From contig NC_049979.1 of NCBI RefSeq assembly GCF_000003815.2, forward strand, positions 25,168,058 through 25,232,057: a stretch of DNA of 64,000 nt, read 5' to 3'. Positions 1 through 64,000 of this stretch are shown here, piece after piece. The stretch is from Branchiostoma floridae. Taxonomy: Eukaryota > Chordata > Leptocardii > Amphioxiformes > Branchiostomatidae. The position numbers and the translations under genes are program-made. How positions within the stretch are numbered: position 1 is the first letter of the stretch; every line of letters starts with the position of its first letter. A model generated the notes under the pieces. The model saw nothing but the letters and a program-made list of their open reading frames with translations, was not told where the DNA came from and did no database searches.

Positions 1-35
1 GAAGTAGATTATAATCATGTTTGTCCCGTTAAAAG

Positions 36-3000
36 GTGGTGAAAGTTCGCCCTAATGACAAGGATGCGAAGGCCAAGTTCACAGAATGTAACAAGATCGT
101 GAAGAGGCAGGCATTTGAACGGGCCATCAGAGTGGACGATGTCAAGAAGTGTGTGTCTGAATCCATTAACCTAGAGAGCATGGGTGAGTAAATTGTGATA
201 AGACATGTTCAAATTGTGAACTTTGTTGGAACTGTGTGACGATTATCCTGACTACATTATACTGGACAGGCCCCTTCTAGTATGTAAGGTCTCATTGATG
301 AGTTTTTTCTTCCCATAGACTTCTATGTTATAACTCGTGGTTTACATGATGCGTTCATAATGAAACTACGTGAAATTTTAGCACATTTTTCATTCTATGT
401 CGAGCACATTTACCCTATATCGTGGGAAAAAATTGCCAACGTCAACTATACGTACGTTCTTTTTTTTTAAGCAATTACAAACTATGATTAGTCAATCCCC
501 ACAAAAGGCACTTTTTCGCTGCTGGTGTACAACCGCACCACTCAGAACCCAGGACTGTGTACCTCCGACCTGGCGCACGGCTGGAAAACTTTACCTGCTA
601 ATTTCTTCAGTTACAAACAAGCTTTCACCAATCTAACTTTTGAGATCAGTTCCGCTAGCTAAAAGGGAATTTCTCACCGCTAAAAACACGCATCCATGCA
701 GCCGTTTAATTTTTTGGCTCGGATCTCTTTTAGGGTACCCACTCGGAGTAATACATCAATGAGACCTTAAGCCTCACTCAGATGACCAGCACCTCTGTTG
801 TTGATCTGTCGATCTGACAAGAACCACTTCATCATCGATTTATTTTTCTATTTATCTATTTAGTTTTACCACACTAACAAACTAGTTTTGTGTGTGTGTG
901 TGTGTGTGTCTGTCAACAAGATAATGGCTGGATTGATTGGTTTTATGCTTTGACTATTGGTGCGGTGTTAAGAACGCTGGAAATGATTCGATTTGGGGCT
1001 CCCTAGCAGCTTCCCTTGGTGCTGCAGTGGAACTTCATGTTTGGATATCAGAACAAGCTATGGTCACAATGTTTGGGCTTTGGAAAGCTCATATGATCGG
1101 GAAGAAGCAACATAAGTTTGGGATCTCTAGCAGCAGGGGCATTTTTGTAGAAAAATTCCGAAGCAGATAAGTCAAGAAAGGAATAATGGATTTTCATGAT
1201 TTTTGGTATGTAGGTAGCTTAGACCAAAATGTACAGAATGAAATACTAATTTTGGAAAATGGGGTAACATTTGCATATTTATTGAAAATATTCTATCATG
1301 GCAGTTTTTTTCAATGTATCTATTGTGTTGAGCATGATACGGTTTTGACATTGGTTGGCAGATACTGATATAGNNNNNNNNNNNNNNNNNNNNNNNNNNN
1401 NNNNNNNNNNNNNNNNNNNNNNNNNNNNNNNNNNNNNNNNNNNNNNNNNNNNNNNNNNNNNNNNNNNNNNNNNGGTTCAAGGCACAGAAGAAACTGCACA
1501 GGAAATATGCATACAAGGTTGGAATTCTACTTGTTGGTGGCAGCACAGGGAACCTCTCCCACCAAAAAAATGCTGAGATGCTAAACATTTGGTGGGCAAT
1601 ATTTGGTCCCCCACATTTGGATATCTGCCACTTTGAAAACAGTGTGTCTGAGAGAGATCGGAGGGACATTGCATGATATATATATAATAATCGCAGATCT
1701 CATTTTTTCAGCGTGGCTAGTACATTTGACCCAGTGAATAAATGTTAATGGAAGACATAAGAGTTTTCTTTTACACAACAAATTTTTCTCACATGCTGAC
1801 GTTTCAATGTCTGTCAGTACGGCCATGGCGCGTTGGTACACCCGATCCCTCCATCTCGGAAGTTAAGCAACGTGCGGTCCGGATAGTACTTGGATGGGAG
1901 ACCACCAAGGAAGACTGGATGTTGTAGCCGGGTCATACCAAAGACTCTAAAATGGTACATACTTCTTTCTCTGCAAAGAGGAAGAGTATGGAAGCTAAAC
2001 ACACTTCACTACCGGTGGACTGGCCCCCTGCTGTAGTGACTTATATATGTGTGACAGCAGGGCTTAAAAACAGAGATGGGTGCCGGGACTACGCATCACA
2101 ATGTGATGCATGGCAACTTTAGCTTTAGCTTAGACATCTTCCTCAGAGTTCTGCTTCTCACCGTTATATGTACCTTGAAAAACTAGTTGTGTCAAAGAAA
2201 ACTCTTATGTCCTATGATCCACCAACCTGATGAAATTATTTTCAAATGTTTATAGAGGTTAATGTAATGTGAAGTTTCATTTTGTGCATTGTTAAGATTG
2301 TCACAGGTTGTGATATTTATAATTATATGTCTAGCAATTCTTTGTAAGAGTTTGAATTCCTGTTGACGTATTTTATTTGTATCTTATAAACTCCCTTTGC
2401 TTTCCTCTTTCTTCTCAGTCACTCACTCACATACACTCACCTAACGTTACATGTACTACTCACCATGCTCACTATCTGGTTTATCATCTGTTATTTTTTC
2501 CTTTTCCTCACATTAGATCTTACTTGATGTAAAAGAAATTTTTGAGCAGCAGCCATCCCTGGTTGACATCAAAATATCCGATGTAAGTGTCTCTTTTTTT
2601 AAAAGTCACAGTGCCTAGTGTATTACTAGCAGTTACAGTAGTTGATAGAGTTTGAGATTAATGTATTATTAGTTCAGAAACAGAGGTATATGTACATATA
2701 CATATGTGATATATACATTTATATTTTGTATATAGATAGACATTCTCGAAAAGGCCTTGATAACACCAATTACTTGAGAATGTGGAGTACCCAGGGTATA
2801 TATCAAGTAGTGTGACTGTAAGTATGATGTGAATGTGCAGGGCTCAAGGATCAAAATACTTTTTTCTGCATATCTACACTGGTGCAGGTAACATTGAAAA
2901 TTACCTGCACCAGACAAAATTTACCTACACCACTCTGAACTTAGGAAGTATGGATCATACTAAAATTGCTCAGAAACCATTTGCTATATTTTCTTTTATA

Positions 3001-6000
3001 CTTTATAGGCGGTAACAGTCAATGTAGCTGATAACAATCCGCATACACCTAATGTATTTATGTATAAAACCCAGTACATGGACCAGTGCAGGTTAGGTGC
3101 AGGTAGACACCAGAAATACCTGCACAGCTCCAATTTTACCTGCACTAACCTGCATATACAGGTGTTATTCTGAGCCCTGTGATGTGACCATTTTATATAC
3201 TCCCTAATGTTCTTTCCAGGGTTCCAAATTCACGGTGTGTGGCGACATCCACGGCCAGTATTACGATCTTATGAACATCTTCAGACTGAACGGAAACCCC
3301 AGTAAAGAAAATCCATACGTATCCTTTGTTAATCCTAGCTTCATTACCCTGAACATACAGTGTATATTTTGATGAGCTCCATATCTTATTTATGCATAGA
3401 TTCAAGATATGAATGTTCATGTAAGGATGCACAATGACATATAGAGTCATTTTGATTTACTGTAGATCTTGATGGTTCATTTTTTCTCTTCACAAGCAAG
3501 ACATCCATTTCATAACTACAGTACTACTGAGAATTGTTTTGAGATGCAGATTTAAAACACTAGGCCAATGGGATCATCATCATTGTCGCGGGCTACTTGC
3601 CCGGACCAGGTCCACTCTCTCCTTCCAAACATCTCTGTCCCCCATAGAGTTCTATAGGATAGGGGTCACATTTCCACAGGTAACAGGGTTAAATGTTGTT
3701 ACTCAGGGTTTAAGATACCTGGTTGCCCAGTAAAGCCCACGTTTTGGGGCCGAGACTGCAATGTCATACAAGTGGTTTCCAGAAACCTTGGGAATAAAAT
3801 GAAGGTTGCCACGCCAGATCAGGTATATAGAATGGAATATTAAGTCATGAATTCAAATGGAGTATCTTTCTTTTTAATTTTCATCACTGATTTGTTAAAT
3901 CTAATCGTATTTACTGGTTTCCTGTGTCGCTTTTTTACCACTTTTCTAGCAGGAACTCTCCTCTTTATTTGACCTCCTTGGTTAAACAAGTGAAAAGATT
4001 AAATGTATTAGAATACACTTGCAGAGCTCATAACTAGGGCCTTGGACCTGTGGCACCTTAAAATGTCCATTTGGCATTGACTGAGGTCTTTAAAAACTAT
4101 TTCTAACCAAGACAGTAAAATCTATCAATTTGGATATACAAATGTACATGTACATTTTGTAACTTTGGCACGATCTAGACACGTTTTTTCCCGATATCGG
4201 CGAGCTGACAACCTCTTGCCGACAGCTTTTTTTCAGCGTCTAGATGGAACTGCAATATCGCCACTAAGATATCAGCAGAATTTCTCCCGAAAGGTCTGGA
4301 CCATTCGCCCGATAGCTTAGCAGGGGTCCCCAACAAGTTCTGTGCGCGTGTAGATGTGTCCCGACTTCGGGGGGGCCTCATTAGCATATAACGCGGGCTC
4401 ATTAGGCTACATAGCTGTTTACTACAAGCGCCACGGGTGTCCCACGGCCAACGTTTCAGATCCCTTCCGACATCTCCACAGATATCGGCAAAAACTGTGT
4501 ATAGATTGGGCCTATGTGTTTTATCCTATTTACGAATTTTGGATCTTCCAAACCAATGTTTACCTTGACTGTGTTGTCAGTTATTCAATGGTGACTTTGT
4601 GGACAGAGGTTCCTTCTCTGTGGAGTGTATACTGGTGCTGTTTGGGTGGAAACTGTTGATACCTGATAGCTTCTTCATGTCCAGGGGTGAGTACAGTACA
4701 TGACTGGACATATGAGGCCACACCAATTTGATTTGTTGCTTCTGACTTCTTCAGAAAAATATTGGTGCGGTCGGTAAAAAAAATAAAATAAAGTTTGCAA
4801 AAAGTCTGGGGTTAACATAGGCTTATATAACACAAAAAAGGTTAGTAGTCAAGTTTTCAGCTTTTCATGGCAAGATTCATCCAATGAACCCCTTCCTTTG
4901 ATTTGATACCACTGTTCTGAATAAAGGGAATTGTTTTTATACTGAAATTATGTGTGTTGAAGAAATGCAAGAAGCTTATTGGTTGTTTTCTATCATGTTT
5001 TTTTTTTTACAGGTCTGTGATAGCAAAACCTATATTATTTTTTTTGTGAGTAAATTTTCTTCCCGAATAGGAAAAAAATTGATCGGGAAATCCGAGAAGC
5101 AACAAATTAAATTGGTGTGGCCAAATGTAATAAGGTATCGGATTCCCATAGTTTTCAGTTGAAATTTGCTTTTCAGAATGCATCATGAAATAGCATTTCA
5201 AAGGGTTCACAGCTTTGGTTTCCCCACTCCACAATGAATACATTCTATAGTACATGTAATTTTTTTTTGACAGTTAGGTGAGGGCAAGCACTACCTACAT
5301 TTGTGAGTGTTAAAAGATTAATGTTGCCACGAAATTGAATTTCTTTACCAATCACCTTGAAAGTTATTAGGTGAAACTTCCTCATAGATGCGAAGGCCTA
5401 TTCTTTTTTACCTGTCGTTTCATGTGAAGTCTGGCATGTTATCCTCCATCTCCTCCCAGGTAACCATGAGACAGAGACCATGAATCAGATGTACGGGTTT
5501 GAGGGAGAGGTCAAGACTAAGTACTCTGCACAGATGGCCGAGCTCTTCACAGAAGTCTACAACCTACTACCGCTGACACACTGTATCAATAGCAAGATCT
5601 TGGTAAAACCTTAATCATGTCCCAGGTCACTTTCACACACTTTCCATATCAATGATGCGGTCTGGCACTGACCGCCATGGTAGTGTCTTGATTTGCATAT
5701 CAAGGTTCCGGGTAGCTTGAGTGTTTTGACAATTTTGTCGGCATGTTTTCATAACTAGACTGCTATTCTCTTTACGTGGCAAAGAGCAGTGTAAACATAT
5801 TTTTGTAAGCGGATAGAAAATTTCTGAAATGTGCTTAATCCACTTCCATTTTTTGCCGGTGCGTCAGCACCGGCTTTGAGACAGGAGAAGCGGGTCTTTC
5901 AATGGATGCATTTTCAATGGATGCATGGATCGGTCACTTTAACCAAATAGCCCTTCTATACGTGCTATTGCGTAATCGAGCCAGCGTGGCCGAGCGGTCT

Positions 6001-9000
6001 ACAGCACGGTACCTATCTTCAGTAGATCGTAGGTTCGAACCCCACTTGCTAATTTTTTTTTTCTTTGTTAGACAAATCTCATGTAGTGTTTTTTTAATAT
6101 AAGAAAGACCAATTCAGTAATTCGATGTTTAAAAACTCTTTTTTCGTGTGATTTTGTTTAACATCCAGGCTTCTTCCAAAATACACACCGGCCAGCTTTT
6201 TTCAGAAGCTTTCTTGTTTAGTGTGAACTGGGTCCAACATGGTGGCAGAATGAAGCTGTCTGCTAACGGACAGAAATTTGGACATACTATATAGTAGTAG
6301 TAGTAGTCCACTGTATCCTGCTGCTGCTGCTACTATATAAGGTCTCATTGATATATTACTCCGAGTGGGTACCCTAAAAGAGATCTGAGCCAAAAAATAA
6401 ACAGCTGCATGGACGCGTGTTTTTAGCGATGTGAAATTCCCTTTTAGCCAGCGGAACTGATTTATTTATTTATTCAAAATGCGACGAGTACATTACACAG
6501 ACCTATAGGCAGCACAGCTGATAACATAGGTCTACAAAGAACATAAAATTACAGTGGTACAAGACAAATTTACATAAAACGGTATGTACAAATGGTATTA
6601 GAGAGATGAGAAATAAAATACTACGGAAGCTTAAAAGTAAGTAACATTCTATGGGAGGTCAGAGGTCGAAATCTAAGTAATGAGAAGCAAATATGGGCTA
6701 CAATAGGCTATACATGTCTTTGGGATCTACAAAAAACAGCATAATGTACTAGTAGGCTGCATAGGTTACAAGAGGCTAGGAGGAGCAGATGGAAGGTGAT
6801 CTCAAAAGCTTGTTTGTAACTGAAGAAATTAGCAGGTAAAGTTTTGCAGCTGCACGCCAGGTCGGAGGCACACAGTCCTGGGTTCTGAGTGGTGCGGTTG
6901 TACACTAGCAGCGAAAAAGTGCCTTTTGTGGGGATTGACTAATCGTAGTTTGTAAGGCCATGTTGATTTGATTATATGGATGACATCCTCCGGGAACTGC
7001 AAAACTGATACGAGCGAGCGAATAAAAAAAAAGTTTGGCCAAAAAAAAAAAGTTGCCTTCAGTATGAAATCAAAGTGGCCAGGAAGGTTGAACATAGGAC
7101 TAAACACACATAGTATGGTATACCAACAGTAAGGTGTAGGGACCAGTACATCATATGGGTGCAAAACTTTTTTTTCTTCTTGCAATCTTGGACCAATCCG
7201 AAAAAAACAGACCTAAAAAAAAACAGAGGAACAGGTTTCGCCAATTACAAAATGGACACACTATGTCGGCAGCCATTTGGGGTCTAACCGGGGGGCCAAG
7301 AAGACAACAAGAGCGAAGTCAAGTAGAGTTTATAGTCAATTGCACCAAGTTTCTACAGTCAAAGGTACAGAGACAGTTAGCCTTTATTACATGGAGATGG
7401 GATTTTAAAATGCAGGGGGAGTCCAATAATCCACCAAACAGATTCCTTTGTAGCAAAATTGACCAATTACCATTGTTTTGAGTATTGCCAGTTCTCAAGT
7501 TTCCACAGACAATCAGGTCCAGGTTCATGTCCGGACCTGGAAATGATCCTCTGGACCTGAATTTTCTGTACTGGTACCTCCCCCTACCAACAATAGATTT
7601 TTTCTTTCTGTCCTTTCACATCTTATCCTTTGACTTTATATTCATTTTGGCATTCTATGGCATTTGTTATCTGTTTTCTGATACTTTTTTTTCAATCTAC
7701 GGAATATTTGTGCTCATTTTACAGCTGCTTTGCACAATTTATTGTGTGGTCGAAAACTTTTTTTTTTTTGGAAACGGCCGAAAATTGGTGCGAGCGCGGA
7801 TGTCATCCATATAATCAAATCAACGTGGCCTAATTGCTATAAAAAAAGTTCCTATCTATAGTTGACGTTGGCAATTTTTAGGGTAAATGTGCTGGACATA
7901 GAATGAAAAATCTGCTGATATTTCACGTAGCTTCATTATGAACGCGCCCATTTATACCACGAAGTCTATGGGAAGAAACACATCAATGAGACCCTAAGCT
8001 TCTGGCCAAACTTTCATTTTTTTTTTATTGAGTAATGAGGTCAATTATCCTGCAGATTAGGCCAAAGATTTTTTGAGTTTTGCTTTTCAGAACTCTATCA
8101 TTGTATCACATTTTTCTTTCAGGGTTGTGTATAACAACTGAGATGAATGGAAAAAATTGTGCTGGAAACAGATATAGAACATATGAGAGGAAATGCTATA
8201 TAATAATATTAAGTGATAGAGTGCAAAATTAATGTAGGTCGCTGTAATACAGAGTCTTTCCTTCATTTACAAATGTATTTGTTTGTCCCTAGTGTATGCA
8301 TGGAGGTCTCTTCAGCAGGGATGATGTTACACTCGAGGAAATCAAGAAGATCGACAGGAACAGACAACCTCCAGACTCAGGTTGGTTTTTGCTTGTACTG
8401 CATAGCTGCCACAAGGGGCACCATACCAGCCAGGCAAAAACCTGCTGAACCTATAAGCCTTTTTTTTGTCAGCCGCTGGCAAAGAACATAGAATTTTAAA
8501 TCTGACATATGATATAGGTGTTGCAATTCAAAACAGATTTCCTGTATTTCACACCCGAATGGGGCATGTACATGTACATGTGTGAGGATATGTAATGAAT
8601 ATTGTGTTTATGTGTTCTATTAATTACACTCGTGCATGCACCATGTATGACGTTAATATCAGTGTGCTGGATCTTTTCAATTTTGCCAACTTGGTTTTAC
8701 ATTGCTACGCTAAGCTGCATCTGTTGGATCAGTTTGGCGAAAGGTATTTAAAAAGACAAAGATTTGGAAAGAAAACAGAAAAAGGGAATCCCAATCTACA
8801 TGTACATGTACATGTACAAGCCTAACTTTTTTCAGGTCTAGTAATTGTCAATTTGTTGTATGATGTGAACCACGTCATGTTGTTGTGAAGGGCTTCATTA
8901 TTTTTATTCCCACAGGTGTGATGTGTGAGCTCTTGTGGTCAGATCCCCAAATACTGGTGAGCCAAAAAATTATATTGATATAATTGCAGATATTGACCAT

Positions 9001-12000
9001 GACTTTATTTGTTGTATCCACGACTAGCTCGACATTTTAGTACTAACAGTAGACATGTACACCTGCCTTTATAAAGGTAGTGATTTCACCTACATGTACA
9101 AAATGTAGACTTTGAAGCATAAGTACCTGGTTGCCCAGTTCCACCTCATCACAACCAATGTTTTATTTAGCGCAACTTGCCCAATTCTGGTAGCGTAGTG
9201 TAGTACCTAGTTTTGGGAGGGAGACAGCTAATGTTGTGTGAGCGGTAGGGCTGGGTATTGGTACGATGTACCGGTACAAAACCTTTTTTTCTCATTGGAC
9301 CGGTCCAGAAAAACCGGACCTGAAAAAAATAGGTGGACCGGATGTTGACAAGTTTGACAAGTTTTATTGAACATATACGACATAGCAGCTGATAGCTGAA
9401 TTGCGTCGACATTCACATAATACAAACAGCTGTAGTAAAAAAAAAAACGGGCACACTATTAAAAACTTTACATAATGTCCTACAAGCAATTCTTTACTAG
9501 AATATTGTAGGGTATTCGTCTTAAAATTTATAATAAGTATAAAATATCAAGTTGCCATACAAACGCTGTATCATTACTGAGTAATAAACATATCAGAAGC
9601 GGTTTCTAATGAGTAATTACTTATTCAGTAAGTATACCAGGTATGGTATCGGTGAGTTCTTATGTCTGTTAGTTCGGCAAAATGGAATGTCTAGTTTCTC
9701 AGAACTGCGAGTGGTACGTCCCATCGTTTGCTGTCTGGATGGGGGGAGCCAGTCCCGGAACTCTGATGACCGTAGTAACGACTCCGCGAATGTAGTGCAG
9801 ATACTCATCATGTTGGACCTATTGGAAAATGAACAGATTATATGATCGGGCATTCACATGTTTTGGGGCTTACCGGTCGAAGAAAAAACAAGGGCGAAGC
9901 AGAGTAGAGTCTATAGTCATTTCTACCAAGTTTTACAGTCAATCATACAGAGGCAGTTAGCCTTGTAGGATTTTAAAACGTGGGAGTTGAATACTTCGCA
10001 AAACAGATTTCTTTGTGGCGAAATGGACCGTTATTTTGAGTATCGTCCAATCACAAGTGTTTACATACTGATTCAGGTTCAGGTCCGGACCTGGACCTGA
10101 ACCTCTGGACCTGAACCGGACTTGAATCTTCTGTACCGGTACCCACCCCTAGTGAGCGGCCTTCCACTGTGTGCACCAAGAATCAAAATCTGTGACTTTG
10201 TTTAATTTTTCCGCCCAGCGTCACTTTTTTGATTAATCATCATTTTGATAAATCTTTTGCTTTACACCAAAGCTGGTTTTGTGAAATATTTTGAAAACAA
10301 GAGCACATTTTTACGTTAACAACTCACAGAATGCAACTGATGAAAAATGCCTGAAATTTGGAGGGAAATGCCAAAGGAGGCATATGTATGTTTTCACTTA
10401 ATCTAGGGGATTTTTCCTATGGGCATTTATCTTCAGAGAGTCCATTTTCTTTCCATGAACAATCTTTAATTAGTTAAACTTATGTTCAAGATTAGGGCCT
10501 TGGACTTGCAGCAATTAAAAATTTTTTTGAGGTTGCTATAAAAGTATTTGGAACCCTGACTGATATGTAACAGCAACTTTTGTAATTCAGCAGGCTACAC
10601 TATGACCGTCATATGAAATCGTCCTTGCTATGAAGATTTTCTGTATGAAGCGTGCATACCTCGGTTATTACTGAAGTTGCATTAGTAGGTCTGTTTGAAT
10701 CCGTTGGAGTTGGCATTTCTATACCTACAGAATGACACCACAAAACGTGACCTTTTTCCCCAGCCTGGTCGCGCCCCTAGCAAGCGAGGTGTAGCCATCC
10801 AGTTTGGGCCTGATGTGACACAGAGGTTCCTGGAGCTCAACAACTTGGACTATATCATCCGGAGTCATGAAGTCAAACCACTAGGGTACGAGGAAGCTCA
10901 CAATGGGAAGTGTATAACCGTCTTCTCTGCCCCCAACTACTGGTAAGAGTCAGTTTGTTTGTTTATATCAAATATCTAACAACATTCAGTTGACTACAGT
11001 ACTATATTTTCTTCTTGAAGAGAAAGAGGAAGGATTGTTTCTACATATGTAAAGAAATGTTGAAATGAATGTTGACTGGAATGTTGAATAATGCTTAAAT
11101 TCAGAAGAGGGTGTTATTTTCCAATAGATTAAGTATCAACTATTTGCAAAAATTTCACTTGTGGTGACTTCTGCGAGATGTTTGCAAATCTCACAAAACC
11201 CATGCAGATCCTACCCATGCATTTCCTATTCCTATAGTCTAGACACTTCCTTCATTGTGAATATTTTTGGCACATTGTGTTTCTTGCGCTTTTATGAGAA
11301 CACTAGCTTTGGATCATTCCATTTTAGAAGTTGAAGCGAAGAAAGTCTGTAGCTCTCTTTATGTATGGGTTTGGGGGGGGGTGAAAACAAAAGTAGTAGT
11401 TTGTAATACTAGTATATGGCAGATTTTGCAGTCAGGAGGGGCAGGGGTCAAGATCCTCCCTATGAAGTTAAAATGATGGGTCCTAAGGACATTCTATGAT
11501 AACGTTGTGAATGTTTTGCCCCCCCAGTGACCAAATGGGAAACAAAGGGTGCTTTTATTACACTCAACCCGCCCGACCTGTCGCCAAAGTTCACCACATA
11601 TGAATGTGTGGTAAGTAATAAAAATTCTTCAAATGCCCTGAGAGGTTTTTTAAAAAATGAGCTTCCCTTGTTGTGGTTTTTGTTGAAGTTACAAACAATT
11701 TGTCACTCTGTAGTGCATTTAAAATATTACAAGTATAGTTAAGAAAAAATGTGTGTTATAGTTATAATTAATCTATGCAATCTGAGAACTAGAGATATAA
11801 CAAAATATTTTTAAAAACATTAGAATAAACTTTACGTATTGCATATTTAAACAAGCTGGTAGGGTATCCAAACATAATTCTTTACTAGCACAAGTCTACA
11901 ACCAATCTACAACCAAAAGATTTTAATTGATTATTGAATTTATATTGTTACAGACCAAAAACAATACCTCCATTTTTCTTGGAGGTATTGAGGTAAAAAT

Positions 12001-12152
12001 TCATGGTACATGTATCACTGGTCCTTCTTGATGGTACAAAAATTGGTCCTGGCCCATTCACATTGCTGATCACTTGTTCTCTTCTCTTTCAGCCTCACCC
12101 GAATGTGAAGCCCATGGCATACGCCAACTCACTGCTGGCATCCTTCATGTGA
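36..12152 (+). CDS. PPP5C: Serine/threonine protein phosphatase 5, partial (5' end outside window)
   Basis: PP5 is a PPP-family metallophosphatase with an N-terminal TPR domain that binds HSP90. Coding exons I can place are 36-183 (end of TPR, FERAI), an exon mostly lost in the N gap and ending at 1517 ([11 protein letters not shown]), 2517-2582, 3220-3318 (GDIHG), 4581-4686 (GDFVDRG), 5460-5602 (GNHE, YGFEGEV), 8293-8380 (MHGGLF), 8916-8956 (LLWSDPQ), 10764-10942 (RSHEVK, SAPNY), 11528-11610 (DQMGNK) and 12093-12152 ([12 protein letters not shown], then TGA). All PPP metal and phosphate signatures are present, and intron phases agree except in exon 11528-11610. That exon carries one extra G in AAAGGG, which breaks the frame between GNK and AFITLNPPD. 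The acceptor at 10764 was preferred over 10731 because it gives the family length between SDPQ and SKRGV. The identification is secure. The first TPR exons lie upstream of the window. Confidence 0.95.
288..767. mobile_element. Non-autonomous DNA transposon, family A (Harbinger-like, TAA duplication)
   Basis: A 480-bp element whose ends are inverted repeats starting GGTCTCATTGATG, flanked on both sides by TAA (285-287 and 768-770). A second copy in opposite orientation at 6341-7994 shares most of the interior. A three-base TAA duplication and GG-starting ends fit the PIF/Harbinger group. No transposase is seen. It lies in a PPP5C intron. Confidence 0.75.
870..1373. repeat. AT-rich dispersed repeat with GT run, cut by assembly gap
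   Basis: A TG/GT microsatellite (about 890-909) is followed by sequence that recurs at 36.65-38.0 kb. Shared stretches include ATGATTTTTGGTAT and a segment ending in CATGATA-like text and GGCAGATA. It is probably a non-autonomous copy of the repeat family that brackets the Helentron. Its right end is lost in the N run. Confidence 0.6.
1374..1473. other. Assembly gap (100 N) inside a PPP5C exon
   Basis: The run of N removes the 5' part of the PPP5C linker exon. The bases after it resume in frame as [14 protein letters not shown] and reach the donor at 1518. The true gap length is unknown, because 100 is a conventional placeholder. Confidence 0.95.
1815..1930 (+). repeat. 5S rRNA-derived sequence (pseudogene or head of a 5S-type SINE)
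   Basis: About 115 bases follow the animal 5S rRNA pattern in order: a GTACGGCCAT start, CCCGATC near the A box, CATCTCGGAAGTTAAGCA, the C-box text TAGTACTTGGATGGGAGACC, and a GTTGTAGCC end. The middle differs from a functional 5S gene, and the 3' side continues into non-5S sequence instead of a run of T. I call it a 5S-derived retroposon or pseudogene, not a working gene. Confidence 0.75.
2838..3179. mobile_element. MITE with CAGGGCTCA ends (hAT-like)
   Basis: The ends are short inverted repeats, CAGGGCTCA and TGAGCCCTG. The interior holds many CAGGTNNNNGCACC-like motifs. A related copy in opposite orientation lies at 21365-21697. The flanking octamers TGAATGTG and TGATGTGA are only similar, so the duplication is not clean. 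Confidence 0.55.
4167..4512. mobile_element. MITE with imperfect GATATCGG-type inverted repeats
   Basis: About 32 bases at each end are inverted copies with roughly seven mismatches (left start GGCACGATCTAGACACG, right end ATAGATTGGGCC). It ends 69 bp before the PPP5C GDFVDRG exon. No clear target duplication. Confidence 0.5.
4716..5122. mobile_element. MITE with GGCCACACCAATTT ends
   Basis: Terminal inverted repeats start GGCCACACCAATTT and end AAATTGGTGTGGCC, with a further matching AGAAGCAACAAAT block inside. It begins just 3' of the donor of the exon ending at 4686. The ends resemble those of the element at 6956-7830, which suggests a related family. Confidence 0.6.
5980..6050 (+). repeat. 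tRNA-like sequence with A and B boxes, followed by T run
   Basis: TGGCCGAGCGGT matches a Pol III A box of Leu/Ser type and GGTTCGAACCC is an excellent B box. A run of eight or more T follows at about 6053. The acceptor stem pairs poorly and no convincing anticodon loop is visible, so it is more likely a tRNA pseudogene or SINE head than a functional tRNA. Confidence 0.45.
6462..6800 (-). mobile_element. Retrotransposon 3' tail inserted in the family A copy
   Basis: Starts with TTTATTTATTTATT, the complement of a TAAA-type tail, and is bounded by TGAT on both sides (…ACTGAT and GGTGAT). The uninterrupted copy at 288-767 lacks it. It reads as the 5'-truncated 3' end of a non-LTR element on the minus strand. 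No coding part was recognised. Confidence 0.6.
6956..7830. mobile_element. Harbinger-like MITE with GGCCACGTTGATTTG ends
   Basis: About 33-bp inverted repeats (GGCCATGTTGATTTG… and …CAAATCAACGTGGCC) are bounded by TAA at 6953-6955 and 7831-7833. The related copy at 288-767 has a single TAA at the same place (TTTGTAATTGC), a textbook empty site. It contains the hAT-like insert at 7131-7586. Confidence 0.75.
7131..7586. mobile_element. hAT-like MITE (GGTACC family), most internal of the nest
   Basis: The interior matches the copies at 9246-10151 and 51351-51979, including the GTCCGGACCTGGA and AGAGTTTATAGTCA-type segments. Flanking octamers CCAACAGT and CCAACAAT differ at one base, consistent with an aged 8-bp duplication. 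Confidence 0.65.
9246..10151. mobile_element. hAT-like MITE with exact 8-bp duplication
   Basis: A 906-bp element starting TAGGGCTGGGTA and ending TACCCACCCCTA, flanked by the perfect octamer GTGAGCGG at 9238-9245 and 10152-10159. It contains GGTCCGGACCTGG-rich subterminal sequence and no long reading frame. It lies in the PPP5C intron between 8956 and 10764. Confidence 0.85.
11960..11999 (-). repeat. Solo hairpin terminus (ACCTCCA…TGGAGGT)
   Basis: ACCTCCATTTTTCTTGGAGGT forms a short hairpin next to CAAAAAC. The reverse complement matches the start of the repeat at 36.65 kb, so this is a truncated copy of the same family. Another lies at about 57880-57920. Confidence 0.5.
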
Positions 12153-14956
12153 TGATTACCCAGGCCATAGCTTCATGTGTTCTAACAGTTCTGTCTTCTG
12201 TTATGGCTTTTCCACTATTGTTTAAAATGAATAAAAGAATGCACGCGAGTTGTTGGAAACTGGATATCCTGGTCCATTGGATAGTGGCTTTTTCTACAGC
12301 TATCCCTGGTAGGAACCTTGAAATATTGAACAAGGGTAAAACAAAATAAGAATCCTGATTTTGGTAGACTTTTGCTAGACTTTTTTGCCAAGCTTGCAGG
12401 AACTTTTCAATCAGCCATAAATTTACCACAGTGTACCAACAGTCCTTGTCTTCCTAGTTGTTTACATTTTTGTTCATGATCTTTCTTCCATAGGCTGTTT
12501 TGTTCCTTGGATTTGGTCATAGTATTACTGTACATCAAAAGGGGAAGCATGTCAGAATGCATGTTTTTATTTTGCCTACCTGTTCCATGAAATTTCTGGG
12601 GAAAAATAACAAGCAAGAAATGACATTGGAGTGCTCTTAGGAAAGGAGGAACATTAATGCAAAGGTACTGCTTGGACGAGTGTGTTGAATTATGAAGCTT
12701 GTTTTATGTGCACAAATACGAATCTGTGTAATTGTAAGTCTTAAAATGCTATTCAAATCAGTGATTGTGTCAACTCTTGCTTTAGGAACAAGAGTGTTTT
12801 AGTACATGTATGTATACAGCAAAATGGGTGGCAACATGTAGTTATGCTACGCACAGCATTCTGTTGGAATATGTATAGTACTTATAGGTATTTATAGTTT
12901 AATCGATGCTTGTGCTTTTTCTACCAATTATATGACAGCGATGTTACAACCACTTCTGAAAGCGAAAAATGTGACCTCGTAACAGGGCTCTAGCCAGCGT
13001 CCGTTTTTCCGTCAATGGACGGAAATTTGCTGCGTTTGACAGAAAAGATTTAAAACCAATCCGTCAACCTTGACAGACAAAAATTCTTGATGGAAGCTAC
13101 AGGCGGCTTGGGGACGCCATCCACGGCTGTAAAAGCCACACACTGTTTGTTTTGCTATTGTTTTGATTGTTGACAACGTGTGTCGGCGTCCTTTCGCATA
13201 CCATAATCTCATTAAAACCCGTTTTTCAAGGTCTCAATGGCAGCATTTACTACGTTGTAGTGTCATAGGGAAAATCAATTTTCACGGTTTTCACGACAAT
13301 TGAAATTGGCTGACGGAAAAAAAGATTCAAGCTGGCTAGAGCCCTGCCTCGTAATCTTTGAAAGATGCTGATCAATCTCCAAAAGACCTAGGTTGCCTGT
13401 CTTTTTTCGTTAGTTCTGCTTCAACCCATTGAAATAGATTGGGAATAAGCAAATGTTATGTGCAACTTTGCTGGTGATAAACATTGCTAGGCTGAAGGAA
13501 AGAAAATGATGTGTTTTCAGTTGCCGTCCAGAAAAAATAGTTCCCTGCATGTGAAGAGGTTTGTGAAATAGGTCTATAGATCAACCATGTTAGCTGGGTA
13601 TTCAATGACCAGTGAAGACAAGAGTATAGACATAATGATATTCCACAGATACATCTCTCCAGTAATTGCAAAAGCTTCATGTGCATGTACATGTATTTCT
13701 AATGACTTTTGCTGGCAGATTGTTTCGAATTCTTTTTGAAACAAACTTGAGATTTCACTTGGTATTTTTAATAGCCTGAATAATGACCGTAGTGACCGCT
13801 GGCTCAGTTCTTTCGCTTGCTAACTGTGGCTATAGCTTTAATCCTTCAAAATAATGTTTGTTCTGTACATTTGCATGGGAAAAACTCTAAAAATCAATTT
13901 GGAAAAAAAAGACACCCAAAATCTAAATTTTTAATTATTTTCATCAAAATTAATGGAAGGTTTGTGCAGTTGATTTAGGTATTGATGAAAATTTAAAAAA
14001 AAAAAGTAATAAGTTGTGCATATCATTAAGATAAAATAGCTGGTGATCCACTCACACTTACTCCACTCTTTGTCCATGAAATAACTCAGGGTTTATCCAG
14101 TAACAAGATGATGGAAATATGATTCTCGAACCATTCACAATTTCAGGAATAATTACTGCATGTTGAGGTATGTACAGTATGCTGGGTTGCAAAATAGGCT
14201 GAAACTAGAACTGTTGGTATGGATAATCTCTAAGCAGATGTAAGTAGGGATCCAGCTCAGTCTTAGTGTTGCGCTTGTCTTTCTATATGTGCATCTTTGT
14301 ATACTAACTCTTTCCTGCCTCCTATTACAGTATAGATAACCGTCAATGGTGCAAAAATATGTGTAAAATACTGAGACTGCTCAATTGGATCCTTTCGTCT
14401 GCTTGGAGACTTACTTTGGATCCAATGCTGCTCACTTGGTTAAAGGAAATGTATATTTTCTCATCAAAATTTTGGTTTTCAGGGGTTTCTTTGACATTGA
14501 CTTGAAATGTTATTCATATCTTTACTCATCTATAATCACAGTTATGACATCCTGTGCTTTTAGGATGTTTGTTATGCCTTGTCATATATCTTAGGGGGGG
14601 GAAACATTCTATGTCACATTAATGTTTTAAAAAATCTATTCAAATATGTTTTCAGTACTTAACACAGCTCTATGCAAGAGTATTTTCACAAGAAATAAAA
14701 ACATATTACGACATAAGGTTGTGTTTGACATTGTTTATTTGTTGACTTCTTTTGCCATGACACAATTACAATAGTAATGTTATTGGTACAGTAGTTACAT
14801 CCTTGCATGGTGTAGGTATATTCTCAGTCTTGTAGTACTGAATCACAGTTATGATAGCATCAAATGCAGGGTATTCAATTTGCTTCAACCTGACATCAGA
14901 GATGCCATGATGCTGGTTGGTTGAACCTGGAAGAGTCAGACCTTAAGATCAACTGT
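12153..14956. other. Convergent intergenic region PPP5C / NTPCR
   Basis: Holds the PPP5C 3' UTR (an AATAAA at about 12230, a second AATAAA-type signal near 14692) and one clear hAT-like MITE (12983-13346). The rest is AT-rich single-copy-looking sequence in which I see no gene. NTPCR ends on the other strand at 14957. Confidence 0.6.
12983..13346. mobile_element. hAT-like MITE, perfect 8-bp duplication
   Basis: A 364-bp element with ends CAGGGCTCTAGCCAGC and GCTGGCTAGAGCCCTG, flanked by CCTCGTAA at 12975-12982 and 13347-13354. CAGGG ends and an 8-bp duplication are typical of hAT elements. The interior has paired CCGTCA and TGACGG motifs and no coding capacity. Confidence 0.88.
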
Positions 14957-17900
14957 TCACAAGGCTGCCTTGACGGCTGCAACCACTTCTGGTAGAAGAC
15001 TGTCTCTGTTCTCCTTTGTAACCTGTAAAACACATGGAAAATCCTTGTACAGGATTGAGGGCATTACAGGAAGAAAAGAATGAAAGCCATCTTCACTGAA
15101 TGATGTCTTGGACTAGGCAAGGTATCAACCAGGCAGAGATGGCAGACTTCACCCCCATTACCCATACTGCTTTGCCACCCCACCTGTCCCACAGACAAAA
15201 ATTAAGTACTGTAGAAAAATTATGTACTAGTATATAGACACAGACAGCCAAAAGGGCTATTTGTCAATCCCTATAGGAGAAAGGTAACAAAACAAATGGC
15301 CATAAGATAGATTTAGATGTGGAAATAAAAATGGGCAAAACCTAAGTATTTCTAATCCTAGCATACAAAAACACTGTGTTGATGACAGGCATATAAATGT
15401 TACGTAACTAACGGTTACCATGAATAGCACAGTGTCCTTCCTTCTCTTGATATCCTCCACTAGAGGTAGGGGGCGCCCCTTAGGGACAGGTATTGTAGCG
15501 AGGACGGTACTCCCTGGGGAATCTAGAACCATCCTAGTCTCCAAGCAGACCCTACGGTGCCTTAGAGATAGTATCAAAGCTGGCAAAGGAGTTAGCCGGC
15601 CAAAGGGAGATAGCCGGCTAAGGGAGTCAAACGGGCACCGGAGGTCTGCCTGCACTGAAACAGGGTGGAGCGTTTCTATTCAACAATGGTGTCGCTGCCC
15701 CACCCTGTTGTCAAGTGCTAATTACTTTACGAGCGACTTACACTGGACAAAGTCAGTGACCCGCGCGCTATGCGCGCACTTCCCAGCGGTAGGTTCGCGC
15801 CAAATGACGCCGGATTGAAAAATTTGACAGCATCGCAACGTAATAGAACAAGCGCCACAATACATAAAATATTTAGTTTAAAATCGATTTGAAGTCTGAA
15901 AATAATGCCAAACAAACTACAAATTTCGATATACATATATAATAACACCAAACTAACGTTATGAGTTTTAAAAACATGCCGCCTGATCGTAATCCTCTTT
16001 GTTATGTTTGGATGCGGTAGAAACAACCACAACAAGCCAAGCGCGCTGCCATTTCTGTCTCCTGAAAGTTTATTTCTATTTCGTTCTGCGATTTTGTAAT
16101 TTCGTCCGGCAAAAACTGCGTCAAGGACCAGATGTCTGCTCCCGGCTAGCAACTATGGCTTGCATTGGTAGCATAGGGATTTCCCCTGACCGGTAGCGAT
16201 GCCGACAAAGACATCCTTGCCTTCCAGAGTGGCCAAAATGGAATCGAGCTGTGCTTTCTTCGGCTCGAATCCCCATACATCGCGGAAAACACGTCGTACT
16301 CTGGCCTCCATTGTTGCCGGCATTTTAAATCTGCCGGTAACGGTCATCGTAGGTGACCCGTGACGTGACTTCCCGTGAGACGGTGCAGGGGCGCACGAGC
16401 CATCCCAGGACGGGAGGGCAATTAACACCTACTCGGCAAGCACAGTTTAATAGGCAACAAATAGATGATAATAGCGTCAGATCAGCCCGACTGAGGGCAG
16501 ACCCTGGTGCCGGTATACCAAGTCCCTGGCCAGCTTTGATACTATTTCTAAGGCACCGTAGGGTCTGCTTGGAGACTAGAACCATCCGGACGGCCTGTGG
16601 GACAGATGAAGGGTGTACAAAGTAAATGATTCAGATCTAGCGAGGTTAGCTGCTTTCCCTACAAGAACGCCACGTAGTTTAAGGGCACACATGTTAGTCC
16701 CTCAGAGAGTAAGATCTTCTTCATTTGCCTCCTCATTTATACCACTACTTATCACAATTTGGAACAAACTTCCCGTTGAAACCAGAGGGCTGGGAGCATC
16801 AGCCACAAGCCCGTCCGATGTGTCTGCCTTTAAACGAAATCTATCTACATTCATGCAAAACCGATTCCGACAAAACTTCAAGCTAGAGCAGGCTTGCACA
16901 TGGTCACTAGCATGCTGTTGCGCCTCTTGCATTGCCACAAGGCCACGATAATTTTACTCCATATTATGACTACATGTATATCTATTTCATAAATTTGGAC
17001 TCAATAATGTATGTGTGTTGTTAAGTTGATTTATCTTGATTTGAACGTTACATTGATTATGATATCTGTTCTTGTATTTTATGTATATTATGATTTGATG
17101 TATCATTGTTATGTTTAAGGTATGGCGGCTTCGAAAAGGTGTCTTTTGACACCTGTTCTGCCATACCCTCCAGTCTGGAGAATCCTAATAAATAAATAAA
17201 TAAAGAACAATGTTCCGTGGTACTGAACATCACACAGACACACCTGTCCTTGGTACTGAACATCACACACAGACACACCTGTCCGTGGTACTGAACATCA
17301 CACAGACACACCTGTCCTTGGTACTGAACATCACACAGACACACCTGTCCTTGGTACTGAACATCACATAGACACACCTGTCCGTGGTACTGAACATCAC
17401 ACACAGACACACCTGTCCGTGGTACTGAACATCACATAGACACACCTGTCCGTGGTACTGAACATCACACACAGACACACCTGTCCGTGGTACTGAACAT
17501 CACATAGACACACCTGTCCGTGGTACTGAACATCACACACAGACACACCTGTCCTTGGTACTGAACATCACATAGACACACCTGTCCTTCGTACAGAACC
17601 TCACACACAGACACACCTGTCCGTTGTATTGAACATCACACACAGACACACCTGTCCGTGGTACTGAACATCACATAGACACACCTGTCCGTGGTACTGA
17701 ACATCACACACAGACACACCTATCCGTGGTACTGAACATCACACACAGACACACCTATCCTTGGTACTGAACATCACATAGACACACCTGTCCTTCGTAC
17801 AGAACCTCACACACAGACACACCTGTCCGTTGTATTGAACATCACACACAGACACACCTGTCCTTGGTACTGAACATCACATAGACACACCTGTCCTTCG

Positions 17901-20900
17901 TACAGAACCTCACACACAGACACACCTGTCCGTGGTACTGATCATCACACACAGACACACCTGTTCGTAGTATACAGAAGGGGTTGCTTGCTCTTCACCC
18001 AATAGAAGGCTTTTCTTTTACATTATTCTTCAGTTTTCCCCAATGCAATCATACACTTGTAGTTTCCTAGCATTTCTTTTTGTTCCAATGAGACCATAAA
18101 CTTGCCTGGATGAAGTGCTGACTGAACATCTCCATCTTGCCTATTTCATCGATGATGTACACACACTTCATCCCAGATGGTGGCTGAACATAAGGGTGGA
18201 AATAGTGCTGTTAACTGTCATGTATTTATTTTCATAGTAGAAGGAAAAGGAGAATTTTGTAGTGTTTCAACACGGATAAAAAGCAATAGAGAGTGGATAG
18301 AGGGAGTGGCAGAGACTGTCCGTGCACATGGCCTGGCTCTCCAGGAGGCGACACACCTGGCTCAAGACAGATGTTTACATCTCCCCGCGACGCCCCCCCA
18401 GGCATAAGCGGAAGGATAAAGTAAAGTAAAGTAAAGTAAAAAGCAATGCATAACATGTTATGCCTCCATCATCTCCATTTATCTTGAAGATAATCAAAGT
18501 CAGATAGACTTCACTTAAGTACCTTGAACCTCAGTACCGGCAGTGCGAGTCCCTCAAAGGAAGGTAGGTTGACCAGGTACTGTCCCACTCGGTACTCATG
18601 ACGTCTACTGGGGGCACCAGACTGGTTACTGGAATACAGTTTATGAATATTCATGTGGGGACATTGAGATATTGGAAAGGCATGTTTGATAGCAGTGTCA
18701 TTTGTGATGGAGAGTTCCGTTTATAAAAATGTGAAAATAAAGCCACCACGAACATGTCAAGATTTAAAATACTCAAACATATAAAGAGACAACATAGCAA
18801 GCTTCATGTACGTCATTGCTATGTTGGTTGTTCATGTGTCTTCGTCATGAAATTGATATATTAAAACCAAAATTAGGCCACAGCACAGCAAGTAAATTTT
18901 ATGGATGACACCAGCATGCTCATTAATTTTTTTCTGGCTTAAGAAGAAAAAAAATTTCTTCATCAGGGATGGGCTACATGATGAGAAAGTACAAAAAAGG
19001 GCAAATGGGTTGTAGCCTGGTATCCAGCCGTATTATAGCTCCTGAGTCGCTTCTATCCTCTCTGAAAATACTTTGCAGAGGATAGAAGAGACTCTGGACT
19101 ATAATACGGCTGGATACCAGGCTAAATGGGTTGTGCTGCAGGCTTATCATTGTACGTATTGATTTTAGGAATGAAGATATATAACATGTCTCTTCAACTA
19201 TGTGATGCCACTTTGCACGAACATCTGTGAATTTTCATTGATTTTAAGGCCCCCTCTCACTTGACGTGCGGCACGCTTGCGGCATTGCTGCGTTCGAAAA
19301 CGCAGATGTACCCCCACGGAACCTAGAGGTGCCGCAAGCCAACCTAGAGGTGCCGCAAGCAAACCTAGAAGTGCCGCTTGCAAGCGCGACGTTTTTTAAA
19401 AAGTTTAAAAATAACGCAAGTGGCAAGATGCCGCAACAGTGCCCCAACGGTGCCCCAACAATGCCCCAACAGTGCCGCCACCATGCCCCAAACAGTATCA
19501 AGGATATATTTTGCCTATTTTACACCAAGAATCAAAAGTAAACATCATTTTATCACCGAAAAACTATTTTAGATGCATTTCTAATAATTTTACAGCGGTT
19601 TTCAATCCAGTTAAAACACTGCGAATTCCAGAAAACTTACCTTGTATCCGTATTCAGAGTTAACTTAAAAATACATCTTTTGATTTATTTAATGAAAAGT
19701 AGGTCAGTATTTTATACTTGAAAACAAAAAATAAGTAACTGGTTTATCGATTAACCTACGGATGTAGAGATAAAGGTTATCGTACAACGTTCAAAAAGAA
19801 ATTATTTATGTTGGATGACAACGAGTTTGCGTTTGCGTTATAACGTTACAAGCTAATCATTGCTGGTAGCCTGCCACCGATAAAATACAAGACAGTCATT
19901 CAGACCCATGGGCCATATTTTTCTCACTTTTTACAAATATGATAGACTTAGACATCAATAGGCTGGCAAGCCATCCGCCGACAATGAAAATACTCAGCGT
20001 CATACAAAAAAAGTATGAAATATCAAACATTTTCATTTTAGAAATTTGCAAAATTGGTGAATAAACATATAAACATACATAATTACACATAACGTTACAT
20101 GGTGCAAAACGTACACATCGAGTGAAATCTGGTATATAGTTCGTGTCCGTTCATTTGGGTCATTTCCTTTACTGTAAAAGTCTTTCAAGGTTATTTATAG
20201 CATATGTACCATATAATTCATTATCATAAGGGAAATCTTTTCATTATAAATCTCATTTTCTCATCATTTTAAGGTGATTTTTCATAAATTGACAACGCTG
20301 CAATTGTCAATAACATGTTCATTTAGCCTAGAAACGCAACAGTGCCGCACGTCAGTGTGAGTGCAAGACAAAATCGGCGAAATTAACACAACAGTGCCGC
20401 AGTGAACGAACGCAGCCAATGCCGCAAGCGTGCCGCACGTCAAGTGAGAGGGGACCTTTAGCAAAACTGACCAAGAAAATAGGGAAGAGACACAGTAAAT
20501 TTCAAAAGTAGTACAGTGGAGCTGGGCTAGGAGTATAGTGGAGGGCCTCCGTTATTCCATCCTCTGGGGAGGACTCTGGTACATTCCGACATACCTGACT
20601 CTGGCTAGCGGCCCCCTCTGTCCGCCCAGTGTGATGACGTCGAACCCCAGTCTCTTGCCCCCAGTCCGGACCTCCTCTGTGTAAAACCCGTGGACTCTCA
20701 CTCCATCACTCTGTAGGGCCTCACATGCCTGACGTGTCAAGGTAGTCTTCCCAATACCTGAACCAGGTGTCATAGATGTTACTAGTATATTCTTTTCTTA
20801 ATTCCATCAAACATCACGTTATCTGAAACACATTATCTCTATTCCTTTGCCTTCTTTATATTACTAGTAGTCCATGCCAGCAGTGTGCTATTTGCTTTAA

Positions 20901-22037
20901 ATACTTGCCTTTTCATGAAGAAATAGCATTAATTTTGAATTTCATTATTATGAAACTAAAATCACTTCAAATGTTTTTTAAAGTAGATAAGTAAAAGTTG
21001 ATACAATCTTTGAACAAAACACCTCCTGATGAGGTGTATGTAGGCTCCATTAGGTGAGGGGGTTGAGCCTGGGTCAAGGTGGGGAAGTCATAGGGGACAG
21101 CTCCAGTACAGTAATGAGGGCCTGTTGTTGTAATCTCCAGGCAGATGTGGGAACCCTTTCATCTCTGTTGTTCAGGGAAATCACCACTAGCCTAGGACTT
21201 CCCTTTTGAAAAGTACAGTAAATATCATATCATAACCCCCTACATACTTGTATCATGAAAGTATTCTTATTCTGCATATACCGGTAATGTTTTTCTGACT
21301 ACAAAAACAATATTGTATTGGCAACTTGACATTGAATTTAGACTAGGCAGCATTTGCATCAATCGGGGCTCGAAATACCACCTACATATGCAGGTTAGTG
21401 CAGGTAAAATTGGAGCTGTGCAGGTATTTCTGATGTCTACTGCACCTAACCTGCACTGGTCCATGTACTGTTTTTTTTTTACGTAAATGTCTTATGATGC
21501 AGGTGTATATGGATTGTTATTAGCTGCATTGACTGTTGCAGTGAGTGTTACCAATCTATAAAGTATAAAAGAAAAAATAGCAATGGTTCCTGAACAATTT
21601 TAGTACAATCCATACTTGCCAAATTCAGAGAGGTGCAGGTAAAATTTGTCTAGTGCATGTAATTTTCCATGTTACCTGCACCAGTATTTCGATCCCTGGC
21701 ATTATATAATGTACAGCATGGACATTCTAACTTCTAAGCCTCTTGAGTACATGTACCCTCCTGATGAATTACAGCCCAATTGCAACCCATTATATCACCA
21801 ACTAGCATGATTAGACAAACTTCAACTAGGGCAACATTTAGAAAATCATTGAGCTTAAAAACCAATTTTGCAATGTATTTTTGTAATGCTGCCCGAGACC
21901 CAATTGTATTGTATCGGTATTGTTTGCAAATCAAAATCAGTAATTTCATTTTCAACTTGGTTTGGGCCCAAAGTTGACTTTGATTTCAGCAAAACCCACA
22001 CAGCAAAACCCATACTGTTTTCAAATCTTGAAACTGT

Positions 22038-22080
<43 letters not shown>

Positions 22081-24841
22081 TGAGTGTGTGTGGATGGCTA
22101 CACACATAAGTTACATCATAATGGCACAATATCAATAATTGGCAAAACTACATTTGTATTTAGCCTTTAGGTACAGGTACAGGCACAGTGGGTAGTAACT
22201 TAGGGTTTAAAAACTTTAATAGACAAGTTTCGTAAAATCCACTTGCCCTATAGCCATACAGGACATTTGCATTGTCTCTAGCTTTAAACAACTTTTCACT
22301 GGCTAATCTAAAGTTAACTGACATAAATCTGTGCACTTTTACTTACAGCAAGGAAATCATAATTTTATTTTTCACAATTTCAGTTAAAAAAAGGACTTGT
22401 ACTTGAATGTAAAAGAGCATGTAATTGAATATTTTCCCATGGAGAAATCTCACTGGTTCGGTCAAGCCCGTACATGTACAGTAGGACATACACTTGTCCA
22501 ACAACTTTCTCTTTCCCTGGGCAATGGAGATAATTGTTCAACCCTGCTTGTACATGTAACTCTGTATTACTATTAGTTCGTATACCTGTATCTGAACATG
22601 TATTATGTATTATGTAGGTACATAGCCCTAATTCTAAGGCACTACATCTCTCACAATAACTTACTATATAGAGGTCTATTACACGTAATCTTTGCACTCT
22701 ACTTATAACGTGGTTGTTGTCAAGGCTGACACAAACATTCACAGTGGCTTGCCTTCTTGTCTCAGTCTCTACATATTTTCTTAAAAACAAAATGTACAAT
22801 AAAAAAAAGGAAGAAACAAACCAATGTACAAAGTTTACATGTGCAGGGACCAGGTTATAGTCCATATTTTACACTTTGAAAAAACTGAAGCTTTGCAAAA
22901 CTACTCATTTAACAAATATATTACAAAATGTCAGAAAACACTGTAATTTGAGAAGTCAGTAGTATAACTATAATCAAAAGTACAGATATTCAGTATATTT
23001 ATGATAAACTTGACAACTCAAGAAAAATGTAAAATGTTTCTTTTAAGGTTAACAGATTTTCACTGCAAAAACGTGTTCTCTAAAGACAAACCTTACCTCA
23101 AAAAAGCTCCCAATTTCTTGGCTTTCTAGCTGTCAATGTATGATAGATTATAAAAACAGTTTCCCATATACATGTATGCAAACATCCCTGTCAAGTTTGA
23201 GAGTTTTCTTGGTCACCAAGACAAGATAACTCTAGAATTGCAGGAAACTAGCTAATGGTATCATCAAAAGTATTACCAAAAGTTGTGGGAAGGTCGAGAA
23301 GTATTGACTATTAACATACAAAATCATACAAAATTTGTTACATTCCATTTAATGAATGCTATCTGAACTTCTATCTTCCTACTTTTGCAAACTCTCTCCT
23401 CAGCCAGTCAGAGTCCTGATAGAACCTGGGGTCTCCCAGCCGCAAAGCTGTCCTCTTATAGAAGTAGTAATACAGCACGGCACCTACTCTCTGGAACACG
23501 AACATGGCCTGGAAGCCTTCGTTCCAGATGTACCTGTTTGGGTCCTCCCACCGCAGGGACATGGCCCACACGTGGAGTCCCACACACAGGACGAAGTAGG
23601 TCAGGGTCACGATGATCGTGGTCTTGAACTTACGGATGAGAAGTCCGACGAGCCCCGCCTGGAAGATGAAGGTGTTGAAGAAGACGAGGAAGACGACGAT
23701 GACCGCAAAGACGAGACAGACGTCCTGGATGATGTACAGGACCAGCTGGATCACGTTGGCCATCCGCAGCAGGTCCGAGAAGGAGTTGACAAAGATGTCC
23801 ACGAAGAGCAGGAAGAACTGGAGGTACAGGATTGGACGATAGCTGCTCCGACGCATGGTGGTATGACAAGTATCTCACTTGGCAGGAATTACGGAGACAA
23901 ATTTCACTCCGAGATAGTCGCCGCAACAGGTCTCGTAGAACACTTGATCAACTCCAGTCGAGTTCAGTTGTTCATCTCCGTAATGCAACTCGGCGGTCTC
24001 TTGGAAAAATCTCAAAGTTTTGCCATCCAGCCTTTACTTGGATCCTTCCACAAAGCTCTAACAACCGTCTGGAAATTTTCTCAGCTCGAGAAGGCGGTGG
24101 CGGTGATGACTGTGTGATAAAAGTGTCTGAGATCAAAATATAGAAGTCCACAAGGTACAAGACCAATTCTGGAAATGACTACCCGCAGTCCCAAGCCTAA
24201 TTAGTTTGTGAATTTCTATTGCCCTCCAGGGGCTTCATAGGAAGTCACAGTCCCATAAGCCCCCTGGCCATTTTCAAAATTAGACCCAGTGCTTTCTTCT
24301 AACACATCACATCTTGAATACAGCTGTGGCATGGGAGTCTTGTTTGTCTTGGAAACCACTAATGTTTGCAATTTTCACACATGGAATGTTTCAGACAACG
24401 TACAAGGCGGCTGGTACATCTGATGGAGATACGTGTTTGAGGAAAAACAGGCCTAGTGGTCATGACCAGTACTAGTAAATTTTTATTCAACACTTGTTCA
24501 TAATACCAAATAGAACCCAATAGTACAACCACTTCACACTTGTGCTAACCTTGGCAACACACCACACGTGTATTCAAAAACAGAAGAAGACGGAAATTAA
24601 TTATCATATTAGACTACTACTATCAACACTTTAGCTACAATACTTCAAAAAATATCCCGAGCTGAATAAATATTTTGTGACCATGCAAAGTAAAAGGGGG
24701 AGGGGGGTGATCATGAAAAGACAAATGGCGGACAAAACATACACGTCGATTGTTGTAACGGTTTTTCAGACATTCTGTCGTCTTACCTGGTGGTCCCGTT
24801 AAGAGTACATGCCGAGCACCAGCAGAACCAGCAGTAGCCAT
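14957..24841 (-). CDS. NTPCR: Cancer-related nucleoside-triphosphatase, exon 5 split by a transposon
   Basis: A small THEP1-family P-loop NTPase that hydrolyses nucleoside triphosphates. Exons in transcription order: 24841-24787 ([18 protein letters not shown]), 20757-20595 (GIGKTT Walker [17 protein letters not shown]), 18628-18523 ([19 protein letters not shown]), 18183-18106 ([15 protein letters not shown], Walker B), 16594-16579 plus 15525-15419 ([26 protein letters not shown]) and 15022-14957 ([14 protein letters not shown], stop). Joined this way every phase fits and the product is 196 residues, against about 190 in vertebrates. Exon 5 is interrupted at its sixth codon by the transposon at 15535-16578 with a 9-bp duplication. 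The exon 4 donor is GC type (AG/GCAAGT). As assembled, this allele would read from exon 5 into transposon sequence and stop, unless the insert is spliced out. Confidence 0.93.
15535..16578. mobile_element. DNA transposon inside NTPCR exon 5 (9-bp duplication)
   Basis: A 1,044-bp element with inverted ends TAGTCTCCAAGCAGACCC… and …GGGTCTGCTTGGAGACTA. The arms match for about 50 bases. It is flanked by the perfect nonamer GAACCATCC at 15526-15534 and 16579-16587. Removing the element and one nonamer restores the NTPCR frame exactly. The interior carries a RecQ-like helicase start on the minus strand. A 9-bp duplication is seen in Mutator-like and some other superfamilies. I cannot assign it further, as no transposase is recognised. 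Confidence 0.9.
16153..16311 (-). pseudogene. RecQ-like helicase N-terminal fragment carried by the transposon
   Basis: From the ATG at 16311 the frame reads about 52 residues resembling the start of a RecQ DNA helicase: [19 protein letters not shown] corresponds to motif 0, and [13 protein letters not shown] is a Walker A region like the RecQ family's TGGGKSLCYQ. A stop follows soon after CYQ. Only the first segment of a helicase domain is present. It could be a captured host exon or part of an ancestral element's own helicase. The reading frame upstream of the ATG is open but not recognised. Confidence 0.6.
16604..17206 (+). mobile_element. Non-LTR retrotransposon 3' end (RT C terminus and TAAA tail)
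   Basis: Translates to the typical C terminus of a CR1/L2-like reverse transcriptase ([17 protein letters not shown], then [14 protein letters not shown]) and ends in a TAAATAAATAAATAAA tail at about 17188-17205. The 5' part is missing, as usual for truncated insertions. It sits in the NTPCR intron just upstream of the exon 5 acceptor. Confidence 0.7.
17206..17962. repeat. Minisatellite, about 22 units of 32-36 bp
   Basis: Units read TACTGAACATCACACACAGA followed by CACACCTGTCCGTGG. Variants alternate between a CACACAGACAC and a CATAGACAC form, which gives a two-unit higher-order period of about 68 bp. Some later units carry CAGAACCTC. The apparent cysteine-rich frames across it (…[19 protein letters not shown]) are a by-product of the repeat. 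Confidence 0.9.
18288..18437 (+). mobile_element. Short 5'-truncated retroposon with AGTAA-type tail
   Basis: A 150-bp insert ending in four copies of AAAGT, flanked by a 10-bp duplication AAAAAGCAAT (18278-18287 and 18438-18447). This is the signature of target-primed reverse transcription. It lies in the NTPCR intron between exons 3 and 4. Confidence 0.75.
19014..19123. mobile_element. 110-bp hairpin MITE
   Basis: 25-bp perfect inverted ends starting AGCCTGGTATCCAG, plus an inner GGATAGAAG pairing, make almost the whole element one hairpin. The 11-mer AAATGGGTTGT flanks it on both sides (19003-19013 and 19124-19134). Confidence 0.85.
19248..20456. mobile_element. 1.2-kb inverted-repeat element rich in GCCGCAAG motifs
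   Basis: Ends are about 39-bp inverted repeats (GGCCCCCTCTCACTTGACG… and …CGTCAAGTGAGAGGGGACC). Flanks are TTAA on the left and TTTA on the right, so a TTAA-type duplication is possible but imperfect. Just inside the left end are tandem 21-bp units with GCCGCAAG and then CCCCAACAGTGCC units. No transposase seen. Confidence 0.7.
21365..21697. mobile_element. Second copy of the CAGGTRAAAT-rich MITE
   Basis: Opposite-strand relative of the element at 2838-3179, sharing the segments CAGGTAAAATTGGAGCTGTG and CACTGGTCCATGTACTG. The ends (GGGGCTCG and GATCCCTGG) are more degenerate than in the first copy. Confidence 0.5.
22041..22083. repeat. TG/GT microsatellite
   Basis: About 40 bases of uninterrupted TG followed by TATGTGTGTGAG-type variants. 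Confidence 0.9.
23371..23856 (-). CDS. TMEM138: Transmembrane protein 138, intronless, nested in NTPCR intron 1
   Basis: A 161-residue single-exon frame (vertebrate TMEM138 is 162). Conserved stretches are [81 protein letters not shown] and [18 protein letters not shown]. Four hydrophobic segments fit the known multi-pass membrane topology. In vertebrates it acts in cilium formation. The start at 23856 has a strong context (ACCACCATGC). The vertebrate gene has introns and this copy has none, so it may be a fixed retrocopy or may have lost its introns. The long antisense frame over it is a shadow. Confidence 0.95.
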
Positions 24842-25271
24842 TCTTGTCTCTTGTTCAGGGCTTTGGGAGATCTAACATCTCCTTTTTTCTTGCCGCTGTA
24901 ACCGTCTGGGTTTGTCTCAGAGGGGGGCTTGTGAAAAGAATGTAGGTGACCTTTCACCCTTGAACCGCAGGGGTCGTCTATACCAGATACATCGATTCTG
25001 TTGCATTTACGCGGAAGATGTAAATTTTGAAGTCGTTGTTTGTCTATTGAGCAACATATATCACCGACTTTGTGTGCTCTGGGGCACGTGTAATGATGTT
25101 AAAGAATTGTTGGGAGAATTCCTTATCTTAGACCGTCTTCTTTTCGAGATACTGAAGTATTGAGCTGAGAAAGGGAAGAAAGGAAGGAAGGTGTGGGAGG
25201 GGGGCGGCGACCTCGAAGTGTTTTCACCTGTGTTTGCCTGGATATATAAAGCAGCTTGAGACTCCATTAAG
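24842..25271. promoter_or_regulatory. Divergent promoter region of NTPCR and LRRC57
   Basis: The start codons of NTPCR (minus, 24841) and LRRC57 (plus, 25272) face away from each other across 430 bp, so both promoters must lie here or overlap. A TATATAAA at 25243-25250 is 22 bases before the LRRC57 ATG. If it is functional, the 5' UTR would be nearly absent. No other element is claimed. Confidence 0.6.
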
Positions 25272-28200
25272 ATGGGGAACGCCGTGAACAAGCACATCCA
25301 GACTGCCGAGAAGACTGGGGTCTGTGGACTAGTCGGCATGAGACTTGATGAGGTATATTTCTCAATATATAGTATAGGACGATTTTGTGCTTCCCAATCG
25401 CATAATTTGATCGAATTGATAACGTTATTATTTTTTGGTCACGAAAAGAAGACGGCGTCTGTTTGTTCATAAATAACTTGTTGATAGCTTTTAGAAAGTA
25501 TGACAGCAGACGGTGTATGTAAATTTCTCATGTAACGTTATCGTTAAATGGATTATCTAGTACCTAGACATCATCAAGGTATAAAATGTCACACATTTGA
25601 CTCTGATTCTGAATGGAGGACGTATTTGCTCGATAGCCTTGACGCGTATGCTAGTAGGCAAATCATGCAATTTTAGAGCATTAAAATTGAAAATATTCTG
25701 GATAAGATAATCAGTATATTGACATTTACTTCATCGTAGTCAGTAGCACATTTGTATCATTATGATTATTTCGTACTTTGAACATTTAAAAAGAACACAC
25801 AAACATGCCGGTAATGTCAGATTGACAATATCTATGTCNNNNNNNNNNNNNNNNNNNNNNNNNNNNNNNNNNNNNNNNNNNNNNNNNNNNNNNNNNNNNN
25901 NNNNNNNNNNNNNNNNNNNNNNNNNNNNNNNNNNNNNNCACCGACTAGGTGAGAGGAAGGCTAATGTTTTTGATAGAGTTTTTGTTTTGTGTGAGTGAAA
26001 AACATTCAGTCAGAACTTGAAAGGCATACTGTACTCCAAGGAGAGTCTTATTTTCTAAAAGACCACATCTTCATGAACTCAAAATTAACTACCCATAGTA
26101 AGTTTACAAAAATATCCACAGATGAACAAATAGATGAATCATTCATTATCCAGTAACTGAGTATCACCTTCATGCAGACTCATGGAGTGTGATGCATGAT
26201 GGGAATAATAGTACCTATGGGATAATCGCTGAGGTCCCAGGTAAATTTTTGGGTCAAATAAATAGAAGAATTTAGTTGCTAAGAATGGAAATTGCTGAAC
26301 AACTATTCACACACACTACAAACATTATTTTTAAGATCAGACCTAGATTTCATCCATTAATAAGAGCGCCCCATTTTAAGAAGGCATTTTTTCAATGGGT
26401 TTCAATGGGATGATTGAGAAAGACCAAACCAAAGCCCAATGTTGACCAAAAGCAAATGGGAAGTAATCCTGCATTGCAAAAATAATTTTCAAGCTCAACT
26501 AAGTATTTCTAAGAGCGCCACAGTTGACGTTTGTCCAATGGTTGTTCGAAATATGTTACACCTATATGTGTCCAAATTCAATGTCATTATCAAGTGGTCA
26601 ATATGATTACGTTATGGAATACACTAAAATATTACTACCGAAATTGGAACACTCTCCGCAGTATGTCGTATGCCTTTAAGAATCTATATGACTGTGACTG
26701 TGAATGGGCTGTTGTAAAATGGTTGTGAGTGGAGTGTTGCATGGCCATCACTTGAAGTATTAACTTAAGTTACCAGAAGTTGGTTCTTTAATACATGTCT
26801 TATTTACAAAAATGTATATATAGTTCTTTGTGACATATAGTGTTATTTATACCTAGGAGGCTTTCCTTGTTTGGACTCTGGAAGAAAACTAAGTTTGGGA
26901 CCCCCTGCAGCTTTCTGCAGGCGTGTTATTTATTGTTTATGACTTCAAAAACAGGCTAACGTAGGACAGCATGAATGAACTTTATTCTTGTTTGCCACCA
27001 GAAACTCTTCCAGAAGAGTTCTTCCACCTGAAAAAGTTGGAGACGCTTTCGCTAGAAAACAACAGAATCCAGAGACTTCCGACATCAGTGGAGAAACTGA
27101 TCAACCTGAAATCACTATCCCTGGCAGGGAACAAAGTGGACAGCTTTCCGCTCGCACTGTGTAAGCTCAGACACCTGGATGCACTGGACCTCTCCCGAAA
27201 TTCCCTGACTGAAATTCCTGATGGGGTCGGTGACCTACAGGTCATTGAACTCAATCTCAACCAAAACCAGGTACTAGTACTAGTATGCACCTTTCTCACG
27301 CGGCGACCATGATAGAGCAATGACGAGGTGAATGAGGCATACAAACAAAACTTATTTCTAAATTAGCTCGCATTTATTTCTCCCCAAAACCACACAATGT
27401 TTCACAATATAAGATCAAATAATAAATATTGTAACTAGGGTTATGCACCAAAAGGTGTAGCAATTTAGAGCAGCGTAGACTGACCCCATATTCCTTTAAG
27501 AGATGCAAAATAAAAACATAATAATGCAAATATTTGACGGACATGTAGCCATTCTTTTATTGGTCGCTTTCCTAATTGCCAGGCTATCATTGGTTGAACT
27601 GATAATTATGATCGACAGTCTTTTGTTTGCCTCATTGAACTGGTTTTAGATCTATCATGGCCCCCGCGTGAGAAAGGTGTATATCCTAAGTTGTGATTGT
27701 CAGTTTAGTCTCATATAAACATTTCAGTTCCTTTGCATATGAAGGTAGCTAGTACTTCACTATGAACATATACTCTTTTAGCAGAACTTTAGTAATTAGT
27801 AATAAGCAGTAATTATACTATTTCTTTGCACACAAGACATAAAAAGGTGAACTTCGTTGACGATCTGTCATATACTTAGTTGCTGAATGCTCAGTGGTCA
27901 CTGTCCAGTTGTAACCTTTTGAGTGCAAAGGGGGCATAAGTCTTGTTATCCCTTTATTTGTTTACTCACAATGTGTTGTACAATGTGCCCATCTGAGCTT
28001 AAGATTTGAACCAGTGGTTAGCGGCCCTGCCTCTGGAACTAGAAGCCGTGAGTTTGGTTCCAGCTCTGTCGCTCACCCGACATGCACGCTACCAGAAAGG
28101 GTTGCAGTCCTTAGGACAGGACGTTAAGCCGTGGTCCACTGTTCATTGTGCTTGTTGAAAAGAGCTAGGGGAATTTCCCCGGTACAACGAACCTGTAAAT

Positions 28201-30531
28201 ACTGTACATAGCGTCTGTCCTCTCTGTCACGACCAGTGGAAGACTAGCTCTTCAGTGAGCAAAAACTGGATCGAGATCACTTTCCTTTCCTTTTTTTTTA
28301 CCAGTGTGGTTTGTAAATACAGCACTTAACTAATGGTACGAACACCCAATGGCCAGTAAAAATCATTTATCAAATCTTTGTGGGGGATGATGAACAAAAG
28401 ATCTCATTGTGTACTTATCTCTCGCACTCACTCACTATCCATTGTCACACTACACACATGTGAATTGTTTCCTTACTCCAAAAAGCAGCTACTCAAGCAA
28501 CTGGACATGATTTTGGAAATGGTCAGATGTGTCAGGTTGCATCTACTACCTTTCATCAGTGACACTGGGGAAGTCCTGGGTCATTTTGTTTCAGGTTATT
28601 ACAAACACCTTTGATAAGATCAGTTACTGTAAATGCATTTAAGTTCGCGGGGATTTGATTTTGCGATAGCGGGACTTTTCGCGGTGGTTTTAATTTTGCA
28701 GTAACACCATAGACTGCAGTCTAATACCATAATAGGAAAATGTTTGCGGTGGTTTTAAGTTCACGGTGGTTTAATCCACATTAATCCACCACAAACATTT
28801 CTGCATTTAGAGTAATACCATTGCGAACCATGTGTTACTCAGCACCAAGAGGCCACGTCTAGCGAAATGATAGACGTTAAACGAGGACAACAACAACAAC
28901 AATTGCTTACTTTCACTTGCTGCTGCTAAATAGGGCTGGGGGGAGGGGGGAGGTCATTATGTAATCATGTTGCATGTCATGACAGGGATAGAGGAAGTGT
29001 TTAGAGGTGGTAATCCATTGATAATTGTTGTTTCTAAATGGACAAACAGAAAAGCAGACAGTAAAATACATAAAGGAATAACACAAGTGTTTGTGTTTGA
29101 ACCTTTTTCTCAGCTTAAAACTAGTCTTTCTACATTGTTATTCCCTTCACAAAGAAATGCTATTTTCCAGAGGGTGTAAATGTAATAACCACATATAGCC
29201 TTATATAGCTGTTCTAAAGAGTTTGACCCCACTGAGCGTTTACCTATACAAAATGTAGTTTGACCATAGGGTTTGTGACTATGTATGATAGTATGAAGCT
29301 GAAAATTGTCCAGTAGATATGAACTTACGGTCATGTACATATGATGACCATGATATTCGCAGGAGTAAAAGCAGAAAAATGTTTCTTCCTGCTTGTAGAT
29401 CAATAATCTGACAGATGCGTTGGCCACCTGTCCACGGCTGAAGGTACTGCGAGTGGAGGAGAACTGCCTGCAGCTGTCCACCATCTCTCCAAAGATCCTG
29501 GGGGACTCCAAGGTGTCTGTCCTGGCCTTAGAGGGAAACCTGTTTGAAGTTAAGGACCTGAGAGAGTTGGAGGGTTATGAGAAGGTAAGGACAGTTGATG
29601 TTACCTCGCACACCTAGCAGTATACACAGTGTACAACAGGAGGATACAAATTCAGTCACATTTGGGTCAACATTCTTTCAACAGCGCCATCTTGTGACAA
29701 GAAGTAGCTGACAGTTAGCCTGATTAAATTGCACTTAGAGTCACTTGTCCAACTTTGGCCTCTAGCTAGTAAGGGGCCCGTTATCACTGTTGACAGCAGT
29801 GTTGCACAGACTAGAAGGCACTGAGTTGTTGCTGAATTTTTGTAGAAGATTGGAATCTTGGAATGAACGGACCTGTTCAATCTATGCCATACATTTGTCT
29901 ATGGTCCCTAATAGCCCCTAATATTTGATTAGATTGAATGAATTTATGGTGATATTTCTTAGAATGGGAGTAATGCATCTTATTTGAATATATATGTAGC
30001 CCGTCCCGGTATCCCTTGTGAAGTTGTGAATTACAAATGTAATTAATATTCATAAGGTTCCAGCGCACCGCAGTATTTTCCGTGCGGGCAGCGATATTTG
30101 ATTGATCACTGTAAAATTGAGAAAGTTTCCAGATAAAAGTTTTCAGATGGTACAAAAATAACCATATTATAGTCCAATTTCATTTTGTACTTTGTATTTA
30201 TCTCTTATTCATTGTGCATTTTGTATATGAAAGTATATTTTGTTTCCAATTATTATTGTATAGACCATTTTGTATCAATTACTTGTGTATTTTGTTTGTT
30301 TTGGGGAGACAACTTGTAGAGGGGACCTCTCACCTGTTTTGTCTCGCCCTCCATTTGATATGGAAAGTTCAATAAACAAAGAAACAAAAAAGTAGAGTAA
30401 CTTTTTACAGTTAACTGTTTTTTTATGTTAGTAAGATGTGTTTGTTTAAGTCCCTGTGATTGACAGCCTTTTTAAACGTCTGTTTACAGTACATGGACCG
30501 GTTCACGGCGACAAGGAAGAAATTTGACTGA
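25272..30531 (+). CDS. LRRC57: Leucine-rich repeat-containing protein 57, one exon lost in gap
   Basis: Coding exons are 25272-25352 (MGNAVNKHIQTAEKTGV), then a missing exon, 27002-27270 (four LRR units, for example LETLSLENNRIQRLP and LDALDLSRNSLTEIP, then VIELNLNQNQ), 29399-29584 (CPRLKVLRVEENCLQ, ALEGNLFEVKDLRELEGYEK) and 30490-30531 (YMDRFTATRKKFD, stop). The Gly2 of MGN is a likely N-myristoylation site, and vertebrate LRRC57 is membrane-associated. The first exon ends in phase 0 while the next visible exon starts two bases into the frame. The lost exon must therefore supply the first LRRs (about 47 residues), and it most likely sits in the N run at 25839-25938. No function beyond LRR-mediated binding can be stated. 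Confidence 0.93.
25839..25938. other. Assembly gap (100 N) in LRRC57 intron/exon
   Basis: Placeholder run of N. The LRRC57 exon for the first leucine-rich repeats is absent from the visible bases between 25353 and 27001 and probably lies here. Confidence 0.9.
27288..27679. mobile_element. MITE with CACCTTTCTCACGCGG ends
   Basis: A 392-bp element. The left end CACCTTTCTCACGCGG followed by CCATGATAGA is mirrored at the right end as TCTATCATGG and CCGCGTGAGAAAGGTG. It begins 17 bp after the LRRC57 donor at 27270. Flanks (TATG and TATA) give no clear duplication. Confidence 0.7.
28008..28275 (+). repeat. SINE-like repeat in LRRC57 intron
   Basis: Begins with tRNA-like text (AGTGGTTAGCGG, later GAGTTTGGTTCC resembling A and B boxes) and continues for about 190 bases of body. 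Box matches are degenerate, so the class is tentative. Confidence 0.45.
28623..28814. repeat. Short inverted-repeat element (TTACTGTAAATGCA ends)
   Basis: The left end TTACTGTAAATGCA and right end TGCATTTAGAGTAA are near-inverted copies. The interior has repeated TTCGCGGTGGTTTTAA motifs. It looks like a MITE. Target duplication unclear. Confidence 0.5.
30290..30395 (+). repeat. Retrotransposon 3' tail-like segment
   Basis: TTTTGTCTCGCCCTCC…AATAAACAAAGAAACAAA resembles the 3' end of a non-LTR element with a short A-rich repeat tail. It lies in the last LRRC57 intron. Confidence 0.4.
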
Positions 30532-31953
30532 GGACAGACTTATCTAGAAAATGTGCGGAATGTAGCTGTTGATCAAACAGAGCAAGCACAGGGGAAATAG
30601 TTCATCTCATATATCTTAGAATGATGGGAAGTTGTACAGGTTGATATGAAAATGAGTAATTTTATGATGATAAAATTACATTTAATGAGTAAGTTATGTT
30701 TCGATGCCAAATTATATCCCAGGAATGTATATGATTTTCAGTTACCAGCCGTACAATATGTATATCTTATCACGCCCACCCAATAACAATAATAACATAA
30801 TATACTGGCAGAGAAAGTTTCCTGTCACTGTACAATGAAAGTACTGATTAATTGGAGACTTAGAAAAGGAGAACGTATCAGCATCACATCACTTTTATCA
30901 GCTTGTAATAGGTTATTGACTTTGTTTTAGTATGTCACTGACAGTCAAAACCAGTGTTGCAGGCCAGTATGTATATGTACATGCTTACCAGGTATTCTAA
31001 AATAGTACTGCATTCAAACTTTTTCTAGTTAGACTTAATACAATCATTAAACTAAGTGTTTTGTTCTTTTACATATCTAGGTGTGCAATCATTTTTTTCT
31101 TTGTTTTTTTTTTATTGATTTGATACTAGACTACAAAATGCAAACATCACTTCAGATATAAATTCTGCCAGCTGTGGCCAGAAGTACTAGTGTATCATGG
31201 ATGAAAACTGTCAAACATATTTGTCTAACATAGATGTTGAAAGTACTGTATCATTAAAAATGTTAACAATATCTTTTTAATGATGATTCTGTATTTTGGG
31301 GTTTGTTAGCAAGTTCTTCTTTACATTTCAAGTTCTTCTTCACAGAGGTGTGGTAGCAAGTTCTTCTTTGCATTTATAGTTAACGTTAGTTCACCTTTAT
31401 CCGTAGGATAACCTATATCTGTTGTATAAAAATAGGGTATTTGGGGATCATTAAGTCGATGGAAGGTAGTTTTACATTGCAATATTTTGAAAATGTTGAC
31501 ATTTGAAACCCACTTTGACCTACATACATACATACATACATATTCATGTTGACCTGAAATCTCTAAATACCCATTTTTTTAAACAATGAATCTAGGTCAC
31601 CCCACGGATTAAGGTGCACTAGTGTTATAAATTGTAGCTGTTCTGATGTATTTGCAAAATTTTGTATTTTTGCAATGATGCACCACTATATTATACCAGG
31701 TTAAAAACAATATACTATATCACATCTACAAAAGTGTTGTGAAAATTCAACAAAAATATATCTTTCAAAACATATATGAATAATTTGACTGCTTTTAAAA
31801 CGATAAGTCCTATTTTGAAAGATTTGGATGTAATTTGACTGCTTTTAAAAAGATACATGATGAATCAACTTTCAAAATATCGCTTGGCATGTGCGTCGAC
31901 GCAATGCTCGCTCTTCTCTGAATCTTTTTCCTTCTGTTTCCTTCTGATTTTTC
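30532..31953. other. LRRC57 3' flank
   Basis: AT-rich sequence containing the LRRC57 3' UTR. A short tandem CATACATACATA run lies at about 31520. No gene or clear mobile element is seen. Confidence 0.5.
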
Positions 31954-32527
31954 TCACGTATCGTCAGCAGTGGTGACTCTGAGAGCCGTGTTAGAGTTCA
32001 TTCTTGCCCTCTGGAAAATCCGGTTATGTTTTTGAACGGAAGATTCGTCCACGTTTAAGATGGATGCAAGAAGTTGTGGGTCCATGGTTTTTCGTCGGAC
32101 TAGTCTGGGTTTAACCAAGTCTTCAGCTTCTTCCTTGGAATCTTGCTGCTTCCGCGGCATCTTTATCAACGGCAATTTCTTTGAATTTACGAGTTGCTTA
32201 AACTATTGTCAAATGTGATGGTCCAGGCATAGAGCCTCGCTCTAGGACGCCACCGTGCGATTCTTGGAACACGTCCCCTGGCAAGGTCGACGACGGTCCT
32301 TTGGATAGGAATGCATTCTTCTCGTTTTTGCCCAGTTTCTGTAATGGCATCATATACTCGCTGTGTGTGGACTTTCCTGACAAGTGTTTGTCGTTATCCG
32401 AGGAGAGCATCGTTTTAGTTCGCAGATTCTTTTGTCGCGAGTTTTCCTGGTTTAACTCCAGAATGCGCTTGTTGATGTTTTCCAGACGAGACAACAGTCG
32501 GATCTGTTCGACTCTGAAACGTTTCAA
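31954..32527 (-). CDS. Unrecognised coding candidate with basic and coiled-coil segments
   Basis: Two consecutive minus-strand frames. The first (32527-32198) begins MKRFRVEQIRLLSRLENIN and has a heptad-like stretch ending near NSRQKNLRTK. It may extend upstream through an acceptor near 32550, because the frame stays open (VFVWLKRF). The second (32175-31954) begins MPLIKMPRKQQ, contains RRKTMDPQLLASILNVDESS and ends in a stop. They are in different frames separated by 22 bases, so an unseen intron or two separate products are both possible. I do not recognise either. A shugoshin-like N terminus was considered but is not supported strongly enough to name. Confidence 0.35.
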
Positions 32528-32561
32528 CCAGACAAAGACTACAGATGACGTTAGCTGACAT

Positions 32562-34078
32562 AGGCTAGCTAAGAACCATTGACAACAGGGAAAATAGAAA
32601 ATAGAATGAATGACTTGGCCAAAGTTTCATATTGTCTGTCTGCCTAGCTAGACGACTACGTTACTGCTGTACATGTAGTAATAACAGATTCCTTACCTGT
32701 CGGAGTTCCAGGCGATCCATCTGTCTTTCTCCAACGATAATCAGCCAGCTCACCTCAGATAACACACATTCAGGATGGTATATATGCAATTTGGGTGAAG
32801 ACGATTTTCTGTCTTATCCTATGTTTAAAAGAATTAACTATTCTATATTGTATTTGAAGCCAAAGATATCCCCAAGAATGTTACACGACGAACGCTATGA
32901 ACTGAATTGTACGTATAATTTGTCGTTTGGTGCCCGTGCTCGTCAAACCTTTGCAGCATAGACCACTAATCTTTATCTCGAGGACCCGCTGTCTTGCTAG
33001 TTATCATCTGGTGAATACACCTACAAAGCTACAAACCAGATGGAAATAAGTATACTGACCACGCGGTCGCATCAATCGTATGTCGTCGTACGACATACGT
33101 TGTCGTAGGATTTCCAAACAGGCTGCGACAGAGCTAACCACCGACAAGGATCTGCGCAGTTACGACCCGTGCACGCACGGTGCACGACCATCCCCTCAGT
33201 TTGCAGTCGTACTGCGATCTTGTGGCCCGGTCCTTACCTTCCTTTGTTCCCTGCACCACCGATCTCAAAGTCGACAATTGGCTTATGACATGAATGCTTG
33301 GTTTAAAAATAGCCCTTTAGTTGATGCATGAAGACAACAGTTAAGTAGCCGGGGTTACTCTATCTCTGACTGTAATCCGCTCAGACACACATGGATACCG
33401 CAAAACGCTTCTCCTTCACTTAATTCACAGAATTGGACATTTTTGTCTTTTAAATAAGTGCTTTGTACTTGTTTGCCTGTATGTCTCTGTCCTGTCAGAT
33501 TCAATTTAGCGGCAGTTTTGTCGTTGGAAGCATGTCTGTTGAATGTGTATAATTTGTCCTTTTGTGATTGTCTAATTTCTGTACCCAAATTGTAACTGTG
33601 TATTCCCATTTGCAGCAAATGAACTGGACAACCCATTTCTCTCGGGGGTGGGGGGTCCTGTAGGGCGGTGCCTTTTACTCCGAGCGGTAAATTTCCTTCG
33701 TTTCGAGTACATCATATTCAATAACATTCTTGGTTCAAACAATAAGGTTAGCCTCGACATACATTGATGACACAGCAAAAGCGTACCTACATGTATATAG
33801 ATTATTAGGTAATATTAATGTTAGGACAGAATGGACTTAATCATGCTAGAATAGTATTTCAGCAGTGATAAGACTACGTAAAATTATTCGTTATCTGCAT
33901 AATTTGCATAGCCATATTTTGGGGGCATTAGCTTCTCTGGCATGGGGTAGCGTTCTCACTAGATATGGGTAAGGTAATATTTAGCATGGGGGCATTTAAC
34001 ATGCTTGTATTTTGGAAGATTCTGATGCTGCGTTGCTTTGTCAAATCTGGATCATTCTATTTTAGAGAGAGGAGTGTG
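32562..34078. other. Intergenic stretch with short palindromes
   Basis: Contains a palindrome at about 33077-33100 (CGTATGTCGTCGTACGACAT core) and no supported gene. Short frames here lack similarity to anything I know. Confidence 0.4.
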
Positions 34079-34233
34079 TGCATGTGTGTGTACGTGTGAG
34101 TGTGTACGTGTGTGTGTGTGTGTGTGTGTACGTGTGAGTGTGTACGTGTGTGTGTGTGTGTGTGTGTACGTGTGAGTGTGTACGTGTGTGTGTGTGTGTG
34201 TGTGTACGTGCGAGTGTGTGCGCGTGTGTGTGT

Positions 34234-34278
<45 letters not shown>

Positions 34279-34291
34279 TGTGTGTGTGTAG
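34079..34291. repeat. Compound GT microsatellite with TACGTGTGAG interruptions
   Basis: About 210 bases of GT repeats broken at regular intervals by TACGTGTGAGTG units, so a longer period of about 50 bp is visible. Frames across it (His-Thr or Val-Cys repeats) are not genes. Confidence 0.9.
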
Positions 34292-34993
34292 AGGGGGGTG
34301 AATTTGAAGTAGTGTTCAGCACCAAGGTCAGGTTACTTGCTCGTGAGTAATCTGATAATCTAATGGATTCTTGGAAACAACCAAATTTCCGCAAAATAAA
34401 GTAAGTCTTAGTTCTATGTATAAGCATAACAGGGAACTTGCTGATTTCACCCGCGTATTTCAAACAAAAGGTTGGTTGGGAGTGGTCGGGAGACTTTGGT
34501 CGTCTAGGTGTTGCAGGTTTTTTTTTTTTTTTGTAAATACGCGAACGCCACCTGTTGACTGACATTATGTCTGCACTACACATATATTGACAAACATAGG
34601 GTGAAAGCGCATTTCCTTCCTTTAGATCTAGCGCGCTCTGTTTGCGCTCTTTTGCGGAACATCCTATTCTAAACACTACCCTGTTTTGAAAAGCTCCACA
34701 AAAAACAGCCAGATCACAGGCATTGCAACAACGAAAACATCACCAACAATACTACAGGGTATGGTTCAGATCTGTTCTATTTCTGTTGCCGTATTCAATG
34801 CGTTGCGTTGGCCGGCAACGGAAGCGATTATTTGATGCGTATCAATCTTTTCTTTCTACTTTGTCTGATTTTCAACCCCCGAGACCTCGGGTAGACTAAT
34901 CACAAGCTTTGGTAGTAGCGCCTGTTTGTAGCGTATCTGTCCAGAGTCTGACAAGAAGATAACATATTTCATATGGAAGTCATGGCGGGGAAG

Positions 34994-35894
34994 TCATTTT
35001 TTAAAAGAAGTGACGTGCAACATGTTGACTGAATGTTTATGTGTCGGAGTTACGCAAGTATTGTTTGCTGTTTGATCCACACCTGTTATGACCGTTGGGG
35101 TGACAGCAAAAATGACCAATCTTAAGAAACTAACAATCGTGCTTGGAAGGAAGCCAGAAGTTCGTGAAGAAGAGGCGAAGGAAGTGTCACACCTTCCCGG
35201 TGAAGGATTGAAACTTGTTCGCTGCTCCCAGAAGAGACTTCCCGAGGCCCCGCCGAACACGCCGGCGGCGACGAAGGAGACGAAGTGCCGGGAATCGAAC
35301 TTGGACTTTGAGAACCCAATGCACAAGGCGAAGAAGGTGAGGGACAGAGGTGAACGATGGCTTGTAGATGTCGTAGAAAGCGACAGAGTTTCTGACGATA
35401 ACCGAGAGGGTATGAGAGTACGCCGCGCCAACATCCTCCCCAGACTGGCCCTCCCCCCACTGTCCTCTCACTTCATGATACAGCATCACATCTGTCAGAG
35501 ATATCTAACTCACGCCAGCTCGGGCGACAACAACGTCCAGTTCCCGGGTATCACCCGATCCAACAGCATCGTCAGGCGACCCAAGATAGCCCGGAGCGGA
35601 GAGCTCCGCAGCCTGTGGGTAGAAGGGAACGAGACTGGGCCTGGGCTGTTCCTGTCCAGATACAGAGATGGACCGACTGCAAAGGGCGGCTCTAATTATA
35701 AAAAGAGGGACCGAGGAGTAGGACGAAAAAGACAGTTCTATTACGAAACGGGGAGGTCTTCCTTGGCTGTACTGGGGACGAAGAAAGAAATTGAGGGGCC
35801 GGGACGTGAGTTTTACCCTTCCCCTGCGCACGAAGCGCAGTCGATGTACCAACGTTCCTTGATGCGAAATTGGGCGAAATTCTGTCGCATGTGA
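34994..35894. other. GC-rich region open in several frames on both strands
   Basis: A 268-residue plus-strand frame (35088-35894, from MTVGVTAKMTNLKKLTIVLG) overlaps minus-strand frames of 146 and 112 residues. On the minus strand, 35622-35524 looks like an exon: acceptor CTACCCACAG, then LRSSPLRAILGRLTMLLDRV and IPGNWTLLSPEL, and donor GC/GTGAGT. I recognise none of the products and cannot decide the strand, though the splice signals favour the minus strand. Confidence 0.3.
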
Positions 35895-36302
35895 GTGAAC
35901 ATCAAGGACTTGTGAGTCACAGACATTTAAGTGTGCATTTCGTACTCCACGTGGACTTGCTGAAAATCTTTGAATGTTAAAATGACGCCACACCAAAAGG
36001 ATGTGTACTAGTGAAGCCGCAGATGATCTAAAGATAGCTATAGATCCGCATGGCTAGAGTTTGAGTAATACGCTTTATGAATAATTTAAACTTTGGGGAA
36101 CAATTGTTAGTTCGGGTGACAGGTGAAGTAGATATATGTCAATTGGGGTACGCGGTAGATCATTTGTTTCCAAATGATCACTCAGTTTTGATTTAAAGGT
36201 CACAATATCTAAGAAAAATTAAACAAAATGTAGTGTGGCCGAGCTAAAAACACAGATATGAGGTCCTCACGAACTGGTTCCGGACACACTGTGGGTGGAG
36301 AT

Positions 36303-36399
36303 TACTCTCCAAGCAGAGGTTGAGTCGCGTAGATATAGTGTAGTAATCGGAAAAATCCTCTTGTAAGAGGAGCGCGACTCAACCTCTGCTTGGAGAGTA
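36303..36399. mobile_element. 97-bp hairpin MITE, perfect 9-bp duplication
   Basis: Ends TACTCTCCAAGCAGAGG… and …CCTCTGCTTGGAGAGTA form 27-bp perfect inverted repeats. The nonamer GGTGGAGAT flanks both sides (36294-36302 and 36400-36408). The ends share TCTCCAAGCAGA with the element that split NTPCR exon 5, and the duplication length is the same. Confidence 0.9.
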
Positions 36400-36650
36400 G
36401 GTGGAGATTATCACCTCACCTTTATTATCACCTCACGACGCTTAGTTATCCACCAAACTAGTTACAATTCTGTTTAATGTCGTGTCACGTTCAACTTCAT
36501 ATTCTATGAGTTGATCAGCCTTCCACACTTTCATGTTTTATGTGATACCTGAAGTATTATGTATTTTCTTTGCACTTTGTCTGCAAATCGAAAATAATAG
36601 GAAGATAAAATATACTGTACATAAATTTGTAACTTTCCTAACTCAGATTT

Positions 36651-38040
36651 ATTACCTCCATGAAAAAATGGAGGTATAGTTTTTGGTGTGTCTGTGTGTG
36701 TGTTTGTGTGTTTGTGTGTGTGTTTTTTGTGTGTGTGTCTGTGTGTCCGCATATTTGTGGTCAGCATAACTTTGGAACTTCTTAATGGATTTTAATGACA
36801 TTTGGTATGTGGATATATGTTGGGAAGATGAAGGTCAAGGTCAATTTTGGGCCCCCTGGTGTTTGACCTTGGTACTGCAGCGCAACTTCCGGTTTTGCTA
36901 TCTCGGTGTTCTGAACATTCTATGGTCAAGATTTTTGAGTATTAGATAGCTCTTGTGCTCAGGAAAAAATGACATAAGTTTGGGTCCCCTAGCGTCTAGT
37001 TTTGGGATAGCAGGGGGATTTTTGTCAAAAACTTCTGACGAGGATAACTCAAGAAGGGAACAACGGATAGTCATGATTTTTGGTATATCGGTAAATTACA
37101 CAATGTTGTACAAGATAGGATACTAATTATGCAAAATAGGAGTACATTTGCATAATTAATGAGAATATTCTGTCATAGCAGTTTTTTCATTGTATCTCTT
37201 GTCCCGGACGTGATATGGTCGTGACATTTGGGTGGTAGATAGCTTTTAGCGTCATGACAAAGTGGGGCAAGTTTCAATCCCCTAACATTTAATTGTGGAA
37301 CTGCAGGGGCGTTTTTGTCAAGACACTCCAAAGAGGATAACTGCAAAAAGGAACGACGGATTGCCTGCATTTTAGGTATGCAGGTAGCTTGGGCAAAGAT
37401 GTCCATAATAATATGCATTTTATGCAAATGAGGACTTAATTTGCATACTTAATGAGGAAATTGTATAATTCCATTGTTTGCAATAACTGGACTTCGATAA
37501 ATGTAACACTTGTTAATTATAATCGGTGGAACATATGCAGATATCAAATATGCAAATGAGGAGCTTATTTGCATAATTTATGCAAAAATTGCAAAACAAC
37601 TTTATGATTAATGATCTGAATTGGGAATTTTACTTGTGACATGTGTACCTTTACGTTATTCAATGATGAACAACACCATGCATAAATCATGTTAATGTTG
37701 GGCCCCCTAGGAGCTTGGGCTGGAACTGCAGGGACGTTTACAAATAATCATTTTAAGGACAATAACGGAGTAAGGAAACAACATATTTCAAACATATTCG
37801 GCATACTTGTAGCTTACACAGAGATGTAGACAATGAAATGCAAATTATGCAAATTAATAGCTAATTAGCATGAATAATTAGGCACCTCTCCTATTACACG
37901 GTTTCCCATAATAGGACCTTGATGCATGTATGATATGAAATACATGGAAGTTGGAACATTTATAGATAGCATTCATACAAATAAGCATTCATGCATGATT
38001 TTCCTAATTGATGACAAAGTTTTATAATTACAATGCATCT
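36651..38040 (+). repeat. AT-rich terminal repeat block, possible left end of the Helentron
   Basis: Starts with the hairpin ACCTCCATGAAAAAATGGAGGT-type text (36654-36675) and a TG-rich run. It then holds several related segments with CCCCTAGNGTTT, GCAGGGGNTTTTTGTCAA and ATTTGCATAATTAATGA motifs. Related sequence lies at 870-1373, 39350-39600 and 49980-50215. The block has no coding potential. Confidence 0.6.
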
Positions 38041-38279
38041 TAGTTGTTCACACAGCCACAACATATCTATCAGGTTAATATGGTTACGGCTAAGGGCAGC
38101 TCTACGTATTCACCAATTCACATACATACAAAGAATTAGGTACAGTTCTACGGAAGCACCTAGGTCAAAGTAAGTAACAGTAGGTAAAATTTTAGTTTGG
38201 AAATGCAGCTAGCTGGTGGCTTTCAAAACACAGCTGGGCTAGCTTGTTTGGACTGATCACAAATCCCTTCCTTCAAGGC

Positions 38280-38460
38280 CTCTTCCCCATATGCCCCGGC
38301 TGTCATTAATCACTGCCACTGGTCAGGCCTAACTTGTTGCTGCTGCTACACCGCCCCACGGGGGATATAGATTACATGACCAGCAGTCACCTTGTGCGGG
38401 ACCCTGCCAGATGGCCCGGGACCCCGGCTCTCAGGAAAGGAAGGGTACTCAGCAAAAGTA
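38280..38460. repeat. Repeat-like segment ending in AAAGTAAAAGT
   Basis: A CCCGGGACCCCGG-containing stretch followed by a short AAGTAAA tail resembles the retroposon tail at 18288-18437. It lies just before the first Helentron exon. Class uncertain. Confidence 0.35.
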
Positions 38461-38539
38461 AAAGTAAAACATTGGTGGTAGAAAACCGCACATTTTAGCA
38501 CTGTCAGATTTCCAACCGCTCATCGAAAATCTTCACACC

Positions 38540-41500
38540 ATGGTGAATGGAAAGAGGTCCCGATCAGCATCTGAGGAACGGAGGTTTAAAGATCGCCAGC
38601 GGAAAAAGAAGGTACGAAAAAGTTGGATCATCAGAACTCACTTTCAATTTTGTCCATTCCACACAAAACTATTTAGAAGCATTTTCTTCATAAATGGTTT
38701 TTGAAAGAAGAGACACTTTAAAATTTGTATTTCAGGGCAAACTAGATTTTGGACAAAATGTAACATTGTTATGCAACACTAGGCTAGGACACAAGAGACC
38801 CCAGAGCAGGCGGAAATTCGCAAGCAGAAGAACAGAGAGCGGATGGCAGCTAAGCGGAAACAAGAAACACGGGAGCGGAGGGATAGCAGGGAAGTGTTGT
38901 CATTTAGTATGCAATTGTAATATATGATGTATAATCAATGTGAAACCATTATCAAACAGTATTAAACTTTATAACCTACGTAACTGAAGTCTAATAATAA
39001 ATAGAAGGTCCTCTATTATTGTTATATACCACAAGGTTTCCGACTTATGAGATGTTTTTCCATTCTTCTTATTATTATTATCAATCCTTAATCAAAGAGC
39101 CATAAATGCAGGTCAAGGATATAAGGATATACAACGATAGGGTTACCCGAGATAAAAACATCGTAGTTGCGCGTACGCGAACCCGGAAGTAGCAGGCAGT
39201 CAGGCTCGAGGGGGGAGGTCAGAGGTCAAAGGGGACTATGCAATTGCTGGATCCCACCATCTACTACGGCCGATAAATTATGGCCGTCGTCGATTGCTAA
39301 GCCATTGTTCTTTTGTTGTTGTTACCTTCGCAAAGTAGGTCATATTTAGGGCAGCGTTTGTCTGTATGTTAGTTTGAAGAAGGCCAGCATAATCCGAGAA
39401 ATTGTATTGATATTGAAATCTTACTTTTGGCATTTGGTAGCTATGTACAGCTGAACATCATTGATACTTAATTATGCAAATAAGTATCCATTTGCATGAA
39501 CTATTTGTGTACGTATGTTATTCAAGAGGGGACCAGCTAATATGATTCATGAAAATATTAATATGGATCTTATTTGCATAATTAATGACAAACACAATCA
39601 ATACACCAGTTGTAAAGGTTTAAGTCATTTGTCGAAGGTATGGAGTCATGCATATCTAGTTTTTTTTGTTTGCTCTGGGTGCGGAAATCGGGCGCTGAGT
39701 ATACAGAACTAGACACTTTCGACAATGTTTCAAAAAGTTTATCAGTCAGCTGGCAATATCTCGCCATGAAAAGTTGAAGTAATCGTCTGACATTCAAAAT
39801 ATACAAATGTCAATGTTGACCATTGCATGTCTAGAAATTTTCAAAATGAAAGGTTTTGTTGTAGCACTAGGTGCAGCCGTGGGGGATAATAAAGTCCTTT
39901 CTTCCTTTTGCCAATACCTGCCATACAAAATATCATAAAGCACTACCACATCTTCTGGAGTCACTAGTTTATCCCCAAGAACATAACCTTCTTAGGTATA
40001 ATAATATCAAAATATCGATACAGCACATTGTGCATTTTAAATTTTACAGGCTGGTCAAGGACATGAAGAAAACTGCTGAGACTCGTAAGAATGAAACACC
40101 TCAGCAGCGAAGGACAAGGCTATGCAAGAATAAGGCAAAAACTGCACAGACACGTGAGAATGAAACACCTAAGCAGCGAAGGACAAGGCTATGCAAGAAT
40201 AAGGCAAAAACTGCACAGACACGTGAGAATGAAACACCTCAGCAGCGAAGGACCAGGTTATGCAAGATTAAGGCAAAAATTGCACAGACACGTGAGAATG
40301 AAACACCTCAGCAGCGAAGGACCAGGTTATGCAAGATTAAGGCAAAAATTGCACAGACACGTGAGAATGAAACACCTCAGCAGCGAAGAACAAGGCTATG
40401 CAAGAATAAGGGAAGAACTGCACAGACACGTGAGAATGAAACACCTCAGCAGCGAAGGACAAGGCTATGCAAGAATAAGGGAAGAACTGCACAGACACGT
40501 GAGAACGAAACACCTCAACAGCGAAGGACAAGGTTATCAAAAGACAGGAACAAAACTGCTGAAGGTCGTGCCATACAAACACACAGCATTGAGTCAGCGT
40601 CAAAGTCATTTCAAGAGAAGATAAAGGAAGGTCCCACATATGTGTGCTGCGTATGTCACCGCCTGATGTTCAAAAAGTCTGTTGTACGGTTTAATGAAGA
40701 CCGTCCCAAATACAAGTTATCAACAAATGAGTGGGCTGACATAATGAACAACTTATACCATGACTGTAGCTGGATTTGCAATACATGTCACACAACAATG
40801 GACAGAGGGGAGATGCCAGCCCTAGCAAAGGCTAACGGTCTTCAGTTAGCTGACGTCCCAGAGGAGTTACAAAATCTGCGCCCTCTGGAACGTCGGCTTA
40901 TCTCCCAACGGATCCCATTCATGAAGCTTGTCGGGCTCCCAAAAGGACAACAGAGGGCTATCCATGGGCCAGCTGTCAACGTTCCAGCAAAACTGGAAAA
41001 TGTCTGCTCCCTTCTTCCACGCCTTCCTAGTAATGCCCAGGTGTTACCCATGAAGCTGAAGAGGAAACTAATCTACACGGGGCACTATATGTACGATTTC
41101 ATTAGGTAAATATCTAATGTAATAATTATTGATGAAAAAATGTTTGAAACATCGATTTTACTCTTTGGAGGTGTTATAAGGAATTAACGTTAATGGTATG
41201 GAACTATATTTCTAAAAGCATTTTCAATACCCATCTCTTTGTTATTTCAGACCCAGGCGAGTGACAGAAGCTATTTTCTGGTTGAAGACAAACAATCCCC
41301 TATATAAAGATGTGGCCTTCTGTGAAGATTGGCAACAACAGTGGCTGGACGGGGACAGTGAGCTCTGGGAAGCCATGGTCAACAGCAATTCACCCGAGGC
41401 AGCTGCAGTTGATGGTGGTCCTGGGGTTTCCGATGACACTGACGCTGGTCCAGAAGATGTTGACAGGTGAGCTGTTCATAAACCACATACCTAACACAAC

Positions 41501-44500
41501 CTAACGATAATTCTTAAACCTCTTCATATCGAAACTGCCAAATGGACTAGATACATTAATCATTTGGCAGCAGGAGCATTTTCTGATCACGTGACGCAGG
41601 CATTCGTTGACAAAATTAACATCACAGTGCATATTTTCAGTACATTAAATCCGGATTGTATTACTATGGTCTCACCAGCAAAAGAAAACACAGCCCATCT
41701 ATCTATTGATATCATTGGTCTTAATGGACAATCACACTATGTCGCATTGCACAAGGAATCAACCGTCATGCATAGTGACGATCACGTTAATACTCAGGTA
41801 TATAACTTTTTTCTATTCCAATGAGCTCAAACTTTTATATTGTTGGTTACAGAGTTATGACACAGCAGGAGAGAGAAGATGCTGAGGATGAAGCTGCATT
41901 TCGGGTAATTACTTTTCATTCACGTATTATCGATTTTACTGAATCCCTAAATCATATCTTTATCATGGAATGATGCATAATCTCACATTCTTCACAGGAA
42001 ACATCCGCAACAAGAGGTCTGCCGCACACAACATGTATGCAGGAGGACGACCTGCAGGACAGTGACAACATCTATTCCCTGGCTCCGGGTGAGAATCAGT
42101 GTCCGCGGGCCTTCCTGACTGATGAGGACTTCGAACTCCTAGCCAACCCCGAAAAGTATCCGGATGGGAGATTTGGATACTCTATGCAACGGAGGAAGAA
42201 GCTCACAGTCAGGAAGTACTTCAACCAGCGCCTTCTCGATGCTGATGGACGGTTTGCTACGGACGTCGACTATCTGTTTGCTGCACAGTACGTTGTAGAG
42301 GCAAAGCAGATACAGGATGACGCGTCCATAGCATTACGTCAAACGAGAGGACGGATGGTCCAAGGGGGACAAATTAACGCTGGTGTCGTGAAGAATACGT
42401 CTAACCTGGCCACCTGGTTCAGGACCGACACAGCATATAAGTACCTAAAGAATGTTCGAGGATCGCCCGCGTACTGGCAACGAGCTCTCTATGACCTCCT
42501 TGCGATGGTTCGCCAACTCGGCACGCCTACGTGGTTCCTCACACTGTCCGCAGCTGACATGCAATGGCCGGAAATAATACAGAGTATTGGCAGACAGTAT
42601 GGGCACAGTTTCACACCTGACGACATTGCAGCAATGCCATGGCAAGAAAAGTGTGAATGGTTGAACAAGAACCCGGTCACAGCGGCACGCCTATTCCAGA
42701 ACAGACTTGAAGTGTTTTTCAAGGACTTCATTTGCAGCAGTGCTCATCCAATTGGGGAGGTAGAAGACTACTTCATCCGGGTGGAGTTCCAGGTACCTGA
42801 TATTTGATATTTTAAAAGTGATTTTATTTATCATCTAACGTACAGTTTGTACAATCTCAGCCTGAAAACTGGTGTAACGTACTTTCACTATTCTATAGTA
42901 GCACCTTGATAAGCCATGCTCTGTTCTGAACCTGCCTTGTCGTTCTCTCCAGGCACGAGGATCACCGCATGCACACACAGTTCTGTGGGTGAAGGACGCC
43001 CCCAGGATTGATGAGCATCCTGACGAGGTAGTCTGCCAGTTCATTGATAGGTACCAGACTTGCGAATTGACCGATGATTCAGCAAAGTTCCAGCAGCACA
43101 AGCATTCCCCGACATGTAGACGTAACGGTGGATGCCGCTTCAACTATCCACGTCCACCAAGTAGGAAGACCATCATCGCCAGGCCAGCCATGAGAGACGA
43201 CACGAATGATGACAGTGTTGCATGCAAAAGCAACGAAGCCCTACAAAAAGTAAGAACATGCCTGGACGACCCTGGTACACCAACTGACATCAGTCTGGAC
43301 GACCTGTTCAAAAGAGCTGGTGTGGCCGAGGCAGACTACACCAAGGGGCTCAGTGAGACGAAGTCCGGAATGTCTATCATTCTCAAACGGGAACCATGGT
43401 GCAGAGTGACAAACAGCTTCAACAAACATATTCTGCACACCTGGCAAGCCAACATTGCCCTCCAGTACATAACGGATCCGTATGCTTGCATTATGTATGT
43501 AACATCGTATATGATGAAGAGTGAAAAGGCGATGAGCGAATTGTTGCGAAAAACTGCAAAGGAGATAACTAGCGAGGACATCAAAACACAACTACGCAAG
43601 CTAGGAACAACCTTCCTCAATCACAGGGAGGTCAGTGCACAGGAAGCGGCTTATAGACTACTGTCCCTCCCGCTTAAGAGCACCACAAGAACATCACTGT
43701 TCGTAAGTACAAGTACGAAGGACAAGCGCGTGTCCATGTTAAAGCCCGTATCTGTGTTGGCCACCATGGCCGACGAGGATGAGGACATATTCGAAACGAG
43801 TCTACATGACAGATATGCAGCACGGCCGTGTCCTGAGTTTGATGCCATGTTTCTGGCCCAGTTTGCGTCTACCTATGCCGTGGCATATCGAGAAACACCA
43901 ACGCCCAAACAAGAGCGCATGAAGTTGCAGAACGGCTTAGGTCAGTTGTAGAACATTTGTTGTGTTGCGATTAAAATCTTTCGACATTCGATCAATCCAT
44001 TCTAGAAACTTAATCTTAATCAAAACTTCATTATGTATCTTCATTTTCCCCAGGTGTCATGTACAGAAGACGACGTCCAGCTATCATCCGCTTCCACAGG
44101 GAGAAGGAGGAGGGAGAATCTAAGTATAGGCATCTACTCATGCTGTACTATCCTTGGCGGAGTGAGGATGACCTGATGGGTGTGTACGAATCGTACGAAC
44201 AACATTTTGAGGCTGTGAAGCAAGTCATTCAGCGCAACGAAGACATGTATACAGTAAGGAAAACAGGACTTGATCAGGCACTGGATGAACTCCAGGCACT
44301 GCACGAAACGAAAGATTTCCACGAGTTCCTAACATTGTGCACGATGGTGAAACTTGACGTGTCCTCACCGTGGGCACAGGTTTCCACGTACCGCCTGTTC
44401 CCGCGTGCCCCTACAATGAAAATCTGTGCGCACGATAGGGCACGCGAAGAGTCCACGCGTCCCACTGTTGCACACTTCCCGTGTTGAACAATTATCGTTA

Positions 44501-47500
44501 ACAAAGGAGGGCTGAGAAGGGTCTGATAATTTACTTATGTGAATTGCCAAGTAAAAATACCCAGAACGCTTGCCACATTTCGGTCTGTACTTGTGGGAAA
44601 ATCAATAATGAAACCGACGCCAACAGTACGCGAAATAAGATTTGCAACACAATCGTGCCGCGAAACAAGCAAACTACTTTACCTCTATTTACAGATAACG
44701 TGTAAGATAAAAGTCACTAGTGAAACAACATATTCAATTTCAACGGATGTGCCCGATTTCTGTAACTAAACATATGAATTGTTTTCTATGCCACATTACA
44801 TGAATTGATTGCCATCTAGGCTTTAACCTGGAGTGCGGCGCCTATCAATAGATAGATTCTATTAGATTGAAAGTGTTGTTTTTTGGTCGGTCGGCTTTGT
44901 TTATACAGTATATCAACGCTGCATTTCGACACTATGTTGGATCTGCATTGTACTGACTCCTTGTTAGTAAAAGTTTGAATCGATTTTTTTCGACAAAGAT
45001 ATTTAGGTTATGGAGAACTTCAATATTTGTATAGTTCACTTTCACAGTGTAATTTTTGGTTTATATCGGTAATATGGAGATTGTCTGCCTGGCTTGGTTT
45101 TTGGTTGAATATTGAGGGGCGGAAGTTTGACCCGCCATGTAGTTGAATACTAATCAACTCAGCAAATTTCTGTCACAAGTGGGTACTACCGACCATTATT
45201 TAAAGTCAAGTATTAAAGCAAGGTGAAAAGCAAGAATGTTAACTACTGGACTTCCACAAGCACCCATCCCCTAATACACATTTCATTGTTTTGTTTTGAA
45301 AACATGGCGCCCCGACGCGCGTGTCTGATAGCCTCCGTCGCAGGCTACGAGGAGGGTTGGATTTTATTTTATGGGGGCTGGTTCGCGATTTTCAATGTTG
45401 ACTAATGCCAAGAAAGTACGTTTGCCATGGAAGGGAGTTAAGCGGGGGCCATATACACAGGGTGTAGTTGGTCGATAATCTTAAATGTATCTTTTTTGTG
45501 TTGGTTGGTAAACGTAGGCTTTCAGCAGACACAAATGCGATTTGTATATTTAATAAAACAATGATATCGATACACAAGAAAAGCTCAAGCTTCCTGTAGT
45601 ACTTGTAGAACGCAGGGCATTATGTACAAACTCCTTGATGTGACATACAGTATACACAGATAGTATATACAATGAGTTATTGTGTCTGTTTGTATTCAAA
45701 TACCCACCGAAGTAGTCAATCGTATTTCACACATGAGGTTGGTGTTTGAAAATGAGGACCAATCAACACACGTGTCCCAATTTTCAAACCTGTGACGGTT
45801 GTCATTTCAAATCTTCTCATTCAGAGTGCTCTTACGCTGCGCAGACCGGCCGATAGCTAGTATTTGATCGCACGACAAACAGCGCAGGTAAACTTATTGA
45901 GAGCTTGGGAATGATTCTACGTCAAGACCGGACATTATCTTGCCATCGAATTGAATTCCACTGCTAGTGCCATGGGACCAAATTCTACTTTCAGAGCAAC
46001 GACTGGCTTCCTGACTATTATCCAGTCTACCGAGGCTCGGGCTGGCTCTCTGTGGGTGGGGTGTGGTGATCCCCCCGCTCGGATCGCCAGACGCGCCCCT
46101 GCCTGATATCTCTACGTGGTACACAAGTTTCTGTCCGGTCGGCTTGGGTGATTTGGAGTTCCTTCGGCTCCGTGGAGGCCCTACATGTTTCACGATGGAT
46201 TGGATACCACATACAGTTACGTGACTTGCACGTCCACGCTTGGAATTCTGCAACGACGATGTGATAAATGCATATTACTCTTGACTAGCAACTGTTTGTC
46301 TAAAAGGACACTTGGACATCATAGTGTACAGAGCAGGAATGATGAATTCAAGAGACCTACAGGAATTTACTGTCATCAAATGGAGCGACTGCACAGTGGA
46401 GCAAGGACAACGTCCTTGAGTGGAGCGACTGCGGATAACAACCCCAAAACAACAGGACGGTGGCTAGTTGGGCAGCCCTGGCTGTGTGTTCTGAACAGCC
46501 AAACCAATAAATAAATAAATGACGGTGGACCGAGGAATCTTTGGAAGCCAAAGGTGCGACGACACTAAGTACATATGAAGGAACGCGTCAGGAGCGGTCG
46601 AATCTAAAAAAAAATAAAACGAAAAATAACGAAAGATAATTCACCATTCAGAACGAATAAAAGCAAACACACTATATACAGGGGAAGGGAAAAGCTGGGA
46701 GGGTAAATTTTTGGGCTGGGAAAGCCCGTGGCAGTGAAAATGACGCCTCTTTTAATGACAAAGGGTGTAATTACGGCGCAGTCGAGGCCCGGGGAGATAA
46801 TTAGGTGATAATTAGCCGCCAAATTATGCACCAGTCATTTGCGAACAAAAGCATACGTCATTAGTTTCCACGCGTACGCACAAGTGTACTAAGGTGGCAC
46901 AGCTAGGGCACACGGGTTTCCACAGGAAGGGCACGTAATGCACACGCAAGTGGTCCGTTTACTCGGATTTGCACAGGTGCCCCATATAGGGGCACGTCAC
47001 GTTCGCACAGTGGGCACCCGTTGAAACTCGTGGAAACTCTGAATTTACTTGCATGTGTACACGGGTTTGCACAGCGGAAATCTGCCTTTTCGTGCAGTGA
47101 GGAGTTAGGACCACCAGAACACGCATGGGATATGCTTGCACCCGGAGCCCAAGAACAACAGGCTGAACAGGAAGCAGAAGGAGTCCATAACAACAGGAAC
47201 ATCGGTCTAGAGGACCTCGAACACAATGTTGACCTGAATGATAATGGTAACGGTAACCAGTCATACATGGACAGAAATGCAGAGCTCCATGCTCGATACA
47301 CAGCCGAGGCTAACAAAGCATTGCTGACACCTGATGAATACCGGGAAATGATGCGGGCCTTAAATTCAAAGCAGAGGTACATCATAGATTACCACAGACA
47401 ATGGTGCAAGGATACAGTCATTGCACTCAAGAGTCAGAAGCCACTCCCTACGTACCGTTTATTCGTCAGCGGTCCAGGCGGCGTTGGAAAAAGTCACATC

Positions 47501-49483
47501 ATCAAACTGATTCACTATGAAACGGTAAGACTTCTGAAACTGTCCAACTGCTTTGACCCGGAAGATGTCATCGTTCTCCTCACAGCCTACACAGGCGTGG
47601 CCGCTTTCAACATAGATGGGCTAACGCTTCACTCAGCATTTTTGCTAGAGACCACTACCAAGAGTCATGAGTATCGCTCCTTGGGGTCAGACAAGCTCAA
47701 CACGTTGCGTTCACGACTCAGCAAACTTCGTCTTCTCATCATTGACGAGGTATCAATGGTTGGGGCAAACATTCTGCTACAGGTACACAGGCGACTGGAA
47801 GACATCATGGGAGCAGGCACTGATACTACATTCGGCAACGTTAGCATCCTTGCAGTTGGAGATCTATATCAGCTCCAACCTGTCCGCCAAAATTACGTGT
47901 TCGAACCACCCAGTGGCCGGTACGCTCAACTGCACGGATCACTGTGGCAGGAAGGCTTTAACATCGTCGAGCTGACAGAAAGTATGCGGCAGCAAGATGA
48001 CCAGGCTTTTGCAGATATGCTGAACCGCGTTCGCACAGCAGCCTGTACAGCCGACGATGTCCGCATGCTCCAGGCAAGGTCAACTTCCAACACTGACCCA
48101 GGATACCCCGACAATGCACTTCATGTCTTCACAACCAACAAAGCCGTAGATGATCATAACAGAGGTAAGCTTCAACAACTCGCAACTGAAACAATTATCA
48201 TACGATGCCAAGACTTCACAAAGGACAAGCAAACAGGTCAGCTACAACTCAGTGTTTCAGATAAGCCATCGGAAAGTGGCAACCTCAGGACTGAAATAAG
48301 TATCGCCATCGGTGCCAGAGTCATGGTGACTGTAAACATCGATGTCGCCGATGGTCTGGTCAACGGCGCATGTGGTACGGTTGTGGACATTAAGACGAAT
48401 CAAGATGGACCCCATGTCATCCTTGTTGAGTTTGACAGCGATCGAGTTGGTCAGAAAGCTGTAGCACGTAGCCAATACAGACAAACACATGAAGGAGCTG
48501 TACCTATCTACAGGCATGAAGCAACATTCCCAGCCTATAAATACGGAAGACACGTACAGATCACGCGGCGTCAATTCCCATTGACTTTGTTCTGGGCCTC
48601 TACGATCCACAAGTGTCAGGGTAAGACACTTGATAAGATTGTTGTATGCATGTCCGGAACAGGACCTTTCATGCCAGGGCAGGCATACGTTGCTTTCAGC
48701 AGGGTAAGAACACTTGAAGACCTCTTCATTGTTGGATTTAGGCAGGAGGTCATTAGATGTAGTCCCAAGGTCACTGAGGAAATGACCCGATTGGCCAGCA
48801 AAAACATCGCGACTCTTAAAACAACTACAGTACCATGCCATTCCACCAACATTACATTTCTCAATGTCCGGTCATACCTCACACACCTACAAGATCTCAG
48901 ACTCACAGATTCCGTTACCAATGCCGATGTAGTGTGCTTTGTAGAGACCTTCCTCAGTCCTCAATGTTCCTTAGGACAAAACAGAATGATTACACCTGGA
49001 ATGTTACACCATGAGCGACAAGACCGACAGTCGTCCAGAGGGGGTCTCATGGTAATGTCACGCTCAGCCATGACCCGCCACCATAAGCCAGGAATCACAC
49101 TGTCTTCAATAGAACACATGTGTGTGAGTTTGCCCTTCGGAAACGCGACTATCCAGGTCTGTGTGGTCTACTGCAGGCCACCTGTTAATCATAAGGCACT
49201 TATCCGCGACATGTCTGCTTTGATCAACATAATGGACATCACGAAACCAACGGTGATATGTGGCGACTTTAATGTGGCCCTGCAGGTTACCACCACCAGC
49301 CCATCTCTTCTTCAGACAATGCATACATTTGGATTCCGTCAGCTTGTATCTAAACCAACAACAGACCAGGGGTCATTGCTGGACCATGTGTATATCAACA
49401 CAGAACAACAAGCCACTGCAAACGTCATTGACTGCTACTTCTCAGATCACGATATTGTTGACATAAGAATATTCCACCATTAA
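38540..49483 (+). CDS. Helentron Rep/helicase/endonuclease polyprotein
   Basis: Drives rolling-circle-type transposition. Proposed exons are 38540-38611 (MVNGKRSRSASEERRFKDRQ), about 38787-38916, 40050-41105, 41251-41466, 41853-41904, 41998-42792, 42953-43940, 44054-44379 and 47075-49483. From 40050 on, all junctions agree in phase with no internal stop, giving about 1,950 residues. Order: basic 23-residue repeats; a Cys-rich region (CCVCHRLMF, CNTCHTTMD); RRVTEAIFWLKTNNPLY; Rep with FLTLSAADMQWPE, the HUH motif SPHAHTVLWV at about 42965 and paired tyrosines in YVTSYMMK; PIF1-type helicase with GPGGVGKS, IIDEVSM, GDLYQLQPV, TIHKCQGKT and YVAFSRV; then endonuclease with CGDFN and SDHDIVDI. The first two exons and the long intron 44380-47074 are the least certain parts. 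The copy looks recent and intact. Confidence 0.88.
39350..39600. repeat. AT-rich repeat fragment in a Helentron intron
   Basis: Contains ATTATGCAAATAAGTATCCATT and TTTGCATAATTAATGA-type motifs shared with the 36.65-38.0 kb block, so it is likely a truncated member of that family. Confidence 0.45.
40069..40548 (+). repeat. In-frame 69-bp tandem repeat coding for basic 23-residue units
   Basis: About seven units of the pattern K-N-K-x-K-T-A-Q-T-R-E-N-E-T-P-Q-Q-R-R-T-R-L-C. The 69-bp period keeps the frame and also leaves a second frame open (MKHLSSEGQGYARIR units), which is a shadow. A divergent single unit (ETPEQAEIRKQKNRERMAA) is encoded at about 38795-38860, suggesting the array grew from it. 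Confidence 0.85.
41540..41812 (+). pseudogene. OTU protease C-terminal fragment inside a Helentron intron
   Basis: The open frame reads FSDHVTQAFVDKINITVHIF, then STLNPDCITMVSP and LNGQSHYVALHKE, and stops at a possible donor CAG/GTATAT. This matches the C-terminal half of OTU cysteine proteases, where the SHY histidine is catalytic. Such domains occur in many Helitrons. The N-terminal DGNC half is absent, and the piece lies between in-phase exons 41466 and 41853. It is probably a decayed or skipped exon. Confidence 0.5.
44380..47074. other. Long intron of the Helentron with foreign insertions
   Basis: Donor CACAG/GTTTCC and acceptor TTTGCACAG/CGG agree in phase. Contents include a retroposon tail (46256-46521) and clustered GGGCACG and TTTCCAC motifs near both borders, which may be inverted-repeat ends of an inserted element. 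The rest shows nothing recognisable. Confidence 0.5.
46256..46521 (+). mobile_element. Non-LTR retrotransposon 3' tail
   Basis: Ends in AATAAATAAATAAAT, preceded by CTGAACAGCC-type sequence common to LINE 3' ends. The 5' limit is approximate. No reverse transcriptase remains. Confidence 0.5.
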
Positions 49484-52175
49484 AGGTTACTCAGGAATCT
49501 TCTGGGTAAATACAAATATATCTGAATGGGAATGTTGTATTTCTAGAAGCTCCAATTGCCTTGACTCCTACAAACCTCTGTCAATGCTATGCATTTACCT
49601 CTGACAGGATACTATAGACATTCTGATTTCAATTCATTTCCAATAAATCCCATGTTAATTGTATATAATTTATAATTGTATATACACTGTCAAAGCTGTA
49701 TAAAATGTGTATTCAAACTTCCAAGCTGTACATTTTGATGATGTAAAACATGATGATGTAAACATTCCAGTCAAATCTACCTTACACCAACATTATTTCT
49801 ATGTAATCCTTATTTGCAATTTGTATATTGCCAAACTGTACAAAGCTAATAAGGTAACTAGACCATGGGCTGCAAACAAGTCTCAAATCCCTAGCCTGTT
49901 GTCAGCAATAAATCTATCTACCATATATAAATATATGTGCTTCGGTTTTCTTTTTGTGTTAGAAAAAAAACTCATGTTGATTTAACCCCCTAGCACCTTG
50001 TTCTGGAGGTGAAAAACTCTCTACTTTGCATATTCGATTTGAAATTCATAATTATTCTAAGTAGGGGTTGTACATGATAGGATTGTCATCATTGTGACCT
50101 GTGTAAGTTACTTACAAGCTGTGCATAAACAGGCATAGATTATGCAGATGTGCAAGTCATTTACATAATCAGAATATTTCATGGAGGTATGAGGTCTACG
50201 AACTCTTGTTAGTAATAGCACTACCTTGTATTAAAGACCTTTATTGCTCAATCATGAAAACTCGTAAACGTTTTAGATTAGACTAGTTTGAAGTAGTATC
50301 ATGTGTAATTCTCGTGTAATCTAAATTTAGTTTACCAGGCTTGAGGTGAGACTGAGCAGTGCCATCCCACGCCCAGCTCGACTTTATCAGAAAACTGCGC
50401 TTGAGCCTTGTGCGTTAAAATCTCAAGCAAAAGAATATCCACACAACTAGTAAACTTGACTTTGACTTTATTGACGATGAGTCATCATGATACCCCTCAT
50501 CACATTATCCACGATCTTCGGGCGTATCGATGGAAGGTCGGCCATATTTTAGATCAACAGAGGGTTGCGCGTATTTCTCACCCGAAAACCGTCCCTGTCA
50601 CAAATACGCCATACTTTGTATCTTGTACAATTGTTGTGCAATAAAGTTATTATCATAAGCGAAGCTCGGACGATTGCCGCAGAATCGTCGTCCGATCGAT
50701 TTTCGCGTAATGTGACAGGTGTATTACATGGGTCTGCCTTGGCAGCTTTTAATTCCCCAGTAAGTAATTCCGTATGAACATGTAGTACTGATCGCTCGCT
50801 TGACAACCATGAGTTCGGCGTCCAGAAACCCAAACAGTTGTGTGTAAGAAAGAAAAGCCATATCGCATTAACCGCGGGTTAAGAAAACATCACTAGGAGA
50901 AAGAGGCCGGGGCTTGTTATTCTGGGTGTCTGCCCCACACAGTTAGCTTTATCGTTATGAAAACACAAGGGACAGAAAAAACACAAAGACGAAAAGTACG
51001 GTTGATATGATCCACAGCTGTCTTTTATATCTGTGTAACTTAATAATCTTCCTTTTGATGGAAAACGTTCGGCCAAAACGAGATTTGCATGAAATACTTT
51101 AAGAATGATTCACGGTGTAAAACATGCACTTGATATTTGATATCATATATAATTTCCACATTAGTCATGCAAATGAGATCCTGATTTGAACATTGATAAG
51201 CACAATGACCATGAATCAGTATGAGCAATTAATATTGTCTCTCGTAGCTCAAGGTGTATCTACATGACAAAATCATGACAATCCGTCAACCATTCGTTTT
51301 AAACGTTATTCTCTTCCAACGTCTGAAAGAAAAGTACCCCCTGTTCACACTAGGGATGGGTACTGGTCAAGAAAATTCAGGTCCAGGTCCGGTTCACCGG
51401 GTCTAGAGGATCAGGTTCGGACGTACCTGAACCTGGACCTGATTGTCTGTGAAAACTTTAAATGGACGATACTCAAAAGAATGTTCCATTTCGCTACAAA
51501 GAAATCTGTTTTATGGAGTATTCGGCTTCTACTGGCGTTTTAGATATGAGATCTTTATTTGCATGTTCCTGCCCACATGGGCTAGATACAGTGATTCAAT
51601 AGTATTTCATGGGATACTATTGCAGGTACATGTAGTGCTACAATCAAACAATTGGATAAAAAATATCTAGAGCTATGGTATTACTAAAACTATTGTTTAC
51701 ATGCCTCTTCCCTCTTTTAAAATGCTACAAGGCTATATAACTGCCTCTGTACAATTGACTGTAAAACTTGGTAGAAGTGACTATAGACTCTGCTCTTCTT
51801 CGCTCTTGTCATTTTTTCGACCGGTAAGCCCAGAAACGTTTGAATGCCTGATCATATAATCTGTTCATTTTCCAATAGGTCCAACTTCCGGTCCGTCGAA
51901 TTTTTTTCAGGTTCGGTTTTTCCGGACCGGTCCAATAAGAAAAAACCGTTATGTGCCGGTACACTGGTACCCTCCGCTAGTTCACACATTACACATACAG
52001 ACACATAGACAATCGGCACGGAACACAAAACCGTCTTGGTAATGAGAAATATGATATATTCCTTCAAACTTTTTTCTACGGGTCTCTATGAAAAAGTAAA
52101 TTCACATAGTTTTTAAAGACATTATAGTTTTATGTGTCACAATATAGAACATTTCAAATGTGCATATTTCTGTTC
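49484..52175. other. Region between Helentron coding end and LRRC74-like gene
   Basis: 49.98-50.22 kb carries the AT-rich repeat family (CCCCCTAGCACC, ATTATGCAGA, then ATGGAGGTATGAGG), a candidate right end of the Helentron. 51351-51979 is an hAT-like MITE. The remaining sequence shows no gene. Confidence 0.55.
51351..51979. mobile_element. hAT-like MITE, perfect 8-bp duplication
   Basis: A 629-bp element with ends TAGGGATGGGTA and TACCCTCCGCTA, flanked by GTTCACAC at 51343-51350 and 51980-51987. Third member of the family at 9246-10151 and 7131-7586, in the opposite orientation. Confidence 0.88.
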
Positions 52176-55100
52176 TTAACTTGCTAGTTCTCTCAACAGC
52201 GCATCTTGGATCCTAGTCTCCTTTTCCACCTTAAGTTTTTCTTGATACTCGTCCGACCACTTCTCTAGCAGCATCTCTCTTTCAGCTCGCAAGAGGTCGC
52301 TTCGGGATATAAAGGGGTTGTGAAGAGTTGGAATATGTGTGAACATGTTATTTGTAACCAGATGGAAAGCGTATTTGTAATTTTCAATCACTGAGAACCA
52401 ACCACAACGTGGTGGCGTCGGGCATGGCGTAACTGGTAACGTTAGAGCGTTCGGCTCGGAATCTATTGGTTCTGAGTTCGATCGTCTCCGTGCCCCCGAC
52501 GCTGTGCCTTTGGGAAAGGCACTTTACACGACCTTCCTCACACCCGGGTGTAAAAATGGGTACCTGACTTCGGTCGGGAAGGTAAAAGACTACCTTTACC
52601 TTCTGTCTGTACCGTGTATGTAGCACTGTTGATATAAGTTACAAAACTTGAATGCAGTGCCACATTGTATGTGTGTTGTCTGTTTGTGTGTTTGTGTGTA
52701 TGTATGTGTGTCTGTGTGTGTCTGTGTGTGTGTGTGTGTGTGTCGCTGCAGGAAATTCTACTCTCTGCATAATCGACATGTTATATCTTACATAAAGCTG
52801 TATAAATGTTACATACACCATGCACACAGAGGATGAAAAAAATAAAGAAAGAAAGAAAGCATCACACAAGAATCTCGAAGGCAGCAGGATTATCAGTAAA
52901 TGAATTCATTTTAATTCATAACGTTAAAAGACTAGCTGTAGTCTCCAAACTGAAATATTGCCTACACAGCATCATCCTCTGCATCCCCTTCGTTACCCCC
53001 CTCCCCTTCCTCTGCGGTCTCTAACAGCTTTCTACATGGCGATAGAAAGAAAAGGAACATGCAATCAAATAATAAAAGGAATGCGCACTACAATATTAGC
53101 AAAGAAAGGTATGCATTATAATGATAAGATTAGCAACCAAAAAAATTACATTTATCAGCTTTATGAGCAAGACGAAAATAAAATGGCGTTCCTGACGTCA
53201 CCTACCCATAATTCACCATGCCGTCCTCATCCCTGTCAAGCGCTCGGAACAGGTCCCACATCTGTATGGGGTCCAGGTGAATATCTTCTCTCTGGAAAGG
53301 AAATGCGTTGAAAAAGAAAGCAAACTTCCATAGCCCAACCAGTACCGTTATATGTATTCTTCTATTCTCCAAGCACATTCGCGGAAATATAGTTGTAGTC
53401 GAGATTTTTAAGTAAAAACACCGACTACTACTCAACCTCTGCTTGGAGAATATGTTCTACGCAGAGCTGAATCCGCATCATAGAACCCCTTTAGATACGC
53501 TTCTTTTACCAGCAGAATTTCCCACTTGTGGGGCGTGGCCACAAACCGCCTGTCAGCCAATCAGAGAAAATTTGTGTTGTCCAAAGGGAAAGCTTGTGCT
53601 AAATAAGACATGGTAATTGATGTTCATAACTGCATTGATATTCATCAACTCGCTTACAAAACAAAGCACGAAAACCTGGTGATTCGCCAGTATGTTCGCC
53701 CGCCATATTTGAAACTTGAAATCTGGGCACTTATTGGCCAAGTTGGTTAATATTTATGCCAATAAACCTCACAAGTGGTAAACTCTCCCTTTTAAGACAG
53801 GTGTACAATCGACATACGTACATGTAAGCCAGCCTTGAACTCTTCCACTGTGACCAGTAAGTCTCCCTCCTTGTCGAAACTCTTGAAGAAGTCGATGAGC
53901 CTGGAGTGAGTTTGGCGAAGGGCGTCCCGGAGGACTAGCATGGGGTTTGCTCGTTTGATCTTCTGTGCGATTTCCCCGGCCACCCCGCCATGCAGGATCC
54001 TAAATTCCGCATGTTTGTCCTGTACCTCTCCAAGAAGCTGCATAAACTCAGGACTCAGCAACACATCCTACGGGTGAACTACCGTTTATATTAGTCTATG
54101 GTTCAAGTCCGGCTCGCACAAAAACACAAGGCGCGGCGCGTGCAACAAATAGTTTTTCTACATGGCGATAGAAAGAAAAGGAACTTGCAATCAAATTTTC
54201 GAGACAGTCCAGAACATGAGTTCAGTACCAAGTCTAAAATATTATAAAGGCGTTCGAAACAGTTGAATCTGCGACCCCCCCAAATTTTTTTTTTTGCCAT
54301 ATCTCACAATAAAAATAATAATCTTTGTAGTGCGCATTGTGTTTTTATGAGAACGCCTTGAAACCACCTACACGTGTATCATGTTTGATGGAAAGACTAA
54401 AAGGGCGGCGCAAAATGACGTGTATACATGAAAATAGCACAAAGCTCCGACCCTGTTGCACAATGAAGCCTAAACCAAACAAGTCACATGTTTTTTTGCA
54501 CTAACTAAAACTCGTAAACAGAGCAAATTTTGACGAGCCTAGACACTACTTGTTCCTCATAACCCAAAGGTCTAAAACTGCACCAAAATTGTAAAGAAAA
54601 ACAGAGAAATTTCCAGTAAGATAAACTGGTACAATGTTTGTTCACTCATGTGCCCTTTATACAACTGAGCTGTGTAACTGCGGTGTTTGCCAGGTAGAAT
54701 GTGTTTACCGTGAGGTCCAGTAACTCCAGTGCGGTCCTGCTGTTGACCCTGACCGCGTCCAGCAGCTGCAACGCTCCCTTCATCGTGATGGGGTTCTTAC
54801 CAACCTGCAACAGGGGAGACACATTGCACATTCTACACTACTTGTAGCTACTTAGCCATGCTGCTGTCTCCTTATACCATACTCTACATACAAAAATGAA
54901 TGGGTAGATACTTTACCCACAGGACCGTATTTTGAAAATCAATGTCTCGGAACGAATACGTTGCACGACTTTCTCTGTCTTTCAACAGTATTCTTGTCTA
55001 ATGTCTTTGAAAATTAAGAAGAAAATGTGATCATACAGCCGTTGGAAGCCTCATACAGTTGGTAGGGCATGGAGAAAATAGGGAAAAAATAGTGTTCTTA

Positions 55101-56914
55101 GCCAAAGAGGGAACAAATCTTACCGTAACCTGGAATCCAGTCTCCTTGTGGCACGGCCTACCGTAGTAAGTGTAGGCTAGCTCTCTACGGGGCATGTGAA
55201 GCTCTCAGCCGCCAGGGTAATCGTTCACACCCGGTAGGATTTTCACGCGGTAGGACTTTTGCCCAAAAGTCCTACCGGGTGTGGCCGTACCCCGGCGCGG
55301 CGGGAGAGAGCTGCACATGTATGATATTATGAAATATATCAATTGCAAATGAAAATGAATATCTAGGTGGGTATCTAGCTAGGGATGTCCGCTTAGATAG
55401 GACACAAATCCAGAAGTTTGGCTTCTGGTTGGGCAGAGCCGCGCCTCGAGCTCGAGATCCCACCATAGTTTACTGACAAGAGTGAACTCGGGGCATGGTG
55501 TGATCGAGTCCAACATTACAGTCCGGTCTTACATAGGTGGTACATACTGTCATGTAATGCCTAAAGGTGATCTACCGGTTATAGGAGACAAACAAACAAG
55601 CAAACCAACAAACAAACAAGTAAACGCACTGACCTTTAGGGACTTGAGCGTGTCGTTCTCAGCAACACCCTTGGCCAGATAGGTGGCGCCCTGACAAGTG
55701 ATCCTATTGTTGGTGATGTCCAGTGACGTCAGTACGTTATTTAACTTGAGAGCTTCAGCAAACCCCAACGCACCCTCATCAGCGAATCCATTCCAGGACA
55801 CGTCAAGACTTTTCAATGTCGTGTTCAGCTGCAGAATGAAAAGAAAAAAGAAAACATTTAGGAGCAAAAACAAAAATATCCCGCTTCGATCAATGGCCCA
55901 CCCCATATCCTGTATAGAATGTGTTGCACAATCTACCGCTGTCGGGGTTTTATTACCTTTGCCAGAATGGCTAAGGTTATATTTAGACCTTCTCCCGAGA
56001 GCTTGTAGCCATTCGTCTCTTAGTAGAGAGTGAACAATTCCCTTTCCCAAAGCAGGATTCTTTATCACTATGAAAATCCACCCAATAGGAGCTCAGGGTT
56101 CCAAACAGTCATTAAACCTCAACACCATGGTTACAGACAGTTCTCAGTCTAGCAATAATTTGCAGTTATGTCAGCTCATATGCATCAATCAACCGGTACC
56201 CAAAGGGGGTACTACAATTAGCTACTCATTTTAACCTGAGTGAAGTGGGGGAAGTCGTGTTAAGTGCCGTCCCAAGGGCGGACACAACATAATTCGAACC
56301 TAGAACCTCTAGAGTCTGGGCCAAACACCTACTAGAAGCTTGTGTTTGCTATTTCCAGTTCAATATGGACACTGACCTTCAGTCCGTTGCAGATAGCGAG
56401 AGCGCCCTTCCCACGGAGTTGGTTCCAGCTCAGGTCCAGGTGTGCGATAGAATCATTCGCCGCTGAAGATATACAGGATTTTTAAAAAGTGACCAGTGAT
56501 GGTATTTCTGTATCTGTATCTGTATCTAACGTATATAGTCGGTATAACCGCCCTTCGGCGTAACACACCAGCTCAAAAATGTAAATAAAAATATAAAAAC
56601 ATACCAAAAGTCGGAGACTGGATGGTGGATTATATATATATATCCGTAAATAACTTCATCAGGTTGGCAATTATTCATATAGTAAGGTTCTTTAGGCGAA
56701 ACCAGGGAGTACTTACTTCCAACGTTTCGAGACGAGAGGGGATACAAGCTGAGCCACGTTTGGGACGGCATTTTTGCTGCTGCAGCGCCACCTACATCGG
56801 CTATAAGTAGCTGCAAGAAGTACTTTCCAGTCATTCTATGATGGTGTCTGATAGACATCGAAACGTTGGAAGTAAGTACTCATTGGTTGTGCCTAAAGAA
56901 CCTTACTATATGCC

Positions 56915-56968
<54 letters not shown>

Positions 56969-59900
56969 TACCGATGGCGTTCCCCATGTGCTCCCCGTCT
57001 GAGAACAGGTTGCCGCTCAGGTTGACGTCCTTCAGCTCAAAGTTGTTCTGTGTGGTGCAGGGTGGGGAATTATTCGTCTTTGGTACAAAATCTAGTCTGC
57101 CAAGTTGGGAAGTTTGGACAAAATTCAGGTAATTTGGTAAAGTGGGGGAATATCTCCGGACGTTGTTTTGTTTCATTTTTAGGAAAACGCTGAGTCCTTT
57201 GAAATATTTTATGGGCTTTGTTTCATTTTTAGGAAAAAGCTGAGTCTTTTGCAATATTTTTGAGTTCCTGTGTCCCTGGTTAAGAACAAAACGGCATCAA
57301 ATTTGCTGTGGGGTGCCTACGTTAACTGTACAAAGTGATAAAAGATGCCATGTAGTGTATATAATACTTTGTAATGATTAATTGGGGGGCTTTTTGCTAT
57401 TTTCGGACCAAAAATGTATAATTTTGTAAACGTCAACTGCTGCAGGGTAGAGCCAAATTTGAAAACTCCTTTTGGGCTTTCAGCACCTGCTTCAGTGAAG
57501 TCGCTAGCGCTGTATTTCGCTTTTATTAGCTTGTTATGAAATGTTCCTCATACCTGCAGGGCGTCAACAAAGAACTGTCCGTCTTTGTCTCTGAAGTCGT
57601 TCCCTGTGTTGAAAAAGATACATTTAATATTTTCAGTATCATTTTTGTTTCTATTTCGATGCCATTACTGTACGCCGTTAAAATACATATAAATGTTACA
57701 GAAGACCTCTCTGGCAGGCTTTGCTCAACTGCGCTGGAGAAAATTCTCAGGAGGTTGTAAACTCGTAGACCTACCCACATACTAGATATTACCACAATCC
57801 ATCCAGACCTTCTTATGTTTTTCTTATGTTTTGCTGACCACAAATATTCAAAACCACGACTTCGCACACACATGGGGCACACAGACGCACCAAGAACAAT
57901 ACCTCCATTTTTCCTGGAGGTAGCAAGAGGAGGAGGAAGAGCGCTAAAGCCAAGGGCACAACCCGTGCAATTTGTTTGGAGGCCACGTCCGCCACGTATT
58001 TCTGAAAACGTTCAGGCTGTACAGGGCAGGCGCGTCGCCCGTACTGGCACGTACGGGGGGCGAATCCGCATCCCGACAGCACACTAACACCCCGACCAAT
58101 CGAATGGGGACATCCCTCGCGAATGTGCACACTCCTCTAGAAAATAGGACACTCCTCGACTTTCAAGGGGGCGCTCCTCTTGGAATGGTATGGTTATCGG
58201 GCATAGGGGACGTCCCTCCAACACCCCCGCCGGCCCGTGGAATCGGCCGCTAACCCGACAAATCCCTTTCTAGTTCATCTAAATCACAACATCCAAAACT
58301 TTAACCCCGCCAGTGCTCTCGGCAAACGTCATACCTCGCCAGGTAATGATAGTTTTTTATCAAAAATTGAGGCATGTTGGAAAAAAAGCCGCCCGCGCGG
58401 CAGAACATCACCAGTCTTCAGTGTTAAATGGCGGCGTACCGCACGCCCGGCAAGCAAAACATCGAGTTTTAGCTTGAATATCCGCGTGCTTGTCGAGTTT
58501 TAAGGCCTCCCTCCCTAACACACGTACATGGGAGAAGTTTCTAACACGATGTCAGGCGTAGTTATCTGTTATGGCTTGTGAAAAGGCCGCGGTTTACTGG
58601 AAACGCCCGGTATTACGGCTTACCGTGACAGAGACCCGGTGCCCGTACGTGTGCTGGGGAGGGAAGCCAGTCTCGACAAGCACACGGATACGGTATCGGG
58701 CCATGTAGCCGCGTTGTACAAAAAATCCCGAATAACTACGTCTGACATCGTGTTAGAAACTTCTCCCATGTACGTGTGTTGGGGAGAGAGGCCTTAAAAC
58801 TCGACAAGCACGCGGATATTTAGGCTAAAACTCGATGTTTTGCTTGCCGGGCGTGCGGTACGCCGCCATTTTAACACTGAAGACTGGTGATGTTCTGCCG
58901 CGCGGGCGGCTTTTTTTCCAACATGCCTCAATTTTTGATAAAAAAACTATCATTACCTGGCGAGGTATGACGTTTGTCGAGAGCACTGACGGGGTTAAAG
59001 TTTTGGATGTTGTGATTTAGATGAACTAGAAAGGGATTTGTCGGGTTAGCGGCCGATTCCACGGGCCGGCGGGGGTGTTGGAGGGACGTCCCCTATGCCC
59101 GATGACCATACCATTTCCGGAGGAGCGTCCCCTAATTGAGGGAGAAACATCCCCTTTCCAAGAGGAGCGCTCCCTTGAAAGTCGAGGAGTGTCCTATTTT
59201 CTAGAGGAGTGTGCACATTCGCGAGGGATGTCCCCATTCGATTGGTCGGGGTGACTAAGTTTTTCCTGCACGAAAAGTTCTACGGCGTGTCTGCGTGTCG
59301 GATTCCCAACGAGTTCGTACGGAGGCGTTACTTACCCCTTACGGATCCCAAAAGATTGCCCACATTTTGGCACGTAACACAGCACGTATTTGCACGTACG
59401 ACGGGTTGTGCCCTTAGCTTAAGGGAGGCTTACCCGCAAGGTTGATAGCCTTCAGCGTGGTGTTCTCTTGGAGCATCTCACAGATGGCCTGTGCACCCAC
59501 AGACCCGAGCTTGTTATTAGCCAGGTTCTGTCAAACAAAAGGATACTAGTACGTGTAATTTGACACTTGAAATCTATAACACTGCATTGACACCTAGCTC
59601 GAGTGTGAAGTAGAATCACTCACTTTTGCCCTGTGAAAGGGACAGAAAGGTTACCGAAAAAATACCATTAGAGCCTACTAAGTATTACGCTTAGGCCACA
59701 CTGAATTAATTCAATGGATGACGTGGCCGCATGTGACCCAAAAGCATCCCTGGCCAATGAGAATTTTACGATTGCCAGAGGATCAGTTATTAGGTATGAA
59801 CCCTTTTATGAATGTCTACCAAAATTCTGATCATTGTGATCATTACCTTGTTGTCGGCGTCCTTTCGAAAATCAGTTACGGTAGGGAAGAGAAGAACAAT

Positions 59901-60792
59901 TAAGCTGTGACCTGAGGTGTGCAAGTGAACTTCAGCTCTGCTGAAATACAGGTACTCTTTTCAATTAAAATACGAAGGGACTCCTTATTAAACATTCTGA
60001 TAATATTTGCGTAGGTTTCAGAATATGAGGAACACGACCCACACAGCTACGCTCACTCTTGTTATTCTCATCGCGATGCCTACCTACTGATTTCAAATGG
60101 ACGTCGACTGGAAAGTAATTAATGACAGCCAAGTAATTTTGAAATTTGATGATATATATTTTATATGTCAATGTGCACATTATAATTCCGAAATAGACTA
60201 AACAATCTTTTCCTTAAAATCTGTAAATTTTTTCCAAGCTTTCTCACCTTACCGACCAACAGAAAACAATCTTCTTGGTTAAGTCGTCCAACCCGTATAT
60301 ATAACCGGTATATATATGAAAATGTTGGACAATTCATCTCCCACTGCATACAGAAAAGAAGTCAAACCCATCGAATAGATTAAGTAGAAATCGATTTAGA
60401 TTAGACGTTATATTTCTTTCGCTTTATCTATAGTTCTCATTTTCCTTCTTTGTAAAGTATACAATTGTGTATACCACTACTTCACTTTGTCTGCAATTAG
60501 CCCTCGGGCACGAACTTGCAATAAAGATTATCTTATAAAAGACCCGAAGCTATATCGGCTCCATACTGTAAAATTTTGCTCCAACATTTGTTATTTCAGT
60601 GTGAGGTCGAGACCTTATTAACCACCCCTTGTACATCCTGTGCTGGTACCGACACTGATCACGCCAAGACATACTAAGTTGTACCAATTCAGAGATGTAA
60701 CAGTTCTCCTTCAGCATGTCTGCAATATGCTTCCCGCCTTCCTCACACAGCCAGTTGTCCTCTAGACTCAGCTGCGTGATGTAGGTGTTGGT
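52176..60792 (-). CDS. LRRC74A: LRRC74-like leucine-rich repeat and EF-hand protein, 5' exons outside window
   Basis: Ten exons in transcription order: 60792-60685, 59527-59434, 57603-57554, 57047-56972, 56462-56377, 55828-55634, 54804-54709, 54067-53822, 53291-53206 and 52299-52176. All phases agree. The first seven encode ribonuclease-inhibitor-type LRRs (ITQLSLEDNWLCEEGGKHIA, LANNKLGSVGAQAI, LKSLDVSWNGFADEGALGF, LTSLDITNNRITCQGATYLA). The last three encode EF-hand-like text (DFFKSFDKEGDLLVTVEEF, LFRALDRDEDGMVNYGDLL) and a charged C-terminal helix ending ELAS. The order LRR then EF-hand-like tail, and stretches such as HLDLSWNQLRGKGALAICNG, fit the LRRC74A/B group. The choice between A and B, and strict orthology, is inference. 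The second EF loop (DRDEDGMVNYGD) keeps calcium-type residues; the first does so less well. Confidence 0.87.
52414..52625 (+). repeat. tRNA-derived SINE
   Basis: GGCATGGCGTAACTGGTAAC with TTAGAGCGTTCGGCTCGG resembles a tRNA D-arm and anticodon arm, and GAGTTCGATCGTC a B box. The body that follows carries GTGCCTTTGGGAAAGGCAC, a hairpin. It lies in the last intron of the LRRC74-like gene, antisense to it. Confidence 0.65.
52684..52744. repeat. GT microsatellite
   Basis: TGTGTG-rich run interrupted by TATG and CTG, within the same intron as the SINE. Confidence 0.85.
53363..53452. mobile_element. Degenerate hairpin MITE with TATTCTCCAAGCA ends
   Basis: Ends TATTCTCCAAGCA and TGCTTGGAGAATA are inverted copies. 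The right arm has CTCAACCTCTGCTTGGAGA, as in the 36303 element. Flanking nonamers do not match, so it is older or rearranged. It lies 72 bp upstream of the exon 53291-53206. Confidence 0.6.
55250..55277. repeat. Perfect palindrome in LRRC74-like intron
   Basis: GGTAGGACTTTTG and its exact complement meet at the centre. The flanking CACCCGGTAGGA and TCCTACCGGGTG copies suggest a small inverted-repeat element. Confidence 0.6.
56677..56911. mobile_element. 235-bp MITE with ATATAGTAAGGTTCTTTAGG ends
   Basis: Inverted ends of about 27 bp, plus an inner pair GAGTACTTACTTCCAACGTT and its complement, make a long near-palindrome. It ends 61 bp from the exon at 57047-56972. Confidence 0.75.
56926..56967. 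repeat. TA/TG microsatellite next to an LRRC74-like splice donor
   Basis: ATATAT followed by about 18 GT units, ending only a few bases from the donor of the exon that finishes at 56972. Confidence 0.85.
57880..57920 (-). repeat. Solo hairpin terminus of the ACCTCCA family
   Basis: CAATACCTCCATTTTTCCTGG followed by AGGT repeats, in reverse, the start of the 36.65 kb block including the GGTGCGTCTGTGTG-type flank. A truncated copy. Confidence 0.5.
57952..59415. mobile_element. 1.46-kb foldback element with arms of about 500 bp
   Basis: Terminal ends AAGGGCACAACCCGT and ACGGGTTGTGCCCTT. Longer inner arms 58080-58562 and 58741-59252 are near-perfect inverted copies with a loop of about 180 bases. 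The right end lies 18 bp from the donor of the LRRC74-like exon 59527-59434. No transposase is visible. Frames inside are repeat-derived. Confidence 0.85.
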
Positions 60793-60969
60793 CTGCCGTA
60801 AAAAAAATAACACATGACAATCAAACATCGCAGATTTAAGTTGAGGACATTCAATACATGAACAACAAGAGTTCGGGGACCCCATACCTCAATGAACTAT
60901 AAAGCGCTTCTGTTTACTTCTGGTTTCATCTCTACGATGGACCATTGGGTCAAAACGTGTTTTAGCGAA

Positions 60970-61290
60970 GGAGCTGTGTGCTCACAGCAAAGGGGCTGCG
61001 TGCTCGGCGAAAGAGCTGTGTGCTCACAGCGAACGAGCTGTGTGCTCGGCGAACAAGCTGTGTTCACGCAGAAAAGGGGCTGCGTGCTCAGCGAACGAGC
61101 TGTGTTCACGCAGAAAATGGGCTGCGTGCTCAGCGAACGAGCTGTGTGCTCACAGCGAACGAGCTGTGTTCACGCAGAAAAGGGGCTGCGTGCTCAGCGA
61201 ACGAGCTGTGTGCTCACAGCGAACGAGCTGTGTTCACGCAGAAAAGGGGCTGTGTGCTTAGCGAACGCAGTGTGCTTACAGCGAGGGGGC
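60970..61290 (+). repeat. Left-arm tandem repeat array
   Basis: Units of 21 and 42 bp built from GCGAACGAGCTGTGTGCTCA and GCGAACGAGCTGTGTTCACG. All three frames stay open and give cysteine-rich repeats, which are not taken as genes. Confidence 0.85.
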
Positions 61291-61589
61291 TGTTACACCA
61301 GGCTGAAGATGGCCGCCGATTGGTAGCCGCCGATCCGGCCGCCGATTCGTCATTAGACAAAACGTAGCATCCCATTCAAAAATTCCCAATTTCCTTTAAA
61401 AGCTTAAATGGATATCAAAACTGCTGGATATTGTCTATTATTACCGATATATGTATATATAAACATAAATAATAACAGAAAGTATTATATCAACGACAAA
61501 TAATAGACCCAATTGGGCGGCCAACTTCAGCCTGGTCTAAAATCGGCTGCCTTACGGCTTGTAGAGCAATCTGCTACTTATCTAAAACC

Positions 61590-62235
61590 CGAGGTTGTAT
61601 CATGTTAATATGCTAATCCACCAATTACGACTCCGTTTACAGGATATATACATTCAAGAACGGCATTCTTCTATTCAGAATAACTCAAAACTTTACATTT
61701 ATTCTACGCTAAAGGAAAGATACGGACAAAAGAAGTATCTTTCGAATGTACACAATTTCGAAATTCGTAGAGCAATTACAAAGATAAGAATCTGAAGTCA
61801 CAAACTAAATATAGAAGCCGGAAGATATTCTAAAATTCCCCGTGACCAGAGGTTTTGTCCATTCTGCCCAAATGAGATCGAAGACGAACGTCACTTCGTT
61901 ATGGATTGTTCTCGATATGATGATAAACGCACAGAGCTGTTCACATTACTTTCCACTTGCTCTAAAGACTTTGCTACTCTCTGTTCGATAGATAAATTCA
62001 ACTACATTCTGGGAGGCGATAATCCACATTGTGTACAAGTAAGCAAATATATCCACGATTGTTTATACCGTAGAACCAATAGTGTAACTGACATGCTAGA
62101 CCCTTTATGTTGATGTATCCATACCTATAGATATCCATATATATGTGTTTAGTTGTACTGTAAGTAGTTGTTATACATGTAGACCTTACGAAAGTCGCTG
62201 TACTTTTGTCGTGTCAATAAAGATTCACTCTAAAC
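61590..62235 (+). pseudogene. Retrotransposon 3' remnant with Cys-His motif
   Basis: Reads RRAITKIRI, a stop, then CPFCPNEIEDERHFVMDCSR and IHDCLYRRTNSVTDML before a stop. The C-x2-C…H-x-x-x-x-C pattern followed by a short tail is common at the C terminus of non-LTR reverse transcriptases. AATAAAGATTCACTCT closes the segment at about 62216. Confidence 0.6.
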
Positions 62236-63063
62236 GTGGCCCATGAATTTTAAGACGAATTTAGATAGCGCATACCCCAACGTATTCAAAACAAATATCA
62301 AATCTTACGGGCCGAATTTAATTAATGAACTAGAGGGGAATTAACTAATAGGAAATACCAAAACAAAAGGGGCGCAAAAATACGCTGCCATGAGGCTTGA
62401 AGAGCAATCTGCTACTTATCTAAAAGTGGTCCGTGAACTTTTAAGACGAATTTAGATAGCTTATACCCCAACGTATTCAATACAAGTATCAAATCTTACG
62501 GGTCGGATTTGATTGATGAACTAGAGGGGAGCTAACTGAGTTGAAGCAGTTTGGTCTATAAGAAATCGGCACTGAGCTCTAGTTCATTTAATATATAAGC
62601 TATAAGCTCCTCTTAAATGTTAACGGGTTACGTTTAGATACGTAGCAGATTGCCCTAAAAGCCGTTTGGCAACCGATTTAGCCCCCCCTTTACTCGGGTA
62701 TTTCCTATTAGTTAATTCCCCTCTAGTTCATTAATTAAATCCGGCCCGTAGGATTTGATACTTGTTTTGAATACGTAAGGGTTTGTGCTATCTTAATTCG
62801 TCTCAAAATTCACGGGCCACGTTTAGATAAAAAGTAGCAGATTGCTCTACAAGCCGTATTGCAGCCGATTTTAGACCAGGCTGAAGTTGGCCGCCAATAG
62901 GGCCTATTATTTGTGCTTAATCGTTGATATAATACTTTCTGTTATTATTTATGCTTATATATACATATATTGGGTGGTACTAGACAATATCCAGCAGTTC
63001 TTGATATCCATTTAAGCTTTTAAAGGATATTAGGAATCATTAGTTTCTTCGAATGGGCGTAAC

Positions 63064-63116
63064 GTCGGGAAAATTACACCGGCGCTCAAGAGGAGCGCCG
63101 GTGTAATTTTCCCGAC
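63064..63116. repeat. Perfect 24-bp inverted repeat hairpin
   Basis: GTCGGGAAAATTACACCGGC and onward to 63087 is mirrored exactly at 63093-63116 with a 5-base loop. A TCTCCAAGC-type right end (GACTCAACCTTTGCTTGGAG) follows at about 63135-63155. Confidence 0.8.
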
Positions 63117-63525
63117 TACTACTATATCTACGCGACTCAACCTTTGCTTGGAGAGTAGGAAAAGCGTAGACGTGGAACAGATAGGGGTAAGCCGGCCAAA
63201 GGAATACAGCTTTGCGACCTCAGGATGGATAGGTCGACCATTGGGCCAAATTCTTCCTTTTCAAGTGGGGTGCTTATGTGTCAAATGTAAAAAAAATCAT
63301 GAGAGAGTGATGAAAATCATACTACATGTACTAGTATAGGCTAAGTTTTCTAAACGTTTCGCAAAACTGAAGTTCTAAGTTGTAGCAAGTCGTCAATTTA
63401 ATTAGGAAAGAACGCTCCGCAAACAGTCCCTTCACACTTTTGAGGAAATGCGTACATATATGTGATGCTGTTGTCTACTACATGTATTATGCCAATACGC
63501 CATTTACGTCCATATCCCATTGTCG

Positions 63526-63835
63526 CTGTGAGCACACAGCTCGTTCGCTGTGAGCACACAGCTCGTTCGCTGAGCACACAGCCCCTTTTCTGCGTGAACA
63601 CAGCTCGTTCGCTGTGAGCACACAGCTCGTTCGCTGAGCACGCAGTCCCTTTTCTGCGTGAACACAGCTCGTTCGCTGTGAGCACACAGCTCGTTCGCTG
63701 AGCACGCAGCCCATTTTCTGCGTGAACACAGCTCGTTCGCTAAGCACGCAGCCGCTTTGCTGTGAGCACACAGCTCGTTCGCCGAGCACGCAGCCCCTTT
63801 GCTGTGAGCACACAGCTCCTTCGCTAAAACACTTT
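63526..63835 (-). repeat. Right-arm tandem repeat array
   Basis: Inverted counterpart of the array at 60970-61290, with the same GAGCTGTGT units read on the minus strand. Confidence 0.85.
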
Positions 63836-64000
63836 TGACCCAATGGTCCTTCGTACATCTCGGCTCATTGGATATTCAAATAAGACTGTAACTAGCATTA
63901 TATATTTTCTTCCCAAGCAAATATTATATATTATGCAATTCATGTGTGAAAGTCATTTCCATTGACAGAATACAACGTTTACATTTTATAAATTATGCAA

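Follow-up and report, generated by a model that had tools for sequence, protein, structure and literature searches.

Introduction

Transposons of the MULE/MuDR type have long terminal inverted repeats, generate target-site duplications (TSDs) of about 9 bp and include non-autonomous copies that carry gene fragments. Pack-MULEs and other gene-capturing transposons are non-autonomous and carry a fragment of a cellular-like gene, and the TSD of Kolobok elements is TTAA. The RecQ-encoding DNA transposons named from the literature in the pertinent sections of PMC9587614 are KolobokH and Kolobok-1_CCri; KolobokH encodes the helicase together with a transposase and is described there as found only in fungi.

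The element analyzed here interrupts a coding exon of NTPCR in the amphioxus Branchiostoma floridae. It lies in a stretch of 64,000 nucleotides (hereafter the window; NC_049979.1, positions 25,168,058 to 25,232,057, on the contig called C1 below) of assembly GCF_000003815.2, which the assembly section of the B. floridae pangenome paper gives as the reference, with 19 chromosomes (PMC12373286). The assembly searched comprised 513,431,437 bp in 431 contigs. A recent loss-of-function insertion in a single NTPCR gene is the best explanation of the locus and, in our judgment, a likely one.

Results

A single NTPCR locus with a transposon in exon 5

The gene was reconstructed on the minus strand by exon-by-exon alignment, with the human NTPCR sequence as the tblastn query. 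Window coordinates of the exons are as follows.

24787-24841, minus strand: NTPCR exon 1, with the start codon and the first half of Walker A (tblastn with human NTPCR)
20595-20757, minus strand: NTPCR exon 2 (tblastn and exon joining)
18523-18607, minus strand: NTPCR exon 3 (tblastn and exon joining)
18106-18183, minus strand: NTPCR exon 4, with Walker B (IDEIGKME); a GC donor follows directly
16579-16594, minus strand: NTPCR exon 5, upstream piece, encoding AVRMV and the first base of the next codon
15419-15525, minus strand: NTPCR exon 5, downstream piece, encoding LDSPGSTV...LFM
14957-15022, minus strand: NTPCR exon 6, containing the stop codon

The introns have GT-AG signals throughout, except for the GC donor following exon 4. 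This donor of intron 4, at window position 18105 (CAG/GCAAGT), is required by the conserved frame. With the element and one copy of the repeat removed, exons 1 to 6 join into 570 nt encoding 189 aa without an internal stop, and in Pfam the joined exons match NTPase_1 (PF03266; a THEP1-type NTPase) at 6.3e-52, covering profile positions 1-167 of 168 and both Walker motifs, A and B. Exon 5 itself then consists of 16594-16579 plus 15525-15419 (16 + 107 = 123 nt) and is in phase 0 on both sides. The open frame and the PF03266 match bear out what an earlier note on this DNA, made from the letters alone, had claimed, namely that excision leaves an in-phase exon of this length. The same note had named a different true exon 5 elsewhere as the finding that would overturn its reading; a protein search of the whole 513-Mb assembly with the NTPCR sequence gave six matches, all six at the window locus, so that the assembly yielded neither a second NTPCR nor an alternative exon 5.

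NTPCR intron 1 contains an intact single-exon ORF for TMEM138 (23371-23856, minus strand; PF14935, 4.4e-52), oriented like NTPCR itself. Next to exon 5 on its upstream side, window ~16630-17200 (plus strand) resembles the 3' end of a non-LTR retrotransposon, to judge from its motif and a AATAAATA tail; Pfam gave no match on this neighbouring repeat (16.6-17.2 kb).

The features of the insertion are the following.

16579-16587: TSD copy 1 (GAACCATCC), read directly
15526-15534: TSD copy 2 (GAACCATCC), read directly
15535-16578: non-autonomous DNA transposon, 1,044 bp, with termini that recur in family copies at other genomic loci
16529-16578, minus strand: terminal inverted repeat, RecQ-proximal end, 50 bp with 1 mismatch to the other end
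15535-15584, plus strand: terminal inverted repeat, other end, 50 bp, 1 mismatch
16325-16327, minus strand: in-frame stop inside the element, ending the NTPCR frame (frame reading)
16165-16347, minus strand: truncated RecQ-like helicase N-terminus, through the GQGKSLCYQ Walker A region (Pfam and PDB match)

The element runs from TAGTCTCC at 15535 to GGAGACTA ending at 16578, with GAACCATCC immediately outside each end. The nonamer and its position outside the inverted ends had been reported before and are exact to the base as read directly; the earlier wording, an exact footprint, was right about the duplication but not about the term, which is properly target-site duplication. Likewise, the gene as assembled does end in transposon-derived sequence after Walker B, a statement that we can refine: residues 1-133 are native and are followed by 83 element-encoded residues and the stop at 16327-16325, ~900 nt upstream of the E5/E6 junction, which is the last exon junction. 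As a general rule, a stop far upstream of the last exon junction is expected to trigger nonsense-mediated decay, so either decay or an inactive 216-aa protein would be expected here. The remaining five exons are open, with splice signals present and no decay, which fits a recent hit and also a transcript rescued by splicing.

The element family

The genome DNA searches scored the best 40 candidates only, and copy numbers are therefore lower bounds. There are at least 24 near-full copies of the window element, taken from 40 loci; L025 and L032 were excluded for want of a second terminus, L034 because its ends are unclear, and L033 and L035-L046 as shorter copies, and L016 and L023 were retained despite extra internal sequence. 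TSDs were perfect over 8 bp in 12/24 copies and over 9 bp in 11/24, with L028 alone (1/24) having no exact duplication. The 9-bp duplication in NTPCR is not due to chance, given that 23 of these 24 copies, the window's included, are duplicated perfectly at the same termini. The shorter derivatives carry both ends in common with the window family. With its inverted ends, near-constant duplication length and no transposase match, the element has the makeup of a non-autonomous cut-and-paste transposon: Pfam found only a weak DEAD helicase match in it, and its longest internal stop-free stretch (141 codons) was unmatched. No autonomous copy of the window's own family was found in the DNA search (best 40 candidates), and the sole match to the RecQ-side half alone, among the matches listed, runs into a stretch of N.

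Joining the flanks of the 24 insertion sites gave spanning ORFs, and the longest at each of the 23 sites other than NTPCR was scanned with Pfam. There was no match at 21 of the 23; L006 (OTU) and L007 (Ribosomal_L27) were the two that matched. At L006 (C17:12411075-12412112) the copy interrupts an OTU-like protease ORF (joined flanks PF02338, 6.5e-10), while the L007 copy (C13:13082640-13083679) lies ~9 codons upstream of the Ribosomal_L27 match (PF01016, 5.4e-06), perhaps in an intron just before that exon. The copy at L019 (C7:14390095-14391139; no Pfam match) lies shortly past an ORF with nucleoporin-like FG repeats, apparently a short way into its intron. Together, L006, L007 and NTPCR give a hint, short of a demonstrated preference, that the family inserts in or near exons.

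Age of the insertion and alternative readings

Among the matches listed, the window copy is nearest to L002 (4 substitutions over 1,044 bp) and L003 (5 substitutions). Polarization by 14 other copies leaves 2 substitutions private to the window copy, at 16024 and 16410. Using the mutation rate and Ne given for B. floridae in the relevant part of PMC12862219, the insertion dates to 3.25e5 generations (3.9e4-1.2e6), or 0.19 Ne (0.02-0.70), an estimate derived from 2 substitutions on the assumption that the copies have not undergone gene conversion with one another. After 4Ne generations ~41 private changes would be expected (P of 2 or fewer, 9e-16), and the insertion is too recent for neutral fixation. 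A neutral simulation, scaled to 1,000 haploids, with weights for the probability that the allele is sampled, gave a mean frequency of 0.13, a median of 0.10, P(>0.5) of 0.016 and P(fixed) of 0; a harmful insertion should be rarer than this neutral expectation. Gene conversion or a selective sweep would weaken the argument from age and frequency, and a sweep could have driven the allele to higher frequency. Variation in the presence or absence of sequence is common in B. floridae, with 10.3% of the reference reported as dispensable across 41 animals (PMC12373286).

The earlier note had left two outcomes standing, a null allele on this haplotype or an insert acting as a new intron. The null allele is supported because the locus is single, the stop is premature and the age is too young for neutral fixation, while the intron is not supported by the sequence. 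Were the insert spliced out, completely or nearly so, NTPCR would still work, and there is precedent: introners derived from DNA transposons with TSDs and terminal inverted repeats are known in aquatic eukaryotes, some of them leaving extra bases in the transcript (PMC9860276, in whose main text the word Branchiostoma occurs 0 times). However, of the 13 cuts (1,053 bp each) that restore exon 5 exactly, none (0/13) is GT-AG or GC-AG, which makes a clean new intron unlikely. There are 41 GT/GC-AG pairs that keep the frame and give an exon within 45 nt of its true length; pair 16591/15538 would alter one residue and pair 16556/15533 would add 10, but their splice scores are low (-3.3 and 6.0, respectively). 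The cryptic in-frame pair with donor 16432 and acceptor 15649 has a summed score of 13.8, within the range of the five real NTPCR introns (10.9-16.4) on a generic matrix not fitted to amphioxus, but its product would gain 90 residues. Skipping exon 5, which is in phase 0/0, would also keep the frame, with the loss of 41 residues. Judged by these splice-site sequences, a functional NTPCR with the insert as an intron appears improbable.

An old or fixed insertion would instead make NTPCR a pseudogene in B. floridae, and the sole copy found in the assembly is indeed broken. Nevertheless, 2 private substitutions stand against the 41 expected after 4Ne generations, and the other exons are open with their splice signals present, which together render this reading very unlikely. 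The chance that the insert was absent from the source animal and is an artefact of assembly seems slighter still: a chance join would not yield a complete element with a perfect 9-bp exon duplication, and the two private substitutions distinguish the window copy from the two closest copies among the matches listed.

RecQ-like helicase and DUF6589 loci

The RecQ-like fragment of the window element ends just after Walker A; its Pfam match to DEAD (8.1e-05) is under the curated cut-off, and its best PDB match is RECQ5 (E 5e-06). The peptide gave 67 genome matches, and DUF6589 (PF20231) gave 55, with 0 in 14 control genomes. Analysis of 45 of the 67 RecQ-like matches (the 22 dropped being window family at 75% identity or more) placed DUF6589 within 10 kb of 7, all convergent, where ~0.1 would be expected; no DUF6589 lay within 10 kb at the other 38. 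Five of the 45, none with DUF6589, were still diverged members of the window family (L027-L031). The pairs are located as follows.

C1:31149279, C9:15265766, C17:4127902, C2:16599488: convergent RecQ-like / DUF6589 pairs, candidate transposon type
C298:16721, C7:9434235, C12:1157611: convergent RecQ-like / DUF6589 pairs, candidate transposon type

Because the C7 and C12 loci are copies, 99% identical up to a sharp boundary, the independent cases are fewer than seven, and C17 and C2, alike by score only, may reduce them further. At C1 (2.7e-16) and C17 (1e-4, below the curated cut-off), Pfam detects DUF6589 in pieces of exons. The DUF6589 matches include a 711-codon frame at C17:8979632. The first 200 bp of the C7/C12 element recur at a minimum of 38 more places, and its terminus, CATCCTCC, differs from that of the window and C1.

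The C1 locus has the RecQ part closest to the window's among the matches listed (65% identical). Its terminus, TACTCTCCAAGCAGA, agrees with the window's, TAGTCTCCAAGCAGA, at 14/15 bases, the common form being TA(C/G)TCTCCAAGCAGA. This match is weak alone (BLAST E 0.58), with similarity ending after 15 bases, but it falls exactly on the element boundary, as 38/39 other scored places start at query base 11-16 (from the best 40 scored candidates, hence at least 38 places). Short palindromic derivatives with the C1 terminus have perfect 8- or 9-bp duplications in 5/5 examined, as in the window family. Elements of this kind are L076-L080, near-palindromic and 139-154 bp long, with 8-9-bp duplications and the terminus of the C1 RecQ+DUF6589 element. 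The RecQ-like sequence starts at a comparable distance inside the terminus at the window (231-267 bp), C1 (305 bp) and C7/C12 (~226 bp). In the stretches examined, C9, C17 and C298 showed no similar terminus, the right end of the C1 element was not seen within the 10 kb examined, and no full-length RecQ+DUF6589 copy with both ends was recovered from the limited stretches covered at these loci.

The window element is thus probably a deletion derivative of an element of the RecQ+DUF6589 type, and the recurrent pairing and termini suggest that such a transposon group exists, with DUF6589 as its presumed transposase. A broader proposal can be offered only tentatively, and we lean somewhat against it: that a convergent RecQ-like helicase and DUF6589 define a largely undescribed animal transposon superfamily, with 8-9-bp duplications and a DUF6589 transposase, that has recently been active in amphioxus and disrupts conserved genes, NTPCR among them. 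The term DUF6589 was not mentioned in the literature searched, and such elements may already have a name.

Discussion

We infer the following sequence of events. A non-autonomous cut-and-paste transposon, mobilized in trans by a RecQ+DUF6589 element, would have landed recently in NTPCR exon 5 on the haplotype represented in the assembly, with 9 bp of exon sequence duplicated on integration. The transcript's reading frame would then continue through 83 element codons to a stop, with nonsense-mediated decay or an inactive 216-aa protein as the expected outcome. The resulting loss-of-function allele would be segregating at low frequency, with the reference animal a heterozygous carrier.

If so, the locus offers a natural, datable loss-of-function insertion in a conserved gene for which no second copy was found, one that is directly testable in existing B. 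floridae resequencing (PMC12373286) and two-parent pedigree (PMC12862219) data. It also illustrates how a conserved gene may appear to be absent when judged from a single reference haplotype. In addition, the element links a recently active transposon family with a RecQ-like helicase and with DUF6589, a domain to which Pfam assigns no function, and provides a concrete hypothesis for the role of DUF6589.

Among known systems, KolobokH resembles the loci described here in placing a RecQ helicase in a transposon setting. An identity with Kolobok or KolobokH was nonetheless rejected, as TSDs in the window family are 8-9 bp and varied in sequence rather than TTAA. The window element is like Pack-MULEs in being non-autonomous with a cellular-like gene fragment, but the helicase of related loci begins ~226-305 bp in from the terminus, and the fragment is therefore better accounted for by an internal deletion within a resident gene than by capture. 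It is like introners in being an element with terminal inverted repeats and TSDs within a coding exon of an aquatic animal, and unlike them in that the cuts restoring exon 5 exactly lack GT-AG or GC-AG sites. Long inverted ends, a duplication of ~9 bp and a gene fragment are shared with MULE/MuDR elements; unlike those, the window family has TSDs of 8 or 9 bp in near-equal numbers, and DUF6589 is the gene paired with the helicase at related loci, although a link to MULEs may still exist. As a mutation, the insertion is of an ordinary type, if unusually clean and testable; the kind of element that caused it is less ordinary.
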